Source: a virus | IMG/VR virus record: IMGVR_UViG_3300035701_000291 | Location: 1 to 23,459 of that record | Length of the DNA stretch: 23,459 bases | Reading direction: 5' to 3' (one strand) | Shown: one piece after another, positions 1-23,459 of the stretch | Position numbering within the stretch: the stretch's first letter is position 1 | Layout of the letters: each line of letters begins with the position of its first letter | Notes under the pieces: generated by a model | What the model was told of the DNA's origin: nothing | Databases searched by the model: none | Seen by the model: only the letters and a program-made list of their open reading frames with translations | Program-made: the position numbers and the translations under genes

Positions 1-551
1 GCTACGCGAACGAAACAGCTTTCATCACGTTTCTCCAGGGCCTCATAGAGCTTGCGCAAAGCGTTATCGACAACTACTGCAGCGTGCCTTCAGGCTTCTT
101 CAAAGTTGACGGACTCTCCTTCACAAGTCAAGTTTACGATTACCGGTATCCATGGATCGACCTGAAATATTATCCAGTAATCTCAGTTTCGAAAGTGGAA
201 TATAACGATCAAGGCTACGGAATCGCGCCTAACTGGGTTACGCTTGACTCCATCGATTACATCCTCAACATGGATACAGGGCAACTTATGCTTGTCAACA
301 AGGTTCCTGCAATTCATGAACAGAGTGTCAGGGTAAGTTATACTGCTGGGTATAATGCTGTTCCAGATGCGGTGAAACATGTTTGCATTCAAATCTGCTG
401 CAATATGCTTCATGAGATCCTTCAGCGAAAAATAAGCCCCATCATGCGAGTTGACGACTTCACTTTGAAAGTAGTTGTACCGTCCGCGTTCTCGAAAGAA
501 CTGCAGATTATGTTAGCGCCGTATATTCGCAAAACAGTGACTTGTGGATGA
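1..551 (+). CDS. Head-tail connector, gp6-like (5' partial)
   Basis: The frame is open from base 3, the first full codon, to the TGA at 549-551, so the gene starts outside the window. A GTG at 84 lies inside the conserved part and is unlikely to be the start. The visible protein has the layout of phage gp6-type head-tail connectors, which form a ring below the portal. An N-terminal helix (LIELAQSVIDNYC) is followed by a beta region with aromatic residues (YPVISVSKVEY), then VSYTAGYNAVPDAVKHVC and a closing helix. VSYTAGY-x-AVPD is a familiar signature of this family. The next gene begins in the ATGA overlap at 548. Being the first gene after the expected major capsid gene fits the standard head-module order. 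Family call is by motif and order only. Confidence 0.75.
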   Translation, partial: YANETAFITFLQGLIELAQSVIDNYCSVPSGFFKVDGLSFTSQVYDYRYPWIDLKYYPVISVSKVEYNDQGYGIAPNWVTLDSIDYILNMDTGQLMLVNKVPAIHEQSVRVSYTAGYNAVPDAVKHVCIQICCNMLHEILQRKISPIMRVDDFTLKVVVPSAFSKELQIMLAPYIRKTVTCG

Positions 552-979
552 GCATTCAGGTTCAGGTTTCGCAGCGGGGTTTGGACCTCTCCCTAGTTGC
601 TGATAAGGTCGAAGAAAAGCTTCTGCCTGGGCTCGTGAAAAAAGCAGCTGACTACGCATATGCGTTGATGAGTGCCAAGGCGCCTGTCAGATCCGGACGG
701 CTCCTGGGAAGCATTCGGGAACAGGTTCGGGGGCTCGAGGCGACAATTGGCCCGACAGTGCCTTACGCTATTTACGTTGAGTATGGAACGCGTCCTCATG
801 AGATCCGCCCGGTCTATGCGTCTGTCCTGCGGTTTGAAGTTGAGGGTAAAATCGTTTTCACTTCAATAGTGCATCATCCTGGAACGCGAGCTCGACCGTT
901 TGTGCATGAAACTGCAGAAGTGACAAAAGAAAAGATTCCGGAGCTCTGGAAAGAAGTATTTGAGGAAGAAATCAAGTGA
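548..979 (+). CDS. Neck / tail-completion protein, HK97 gp10-like
   Basis: This is a 143-residue protein starting at ATG 548, overlapping the TGA of the connector (ATGA). A TTG at 542 in the same frame is a less likely start. HK97 gp10-type proteins sit in the neck between connector and tail tube. Family features visible are an N-terminal helix with KAADYAYALMSAKAPVRSGRLLGSI, the pattern helix-x-AP-x-R-x-G-x-L-x-x-SI, then VPYAIYVEYGTRPHEIRP, and a C-terminal ARPFVHETAE motif followed by an acidic helix. All are hallmarks of the gp10/HK97_gp10 family, and the length is normal. Its place between connector and tail terminator supports the role. The next gene overlaps by GTGA. Confidence 0.85.
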   Translation: MSIQVQVSQRGLDLSLVADKVEEKLLPGLVKKAADYAYALMSAKAPVRSGRLLGSIREQVRGLEATIGPTVPYAIYVEYGTRPHEIRPVYASVLRFEVEGKIVFTSIVHHPGTRARPFVHETAEVTKEKIPELWKEVFEEEIK

Positions 980-1398
980 CAAAGTATTATGACAGTTACA
1001 AAGCCTTATTCGACAGCGTGAAAGCAGATCTTGAAGCGGTCTCTTCAATCAAAAACACTGTCCTTGGAGAACAGTTCAAAGTTGCAGACTTACCTATGGC
1101 CGTGATCAATCCCGAGCCCACTGACATTAGCCAAGCAGTTTTCGGGTCAATGCTTGAATGTAAAATCACTTTCAGCGTGGTCCTGATGATTCGTGAAACG
1201 GAGCCTACTAACTGGTTTACAGATATCGTTTCACTGATGGGTGACGTCGTCGACAAGATCCTGAGTGACCGAACCCTTAGCAACACCGTGAAAGATGTAC
1301 TTCCCACATTCTTCAGTCCAGGTGAGATCCGCACCGGGAACAAGCTGTACTTTGGCGGCGTAATCAGGTTTTCAGCTTTATTGCTCTTCATTCCTTGA
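976..1398 (+). CDS. Probable tail terminator protein
   Basis: A 140-residue protein whose GTG start at 976 overlaps the upstream stop. It begins with a helix (YKALFDSVKADLEAVSS), continues through mixed alpha/beta sequence (FKVADLPMAVINPEPTDI, LECKITFSVVLMIRE), and ends in a hydrophobic strand. That fold order, the length of about 140 residues and the position after the gp10-like gene fit tail terminator (gpU/gp17-like) proteins, which cap the tail tube and join it to the neck. I see no diagnostic catalytic motif, and none is expected for this family. The call rests on gene order and secondary-structure pattern, so it could be another neck protein. Confidence 0.55.
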   Translation: MTKYYDSYKALFDSVKADLEAVSSIKNTVLGEQFKVADLPMAVINPEPTDISQAVFGSMLECKITFSVVLMIRETEPTNWFTDIVSLMGDVVDKILSDRTLSNTVKDVLPTFFSPGEIRTGNKLYFGGVIRFSALLLFIP

Positions 1399-1407
1399 GG
1401 GTTCTAT

Positions 1408-1950
1408 TTGCATAAAGAGTTGAAAGAGCACCTCCTGAAACAAGTCATCAACATCTGTATGCGCGTGATAGACAAACTCGTGCCCGAGCCCAGGGCTCGT
1501 TATCCGCAGACAAAGATGGTTAAACACGTCTTCCAGCAACTCTTCAACGCGTACTGCCTGGAAGTTTGGGGCGGCAGATTCGACGATGTACCCCACCAAA
1601 ACCTCGAGGACCTGCAGGACAAGAACTTCCTACATTTCCTTTCGGCAACTCGGAAAATCCTGTTGTACGTAGGCGAGAATGATCGCTACTATAGGGCTTG
1701 GATCGGCCTAGCATTCATCGCTGCGAAAGAAGAATATGGACGAGCCCTCGAGAGCCTTAAGCAAGAAGAATTTCGTTCGAATCACCTTGAAATGTGGGAA
1801 TGGACGCCGCTGCCCGTTTGTGATTCCTATTTCGAGGGGAGTAAGTCGGAATTTCTTGAAATGATGCTTACAGGTCACCTGTCAAACTTGTTGCGAAAGA
1901 GATTTGCCTCGAGCAAGTCTCCGCAAAGCAAGAAAAAGGTTGGAGGTTGA
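1408..1950 (+). CDS. Hypothetical protein between tail terminator and tail tube
   Basis: A 180-residue soluble, largely helical protein of unknown family. The TTG start at 1408 is supported by GAGGG at 1396-1400, seven bases upstream. The middle part is rich in aromatic residues (YLVGEND-like turn, RYYRAWIGLAFIAAKEEYGRAL). The C-terminus is basic (KSPQSKKK) and probably disordered. It lies in the structural operon, where some phages carry a tail sheath or an extra completion protein. It is far too short for a sheath and shows no sheath motif, so the tail is most likely non-contractile. The palindrome GAGCCCAGGGCTC lies inside this gene at 1486-1498. No function is assigned. Confidence 0.7.
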   Translation: MHKELKEHLLKQVINICMRVIDKLVPEPRARYPQTKMVKHVFQQLFNAYCLEVWGGRFDDVPHQNLEDLQDKNFLHFLSATRKILLYVGENDRYYRAWIGLAFIAAKEEYGRALESLKQEEFRSNHLEMWEWTPLPVCDSYFEGSKSEFLEMMLTGHLSNLLRKRFASSKSPQSKKKVGG

Positions 1951-1957
1951 ATGAAAA

Positions 1958-2359
1958 ATGGTAAACACGACACCAGTAATAGGACGAAACGGCAGCATCA
2001 CAATCAACGGTGCTGAAGCAGGCTACATCAAAGGCGTCACATTCGACATGGACGCAGACGTTATCAAAGACTACAAATTCACAAGCGATATCCCCGCGGT
2101 CCTTGAGAGTGGAAACAAGAGTTTCAAGTTCAGTTTCGAGAAAATGTTCATCGACACGACATATGCGGCTCTCGTTCTGGCAGGAACAAAAATGACGATT
2201 CTTCTTGGACCTGCAAACTGCACTCCCACGGGACAGCCAAAATACACGTTGACGAACGCGATTATTCTGCATCATGGCTGGCGCGACGAACAGAACGGCG
2301 TTGTCATAGAAAACGGGTCTGGAGAAGCAGCTACCTTAGCGATCGGAACATACTCTTAG
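1958..2359 (+). CDS. Major tail tube protein
   Basis: A 133-residue protein with ATG at 1958 and GGAGGT at 1942-1947 upstream. A competing ATG at 1951 is out of frame. The sequence is almost all beta: GRNGSITINGAEAGYIKGVTFDMDADVIKDYKFTSDIPAVLESG, then a long central segment and IENGSGEAATLAIGTYS. An opening strand with a GS-x-x-I-NG turn, a K-x-Y-x-F-x-S-D-x-PAVLESGN-x-x-F-x-F motif and small size are typical of the siphovirus tail tube fold. Position directly before the G/GT chaperone and tape measure is the canonical place. This protein should polymerise around the tape measure to form the tail tube. Assignment is by pattern and synteny. Confidence 0.75.
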   Translation: MVNTTPVIGRNGSITINGAEAGYIKGVTFDMDADVIKDYKFTSDIPAVLESGNKSFKFSFEKMFIDTTYAALVLAGTKMTILLGPANCTPTGQPKYTLTNAIILHHGWRDEQNGVVIENGSGEAATLAIGTYS

Positions 2360-2371
2360 GAGCCTTGAAAA

Positions 2372-2749
2372 ATGTCTGCGAAGAAGAGCCCTGCTGAAGT
2401 GGGAAAAGAACTCTTTGAAAAAGAAGAAGCTGAAGGCCGTGCTGCTGCAAAGAAATTTGATCCGAAGATGCTTATGAAGAAAGCTACTCAGAAACACATG
2501 GTTCTTGACGGCGACGAAGAAATCTATTACTATCCTTTGGTACTTGAGGATACTGCTGATTTGAGTAAGGCCAAGACAAACGAAGAATATTCGACTATGA
2601 TGCTTTGGAAAATGCTTGAGAAAGCTTATCCTGGACTGACTCTTGAGGACGTCAAGAAGTTTCCAATGGGCAAGGGCGCAAGGATCCTGCAACTCCTAAT
2701 CGAAGCTGAAGGTTTTTTGCCAACGAAGAAGAAATCCGCAGTTTCATAG
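2372..2749 (+). CDS. Tail assembly chaperone, gpG-like
   Basis: A 125-residue, strongly charged protein starting at ATG 2372 with AGGAG at 2358-2362, nine bases upstream. The N-terminus is a Lys/Glu-rich helix, the middle has a short beta segment (EEIYYYPLVLED), and the rest is helical (KTNEEYSTMMLWKMLEKAYPGLTLEDVKKFP). Lying between tail tube and tape measure, this is the place of the G gene, whose product keeps the tape measure soluble during tail assembly. The family has little sequence conservation, so the call is mostly positional. It is strengthened by the -1 extension described in the next entry. The zero-frame stop is TAG 2747-2749. Confidence 0.75.
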   Translation: MSAKKSPAEVGKELFEKEEAEGRAAAKKFDPKMLMKKATQKHMVLDGDEEIYYYPLVLEDTADLSKAKTNEEYSTMMLWKMLEKAYPGLTLEDVKKFPMGKGARILQLLIEAEGFLPTKKKSAVS

Positions 2750-2901
2750 AGTACAACGAAGACGCACAAGTCATCGGTTTCATTGCACACGAGTACGGGT
2801 ACACACTTGAGTATGTTGGGAGTTTGACGCCTTTCCAAGTTTCTTTTCTTTTGAAGTGGGCTGCCTGGTTCACGGGGAAAACGAATCGCAGAAGGATATG
2901 A
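2372..2901 (+). CDS. Tail assembly chaperone GT, product of a putative -1 frameshift
   Basis: Reading zero frame to the TTG codon at 2717 and then slipping back one base on T TTT TTG (2713-2719) opens a 60-codon -1 frame from 2719 to the TGA at 2899-2901. The total product is about 176 residues. The extension reads IEYNEDAQVIGFIAHEYGYTL, then a LTPFQVSFLLKWAAWF segment and a basic end. The -1 frame is closed by a TGA at 2707-2709 just upstream of the slippery site and has no ATG or GTG, only a late TTG. It therefore cannot be an independent gene of normal length. This is the classic lambda G/GT arrangement. The stop lies one base before the tape-measure ATG at 2903. The frameshift itself is inferred from sequence. 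Confidence 0.75.
2713..2719 (+). promoter_or_regulatory. Slippery heptamer T TTT TTG for -1 frameshifting
   Basis: In the gpG frame the codons are GGT TTT TTG CCA, so the heptamer has the X XXY YYZ register required for simultaneous tRNA slippage. It is followed by a 60-codon open -1 frame. I did not identify a convincing downstream hairpin or pseudoknot by eye. Confidence 0.7.
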
Positions 2902-2902
2902 T

Positions 2903-4387
2903 ATGAGTACAAATCTTCAAATCAATCTTAACGCAGTCGATAATGCCAGTGGCACGATCAGTAATGTGGGCAGCAGTGCGAAGAGTCTGGTTCTCGGTTT
3001 CAACAACGTGGCTTCAAGCGCGCTGAACCTTTACAACATGGTTGATCGCGTCAGAGATAGTCAGGTAATGTTAGATCGTGCAAACCTGACTGTGATGAAA
3101 AGCACAGAGTCCGTTCGTGATTCTCAGAACAACTTGAACAAGGTCCTTGAGAAGTTCGGGGCAGGCAGCGAACAAGCAATAGATGCTTACAACCGATTGA
3201 TGCTTGCGGAAGAAAGCTTGAAGGTATCTACTGCGAGAGCAGACATGGCAGCTGAAAATCAACGCAAAACGATATGGTCGATGGCTGTTACCACGATGCC
3301 AACAGTGATCACTGGACTCACGGGACTAAAGACAACTATTCAATATCTTCGCACCGAATTAGAATTAACTAAAGCTGCTGCCATTGGACTTTCATTGGCC
3401 GTAGCTGCAATTCCTCTTGCGGGAATAGTCATTGCACCACAAGTCCGTGAGTTCGCGTTAAGTCTGCGAAAACAGTTTGGAATGCCAGAGTTTCCAACAA
3501 TTGGCAAAAGCGGTTTATTGACGCCGCCTGGCATAACGTTGCCAAGCGGCCCGAGTGGTGCAACGGCTAATGTGACTGATTACACCCAAGCTTTGAAAGA
3601 TTTAAACACCACATTAACCCAAACAACAAGCATCGTGTCAACACAAGCACCGTGGATTGAAGTTTGGCAGAAACGATGGCAGGACACAATGGATCGTATC
3701 AAGGGCGTGAATGTTGAACTTCAAAAGACGCAAGATGTAAACCAACGCGTTTTTGACAATTTGATCCGTAGTTACAACGTGGAAAAAGCACGTGAAGCCG
3801 GCAAAGATTTCGTTGAGGCTTACACGAAAGCATGGGAATCAAGTAGTATGCTCCGCGCAATTGCGGTTGCTGTCCGTTTTGCGAATGCCATGAAAATTGA
3901 TTTGCAAGATGCCGTCAACGTTCTTGATGAACTTATGCGCAAAATTGAAGCACCTGCAGAAGCGGCAAGAGGGTATGATTGGCAAAACTTGGGCGGTACC
4001 GGACCCGTGTATGGTTTAGGTCCAGGTCAAATTATGCCTAACAGTTTGCTGGGACCTGCTGCGCAGTTTGCTGCAGGCGGCAACGTCACGGACATTATCA
4101 TTGAGGCTGGCACCCCAATTTCTTATCGTTTTGAGTTTCATGCACCTCTCGTCGCAGTCATAGGCGGCGGAGGCGGCAGCACGCAAAACTTGAAGATGGT
4201 TGCAGGCATGATTCAAGAAAGTTTGAAACGGGTTGTCATTGAAGCCAGCAGTCCGAATGCACCATCGACGGAAAAGCAGATTCGAATTTCAAGCGATGTC
4301 GGTATCCCTGCGGTTCAAATGGCAACTACAGTGTCGACTGTGGGAACGTTGTTGCGTATGAAGGCTGCGGAAGGAAGGGTTTACTAA
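2903..4387 (+). CDS. Tape measure protein
   Basis: A 494-residue protein with ATG at 2903 and GAAGG at 2891-2895. The N-terminal part is long helical heptad-like sequence (residues about 30-125). It is followed by a hydrophobic region at about 125-180 (WSMAVTTMPTVITGLTGL and AAIGLSLAVAAIPLAGIVIA) typical of tape measures, a Pro/Gly linker, a second helical block with Trp residues, and a Gly-rich C-terminus. Tape measure length sets tail length. At the usual 1.5 angstrom per residue this predicts a tail of roughly 70-75 nm, which is short. The stop TAA overlaps the ATG of the next gene at 4387. The whole gene lacks the GAGCCC motif that is common elsewhere, which may point to a different origin. 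Confidence 0.85.
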   Translation: MSTNLQINLNAVDNASGTISNVGSSAKSLVLGFNNVASSALNLYNMVDRVRDSQVMLDRANLTVMKSTESVRDSQNNLNKVLEKFGAGSEQAIDAYNRLMLAEESLKVSTARADMAAENQRKTIWSMAVTTMPTVITGLTGLKTTIQYLRTELELTKAAAIGLSLAVAAIPLAGIVIAPQVREFALSLRKQFGMPEFPTIGKSGLLTPPGITLPSGPSGATANVTDYTQALKDLNTTLTQTTSIVSTQAPWIEVWQKRWQDTMDRIKGVNVELQKTQDVNQRVFDNLIRSYNVEKAREAGKDFVEAYTKAWESSSMLRAIAVAVRFANAMKIDLQDAVNVLDELMRKIEAPAEAARGYDWQNLGGTGPVYGLGPGQIMPNSLLGPAAQFAAGGNVTDIIIEAGTPISYRFEFHAPLVAVIGGGGGSTQNLKMVAGMIQESLKRVVIEASSPNAPSTEKQIRISSDVGIPAVQMATTVSTVGTLLRMKAAEGRVY

Positions 4388-5370
4388 TGGTGTTGGGAGA
4401 GCAAGTTAGAAGCCTCAGTGACGAATCAAGCAAAATAGATGACTCAACCATTTATCTACGGAATATTGCTTCTTGGGGAACTATTCACGATTATGGCAAT
4501 ATAGTCTTAACTGAAAATTCTCTGCTAGTTCTCAAATTCACCATGAGTGGCGCCTACGCTAGTGAATATCGTCTAAAAGTCGGAGGTGTCTCAATATGGG
4601 CTGGACATATAGGTGCAACAGGCAACCTTCTCATCTATGTCGCCGCGGGTACTGTTAACATCTTAATGGAAAATTATGGCAACGGACAAATAAATAGCAT
4701 GAAGGTGGGAATCGCAAAGTTCACTGACCAAGTCAGTTCACTTCTTGCGACTTATTCAAGCACGATAAATCTAACCGTTGCAAATCGAGAAACATGCATC
4801 GGCGCATTAAAGAATGCAGTATTCGCGGTACAATGTTTCGCATCAACTCCAGGAGGGCAGACGAATTTTGAAAATGTTGGAGACACATTAACGAATGGTG
4901 TAAGCCTTGCTGTAGACGGCGTTCAAGTAGATTGGACTGCGAGAACTCAAGACACAGGAAGTTACGAAGCCGCCTCTGCATACTATTATGGTAGCCTAAG
5001 TGTCGGCTCGGCGCATTCATTCGCGATCACAAAAGACAATGCGAATACTGTTGTAAAGATCACGATTATTGCTACCCCATGGATTCTAGCTGCAATCGAC
5101 AACGAGCCCGTAACGTTGAATTTTGCGCAGATGGGCACGTTCTACGTGATGTTTGAGCCTCTAGTTAGTGATCCGACTAAAAACAGTAAAATCGGCAAGA
5201 AAAGAGCTGTGAGTTTCGGAGATAGCACAGATTATTATAGTGTCGCTACTCCTGCAGCTGGCATCATGACGCATACTTACACGTTTGAGATAATTGATGT
5301 TGCAAGTCAATTTTGGGTGGTTTCAGGCTTGTTCGGATGCATAAGCCACATTGCGGTCGATGAAAGATGA
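4387..5370 (+). CDS. Probable tail-tip / distal tail structural protein
   Basis: A 327-residue, beta-rich protein starting at ATG 4387, one base inside the TAA of the tape measure gene. It has many alternating hydrophobic strands, Gly/Thr/Ser-rich turns and no signal peptide. An N-terminal jelly-roll-like part (LLVLKFTMSGAYASEYRLKV) is followed by repeats of short strands up to the C-terminal FEIIDVASQFWVVSGLFG. It stands directly after the tape measure, where siphoviruses encode the distal tail and baseplate hub proteins, and is translationally coupled to both neighbours. No catalytic lysin motif is seen. Receptor binding or hub function is inferred from position only. Confidence 0.6.
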   Translation: MVLGEQVRSLSDESSKIDDSTIYLRNIASWGTIHDYGNIVLTENSLLVLKFTMSGAYASEYRLKVGGVSIWAGHIGATGNLLIYVAAGTVNILMENYGNGQINSMKVGIAKFTDQVSSLLATYSSTINLTVANRETCIGALKNAVFAVQCFASTPGGQTNFENVGDTLTNGVSLAVDGVQVDWTARTQDTGSYEAASAYYYGSLSVGSAHSFAITKDNANTVVKITIIATPWILAAIDNEPVTLNFAQMGTFYVMFEPLVSDPTKNSKIGKKRAVSFGDSTDYYSVATPAAGIMTHTYTFEIIDVASQFWVVSGLFGCISHIAVDER

Positions 5371-5723
5371 CTGTCACTTTAGACGGCAAAACGCTTGACT
5401 GCAAAAGTCTAGGTGAAGGCACTGAAGTTGTTGCACGTCAATGGGATGCTTGGGTTAGTGGTGCTTTCAAACGGAAAGTGAAAGTTCGAGGTGTAGTGCG
5501 GGCTTGGACGTTGGACTGCGTTGAAAACGGTGTCGCATGGGCAAGTAGTCAAGCTAAAAGCTTTGAAGACACAGCGACGGCAGGCACAACTGTCACTTTT
5601 GTTGTTACCGACGAAGTCCGAGTTATCAGCACAACAGTCTACATTCTAGGCGTAGCGATTCAGGCTGCAGATCTTGCCGGCAAAAACATCAGGTATTTCA
5701 CACTCACGTTGCAAGAAGCATAA
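5367..5723 (+). CDS. Small beta-rich tail protein
   Basis: A 118-residue protein with ATG 5367 overlapping the preceding TGA. The sequence is nearly all beta: MTVTLDGKTLDCKSLGEG, then a basic strand (FKRKVKVRGVVRAWTLDC), VTFVVTDEVRVISTTVYILGV, and a closing FTLTLQE strand. The fold resembles a single tail-tube-like or Dit-like barrel domain, and two Cys flank the first hairpin. It is probably a partner of the 327-residue protein in the tail tip. I recognise no specific family. Confidence 0.55.
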   Translation: MTVTLDGKTLDCKSLGEGTEVVARQWDAWVSGAFKRKVKVRGVVRAWTLDCVENGVAWASSQAKSFEDTATAGTTVTFVVTDEVRVISTTVYILGVAIQAADLAGKNIRYFTLTLQEA

Positions 5724-5766
5724 CGCTCTTGCCTCGTTAATCAAATTTCTTACAAGTTGATGCTTT

Positions 5767-6174
5767 ATGAAAACCCTGAAAGTTAATACACTAGCCTCAG
5801 TCCTCCAGGTTGCTGCAATCTCGATCCCGTTCACGATCAAGCTGGACCAGGGCGAATACTCGAGCTTTTTCCAGGGGCTCTTCAAAAATCATCATTGGTG
5901 GAATTTCAGGAGGCCAGTTGACGTCCCCAAGCACACGGCAAACGGCTATGTCGATTATTACGACGAGCCGCACGGACATCTCGATCATGGTCACATAGTT
6001 CAGGTTACTCTCAAGGCTCGTCGATGTTGGCCCTGGGGGCTCGTTGAGATCTCCGGCGTCACCAATCCGATCGGACGTTTTTGCTTCACTGGTTGGGGCG
6101 AAATGAAGTTAAGGATCGTCGGTCCGGTCCTCAACTTTGAACTCTCAACGATGTTCAAGACCGTTATCGTGTAG
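5767..6174 (+). CDS. Hypothetical protein, end of tail operon
   Basis: A 135-residue protein with ATG at 5767 and only weak Shine-Dalgarno pairing upstream. It is rich in His, Trp and Phe in the middle (LFKNHHWWNFRRPVDVPKHT, then YVDYYDEPHGHLDHGHIVQV) and ends in hydrophobic strands. The His cluster (HGHLDHGH) could bind metal, but there is no recognisable peptidase or hydrolase signature. It is the last gene of the + strand structural block before the small membrane proteins. A tail-tip accessory or receptor-binding role is possible but unproven. Confidence 0.5.
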   Translation: MKTLKVNTLASVLQVAAISIPFTIKLDQGEYSSFFQGLFKNHHWWNFRRPVDVPKHTANGYVDYYDEPHGHLDHGHIVQVTLKARRCWPWGLVEISGVTNPIGRFCFTGWGEMKLRIVGPVLNFELSTMFKTVIV

Positions 6175-6214
6175 GGTACAGTTGAAACTGAAATCATATC
6201 AGGAGACGTGAAAA

Positions 6215-6451
6215 ATGGAAAAACATGCTGATGAGAAGAACGAAAAATACGTGAGAAAAGACGTTCATGAAGTTCAAATGAGCAAAGTCCAAGACCTCTG
6301 CATCGAGAAACACAAGGTTGTAGACTTCAGAATCAACGCATTAGAGGAAGCAACAAAATCTATCAATAGAAAAATCATGGCCACGCTCATTTTCACGGTT
6401 ATGACGTTGATTTCTATCATCGTGGCAATTGGAACTCGCGCATTAACGTGA
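6215..6451 (+). CDS. Small membrane protein with coiled coil, XhlA-like layout
   Basis: A 78-residue protein starting at ATG 6215, with AGGAG at 6201-6205. Residues 1-50 are charged and helical, ending in a coiled-coil-like segment (INALEEATKSINRKIM). Residues about 53-74 form one hydrophobic segment (ATLIFTVMTLISIIVAIGT). An acidic/basic coiled coil followed by a single C-terminal membrane helix is the layout of phage XhlA-type holin-associated proteins. Here that is analogy only. It precedes a second membrane protein, so the pair may act in virion release or in membrane anchoring. Both lie at the end of the late operon, where lysis genes usually sit. Confidence 0.5.
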   Translation: MEKHADEKNEKYVRKDVHEVQMSKVQDLCIEKHKVVDFRINALEEATKSINRKIMATLIFTVMTLISIIVAIGTRALT

Positions 6452-6564
6452 GGCTGAAAGCGGAATCGAAGTCTTTTCGCATTGATGCTTTTTCTGCATC
6501 TCCTTCTCCTAAAAGAAGGGCTTCGGTTCCGCCAGCACTTTCTCGATAATGGAGGTGAACAGTG

Positions 6565-6951
6565 TTGAGTGAGAAAAAAATAAACAGCAACTTAGCCCTC
6601 ATCATAATCACAGTCACCATCATATTTCTGATTATTGAGGGCCTGATTTGGACAAACCAAATCAAGATAGAAGCATTAGGCAACCTGAACAACGGAACTG
6701 ACAAACTCCTGGAGAACCCAGCGTTTGTCGGCCTCATAGCCACGGTGATTGTGGGCGCTGCAAGCGGCTTCATGCAGAAAGTCTTCAAAAAGAACGAAAC
6801 GTTTGACTTGAAAAGCTTCGGTGAAACCTTCTTCTATTATGAACCCCTCTTGATTCTCGTCGCCCAATTCATACCGGTGCATTACGGCGTTGTGTTGCTG
6901 TTCGTCATAGACGTTTTAAGAAGGGTCGTCTTGAAACTGGTTCCCAAATAA
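6565..6951 (+). CDS. Three-helix membrane protein, possible holin
   Basis: GGAGGTG at 6551-6557 favours the TTG at 6565, seven bases downstream. A GTG at 6562 in the same frame is only four bases away. The product has 128 residues and three hydrophobic segments: residues about 9-29 (LALIIITVTIIFLIIEGLIW), about 53-70 (FVGLIATVIVGAASGFMQ) and about 92-119 (LLILVAQFIPVHYGVVLLFV). The C-terminus is basic (RRVVLKLVPK). Size, helix number and place at the end of the late operon fit a holin-like protein, but archaeal holins are poorly defined. It could also be an unrelated membrane protein. A pyrimidine-rich terminator follows. Confidence 0.5.
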   Translation: MSEKKINSNLALIIITVTIIFLIIEGLIWTNQIKIEALGNLNNGTDKLLENPAFVGLIATVIVGAASGFMQKVFKKNETFDLKSFGETFFYYEPLLILVAQFIPVHYGVVLLFVIDVLRRVVLKLVPK

Positions 6952-6960
6952 GAACCAGCA

Positions 6961-6988
6961 TCCTTTTTCTTTCTTTCCTTTTTTTCCT
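6961..6988 (+). terminator. Poly-pyrimidine archaeal-type terminator
   Basis: About 28 bases are almost entirely T and C, with runs of five and seven T, starting about ten bases after the stop of the last late gene. Archaeal RNA polymerase terminates at T-rich runs on the non-template strand without needing a hairpin. This separates the structural operon from the integrase gene. Confidence 0.6.
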
Positions 6989-7005
6989 ATCATTCTCTTT
7001 TGTCA

Positions 7006-7019
7006 TTGTAAATTTACAA
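7006..7019. promoter_or_regulatory. 14-bp perfect palindrome TTGTAAATTTACAA
   Basis: This is a perfect inverted repeat without spacer in the intergenic region upstream of the integrase. It is a good candidate for a dimeric regulator or integrase arm-binding site. No partner copy was found elsewhere in the window by eye. Confidence 0.5.
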
Positions 7020-7061
7020 GTAGCGAGAGCTCTGAACCTTTACGTCAGATACGGTCGCCAT

Positions 7062-7091
7062 ATACCTAGCCGCCTCTAGGGTATCCGAGGC
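7062..7091. promoter_or_regulatory. Overlapping inverted repeats, candidate attP region
   Basis: CCTAG at 7065-7069 and CTAGG at 7076-7080 form a 5-bp inverted repeat with a six-base spacer, continued by ATA/TAT beyond a one-base bulge. GCCTC at 7072-7076 and GAGGC at 7087-7091 form a second, overlapping one. Such nested repeats next to an integrase gene are typical of recombination core or arm sites. No tRNA-like 3' end is visible, so the attP assignment is tentative. Confidence 0.35.
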
Positions 7092-7095
7092 AAAT

Positions 7096-7106
7096 CAATA
7101 TATTAT
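7096..7106 (+). promoter_or_regulatory. TATA-box-like promoter of integrase
   Basis: CAATATATTAT lies about 35-45 bases upstream of the integrase TTG at 7140. An archaeal start site about 25 bases downstream would fall near 7127, leaving a short leader with the AGGAGAAAGGAAG ribosome-binding region at 7127-7139. Confidence 0.5.
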
Positions 7107-7139
7107 GTGTAGTCTTTCCTGTTTTTAGGAGAAAGGAAG

Positions 7140-8324
7140 TTGAAGGACTGGCGCCGCAAATACGAGTACGGTGTCACTCGAGGAGAGATCCAGGCTTTTG
7201 TTGATGAGAATTTATGTGTGAGACAGTTCCTTGCGAAGTATTCTGAGGCAAGCAAGTACAATTTCAGTCGGTATCTATGTATGTTTTTCAAGTGGATGAA
7301 GATCCGGAAGAGTCTCGAGTTGAGGCCTGATGAATTTCTACAAGCGATCTGTGAGAAGCGTCAGAAAACCTCAGTTCAAGAGCGCTGCTGGGGACGTAAC
7401 CTGGTCCTCGAATTCACCAGGGATAATCCTGATTTGAAAGGCAAATCTCACAGCCTTCTCTACGGTGCGATGTTCAAGAGTGTCAACTTGTTCTGCAAGG
7501 CTCATGAGGTTGATTTGACGATTGCTCGAGGGGCCTATGGCGAGAAGAAACATCGCAAGTATCATCCGGCTCCGTATACTATCGCTTTGGCAAAGAAAGT
7601 GTTGGCCGTCGTCAATCAGCGGGATCGTGCGATCTGCATGTTGGGTCTTCAGACCGGGCAAAGTGTGACGCAGGTCCTGGACGATATTAATGGTCAGTAC
7701 GATTACATAGTACGAATGATCCACGAAGGAAGACGGAGGATCCGCTTTGATTTTGCCGAGCGCAAGGGAAACGATTTTCAATATTACACGTTTTGTTCTC
7801 TTGATGCAATAACGGAAATTCAGAAGTGGCTGCCTATTCGCAAGCGATGGCTTAACGGTCGAAAGAGCCCATACCTGTTCATCAAACGAGATGGCGAAAA
7901 GTTGACGCCTGCCTCCTGGAGAAGTCCCTTCAGAGAGCATTTGCAGCGTCACGGCGTCTATAAGGGGCCTTTCTCAGTGATTTTTCACATGTTCCGGAAG
8001 ATCTTCGAGTCTGAGGCGAGCCCTCCGGACCGGGGCATCAGCAAAGACTACGTTCGGTTCATGCTGGGTCACTCCGTCGATGATGTGAATGGAGATCAGC
8101 TTGATATCCCTGGAGGCATTTACGATCAGGCGCCGTTCACTCATCCCGACGTCGTTGAAAGAGAATACAGCAAACTAGAGCCCTACCTTAACATTTTTTC
8201 GCAGCGGACGGGCGAGGATCCCGGTCTTGCTTTGAAAACGAAGTTTGCGAAAACGTTAGACCGGTATTTTGAAGAGAACCCTGGAAAGGAAGAGAAGTTT
8301 CAGGAATTCCTCAAAGGGCTTTAA
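7140..8324 (+). CDS. int: Tyrosine recombinase / integrase
   Basis: A 394-residue protein with TTG at 7140 behind GGAG at 7128-7131. The N-terminal half (about 1-135) is a helical SAM-like core-binding domain. The catalytic domain starts near residue 145. Visible catalytic elements are a beta-hairpin Lys (ERKG, K209), H283-x-x-R286 in FHMFRKIFE, G310-H311-S312 in FMLGHS, and a candidate nucleophile Y328 in GGIYDQA. The first catalytic Arg, normally in T-G-L-R-x-S-E, is not seen: the segment reads LQTGQSVTQVL, with Ser at the Arg position. The protein should integrate the viral genome by site-specific recombination if active. Its stop overlaps, tail to tail, the 3' end of the minus-strand surface protein gene by 14 bp. 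Confidence 0.85.
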   Translation: MKDWRRKYEYGVTRGEIQAFVDENLCVRQFLAKYSEASKYNFSRYLCMFFKWMKIRKSLELRPDEFLQAICEKRQKTSVQERCWGRNLVLEFTRDNPDLKGKSHSLLYGAMFKSVNLFCKAHEVDLTIARGAYGEKKHRKYHPAPYTIALAKKVLAVVNQRDRAICMLGLQTGQSVTQVLDDINGQYDYIVRMIHEGRRRIRFDFAERKGNDFQYYTFCSLDAITEIQKWLPIRKRWLNGRKSPYLFIKRDGEKLTPASWRSPFREHLQRHGVYKGPFSVIFHMFRKIFESEASPPDRGISKDYVRFMLGHSVDDVNGDQLDIPGGIYDQAPFTHPDVVEREYSKLEPYLNIFSQRTGEDPGLALKTKFAKTLDRYFEENPGKEEKFQEFLKGL

Positions 8325-9558
8325 AACGAGCCCTACGCCGACTGTAGATTATCACGAACAATGTCAGAGGGATGACTGCAAAGAGGAGCCCAGGGGGAAA
8401 TTCTGGAATCACCGTTATTGAACTTGTGAGAATGGGTGAAATCAGGCCTGCCTGATCTCTGATTTGTGCGTAAACGGTTTTTTCGCCTTGGTCATCCGTG
8501 AGATTCCACGGCATATTCGTGCTGAACGGCTGCCAGGCAGACCAGGTGACATTATCATTGCTAAATCTGGCTTGAATAATCCCTGAGGTGGCGTCTTGGG
8601 CCGAGAACTGTATGCTGACTGAGGTCGAGTTTGTGTAGGTTGCGTTTGCGTTGATTTGGATGCTGCCCGCTGGCGGTGTCTTGTCTATTTTGACGTACTT
8701 GGTTTTCGCTGACTCAATGTTTCCAGTATTGTCCTTGCTCCAATATTCAAGCAGGTTGTTGGCGCCTTCAGTCGTGATGTGAGGCATCCCATTTGAACTG
8801 ACGTTTTGGGTGGGCCCTCCGTTGACTCTATAGAAAGTTTCTTGAACCCCTGATCCGGCGTCTGTAGCCGTCAAGTTTATCATTATATCGACAGTTTGCC
8901 AAGAGCCATCATACTCAGCCGTCGTGACCGGAGCGGTGTCATCTTGGAAAACTGCGTGTAAGGTGGCGTTTTCAGTCATGATTAGAGTGATCGGAGACAT
9001 CGAGCCTACATATAATCCGTTGAGTTCCCAGTAGAAGCTATATCCAGGGTTTGTGTGGGCTGTCACTTGAGCCGGGAAGCCCATTGAATATTGATAGTTT
9101 CCAGTGCTTGGAACGGTGTATCCTCCTGATGTTGAAGAGATACTAAGTGTCACATAGGAAATTGATTCTAGGTCTTCGTAGATGCTGATAGCATAACTTT
9201 GAGTGTTCGCGGTTGAGATTTCCAGATAGAAAGTCCCTGCCTTGTTATGAACAAAGGTCCATCCGATTGTATCGGCCGACCCCATCTTAAAGACGCTCGC
9301 GACATACGAAGCAGTCTCGCCTTGCGGATAGGCAAAAATGGCTAAGGCCGCCAGGTCCGGATAGTTGGGATCTGGCTTGTATGCCCAGAGGATCATCCAT
9401 TCTTCATGGTTGCACACAAAATAATTAGTGGTGTAGGTTTCTGAGCCGGAGCCACTGAAACTTGTTACTTCGCTCCAATTTGAGGCTTGAACTGTTGAAA
9501 TCAGGGCGATAACGGTTGCCACTATTAAAAGGGCGAAGAATTTTCTCGTTCGCTTCAC
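8311..9558 (-). CDS. Secreted cell-surface protein with PEF-CTERM-like anchor
   Basis: A 415-residue protein with GTG at 9558 and AAAGGAG about six bases upstream on the minus strand. Residues 1-25 are a signal peptide (basic start, hydrophobic core ending near QAS). Residues about 30-145 are an unknown beta domain. Residues 145-205 resemble the small beta-grasp repeats of bacterial and archaeal surface proteins (YWELNGLYVG and a segment ending in ATLHAVF). Residues 206-295 are an OmpL47-like Ig domain (DDTAPVTTAEYDGSW, then YWSKDNTGNIE, then VKIDKTPP). A second Ig-like domain follows. The C-terminus is IPEFP, about 17 hydrophobic residues and RRRARFKAL, the layout of PEF-CTERM archaeosortase substrates. 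It is opposite in strand to its neighbours, so it is probably a moron altering the host surface, for example in adsorption or superinfection exclusion. Confidence 0.8.
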   Translation of the reverse strand: MKRTRKFFALLIVATVIALISTVQASNWSEVTSFSGSGSETYTTNYFVCNHEEWMILWAYKPDPNYPDLAALAIFAYPQGETASYVASVFKMGSADTIGWTFVHNKAGTFYLEISTANTQSYAISIYEDLESISYVTLSISSTSGGYTVPSTGNYQYSMGFPAQVTAHTNPGYSFYWELNGLYVGSMSPITLIMTENATLHAVFQDDTAPVTTAEYDGSWQTVDIMINLTATDAGSGVQETFYRVNGGPTQNVSSNGMPHITTEGANNLLEYWSKDNTGNIESAKTKYVKIDKTPPAGSIQINANATYTNSTSVSIQFSAQDATSGIIQARFSNDNVTWSAWQPFSTNMPWNLTDDQGEKTVYAQIRDQAGLISPILTSSITVIPEFPPGLLFAVIPLTLFVIIYSRRRARFKAL

Positions 9559-9684
9559 CTCCTTCTCCTTTGTCAGTTGACTTTATGGTGGTCTCTAGAT
9601 ATTTGTTTTGTGGAGAACTCTTCTAGGTCAATGTTCACTTTCACTTATCTCTCCATGCGAGCCCTATGTCCTTTCCAGTTTGAG

Positions 9685-9691
9685 TTTAAAT
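9685..9691 (+). promoter_or_regulatory. TATA-like element TTTAAAT
   Basis: Lies about 45 bases upstream of the TTG at 9734. A start site about 25 bases downstream would leave a short leader containing AAGGGG. It lies in the divergent region between the surface protein gene and the next small gene. Confidence 0.4.
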
Positions 9692-9733
9692 CTGAGTGAG
9701 TCTCTAGGGCTATTTTGCAGAAGGGGTTTGGAT

Positions 9734-9910
9734 TTGACTGATGCTCTTTATATTCGCGGTTGGGAAGACTGTTTGGAGGCAATTGCCACCATTGTTGATA
9801 AAGGCTCGGTACCTAACGTGAGGAAAAAGATAAGTGAGTTGCAGAAGTTGGTTCGAGAGAACAAGTTTGAACGGATACGCAATGAACTTGGAGCCTACCA
9901 CATATTCTAA
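9734..9910 (+). CDS. Small helical hypothetical protein
   Basis: The frame is open from about 9608, but the upstream part is low-complexity and lies over the promoter. I chose TTG 9734, seven bases after AAGGGG (9721-9726), giving 58 residues. TTG 9728 is the alternative. The product is helical and charged: ALYIRGWEDCLEAIATIVD, then KISELQKLVRENKFERIRNE, ending AYHIF. No motif is recognised. Its stop overlaps the stop of the minus-strand RHH-like gene. It may be a small regulator or an accessory protein under its own TATA element. Confidence 0.45.
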   Translation: MTDALYIRGWEDCLEAIATIVDKGSVPNVRKKISELQKLVRENKFERIRNELGAYHIF

Positions 9911-10095
9911 GGGATTTTGCCTTTTTTCTGCAATTCCTCATATTTCTCATCAACTAGCCTACGCACAACTTCAACATTGTTTTTCGTATGCATGAAATCT
10001 TTGAGGAATTCAAATTCATGGAGTAGTCGTGGGTCTTTATCTAGTCTGATTAGGATTTGTGTCCCTTTCCCTGTTTTCTTTGCCATAGTATTCAT
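9907..10095 (-). CDS. Small RHH-like protein
   Basis: A 62-residue protein with ATG at 10095, or ATG 10086 giving a MAKKTGKG start. A beta-like TQILIRL segment is followed by helices (RLLHEFEFLKDFMHT and NNVEVVRRLVDEKYEELQKK), the strand-helix-helix layout of ribbon-helix-helix regulators. The motif N-N-V-E-V-V-R-R-L-V-D-E-K-Y parallels N-N-T-E-L-V-R-V-L-I-N-D-K-Y of the divergent gene at 10219, so the two are paralogues. No Shine-Dalgarno is seen. The TATA-like element at 10119-10128 would give a start site close to the ATG, so the mRNA may be leaderless. It probably binds the shared TGTTAC operators. Confidence 0.65.
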   Translation of the reverse strand: MNTMAKKTGKGTQILIRLDKDPRLLHEFEFLKDFMHTKNNVEVVRRLVDEKYEELQKKGKIP

Positions 10096-10110
10096 GTTAC
10101 TATTTGTTAC
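10095..10110. promoter_or_regulatory. Direct TGTTAC repeats, operator of minus-strand RHH gene
   Basis: TGTTAC occurs at 10095-10100 and 10105-10110, spaced ten bases, or one helical turn. They overlap the predicted start site and start codon of the minus-strand gene. The same half-site recurs as an inverted repeat at 10201-10217 before the divergent RHH gene. Confidence 0.6.
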
Positions 10111-10118
10111 ACTATCTA

Positions 10119-10128
10119 ATTAATTTAT
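10119..10128 (-). promoter_or_regulatory. TATA-like element ATAAATTAAT (minus strand)
   Basis: An AT-rich element about 25-30 bases upstream of the ATG at 10095 on the minus strand, at the spacing expected for a nearly leaderless archaeal transcript. Confidence 0.45.
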
Positions 10129-10172
10129 GCTTGATTTGGATTCTAGAATCTTCTTCTATGCGATTTGTAAGG

Positions 10173-10181
10173 TTTTAAATA
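10173..10181 (+). promoter_or_regulatory. TATA-like element TTTTAAATA
   Basis: Centred about 42 bases before the GTG at 10219. A start site about 25 bases downstream falls on the inverted TGTTACA repeat, a typical repressor position in archaea. It probably drives the RHH gene and the long accessory operon behind it. Confidence 0.55.
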
Positions 10182-10200
10182 GTAAGACAATGTAAGAGGA

Positions 10201-10217
10201 TGTTACAAGGTGTAACA
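10201..10217. promoter_or_regulatory. Inverted repeat operator TGTTACA-AGG-TGTAACA
   Basis: Two perfect 7-bp arms with a 3-bp spacer lie immediately before the GTG of the RHH gene and cover its ribosome-binding AAGGTG. Binding here would block both transcription start and initiation, fitting autoregulation. Confidence 0.65.
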
Positions 10218-10218
10218 A

Positions 10219-10383
10219 GTGAAAAACGAAGAAACGACCTCTCAAGTCCGCGTCGAACTTGAAGGTGAATTGCAACGGCGTTTCGGCATTCTCAAGAAAT
10301 ACTATGGCCTAGAAAACAACACTGAACTTGTCCGAGTTCTCATCAACGACAAGTACAAGCAAATGTTTCCAAAGGAGGCTTAG
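10219..10383 (+). CDS. Small RHH (CopG/Arc-like) regulator
   Basis: A 54-residue protein starting at GTG 10219, with AAGGTG at 10207-10212 as ribosome-binding site. It reads as one beta strand (TSQVRVELEG), helix 1 (ELQRRFGILKKYYG) and helix 2 (NNTELVRVLINDKYKQMF), the ribbon-helix-helix fold that binds DNA as a dimer through the strand. It is paralogous to the divergent gene ending at 9907, with the same N-N-x-E-x-V-R-x-L-x-x-x-K-Y core. Its operator is probably the inverted repeat at 10201-10217. It is the first gene of the accessory operon, and its last codons contain the AAAGGAGG (10371-10378) serving the next gene. Confidence 0.8.
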   Translation: MKNEETTSQVRVELEGELQRRFGILKKYYGLENNTELVRVLINDKYKQMFPKEA

Positions 10384-10386
10384 GTT

Positions 10387-11334
10387 TTGGTTGACGAGTA
10401 CGATCTCAGCGTTTCCAGCAGAAGTCTAGGCAAACTATATCCGATTTTGAAGGATAAGGCGGGCAACATGATTGATGATTTTCATCGTCAGAACGCTGAC
10501 CCTGAATGGCCTTGCGTGACTGTTGAAAGCGTGGATACTCCTGTGAAGTTGGAACTGGCACGTTTGGCTACTAACTTTTGCAGACGCGAGGTTCCTGATA
10601 GTGAAATGACTCAGGGTATCGCTTTCTTGATTAAGAACGGTTTGAAACCTGAAGAGATTTCGGACCAGACAGGAATCAGTGTTAGAACGATTTACCGTCA
10701 CATGCCTCAAACTGAGCAGGGTAAAGCAATGAGTGAAGCTAAATCGGAAATCGTAAGACAGGATTTGACACGTGTCATAACATCTAGTACGATTCAAGAT
10801 ATTGTTTCTTGTGACCGCTGCCACGTCTCCACATCCACACCCGTCGAATGGCACAACCATCAACTCTGCGAACAATGCCACAAAAAGGCCTTAGCGAATC
10901 CTGACGCTTTCAACAGTTACTTCGGTTATCAGAGCAAGAAACCTGAACCCAAAGTCGTCTTAACCACCAACACGGTCAGAGCTCTTGAGAAATGGGAAGA
11001 TCGCAAAGCCCACATGAGCCCTCAACACTCGAAAATGGAAGGCATCGTAATCGCTTCATTGATTGAGTCAGGCGTCACAGGCATCATTCAAGACCGTCAT
11101 TTCTGTGTTCAAGAAACGATTCCCGACATTTACTTGCCAGCACAAAACCTTGCGATTTACTTGGACGGCGAAGCGGTTCACAATGGCAAACAAGACCGAG
11201 ACGAACAGCTCCGCGAGTTGTTAACGAAGCGGCATAGCGTGACAGTTCTGAGTTTCAATTACGATTCAACCAGCCAGAAAGAAGTTGACCGCGTCACGAA
11301 AGAAATCTTGGCAGTTGTCAAGGTGGAGGCTTAG
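10387..11334 (+). CDS. ParB-like / HTH / zinc finger / Vsr-like nuclease fusion
   Basis: A 315-residue protein with TTG at 10387, eight bases after AAAGGAGG. Domains in order: a degenerate ParB/Srx-like segment (residues 12-70, LGKLYPILKDKAGNMIDDFHR, where active homologues have DGFHR); a helix-turn-helix (about 86-107, PEEISDQTGISVRTIYRHM); a zinc-binding knuckle (C142, C145, C161, C164 with nearby His); and a C-terminal PD-(D/E)XK-type domain (about 212-300). The last resembles Vsr/DUF559 nucleases: helix Glu E218, PD at 246-247 (PDIYLPAQNLAIYLDGEAVH), D260, E262, H265, then RDEQLRELLTKRHSVTVLSF. A paralogue of the ParB-HTH part lies at 12534. A sequence-directed nicking or cleaving role is inference. 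The fusion is unusual. Confidence 0.75.
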   Translation: MVDEYDLSVSSRSLGKLYPILKDKAGNMIDDFHRQNADPEWPCVTVESVDTPVKLELARLATNFCRREVPDSEMTQGIAFLIKNGLKPEEISDQTGISVRTIYRHMPQTEQGKAMSEAKSEIVRQDLTRVITSSTIQDIVSCDRCHVSTSTPVEWHNHQLCEQCHKKALANPDAFNSYFGYQSKKPEPKVVLTTNTVRALEKWEDRKAHMSPQHSKMEGIVIASLIESGVTGIIQDRHFCVQETIPDIYLPAQNLAIYLDGEAVHNGKQDRDEQLRELLTKRHSVTVLSFNYDSTSQKEVDRVTKEILAVVKVEA

Positions 11335-11337
11335 GCT

Positions 11338-11538
11338 TTGAAACTATACCATATTGAAGTCGCTAACATTGACTTGTCAAATCATCATGACTTCATTCTT
11401 GCCAAGGATTTTGATGAGGCTTATGTTAAAGCCCTGAAATTGGTTGAAAGCTACAAAACGGAAGTTTCGAAAAACGCTGAACTAGTAACTGTCGAGTTTG
11501 AGAACGAAATCACTGATGTGGAGGCTTCTGATGAGTAG
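11338..11538 (+). CDS. Hypothetical 66-residue protein
   Basis: TTG at 11338 is eight bases after AGGTGGAGG (11321-11329). The layout is a strand (KLYHIEVANIDL), FILAKDFDEAYVKALKLVES as a helix, and a second strand (AELVTVEFENEI) with an acidic tail. This beta-alpha-beta pattern is common in small phage accessory proteins and shows no catalytic residue. The junction GGAGGCTTAGG-(T/C)TTTG before the start is nearly identical to the one before 10387. It is the first of six consecutive mini-genes reaching 12321. Confidence 0.6.
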   Translation: MKLYHIEVANIDLSNHHDFILAKDFDEAYVKALKLVESYKTEVSKNAELVTVEFENEITDVEASDE

Positions 11539-11620
11539 GTCGGACGTTTTCTTTGCTCGTTGCATCGAGATTCTTGAGGCTAAGTTGAGAAAGAAGAGCC
11601 CGGAGGCTCCGAAAACATGA
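11531..11620 (+). CDS. 29-residue mini-protein
   Basis: ATG 11531 overlaps the stop of the previous gene and follows GTGGAGG (11517-11523) by seven bases. The product is a short amphipathic helix (DVFFARCIEILEAKLRKK) with a Pro-containing tail. It resembles the start of the 48-residue protein at 16476 (FYIKRIEQILKRKL). Its stop overlaps the next ATG (ATGA). The good ribosome-binding site and tight coupling make it likely to be translated. Confidence 0.5.
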   Translation: MSRSDVFFARCIEILEAKLRKKSPEAPKT

Positions 11621-11766
11621 AGATGATTAAAATGTCAATCACACGAAAACACGAACCTTCATTTGACATATACTTCAAAACAATCGAGGATGGCAAAGCC
11701 TACGCAGAGTTCACCCTAGAATTAATTGAGAATGTCAAGAAGAAAACGCTTGAGGCGAAACCATGA
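11617..11766 (+). CDS. 49-residue mini-protein, beta-beta-alpha
   Basis: ATG 11617 overlaps the stop of the previous mini-gene by ATGA. The sequence has two strand-like segments (KMSITRKH, FDIYFKTIEDGKAYAEFTLE) and a helix (LELIENVKKKTLEAK). The layout is like that of the 53-residue protein at 16318. The stop overlaps the next start at 11763. No family is recognised. Confidence 0.5.
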   Translation: MKMIKMSITRKHEPSFDIYFKTIEDGKAYAEFTLELIENVKKKTLEAKP

Positions 11767-11873
11767 CGGTTTTTGAATGTCATAAGTGTATAGGGCTCGC
11801 CTGCAAGCAACAGGGCGTTTGCGATCAGTATGCGCGCATGAAGGCTGAAAAATTGAAGGAGCTGCTCTCTTAA
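11763..11873 (+). CDS. 36-residue Cys4 mini-protein
   Basis: ATG 11763 overlaps the preceding TGA. The product begins FECHKCIGLACKQQGVCDQY, with four Cys in a C-x2-C-x4-C-x5-C spacing, then a basic helix. Four Cys in 15 residues strongly suggest a zinc knuckle. A similar mini-gene with four Cys lies at 16622. One GGGCTC motif lies in it at 11793. The stop TAA overlaps the next ATG. Confidence 0.55.
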   Translation: MTVFECHKCIGLACKQQGVCDQYARMKAEKLKELLS

Positions 11874-11989
11874 TGCGGCTGCCAAAACTTCTCAGAGTGC
11901 TTTTGGCTCCAGTCCTAGTTTGTTTCGGAGTCCTCGGCATCATAATGGTCGTTGTCGGCGCCCGTAAAAAGGAGTCTGCGAAGAAATGA
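11873..11989 (+). CDS. 38-residue single-span membrane protein, copy 1
   Basis: ATG 11873 overlaps the TAA of the previous gene, with GAAGGAG at 11855-11861. The product is MRLPKLLRVLLAPVLVCFG followed by VLGIIMVVVGA and a basic tail (RKKESAKK): one hydrophobic helix with basic ends. A second copy lies at 14658-14795, with identical LVCFGVLGI and MVVVGARKKES segments and a 20-base identical DNA stretch. Such small membrane peptides can act as pinholins, toxins or membrane tethers. No function can be assigned from sequence. Confidence 0.65.
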   Translation: MRLPKLLRVLLAPVLVCFGVLGIIMVVVGARKKESAKK

Positions 11990-12321
11990 AGTTTCAATGC
12001 AAGAATCCTGAATGCAAAAAGACTTTCCTCTATGCTGGTAAATTGATTGCTAATGATGTTTCAATCGGCTTGAATACAGCTCCCATAATTAAGTCATTTG
12101 AAATCCACGTTTGCCCCTACTGCCATGGATTAGACTTTGAAGAAGTTGTCGAACCCCTTTCCATTGAGAAGATTGTAAGCGTCAAAAGCGTGGAACTCGA
12201 CAAAGTAGACGAAATGATAGGCCAAGGCTACGAAGTCAAAGAATTGTATGCCAAAACGGCGACCATGATAAAGAAGGCATGTGAGATGGAAGCTTCACTT
12301 GATAGGAGCAAAAATCCATGA
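11986..12321 (+). CDS. Zinc-ribbon protein, long paralogue
   Basis: A 111-residue protein with ATG 11986 overlapping the previous stop. An N-terminal knuckle (FQCKNPECKKTF, C5 and C10) and a second one (VCPYCHGLDFEEV, C43 and C46) form a four-Cys zinc ribbon. A helical, charged tail of about 55 residues follows (VDEMIGQGYEVKELYAKTAT). The 62-residue protein at 17112 has the same ribbon (CKSPDCGRTF and CCPFCESIEFEEV) without the long tail, so they are paralogues. DNA or protein binding is likely. The next gene overlaps by ATGA. Confidence 0.7.
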   Translation: MKFQCKNPECKKTFLYAGKLIANDVSIGLNTAPIIKSFEIHVCPYCHGLDFEEVVEPLSIEKIVSVKSVELDKVDEMIGQGYEVKELYAKTATMIKKACEMEASLDRSKNP

Positions 12322-12533
12322 CGATTGACGTTGTAGTAACGAGACATAACACATCTGAGACCGATGAGGGCGACGAGTTTAAGGTTTTCTTTGAAGGATC
12401 AGAGGGAGACGTTCAGATCCGGATCAGTCTGAAGGCTCCTGAGTCGAGTCTCTTTAGTCGTTATCCTTTAGGCTCTGTGCATTCTGTCGGGATCAGCAAG
12501 ACGGGTCAGAAACAACTCGGGGAGACCAAATAA
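12318..12533 (+). CDS. Hypothetical 71-residue beta-rich protein
   Basis: ATG 12318 overlaps the previous stop. The product is mostly beta: MTIDVVVTRHNTS, an acidic segment, FKVFFEGSEGDVQIRISL, and a short C-terminal VHSVGISKTG. No motif is recognised. It lies directly before the second parB-like gene, whose ATG follows the stop TAA with no gap. Confidence 0.6.
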   Translation: MTIDVVVTRHNTSETDEGDEFKVFFEGSEGDVQIRISLKAPESSLFSRYPLGSVHSVGISKTGQKQLGETK

Positions 12534-13694
12534 ATGCCCTCTATTTTGAAGACACCTAATGATTTCAGTAAAATGATTGCTGACGTTCTCACGTTCAAAC
12601 TTGAAGCCGTAGAAGAATTCTTTGACGTGGGCGAGGATAAAGAAGGATTTTTCTATGCAACATTACGGCCTAAGAAATGGTTAAGTGACCTCCAATTCAG
12701 GGGTATGTGTGGGCTCGTTCGAGACTTAGGAGGAGACTATGTTAAGGGCTTCAAAATGTTCAGGGTGCCTGGTCCTTTGGCGAAAAAGAGCCCTACACCG
12801 ATTCAGGAAGAAACTCCGAAAGTTGCTGCGGGCTCTTCTGAAGCGAGCCCTAAACCGTCTTCAATTAAGATCAGTCAATCAAGTGAGCTCTGCATAGGGG
12901 CTCTTTCTGAAGATGAAGACGTCAAAGCGCTGAGGGGCTCGTCTAAGAAGATCGGCTCTCTCTATCCGGTTCTTATGACCAGGAGCGGCGAAGTGATCGA
13001 TGGTTTTCATCGACTCAAAGCGGATCCTGATTGGCCTAAGTTCACGGTTGAAGGCATCGAGGATCCGGTGCAACTGGCTAAGGCTCGTCTGATCTCTAAT
13101 GAACGACGGAATGTCTCACCGGAAGAGAAAGGCCGATTGCTCCGAGAAATCATTGTCTATACAAATTGGAGCATGAAGCAACTTGCCGAGGAACTCGGTT
13201 GGGGCATCAGCACAGTCTACCGCTATTTGCCTGATGACTTGAAAGATCAGACTAAAGCAGCCGCTGGGGCTCTTGGGGGCTCAGATTCTGCTCTAACCCT
13301 TAGAGCACCTGATGGGAAACCTGTTTCAGTTGAAACTGTGAAGCCTCAAGATATCACTTATGGTAAGGCTCGTGAACTCCTTGACACTCCTGCAGGCCGT
13401 GAAGTTCTCATTGACGCGGTAAAAGAGGCTGTAGCGAAGGGTGAAATTCCAGTTTCTCTCGATAAGGAAGAGCCCTTGTTTGCTGAAGGCATCGCAACGG
13501 TGGAAGACGAACATGAGCCCCTGGAAGGTTCTGAGAAATCGGGTGTGGGCTCGTTTGAAACTGTTCACCGTCACAAAATTGAAGGCACTCAAGTCGGCGA
13601 GTTCACATGCACTGAATGTAATCAACATTTCTTCATCGACCACATTTCCGCTGACAAACATAGGCTCACAAAAGTAAGGAGCGCTCCAGAATGA
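12534..13694 (+). CDS. ParB/Srx-like protein with HTH and C-terminal zinc finger
   Basis: A 386-residue protein with ATG directly after the previous TAA. Residues 1-80 form an unknown domain (GFFYATLRPKKWLSDLQF, then GGDYVKGFKMFRVPG). A low-complexity linker (81-118) follows. The ParB/Srx-like core is at 119-200: IGSLYPVLMTRSGEVIDGFHR holds the DGFHR box, and LISNERRNVSPEEKGRLL matches the ParB N-x-x-R-x-x-x-(S/T)PxE box. A helix-turn-helix is at 209-232 (WSMKQLAEELGWGISTVYRY). A helical region and a C-terminal C2H2-like finger (C359, C362, H370, H376) end the protein. ParB family proteins bind DNA and hydrolyse CTP or cut DNA. Here partition or regulation is inference. No ParA is seen. The gene carries 11 GAGCCC/GGGCTC sites, mostly in linkers. 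Confidence 0.75.
   Translation: MPSILKTPNDFSKMIADVLTFKLEAVEEFFDVGEDKEGFFYATLRPKKWLSDLQFRGMCGLVRDLGGDYVKGFKMFRVPGPLAKKSPTPIQEETPKVAAGSSEASPKPSSIKISQSSELCIGALSEDEDVKALRGSSKKIGSLYPVLMTRSGEVIDGFHRLKADPDWPKFTVEGIEDPVQLAKARLISNERRNVSPEEKGRLLREIIVYTNWSMKQLAEELGWGISTVYRYLPDDLKDQTKAAAGALGGSDSALTLRAPDGKPVSVETVKPQDITYGKARELLDTPAGREVLIDAVKEAVAKGEIPVSLDKEEPLFAEGIATVEDEHEPLEGSEKSGVGSFETVHRHKIEGTQVGEFTCTECNQHFFIDHISADKHRLTKVRSAPE
12711..13552. repeat. Dense cluster of GAGCCC/GGGCTC motifs
   Basis: Eleven copies start at 12711, 12788, 12830, 12845, 12898, 12935, 13267, 13277, 13470, 13515 and 13547. Less than one is expected by chance in 842 bp under equal base use. Orientation is mixed. They fall in all three codon registers and mostly encode Ser/Pro/Gly/Ala/Glu-rich linkers of the ParB-like protein. 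Confidence 0.75.
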
Positions 13695-14347
13695 GTGAAC
13701 ATAAATTCACTTTGCTTGACTGCTTCTGCGGGATGGGAGGAGTTTCAGACGGTTTTGCGTTTGAAGGTTTCGATGTCATGGGCACAGACATCGTTGACGC
13801 GCCTAAGATGTTGGGTTACAAGCATCATTTCATTCAAGCGAATATGTGTGACTTGAAAGGTGAAGCCTTCAAAGGTTACGATGTGATCTGGGGAAGTCCA
13901 CCATGTAGAGACTTCTCACAAATAGGTCTACTCTATGGCAAAAGATGGCGGAATCCACCTCACCCTGAAAATGGACTTGTTTTGATTGACTGTTTTCTGG
14001 ACTTTGTGAAAGATGCAGCCCCTCATTTTTGGATAATGGAGAATGTGGCTAATCTCAAGAAATTCTTCAAGAAGTTCCAACCGAGGACAGAAGGATTCAT
14101 CACTTACGGAAAACGCCACGTCTTTTACGGGAACTACCCGCTTTTCCTCATGCCACGTGACATGCGAGTAAAAATCCGTTGTAAAAATAAGAATGGGCGC
14201 GATCAACCAAGCATGAAGTATTTGGAACCAACGCCATGTCATAATAGAGCAATTCAGTCGGCGCAACATGCTAGGATTCCTTTGGCTTGTTCTAGAGCTT
14301 TTGCCAAGGCCTGTAGGGAGCAACTCGAAATCGAGGTTTCTGTATGA
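13691..14347 (+). CDS. C5 cytosine DNA methyltransferase
   Basis: A 218-residue protein with ATG 13691 overlapping the parB-like stop. Motif I is LLDCFCGMGGVSDGF (8-22). Motif IV is GSPPCRDFS (68-76) with catalytic C72. Motif VI is WIMENVANL (114-122). The C-terminal RIPLACSRAFAKAC looks like motif X. The usual motif VIII and target recognition domain are short or absent, so the enzyme is compact compared with typical Dcm-type proteins of 300-400 residues, as seen in several viral orphan methyltransferases. It should methylate cytosine at an unknown site. No cognate restriction gene is adjacent, so protection of viral DNA is the simplest role. A Vsr-like nuclease domain lies in the same operon at 10387. 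Confidence 0.85.
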   Translation: MSEHKFTLLDCFCGMGGVSDGFAFEGFDVMGTDIVDAPKMLGYKHHFIQANMCDLKGEAFKGYDVIWGSPPCRDFSQIGLLYGKRWRNPPHPENGLVLIDCFLDFVKDAAPHFWIMENVANLKKFFKKFQPRTEGFITYGKRHVFYGNYPLFLMPRDMRVKIRCKNKNGRDQPSMKYLEPTPCHNRAIQSAQHARIPLACSRAFAKACREQLEIEVSV

Positions 14348-14661
14348 GTGATCGTGGGCTCTACAAGAAAGTGCCTTTAGCCAAACGGGTTTGCAGTTGG
14401 ATTCACTGTCAAGAACCGATTGAACGCAACCTCATTCGATCAAAAGATGGGAGACTTTGGCATTACGGTTGCTATAACGATGCAAGGGACACCCACTATC
14501 AATGCATAGAATGTGTCGCCACGTTCGATGGAACAGAAGTCACTTTCGTAGAAGACAACTCAAGCTTTGGCGATGATTTTCGTCGACAATGGAAACCGCA
14601 GTGCCCAAGTTGCGGCGCCAATCTCAGAAGTCTCGCAAGTCAAGGGGGAATCGAATTTTGA
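14344..14661 (+). CDS. Zinc-finger protein, 105 residues
   Basis: ATG 14344 overlaps the methyltransferase stop by ATGA. The protein has three Cys pairs or knuckles: C17 and C22 (VCSWIHCQEPI) with H40 and C43 (WHYGC), C54 and C57 (QCIECV), and C87 and C90 (QCPSCGANL). The first resembles half of a treble-clef finger, and the last two form a zinc ribbon. A nucleic-acid or protein-binding role is likely. It may help the very short methyltransferase upstream in target recognition, but that is speculation. The next mini-gene overlaps its stop. Confidence 0.65.
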   Translation: MSDRGLYKKVPLAKRVCSWIHCQEPIERNLIRSKDGRLWHYGCYNDARDTHYQCIECVATFDGTEVTFVEDNSSFGDDFRRQWKPQCPSCGANLRSLASQGGIEF

Positions 14662-14795
14662 GATCAATGCGGTTGCCGAGATTTTTCAGAGTGCTTCTTA
14701 GTCCCGTCCTAGTTTGTTTCGGAGTGCTGGGGATTGTGATGGTTGTTGTCGGTGCACGGAAGAAAGAGTCTCATCTCTTGGAGGTTGAACAATGA
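14658..14795 (+). CDS. 45-residue single-span membrane protein, copy 2
   Basis: TTG 14658 overlaps the previous stop (TTGA) and follows AAGGGGG by nine bases. ATG 14667 gives the same start as copy 1 (MRLP). The frame is open back to 14589, but that part lies inside the zinc-finger gene. The product MRLPRFFRVLLSPVLVCFG continues VLGIVMVVVGARKKES and is about 80 percent identical to copy 1 at 11873 over the shared length. It has one hydrophobic helix with basic ends and a longer acidic tail. The stop overlaps the ATPase start. Confidence 0.65.
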   Translation: MRSMRLPRFFRVLLSPVLVCFGVLGIVMVVVGARKKESHLLEVEQ

Positions 14796-16321
14796 AGTTA
14801 CGTCTGTCCCCAGAATTTACCATCGATACTGATGATTACAAGCGTGAAGGCTTACGCTTCAGTATATTAGCTATGAGTGGTCACGGCAAGAGCAATGCAG
14901 GTGCCGACATCGTTGAAGACGTCTTGGATAATCATGCGCAAGTAATCATTATCGAGCCTATTCCTGAGTGGCATACGTTGAAAGCCCGGTACAATAATGT
15001 GGTCGTTGTGGGTGGGCCTTATCAGGATCTCCCGCTTGAGCCGGCGTTTGCTCATGAATATGTCAAAGCTGCTTTGGAGAAGGGCATCAGCCTTGTTGTC
15101 AATGTGAGCGATATCGAAGATGAAGGAGAGCAGATCAAGTTTGTCTCTACGTTTTTGTGGAATCTTTACCGCCTCGAGCAGAAGTACAGGCGCGTGCTCT
15201 TCCTGGTCCTTGAAGAGGCAGATACTTGGGCGCCGCAGATGTGGGACCAAATCACCAAACAGTCTCTGTCTCGAGTGAGCCTTATCGCAAAACACGGTCG
15301 TAAGATCGGCATTTTCCCGATTCTCATCAGTCAGCGTCCTGCAGATCTTCATAAGAGCCCGCTGAGTCAGTGCAACATCAACTTGTTCGGCAAGTTCACG
15401 AGTCCTGCAGACTTGGATCCAAAGACTGGCCTGATGTTTCTCGTGAAAAAACAGCATCTGAACATTACTGAAGAGCAGATTATGAAGTTGCCTACGGGCT
15501 CGTTTGTGGTCAGTCACAAGGGCGGCGTCGACACGGTTGCAGTTCGAAAGCGTTTGTGTCCTCACGGCGCTGATACGCCTTTGATTGAGCCGAAGCCTTT
15601 CACTGCGGATCTGTCGCGAGCCCTGGGCGGTCTCCAGGAAGAGATTGCGAAGGCAGTCGCTGCTAAGAAAGAGGAAGAATCAACTGTCAAGCGCCTCGAG
15701 AAGCAGGTTGAAGATTTGAAGAAGCGGAATGTGCAACTGGAGGAGAAGGCGAACATCAAGCTTTCAGTCAAAGAAATGATGACAGGCGCCGGTTCTGAAC
15801 GGGTAGGAGTCATGACTCCTAAGCTTTCTGAGGATGTTGAGAGAAGGCTTTCTTTTCTTGGCGAGCAAGTCCATGAAAAGGACGTTCGCATCAAATCGCT
15901 TGAGACTCTTAATGAAAGATTTGCGAAAGAAAACAACTCGTTTGTTAAACTGAAGGAAGGCATTTTAGGGCTTTTACCTACGCCGAGCCCTATTACATTA
16001 CCTACATCGAATACATCGATTGGTTTGCAGCGTTCTGTGACAGTTGTTGATGTGGCTTCTGCCGAGAAATTTATCACTGTCAGCACTGAAAACATGCGTG
16101 GTAAACTCCTTGCTCTCGCTAAGAAAGGAAAACTTGATTCATGGAAGCAACTAGGCGAGATTGTGAAGGCTGTTGAAGAGGAGCATTGGAGTGCAACGCC
16201 TCAAGAAGTCAATAATGCGCTTAACGATCTGGCGAAAGAGGACCTGATTGCTAAGAAGCATTCAGACCGCAACTACTACTGTCTTGCGCAAGGCGTCAAA
16301 TTTAAGGAGACCTTATCTTGA
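14792..16321 (+). CDS. HerA/FtsK-like ATPase with coiled coil and winged helix
   Basis: A 509-residue protein with ATG 14792 overlapping the previous TGA. Walker A is AMSGHGKSNAG (27-37, K33, S34). The segment IIIEPIPEW (52-60) is typical of HerA. Walker B is VLFLVLEEADTW (135-146) with E141/E142. LISQRPADLHK (178-188) is the sensor region. Residues about 280-330 and 345-395 are coiled coil, and about 430-500 look like a winged helix (MRGKLLALAKKGKLDSWKQL, then EVNNALNDLAKEDLI). HerA proteins are hexameric DNA translocases, usually paired with NurA nuclease, which is absent here. A role in DNA transport, segregation or defence evasion is possible. Packaging is unlikely because a separate terminase exists. 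Confidence 0.8.
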   Translation: MKLRLSPEFTIDTDDYKREGLRFSILAMSGHGKSNAGADIVEDVLDNHAQVIIIEPIPEWHTLKARYNNVVVVGGPYQDLPLEPAFAHEYVKAALEKGISLVVNVSDIEDEGEQIKFVSTFLWNLYRLEQKYRRVLFLVLEEADTWAPQMWDQITKQSLSRVSLIAKHGRKIGIFPILISQRPADLHKSPLSQCNINLFGKFTSPADLDPKTGLMFLVKKQHLNITEEQIMKLPTGSFVVSHKGGVDTVAVRKRLCPHGADTPLIEPKPFTADLSRALGGLQEEIAKAVAAKKEEESTVKRLEKQVEDLKKRNVQLEEKANIKLSVKEMMTGAGSERVGVMTPKLSEDVERRLSFLGEQVHEKDVRIKSLETLNERFAKENNSFVKLKEGILGLLPTPSPITLPTSNTSIGLQRSVTVVDVASAEKFITVSTENMRGKLLALAKKGKLDSWKQLGEIVKAVEEEHWSATPQEVNNALNDLAKEDLIAKKHSDRNYYCLAQGVKFKETLS

Positions 16322-16479
16322 AATGGCGGTTTTGGCGAAAGTCAGAGCCATTAAATAAGACAGTTCTCTCGGTGACCCTCCAGAATTTGACGGAAGGGAA
16401 GAACTATTATGTTGAGGCGCAATCGCCGGAGAAGGCATTGGAACTTATGCAGAGACTAAGGAAGGAGGCATCGTCTTGA
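16318..16479 (+). CDS. 53-residue mini-protein
   Basis: TTG 16318 overlaps the ATPase stop (TTGA) and follows AAGGAGA (16304-16310) by seven bases. A basic start (MKWRFWRKSEPL) is followed by strand, turn, strand (VLSVTLQNLTEGKNYYVEA) and a helix (PEKALELMQRLRKEA). The layout resembles the 49-residue protein at 11617. It carries in its 3' end the AAGGAGG for the next mini-gene. Confidence 0.55.
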   Translation: MKWRFWRKSEPLNKTVLSVTLQNLTEGKNYYVEAQSPEKALELMQRLRKEASS

Positions 16480-16622
16480 CAGATCGAAATACTAAGCAAT
16501 TCTACATAAAACGCATAGAGCAGATTCTCAAGAGGAAACTTACTCCGGACGAAAGAAGGAACAGCCGACTTACGTTCAGAAATTGGCTTCATGGTCTCCA
16601 GAGGGAGAAGGAGGCTTCTTGA
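16476..16622 (+). CDS. 48-residue basic helical mini-protein
   Basis: TTG 16476 overlaps the previous TGA and follows AAGGAGG (16462-16468) by seven bases. The product is two basic helices: NTKQFYIKRIEQILKRKL and PDERRNSRLTFRNWLHGL. It is rich in Arg and Lys and could bind nucleic acid. The first helix resembles the mini-protein at 11531. The next gene begins in a TGATG overlap. Confidence 0.55.
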   Translation: MTDRNTKQFYIKRIEQILKRKLTPDERRNSRLTFRNWLHGLQREKEAS

Positions 16623-16708
16623 TGGCTCTCTGCAAGTTCAGTCCTAAGCATAAATGTCTTTCTTGGTATCGGTGCTGCAAATTCCCCACGTTCAAGGAGG
16701 GTTCGTAG
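16622..16708 (+). CDS. 28-residue Cys-rich mini-protein
   Basis: ATG 16622 sits in a TGATG overlap with GAAGGAGG (16607-16614) seven bases upstream. The product reads MALCKFSPKHKCLSWYRCCK plus an eight-residue tail, with Cys at 4, 12, 18 and 19 and a His at 10, suggesting metal binding. It resembles the Cys4 mini-protein at 11763 in size and position. Its stop TAG overlaps the GTG of the next gene. Confidence 0.5.
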   Translation: MALCKFSPKHKCLSWYRCCKFPTFKEGS

Positions 16709-17112
16709 TGGTCTATATCGGTGTTTTGGTCTGCAATAGTCAGAAAGTGTTGGACCACAAACTACGCGATGGAAAGAAGAGCGAAAGCGCGTACTGTTAT
16801 TGGGGAATGTCCCGATTTCCAAAACGATTGCTCGACATAACAATGCCAGAGACGACGGGCGTTGTTTCTGAATCCGCGGGGGCTCCTGGATTTGGCTGGT
16901 ATGGCGAGGATGACATAGATTTTCCTGAAAGTGTTGAAGTTCGACTCTATTTTGCGGTCAAAGGTCGAGTCTTGGGGTATTTCGTGTGCAAGGCAATGGG
17001 TGAGCGTGATCGAAAGTATGAATTACGTTTTCATAGCGAATCGTGGACCTGGATAAAATCTGTAGGAATTAAGCCAAGCCAAGGGTTCAGATATTTCAAG
17101 GAGGGCTCTTGA
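16708..17112 (+). CDS. Hypothetical 134-residue protein, possible PUA/ASCH-like fold
   Basis: The frame is open from 16654, but GTG 16708 is preferred. It overlaps the previous stop and follows AAGGAGG (16694-16700) by seven bases. The protein starts VYIGVLVCNSQKVLDHKLRD. It contains YCYWGMSRFPKRLL and then VEVRLYFAVKGRVLGYFVC, a strand pair with a K-G-x-x-x-G-Y-F turn, and ends with SWTWIKSVGIKPSQGFRYF. The KGRVLGYF strand and the final GFRYF segment recall ASCH/EVE-type PUA domains that read modified bases, but the match is weak. If correct, recognition of modified nucleic acid would fit the methyltransferase in this operon. Confidence 0.6.
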   Translation: MVYIGVLVCNSQKVLDHKLRDGKKSESAYCYWGMSRFPKRLLDITMPETTGVVSESAGAPGFGWYGEDDIDFPESVEVRLYFAVKGRVLGYFVCKAMGERDRKYELRFHSESWTWIKSVGIKPSQGFRYFKEGS

Positions 17113-17300
17113 TGTGGAAGTGTAAGAGTCCCGATTGCGGCAGAACGTTTTCCGTGTTAGGCAGGATCTCTGTGGAGAAGCAGGGACCACCTTCTTTTTC
17201 GCCTGATGTTCCGCGTCGCGTGATTGTTGAGAAGCCTTGTTGCCCTTTTTGTGAAAGTATCGAGTTTGAAGAAGTGAAAGGTTCTGAGGGTTCAAAATGA
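17112..17300 (+). CDS. Zinc-ribbon protein, short paralogue
   Basis: ATG 17112 follows AAGGAGGG (17098-17105) by six bases and overlaps the previous TGA. TTG 17109 is an alternative start. The 62-residue protein has CKSPDCGRTF near its start and CCPFCESIEFEEV near its end, a two-knuckle zinc ribbon matching the longer protein at 11986. The middle (GPPSFSPDVPRRVIVEKP) is Pro-rich. The stop overlaps the next ATG. Confidence 0.65.
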   Translation: MWKCKSPDCGRTFSVLGRISVEKQGPPSFSPDVPRRVIVEKPCCPFCESIEFEEVKGSEGSK

Positions 17301-17500
17301 GTGATGAAAGTGAGTACGATTGCGGTGAAGATGTTCTCGAGGAAGAGGATCTTTGCGACTACAATGGTGATCCATGTATCGGAGACAAGATGTTTTGCGA
17401 AGTGTGTCCTGTCCTCACGGGAGATTGGGAGCCAGAGAAAACACTGATGGATGCAGAAAGAAGGGTGAAAAAAAGAAGGGCTTCTGGTGAAGGCAAATGA
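17297..17500 (+). CDS. Acidic Cys-containing 67-residue protein
   Basis: ATG 17297 overlaps the previous TGA. The N-terminal half is very acidic (DESEYDCGEDVLEEEDLCDY) with Cys at 9, 20, 27, 34 and 37 (FCEVCPVL). The C-terminus is basic (ERRVKKRRASGEGK). An acidic, DNA-mimic-like face with Cys is a pattern also seen in small anti-defence proteins, but there is no specific match. The next gene overlaps by ATGA. Confidence 0.55.
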   Translation: MSDESEYDCGEDVLEEEDLCDYNGDPCIGDKMFCEVCPVLTGDWEPEKTLMDAERRVKKRRASGEGK

Positions 17501-17685
17501 AGATCTACACTGACAAACAAGTGGACGTCATTCATAGGGAGCTCGTGGAATTGGAGAAGCTTATCAGTCAGAATAGTTACGTCGTTTCTGCCGGCGTAAG
17601 AAACGTCTCTTTCCAAAGACTTGAGCGGATTCGAACGGTTCTTCTGCAAGGTGAGGAAGTCAACATTCAAGTTCAGGGGACCTAG
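17497..17685 (+). CDS. Hypothetical 62-residue helical protein
   Basis: ATG 17497 overlaps the previous TGA. The product contains two helices (DKQVDVIHRELVELEKLISQ and SFQRLERIRTVLLQGEEV) linked by NSYVVSAGVRNV. It may form a helical hairpin dimer. No family is recognised. A six-base gap separates it from the next gene. Confidence 0.55.
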   Translation: MKIYTDKQVDVIHRELVELEKLISQNSYVVSAGVRNVSFQRLERIRTVLLQGEEVNIQVQGT

Positions 17686-17690
17686 AAAAA

Positions 17691-17990
17691 ATGTGTACGC
17701 CTCAAGATGCCCAAAACTGCAAGAAGTGGAGAGAGGCGTATCCAGATATCCGTATCGGAATGTGTCCTCCATATTGTCCAACAATGGAAAGAATGCCTCT
17801 TCTCTTTGTCTTAGGAATGCCTCCATTAGGGAAGACTGTCTGTGATGAATGTGGCAAGAGTTTGCTGTGCCGTTGTTGTGGTCAGGTCAACCAGAATAAA
17901 GTGCGGATAGTGGATAATGTAGTGAGTCCTTGGTATTTCTGTTCTGACAAATGCAAAGAGAAATTTCTTGCTCGAAAACCTAACCCGTGA
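17691..17990 (+). CDS. TRASH/MYM-like zinc-finger protein
   Basis: A 99-residue protein with ATG 17691 shortly after the previous stop. It has many Cys: C10, C25 and C29 (MCPPYCP), C51 and C54 (VCDECGKSL), the CRCC cluster near 60-63, and C84 and C88 (WYFCSDKCKEKFLARKP). The last segment, aromatic-F-C-S-x-x-C-x-x-x-F, is the signature of TRASH/YHS/MYM metal-binding fingers. It probably binds two or more metal ions. The next GTG overlaps its TGA. Confidence 0.65.
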   Translation: MCTPQDAQNCKKWREAYPDIRIGMCPPYCPTMERMPLLFVLGMPPLGKTVCDECGKSLLCRCCGQVNQNKVRIVDNVVSPWYFCSDKCKEKFLARKPNP

Positions 17991-18424
17991 GGCTGATTGT
18001 TTTGAGTGGAGAGGAGATAGGAGATAGAGAGATAGAGTGTATGTATACATACATACATACACATACAAAAAGAAAAAATCACTCTACATTCTATTTCCCA
18101 GAGTCATTTCAAAACACGTTCGACTTGCTGCATACTATTCTGAAGAGGGAAGGCTCAAACTTCAGTCAATGGACTAGAGATAACGCTGAGTCCTATGTGA
18201 GACTTCATGAGCCTGGTAATCCTCAGCAGCGGCTTGATACGATTTTGAAGCTTGGCAAAGCTTATCATGCTCCGAGCCCTATCTGCGGCTTCAAAGACTG
18301 CATGCGAGACATAGTTGCAGTCGCCATTTTCATTCAAAACAAAAAAGAGTATGGGCTCTGTGACAAACACAAGAAAGAGGCTGAAGCGTTAGGCCCGAAG
18401 GTTTGGAGGTTCCTGAAAAAATGA
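17987..18424 (+). CDS. RHH-like protein with Cys/His tail, start behind a simple repeat
   Basis: The frame is open from GTG 17987, overlapping the previous TGA. An in-frame ATG lies at 18041, and either could be used. From GTG the protein has 145 residues. The first 35 are encoded by purine-rich and ATAC repeats. The conserved part starts STFYFPESFQNTFDLL, then LKREGSNFSQWTRDNAESYV, a strand plus two helices like an RHH domain, then RLHEPGNPQQRLDTIL and a metal-binding tail (ICGFKDC and LCDKHKKEA). The H-x-PGNPQ segment recurs, to my recollection, in archaeal plasmid and virus proteins. The simple repeats at its 5' end could cause frameshift switching of expression. Confidence 0.6.
   Translation: MRLIVLSGEEIGDREIECMYTYIHTHTKRKNHSTFYFPESFQNTFDLLHTILKREGSNFSQWTRDNAESYVRLHEPGNPQQRLDTILKLGKAYHAPSPICGFKDCMRDIVAVAIFIQNKKEYGLCDKHKKEAEALGPKVWRFLKK
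18014..18066 (+). repeat. Simple sequence repeats: three GAGATAG and (ATAC)4
   Basis: GAGATAG occurs at 18014-18020, 18021-18027 and 18029-18035. Four perfect ATAC units follow at 18045-18060, then ACATAC. The segment 18039-18052 is also a perfect 14-bp palindrome, GTATGTATACATAC. Gain or loss of one four-base unit would shift the frame of the RHH-like gene if translation starts at 17987 or 18041. Confidence 0.7.
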
Positions 18425-18527
18425 GGTTTTCAGAACCCTATGGGAAAAGTCCATCAAAAACCGTTTCGAGCCCTACAGAGCCTGTTAGCCTAGGTATAGC
18501 AGTGTCAGAAAGACAAGGTGTGTAAAA

Positions 18528-18602
18528 ATGACTATTCCAAATAAAAACGACGGTTTCAACACGTTAAATATGTTCGAATTTGAGGGTGATGATGTAGTTT
18601 GA
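18528..18602 (+). CDS. 24-residue mini-ORF, possible leader peptide
   Basis: ATG 18528 has AAGGTG (18514-18519) eight bases upstream. The product is MTIPNKNDGFNTLNMFEFEG plus four residues. Its stop overlaps the TTG of the AbrB-like gene (TTGA), so it may couple translation. A TATA-like TTAAATAT lies inside it, so the region may instead be promoter DNA. Low certainty. Confidence 0.3.
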   Translation: MTIPNKNDGFNTLNMFEFEGDDVV

Positions 18603-18829
18603 AGACCACGAAATCGAAAGACAAGTTTTCTCAGCAAAAATTCTCAATAAGCGACTGGCGAAAAGTCGGCAATCTGAAGGAAATGATCGTGCTCGGCGTC
18701 TCTTCACGAGGCAACAGCCTATGTGTTATCATTCCAAAAGACTTAGCTGACGTTGCAGGCGTGATCAGTGGAGATCGGGTTCGAGTTTGGTTTCTAGATC
18801 ATTATAGAAAGAACAGGGAAGAAGAATGA
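18599..18829 (+). CDS. AbrB-like DNA-binding protein
   Basis: A 76-residue protein with TTG 18599 overlapping the mini-ORF stop. The C-terminal half reads VSSRGNSLCVIIPKDLADVA, then SGDRVRVWFLDHY. The pattern G-N-S-x-x-V-x-I-P-K-x-L-A-x-x-x-x-x-x-x-G-D-x-V is the AbrB/SpoVT swapped-hairpin fold common in archaeal regulators. The N-terminal 25 residues are basic. It lies just before the structured RNA candidate and the packaging operon, so it may control the switch to late gene expression. That role is inferred. Confidence 0.7.
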   Translation: MKTTKSKDKFSQQKFSISDWRKVGNLKEMIVLGVSSRGNSLCVIIPKDLADVAGVISGDRVRVWFLDHYRKNREEE

Positions 18830-18840
18830 TAACTAACAAA

Positions 18841-18968
18841 CTCTCGCGGGAGAGCAGAGACCCAGACCCAAGCATCCCCTTACTATCTCTTCAGGGTGTA
18901 GGCTTCGAAGAGAGCGAAAGTCCGAACAACGAGGCGCGGATGGGGCGCCTACAACCTCTCCCGCTGGC
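18841..18968 (+). ncRNA. Putative structured RNA or mRNA leader
   Basis: This is a gene-free 183-base interval between the AbrB-like and RHH genes, with strong nested pairing. GCGGGAGAG (18846-18854) pairs perfectly with CTCTCCCGC (18956-18964). Inside, TGTAGGC (18897-18903) pairs with GCCTACA (18947-18953), and AGAGA (18856-18860) with TCTCT (18886-18890). An alternative hairpin AGGCGC (18932-18937) / GCGCCT (18945-18950) is incompatible with the second helix, which suggests two states. A 9-bp match by chance in this small space is unlikely (about 0.06 expected). I recognise no known riboswitch or ribozyme. The orientation shown assumes co-transcription with the packaging genes. Confidence 0.5.
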
Positions 18969-19012
18969 AAGAAAAGGATGGACGAGCCCTTAGGCGACGC
19001 TGGAGAATTGAA

Positions 19013-19237
19013 GTGAAGAAAAGAGTAGAATGTAAGATCGATGAGAAATTAGTTGAAGAGATCGATAGAGCAGCTACTCTTCTTCACGTTACCAGGACGG
19101 AGATCATTTTGACGGCCTGTCAATTCTATCTCAGGTCCATACGACGAAGCAATAAAACTTTAAATCTACAATTCGACCGACACAATCATCAAACAAGTTC
19201 TTCCCTTCCGCCCTCGAGTGGAATCTTTGAGAGTTGA
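19013..19237 (+). CDS. RHH (CopG-like) protein before terminase genes
   Basis: A 74-residue protein with GTG 19013, seven bases after TGGAG (19001-19005). Its strand RVECKIDEKLVEEIDRAATL leads into LHVTRTEIILTACQFYLRSI, the classic strand-helix-helix of CopG regulators with a conserved T-R-x-E-I start of helix 2. A Ser/His-rich tail follows. It is the first gene of the head operon, followed six bases later by the next gene, and may regulate it. Confidence 0.7.
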   Translation: MKKRVECKIDEKLVEEIDRAATLLHVTRTEIILTACQFYLRSIRRSNKTLNLQFDRHNHQTSSSLPPSSGIFES

Positions 19238-19243
19238 ATCTTA

Positions 19244-19507
19244 ATGCCACATAAACACAGTCAAGAAGCAATGCAACGGCGAACACAGATCCAGGAGCAA
19301 CGCCGGAAAGCAAAACAAATCGTGCTCTCTTCTGCCTTCATCGACCGTGAAAAAGCGGAATCCGTCAACCTTCTTTCACCGCAACAGATCCTTATCAAAC
19401 TCACAGAAGACTATCCCGAGCCCTATATGACAGCACTAGAACAGTTCACTGAGGGAGAAGTCCTCATAGACAGCCGAGGGGAGGGATCCCTCAACTTAGA
19501 GGCCTAG
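19244..19507 (+). CDS. Hypothetical 87-residue protein before terminase small subunit
   Basis: ATG 19244 lies six bases after the RHH stop. The N-terminus is a Gln/Arg/Lys-rich helix (HSQEAMQRRTQIQEQRRKAK). The rest is helical with a Pro-rich turn (LTEDYPEPYMTALEQF) and an acidic end. There is no recognisable motif. In other head operons this place holds small packaging accessory proteins, so such a role is possible. Confidence 0.55.
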   Translation: MPHKHSQEAMQRRTQIQEQRRKAKQIVLSSAFIDREKAESVNLLSPQQILIKLTEDYPEPYMTALEQFTEGEVLIDSRGEGSLNLEA

Positions 19508-19508
19508 A

Positions 19509-19997
19509 ATGTCCGATAACGTCCAGAATCCGCCTCTGATGCTGCCATTTTTAGCAAAGCCAAAACAAAAAAGAGCCCTAATCAAGAAAGCAGGACGTAT
19601 CAGTAGAATTCTGGAATTGCGAGTTAAAGGCTACACACATGAGCAAATCGCCAAGGAATTGAACTGCAACGAGAAAACCATAAGACGCAACCTCAAAGAC
19701 GAGCCCACACAAAGTTTCATAGACACATTAATGCAAGCACAACTCGCGGATATCATAGAGGCAAAAACTGGAACACGCCTCCATTACCGTGACAAACTCT
19801 TGGAGAAGTTAATGCCAAGAAAAATAGAGCAGAAAACAGAAGGCAAACTGGATATTGCTGTTGACAAGGGAAAAGACATTGCAGGTCTCCTCGCAAAATA
19901 CGACACTCTCTTTAACCCAGTGGAAAAGAAGCCTCTTAATCCAGACAGTCCTCCAGAACAAGTGGATCCCGCATCAACCAACACTCAAACAAGCTGA
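19509..19997 (+). CDS. terS: Terminase small subunit (probable)
   Basis: A 162-residue protein with ATG 19509, one base after the preceding TAG. A basic N-terminus precedes a helix-turn-helix (KGYTHEQIAKELNCNEKTIR, residues 39-58) of the kind used by small terminases to bind the pac/cos site. Helical oligomerisation sequence follows (TQSFIDTLMQAQLADIIEAK), and then a Pro/Asn-rich tail (NPVEKKPLNPDSPPEQVDPA). Position immediately before the large subunit and size are typical. Its last 119-143 bases overlap the large subunit gene in another frame. Confidence 0.75.
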   Translation: MSDNVQNPPLMLPFLAKPKQKRALIKKAGRISRILELRVKGYTHEQIAKELNCNEKTIRRNLKDEPTQSFIDTLMQAQLADIIEAKTGTRLHYRDKLLEKLMPRKIEQKTEGKLDIAVDKGKDIAGLLAKYDTLFNPVEKKPLNPDSPPEQVDPASTNTQTS

Positions 19998-21198
19998 ATT
20001 CCTAGTAACCACAGAACGTGAAGCCTTGTACGGAGGAGCAGCTGGAGGCGGCAAATCAGACGCTCTCTTAATGGCAGCATTCCAATTCGTCAGCATTCCT
20101 GGGTACACAGCAATCCTTTTCCGCAGAACCTACCGGGATCTCGCGCTCCCGGAAGCCTTGATGGATCGCGCTCAAGAATGGTTAGGCGGAACAACTGCCA
20201 AATGGAACGGAGAAAATCACACATGGACTTTCCCCAGTTCCGCAAGATTATGCTTCGGTTACATGGAAACTGAGGCGGATAAATACCGGTATCAATCTGC
20301 AGCGTTTCAATTCATAGGTTTCGACGAAATCACCCAATTTCTTGAAACAGAGTACCGGTTCATGTTCAGTCGTTTACGTCGCCTTGAAACAAGCCCTGTT
20401 CCCCTCCGAATGAGAGCGGCCAGTAATCCGGGGGGAGTTGGTCATGAATGGGTTAAGCAAAGATTCCTGATTGAAGGGCACATAAAAGGGCGCGTTTTCA
20501 TTCCCGCGAAACTCGAAGATAACCCTTACCTGGACCAGGCGACTTATCGGGCAAGCCTCAACGAACTTGATCCTATCACAAGAGCACAACTCTTGAATGG
20601 TGACTGGTCCGCAAGAACTACGGGCGGCAAGTTCAGGCGTGAATGGTTCAAAATTGTTGATGACTACCCGCATGACGCGCTTAGGGCTCGTTATTGGGAT
20701 CTTGCTGCAACTGAGGCAGCCCCGGGCAAGGATCCAGATTACACAGTTGGCGCCTTACTCACTCAGAAAGCCGGTGTCATCTATATCATTGACATTAAAC
20801 GGACTCGTGGAAGACCGCAGCAGATTGAAGCATTAATCCGTCAAACCGCTGAGCTCGACGGCAAAGAAGTAGAGGTTCACATGGAAACCGAGCCTGGAAG
20901 CACCGGCATCGCAAACATCGACCATTATGCACGAGATATCCTATTGGGATTCAGCTTTCACGGGCAGAAGACCACGGGCAGCAAAGAAGTCCGGGCTAAC
21001 CCCGTGAGTTCGGCTGCCGAGGCGGGAAACATCAAGTTGGTCAGAGGTCCTTGGATAAACGATTTCCTAGATGAGGTAGAAGCTTTTCCAAGGGGACCGC
21101 ACGATGATATCATCGACGCCGTTTCTGGAGCTTTCGCGATTGTTGCTCGAGGCAGACCCCAAGGGCTCGTGTCATTCGGAGTTGTCGGGGATAAATGA
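19879..21198 (+). CDS. terL: Terminase large subunit
   Basis: The frame is open back to TTG 19855. I chose TTG 19879, eight bases after AAGGG (19866-19870), giving 439 residues. No start codon occurs between it and the ATPase core, so the overlap with terS is at least 119 bases. Visible motifs (numbered from 19855): Walker A GGAAGGGKS (60-68), Walker B FIGFDE (153-158), coupling motif SNPGGVGHEW (190-199), and a RuvC-like nuclease with YWDLA (D282), METEPGST (E345/E347) and HDDIIDA (D417, D418, D421). It packages DNA into proheads through the portal and cuts concatemers. The stop overlaps the portal ATG. Confidence 0.9.
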   Translation: MQVSSQNTTLSLTQWKRSLLIQTVLQNKWIPHQPTLKQAEFLVTTEREALYGGAAGGGKSDALLMAAFQFVSIPGYTAILFRRTYRDLALPEALMDRAQEWLGGTTAKWNGENHTWTFPSSARLCFGYMETEADKYRYQSAAFQFIGFDEITQFLETEYRFMFSRLRRLETSPVPLRMRAASNPGGVGHEWVKQRFLIEGHIKGRVFIPAKLEDNPYLDQATYRASLNELDPITRAQLLNGDWSARTTGGKFRREWFKIVDDYPHDALRARYWDLAATEAAPGKDPDYTVGALLTQKAGVIYIIDIKRTRGRPQQIEALIRQTAELDGKEVEVHMETEPGSTGIANIDHYARDILLGFSFHGQKTTGSKEVRANPVSSAAEAGNIKLVRGPWINDFLDEVEAFPRGPHDDIIDAVSGAFAIVARGRPQGLVSFGVVGDK

Positions 21199-22601
21199 CT
21201 GAAAAAGAAAAAGAATGGCCTTGGCCTTTCAACCGGTTTCATCCAAAACCTAAGCCTCCGCCTAAACTGCAAGGGTTTGTCACAGTGCAAGGTCCAACTC
21301 CCGGACCCTACCTCATTTCAAGTTCAGATCAACCCCAATCAAGCGAGTCTCATATTCGAGGCAGACTTGAAACAGCCAAACTAATTGAAGCCTCAGTGAA
21401 TCCTGCTACAGCCGTGAAAGTTAATGTCGGCACAGTTAGCGGCGTCAAATATCCGGATGACTTCAATGATTTTCAAGATTACTTTGATGCATACAATTAC
21501 ATTCCCTACGTCACTCGAGCGGTTAACATCAAGCAGTTCATGATTTGGCAAATGGGCTACGACCTCGAATGCGAAGATGACGCAAGTAAACAAGCCAACA
21601 CGGACTATTTAACAAAATTGCAGGCTGACACAGTAATTCGGGACGGTGCTCTCTTCGCATTAGTCTCTGGAAACATGTACTGGCAAAAACAGAAGGACCA
21701 ATCATTCAAGCCTTTGAACCCAAGTAAAATGGGCTTGAAACTTGACAGCGACCAGCAAATCACGGAATATCATTACGAGCCTAGTTTCGGCAAAGTGGAC
21801 CGCATAAAACCTGTTGATGTCTTGCATCTGAAATTCAACGCTGAGCCTTGGGCTCTCTTCGGTGTCAGTTGCCTCCGCTGTGTTTTGCCAACAATCAAAG
21901 CCTTATTGTTCATGGAAGAGAAACTGCCTTGGATTGCTCGGCGCCGTGCAGATCCAATGTTGCACATTCAAATTGGAAGTAAAGATAACCCCGTTGACAA
22001 GCCTACTTATGACAGAGTCAAGAATGGCGTGATCAATCGGAAGCCTGGGGAAGACATATTCAATGACGGAACAATCGAGCAGATTCAAGAAGTTTATCAG
22101 AGCGCGAGTGTCGGCGGACGTCAGACTGTTGAGCCTATTCTTGCTCATTTCACGCGTAATCTTGTTGCAGGCTTGGGGGTTCCAGAACCTGCCCTTGGAT
22201 TCGGAGGCACAACCACAATGGCTACAGCCGAATACCAGGAGAGGATCCTGGAGGCGGAGGTTAGGAGTTACCAGCGCGTTTTGAAACGGTTTCATGAAGC
22301 TAATATTTTCAGTCTTGTTCAAACCGCAAAACCGGTAAAGATGGTTTGGCGGCCCATGAAAGAAGAAGACAAAAGCGCTCTTAGCACGAAACTGCAAGGT
22401 GAAATTGAACATGGCGTCGTAAGTCCGTCGTGGGCTCGGAAAACGCTGGGTTATCCTGATGATGCGGGAAAGGGCACGGTTATGAATGTACAGCTTGTGC
22501 CGTCTATGCTGAGCGATAAATTGAGTGAGGAACGCCAGAAGCGGCTTGAAACCTATGAAAAACTCAGTAGAGTCCTTGATAAAGAAGCTGCTACTTCTTG
22601 A
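21195..22601 (+). CDS. Portal protein
   Basis: A 468-residue protein with ATG 21195 overlapping the terminase TGA. A Pro-rich, basic start (KEWPWPFNRFHPKPKPPPK) leads into the portal fold: DYFDAYNYIPYVTRAVNIKQ, RDGALFALVSGNMYWQKQ, IKPVDVLHLKFN, then a clip/stem region (MEEKLPWIARRRADPMLHIQ) and the crown (LVAGLGVPEPALGFGGTTTM). Aromatic-rich strand segments and the VPEPALGFG motif match phage portal families. The dodecameric portal is the DNA entry point and connects to terminase and to the connector at the left end of the window. Length is normal. Confidence 0.85.
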   Translation: MTEKEKEWPWPFNRFHPKPKPPPKLQGFVTVQGPTPGPYLISSSDQPQSSESHIRGRLETAKLIEASVNPATAVKVNVGTVSGVKYPDDFNDFQDYFDAYNYIPYVTRAVNIKQFMIWQMGYDLECEDDASKQANTDYLTKLQADTVIRDGALFALVSGNMYWQKQKDQSFKPLNPSKMGLKLDSDQQITEYHYEPSFGKVDRIKPVDVLHLKFNAEPWALFGVSCLRCVLPTIKALLFMEEKLPWIARRRADPMLHIQIGSKDNPVDKPTYDRVKNGVINRKPGEDIFNDGTIEQIQEVYQSASVGGRQTVEPILAHFTRNLVAGLGVPEPALGFGGTTTMATAEYQERILEAEVRSYQRVLKRFHEANIFSLVQTAKPVKMVWRPMKEEDKSALSTKLQGEIEHGVVSPSWARKTLGYPDDAGKGTVMNVQLVPSMLSDKLSEERQKRLETYEKLSRVLDKEAATS

Positions 22602-22602
22602 A

Positions 22603-22818
22603 TTGCTCCGTGAACTGACATATACTTACATGTATGTGGCCGTGGTTGACGACCGAACCTGTGATCCATGCTTAAAGCATGACACGCGAACATATACAGG
22701 CGATCAACTCCTTGGCCTATTCCCATTTCTGCAGGGCACGGTCGGGGACAGCGTACTGTTACCGACAGTACATAATCACTGCAGATGCATGATCATTTTA
22801 CTTGAGGTTGGAATCTAG
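22603..22818 (+). CDS. Short MuF-like minor head protein
   Basis: The frame is open from 22525. The start is uncertain: TTG 22576, TTG 22603 or ATG 22630. TTG 22603 directly follows the portal stop and gives 71 residues. The recognisable part is TYMYVAVVDDRTCDPCLKHD, then LLPTVHNHCRCMI. D-x-R-T-C-x-x-C and a final P-x-x-H-x-x-C-R-C are the signature of the C-terminal MuF/gp7-like head morphogenesis domain. Typical MuF proteins have 250 or more residues, so here only the Cys/His core remains. It is probably a minor head component acting with the portal. No ribosome-binding site is convincing. Confidence 0.65.
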   Translation: MLRELTYTYMYVAVVDDRTCDPCLKHDTRTYTGDQLLGLFPFLQGTVGDSVLLPTVHNHCRCMIILLEVGI

Positions 22819-23459
22819 ATGCCGAGACACTCAGACTTTCAAAAAATCTATGACGCCTTCATGTGGCGGTACTGCAAAGACCATCAGGAATGTGAAGAGG
22901 GAAAACGAGTTTACTACGCTTGGCTCAACAAGTTGGGCCTTGATGACACTAAACCGTATCAGAGGCCACAAGAGAAATTCAGCTGGACCAAATCATATCT
23001 GCAATTTCTCAAGGAAGACGAGAAAGCCAAATACTTCAAAGTTGAAGCTCTCTTCCCGCTTTGTAGCATGAATGACAACGTCTACACACAAGACGAATTA
23101 CTCCAGGCAGCCAGATCTCTTGTCGGCAAAACCGTAGACCTCAACCATACAGACGAGAAACTTCCTGAAGTCACAATCTATGACGCCCAATACGAGGACG
23201 ACTGTGTCGAATGCCTCCTCAGAGTAGCCAAGGAAAGCAAGGCATTGGAAATGATTGAGAAGGGCGAGATCCTCCAAGTCAGCATCGAAGCAGACTGTCT
23301 CCGAGGCACCGAACAGACGCCGGAAGGCAACATGTGTCATGGTCTCGTTTTCACAGGGCTCGCCTTGCTCACGAAAGATGTCTTACCTGGAGTACCGCTT
23401 ACTCGTATTATGCCGGTTGAGAAACTGGTTGAAAGTTTCAAAGGTGTAACAATGTCAAA
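22819..23459 (+). CDS. Prohead protease-like protein (3' partial)
   Basis: ATG 22819 overlaps the preceding TAG, and the frame stays open to the end of the window (213 residues and part of a codon), so the gene continues outside. After a 90-residue helical N-terminus the core reads ARSLVGKTVDLNHTDEKLP (H110), a beta segment (VTIYDAQYEDDCVECLLRV), GEILQVSIEADC (S155) and LVFTGLALLTKDVLPGVPLT. A His in an N-H-turn and a Ser in a (V/I)S-I-(E/G) strand after G-x-x-x-x-x-S fit the capsid-maturation protease fold (S78-like). It should cleave scaffold and capsid during maturation. The long N-terminal extension is unusual. The scaffold and major capsid gene should follow. Confidence 0.7.
   Translation, partial: MPRHSDFQKIYDAFMWRYCKDHQECEEGKRVYYAWLNKLGLDDTKPYQRPQEKFSWTKSYLQFLKEDEKAKYFKVEALFPLCSMNDNVYTQDELLQAARSLVGKTVDLNHTDEKLPEVTIYDAQYEDDCVECLLRVAKESKALEMIEKGEILQVSIEADCLRGTEQTPEGNMCHGLVFTGLALLTKDVLPGVPLTRIMPVEKLVESFKGVTMS

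Follow-up and report, generated by a model that had tools for sequence, protein, structure and literature searches.

We found that a gene carried by a tailed virus encodes a protein in which a ParB/Srx-like core, a helix-turn-helix (HTH) and a four-cysteine knuckle are fused to a predicted nuclease domain. The DNA that we analysed (the window; 23,459 bases) is a virus record from IMG/VR, with genes for a terminase large subunit, a portal and tail proteins. Both halves also occur in other viruses, and we describe a conserved family whose two components, a ParB-like DNA binder and a homing-type nuclease, are joined or separate. We put at about even the chance that the two halves make up a site-directed DNA endonuclease module, of one or two chains, most likely used in conflict.

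The gene (Table 1) is an ORF of 315 codons that begins with TTG and is preceded by GGAGG at 10374-10378. The encoded protein contains D30-D-F-H-R34, an HTH at about residues 71-106, C142/C145/C161/C164, and, in the C-terminal part, P246-D247, L259-D-G-E262, H265 and R271-DEQLRELL. An earlier reading made from the sequence alone (the sequence-only reading) had given these coordinates and motif positions, and the ORF and its translation agree with all of them. The domain order that it described also holds, and is repeated in six other viral proteins.

The gene is real and is under purifying selection. An IMG/VR scan identified an orthologue that is 83% identical (L001, in record G001 from a related virus) and one that is 69% identical (L007, in record G002). 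The dN/dS ratio was about 0.20-0.26 for the whole gene and 0.12-0.19 for the nuclease domain, and between the window and L007 the N-terminal part had diverged faster than the nuclease part. Based on the 83% identical orthologue, the low dN/dS and the same order of domains in six other viral proteins, the fusion is more than a chance event.

Table 1. Features in and around the fusion gene (positions in the window).
Feature	Position	Strand	Remarks
RHH-like ORF, 54 aa	10219..10383	+	just upstream of the nuclease gene; positional counterpart L009 2237-2413
17-nt direct repeat, left copy	10374..10390	+	contains ribosome-binding GGAGG
Protein with ParB/Srx-like core, HTH, 4-Cys knuckle and predicted EDxHD/DUF559 nuclease	10387..11334	+	315 aa; ORF, orthologues, dN/dS
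ParB/Srx-like core, residues 7-67	10405..10587	+	box II-like D-D-F-H-R; box III-like N63-F-C-R-R67
Helix-turn-helix, residues about 71-108	10597..10710	+	HTH families; L001 orthologue
Four-cysteine knuckle, C142-x2-C145 ... C161-x2-C164	10810..10878	+	Cys conservation
Predicted Vsr/DUF559 (EDxHD-type) nuclease domain	10993..11331	+	residues 203-315; E218, D247, D260, H265, D272
17-nt direct repeat, right copy	11325..11341	+	15/17 identical to left copy
66-aa ORF	11338..11538	+	downstream of the nuclease gene; missing from L001
Small conserved ORF (MSRSDVFF...)	11531..11620	+	directly after the RHH gene in nuclease-less L009
ParB-like protein without nuclease, 386 aa, DGFHR	12534..13694	+	the window virus's own

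The C-terminal domain is very probably a PD-(D/E)XK-type nuclease of the Vsr/DUF559/EDxHD group. The Pfam cut-off for DUF559 (PF04480; 20.6 bits) was passed by the fusion proteins L001 (28.0) and L033 (28.1) and by a stand-alone nuclease from record G005 (32.8). Two other fusions were just under it (L025, 20.4; L030, 19.0), and the window's own copy was below the reporting cut-off. The first three orthologues gave weak matches, all to PHROG 559, and searching the sequences of the PDB with nuclease profiles returned nothing. Vsr families were far under their cut-offs (best TIGR00632, 16.5 bits vs 97.85; PF03852, 19.7 vs 27).

We carried out the structure prediction and fold search that the sequence-only reading had proposed, using the L001 domain, which is 90% identical to that of the window. 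The AlphaFold2 model, made from six sequences, had a pLDDT of 75.5 and a pTM of 0.69, with the order helix-strand-strand-helix-strand-helix. The structural evidence is that of this domain; a full-length prediction from three sequences reached a pLDDT of 41. The best match in the PDB was the catalytic domain of I-Bth0305I (3R3P; Foldseek E 4.6e-3, prob 1.00). Comparison with that domain (VIA) gave a Z of 10.3 over 94 residues, at 2.5 A and 22% identity, clearly above the other matches. The second match, Vsr (1vsr; Z 8.3), was near the level at which common folds appear. Matches in BFVD were DUF559 proteins and homing endonucleases. The PD-(D/E)XK assignment made earlier is thus borne out by the DUF559 matches in orthologues and by the predicted fold.

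The putative active site is conserved. Six aligned fusions and both stand-alone forms of the nuclease all have E218, D247, D260, H265 and D272, and four of these (E218, D247, H265 and D272) occur in EDxHD order, a comparison with 3R3P that is by order only. The sequence-only reading had named D247, D260 and E262 as the active site. The two aspartates are invariant, but position 262 is variable (E, P, K or V among the members). D-G and V-H are separated by one or by two residues, depending on the member, so the window's extra residue there is not a sign of decay.

The DNA-binding half is related to a ParB-like protein of the same virus: residues 7-118 are 35% identical to the product of 12534-13694 (E 1e-21). 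None of the 10 records has a match of this core to PF02195 (ParB_N) at E 10. By hhalign, a profile of the core matched three PF02195 proteins from these records (E 4.3e-6, prob 87%, with small profiles), with G-F-H-R aligned to a G-E-R-R box and N-F-C-R-R aligned to an E-N-x-Q-R box. By profile comparison, the core is a predicted member of the wider ParB/Srx superfamily, with boxes II and III in register. In addition, a protein of Acidianus two-tailed virus 2 that is annotated ParBc matches the core of L025 (E 3e-3). The sequence-only reading had noted DDFHR and called the core degenerate. The motif is there, but it is one substitution that is private to the window copy; five other fused members have DGFHR and one (L041) has SGRHR. 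The L001 orthologue is over the HTH_7 cut-off (31.1 bits vs 23.8). The four knuckle cysteines are invariant in the six aligned fusions, and the seventh also has four. Another N-terminal domain, W-x-x-KA-x-RYL...GG-x-Y, is common to L030:852-1226, L025 (residues 1-75) and the window (12534-12800), with pairwise hhalign E from 3e-3 to 2e-5; some viruses have it fused to ParB-like proteins, and in G008 it is separate.

A search for the same architecture, also proposed earlier, found six further proteins in other viral contigs, making seven fusions with that of the window. Besides the two orthologues these are in G004 (L025), G008 (L030), G009 (L033) and G007 (L041). Records G004 to G008 were reached with the profile of the ParB-like core and G009 with that of the nuclease. 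In an alignment of six of the seven fusions, the core, the four cysteines and the nuclease motifs are all conserved; L041 has S-G-R-H-R and keeps the nuclease motif. In all, eight other viruses carry both halves, as one protein or two. G005 has a ParB-like protein without a nuclease and, elsewhere, a stand-alone nuclease of 115 aa (E 1.3e-14) that is ~1.6 kb upstream of the terminase genes. In G006 a stand-alone nuclease is some 870 bases downstream of the gene for the ParB-like protein, between that gene and one for a HerA-like protein; it had an E of 6e-11 against a profile built without it, and the next unrelated ORF scored 6 bits.

The arrangement of the two halves differs between viruses. 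A ParB-like protein without a nuclease coexists with the fusion in the window, G001 and G007; in G007 the fusion is a second gene beside it. In G004 and G008 the fusion is at the core-matching gene itself, and in G002, G004, G008 and G009 no other protein with this core was found. The nuclease, fused or separate, is present in 9 of the 10 records that carry the ParB-like core. It is present in some form in 5 of the 6 records reached through the core (G003 lacks it), a small, related sample for which the query included fused proteins. A tree of the cores mixes fused and unfused forms, with modest supports, and repeated fusion or splitting of core and nuclease is suggested. We found no copy of the architecture by tblastn against 50,697 phage records, and a search of plasmids gave weak partial matches only. 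The sequence-only reading knew of no described family with this order of domains, and our literature search found no paper mentioning DUF559 together with ParB. Both parts are of known kinds, and their combination was found neither in the 50,697 phage records nor in the literature search.

We also compared the surroundings of the gene. The window and G002 have only this gene in common by blastn (72% over 911 bases). Between the RHH and MSRSD genes, the window has the nuclease gene and the 66-aa ORF, and L001 has the nuclease gene alone. In a close relative of the window virus (L009 in G003), the MSRSD gene comes directly after the RHH gene and the nuclease is absent. This junction is an apparent empty site; the G003 record may be incomplete, and a copy of the nuclease elsewhere is possible. 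The ends of the gene overlap a direct repeat (Table 1). Among 766 other start/stop pairs in the window, one matched its level of identity (15/17), and part of the repeat is ribosome-binding site.

The terminase large subunit has psiM2 ORF9, a methanogen virus protein, as its best NCBIfam match, and the integrase has the archaeal XerA model, with a score far below the cut-off; the host of the window virus is thus likely archaeal. Scans of genome contigs with the nuclease and with the integrase found no relative. Several other features of the window were observed. Positions 12764-14661 (most of the gene for the ParB-like protein, a C5 methyltransferase and a Zn ORF) are 95% identical to G001, whereas the integrase and nuclease are near 81-84%, which suggests a recent exchange. 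The methyltransferase (13691-14347) is short (218 aa) and matches positions 1-117 of 324 of PF00145 only; another match, G008:C1:21165-21908, is in two pieces, one with an in-frame TGA. A gene for a 38-aa microprotein with a single membrane span is present twice (11873-11989 and 14666-14771, a 106-nt repeat, 79% identical) and is conserved in L005 and L009. On the minus strand, 8311-9558 encodes a surface-type protein with a PEF...RRR end and an OmpL47-like insert; L001 and L009 have shorter counterparts of 157-160 aa. The product of 14792-16321 is a HerA-like ATPase with a winged-helix-like tail and a homologue in one other record of the ten (G006). We dropped the notion of a HerA-ParB-nuclease system, as this ATPase is in 2 of 10 records only.

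Our preferred explanation is an endonuclease directed to sites in competing DNA. The ParB/Srx-like core, HTH and zinc knuckle would bind specific DNA, and the C-terminal EDxHD/Vsr-type domain, with its conserved residues and fold, would make a metal-dependent cut. The two halves would act as one functional module, encoded as a single chain in seven cases and as two chains in two. It may target competing or superinfecting elements with ParB-type sites and cut their DNA. The co-occurrence of core and nuclease, the conserved active-site residues and the presence of the gene in unrelated viruses count for the module. A role in conflict is favoured because the nearest described systems, Odn, GmrSD and the ParB-like DNases with Osa, serve as models; we hold cutting of competing DNA to be slightly less than an even prospect. 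More specifically, and more tentatively, archaeal tailed viruses may possess a ParB/Srx-directed EDxHD nuclease system, of one chain or two, with which they cleave rival viruses or plasmids at their replication or partition sites. Several findings count against the preferred explanation. In four records the fusion is the sole protein found with the core, which would suit a central function of the virus as well as it suits a weapon, and with an own ParB-like protein that is 35% identical in the binding part, self-cleavage needs explaining. The window protein itself is under the DUF559 cut-off, and we found no iteron or centromere-like array in the window.

The main rival is a function on the virus's own DNA: the ParB-like part would mark an origin, pac or a recombination intermediate, and the nuclease would nick or cut the marked site in replication, resolution or packaging. 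The nuclease in 9 of the 10 records with the core, the four records in which the fusion is the sole protein with it, and the positions of the stand-alone nucleases near terminase genes (G005) and beside a HerA-like gene (G006) are consistent with this. However, G003, a close relative, is without the nuclease and its flanks are closed up (with the caution about that record given above), the gene passes between unrelated viruses, the HerA-like ATPase is found in two of ten records, and the location of the nuclease is not constant. We consider a role on own DNA unlikely, though less so than the remaining alternatives. One of these is a free-standing homing endonuclease; such an enzyme would promote the spread of its own gene and use the ParB, HTH and Zn modules as DNA-binding domains. 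The closest solved fold is that of a homing endonuclease, the gene-sized insertion has an apparent empty site in L009, and an elongated architecture of several modules is typical of phage homing enzymes (PMC3943268). But homing needs a shared target, and the flanks in the window and G002 have no DNA similarity; the nuclease part occurs at other loci without the binding part (G005, G006), and there is no RNA family (Rfam) or intron close to the gene. Two copies in unrelated flanks make homing less likely, and we regard it as improbable. Of the roles put forward in the sequence-only reading, a DNA-targeted nuclease is kept as the best reading, and homing is weakened by the unrelated flanks of viruses that have the gene in common.

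That reading had also raised a Vsr-like mismatch role, given a C5 methyltransferase in the same operon; the protein would then act in T:G mismatch repair as partner of the methyltransferase at 13691-14347. The Vsr fold match (Z 8.3) and the co-directional methyltransferase in the window and G001 would fit. Yet a PF00145 methyltransferase is present in only 3 of 10 records, the Vsr models score far under cut-off, and we know of no Vsr proteins with a ParB/HTH part. This role was not borne out, and with the methyltransferase in so few records we think it highly improbable. It is only slightly less improbable that the protein is a DNA-binding regulator or partition protein with an inactive nuclease domain. 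Nuclease-less ParB-like proteins coexist in related viruses, and Vsr-fold proteins can lose activity, e.g., FASTKD4 (PMC11879112); against this, the E, D, D, H and D residues are invariant and the nuclease domain is under stronger constraint than the N-terminus.

We compared the preferred reading, a site-directed endonuclease module used in conflict, to described systems. The DNA-binding-domain/nuclease chimeras are a known kind, to which the window protein adds a putative, little-described DNA-cleaving module. I-Bth0305I and other EDxHD homing endonucleases have the same catalytic fold and a nuclease tethered to several DNA-binding modules. In contrast to I-Bth0305I, the proteins here have a ParB/Srx-like core, no sign of flank homology between copies, a separate nuclease gene in some viruses and a probable archaeal virus host. 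DUF559 and Vsr proteins are alike in that three members pass the DUF559 cut-off and the Vsr fold is matched; they differ in the fusion to ParB-HTH-Zn, the inconsistent C5 methyltransferase partner and the low Vsr scores. ParB, Spo0J and KorB likewise have G-x-x-R box II and N-x-x-R-R box III-like motifs followed by an HTH, whereas the core here has no PF02195 match, no box I strand and a nuclease attached.

ParB-like DNases recur in conflicts of mobile elements, Osa among them (PMC5512222). In GmrSD, a ParB/Srx-fold domain is coupled to a nuclease, in one chain or two, and phage DNA is cut (PMC4619093). The fold with its DG-x-x-R motif and the one- or two-chain arrangement are as here. GmrSD has DUF262 and HNH domains of its own but lacks an HTH and a zinc knuckle, serves in bacterial defence and depends on UTP; neither DUF262 nor DUF1524 (the GmrSD domains) is among the Pfam matches of the fusion proteins. 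Odn of phage ICP1 consists of a homing-type nuclease and a DNA-binding domain that is 42% identical to that of the satellite's RepA, and cuts the satellite origin (PMC8263062). Both are accessory chimeras of a homing-type nuclease and a binding domain common to a replicon protein (42% for Odn, 35% here). Odn consists of RepA_N and GIY-YIG/T5orf172 and the window protein of ParB-like and EDxHD parts; unlike with Odn, the matching ParB-like gene is in the same virus. The family would extend nuclease chimeras of the Odn type to probably archaeal viruses, and offers a way to study how viruses direct nucleases to particular replicons.
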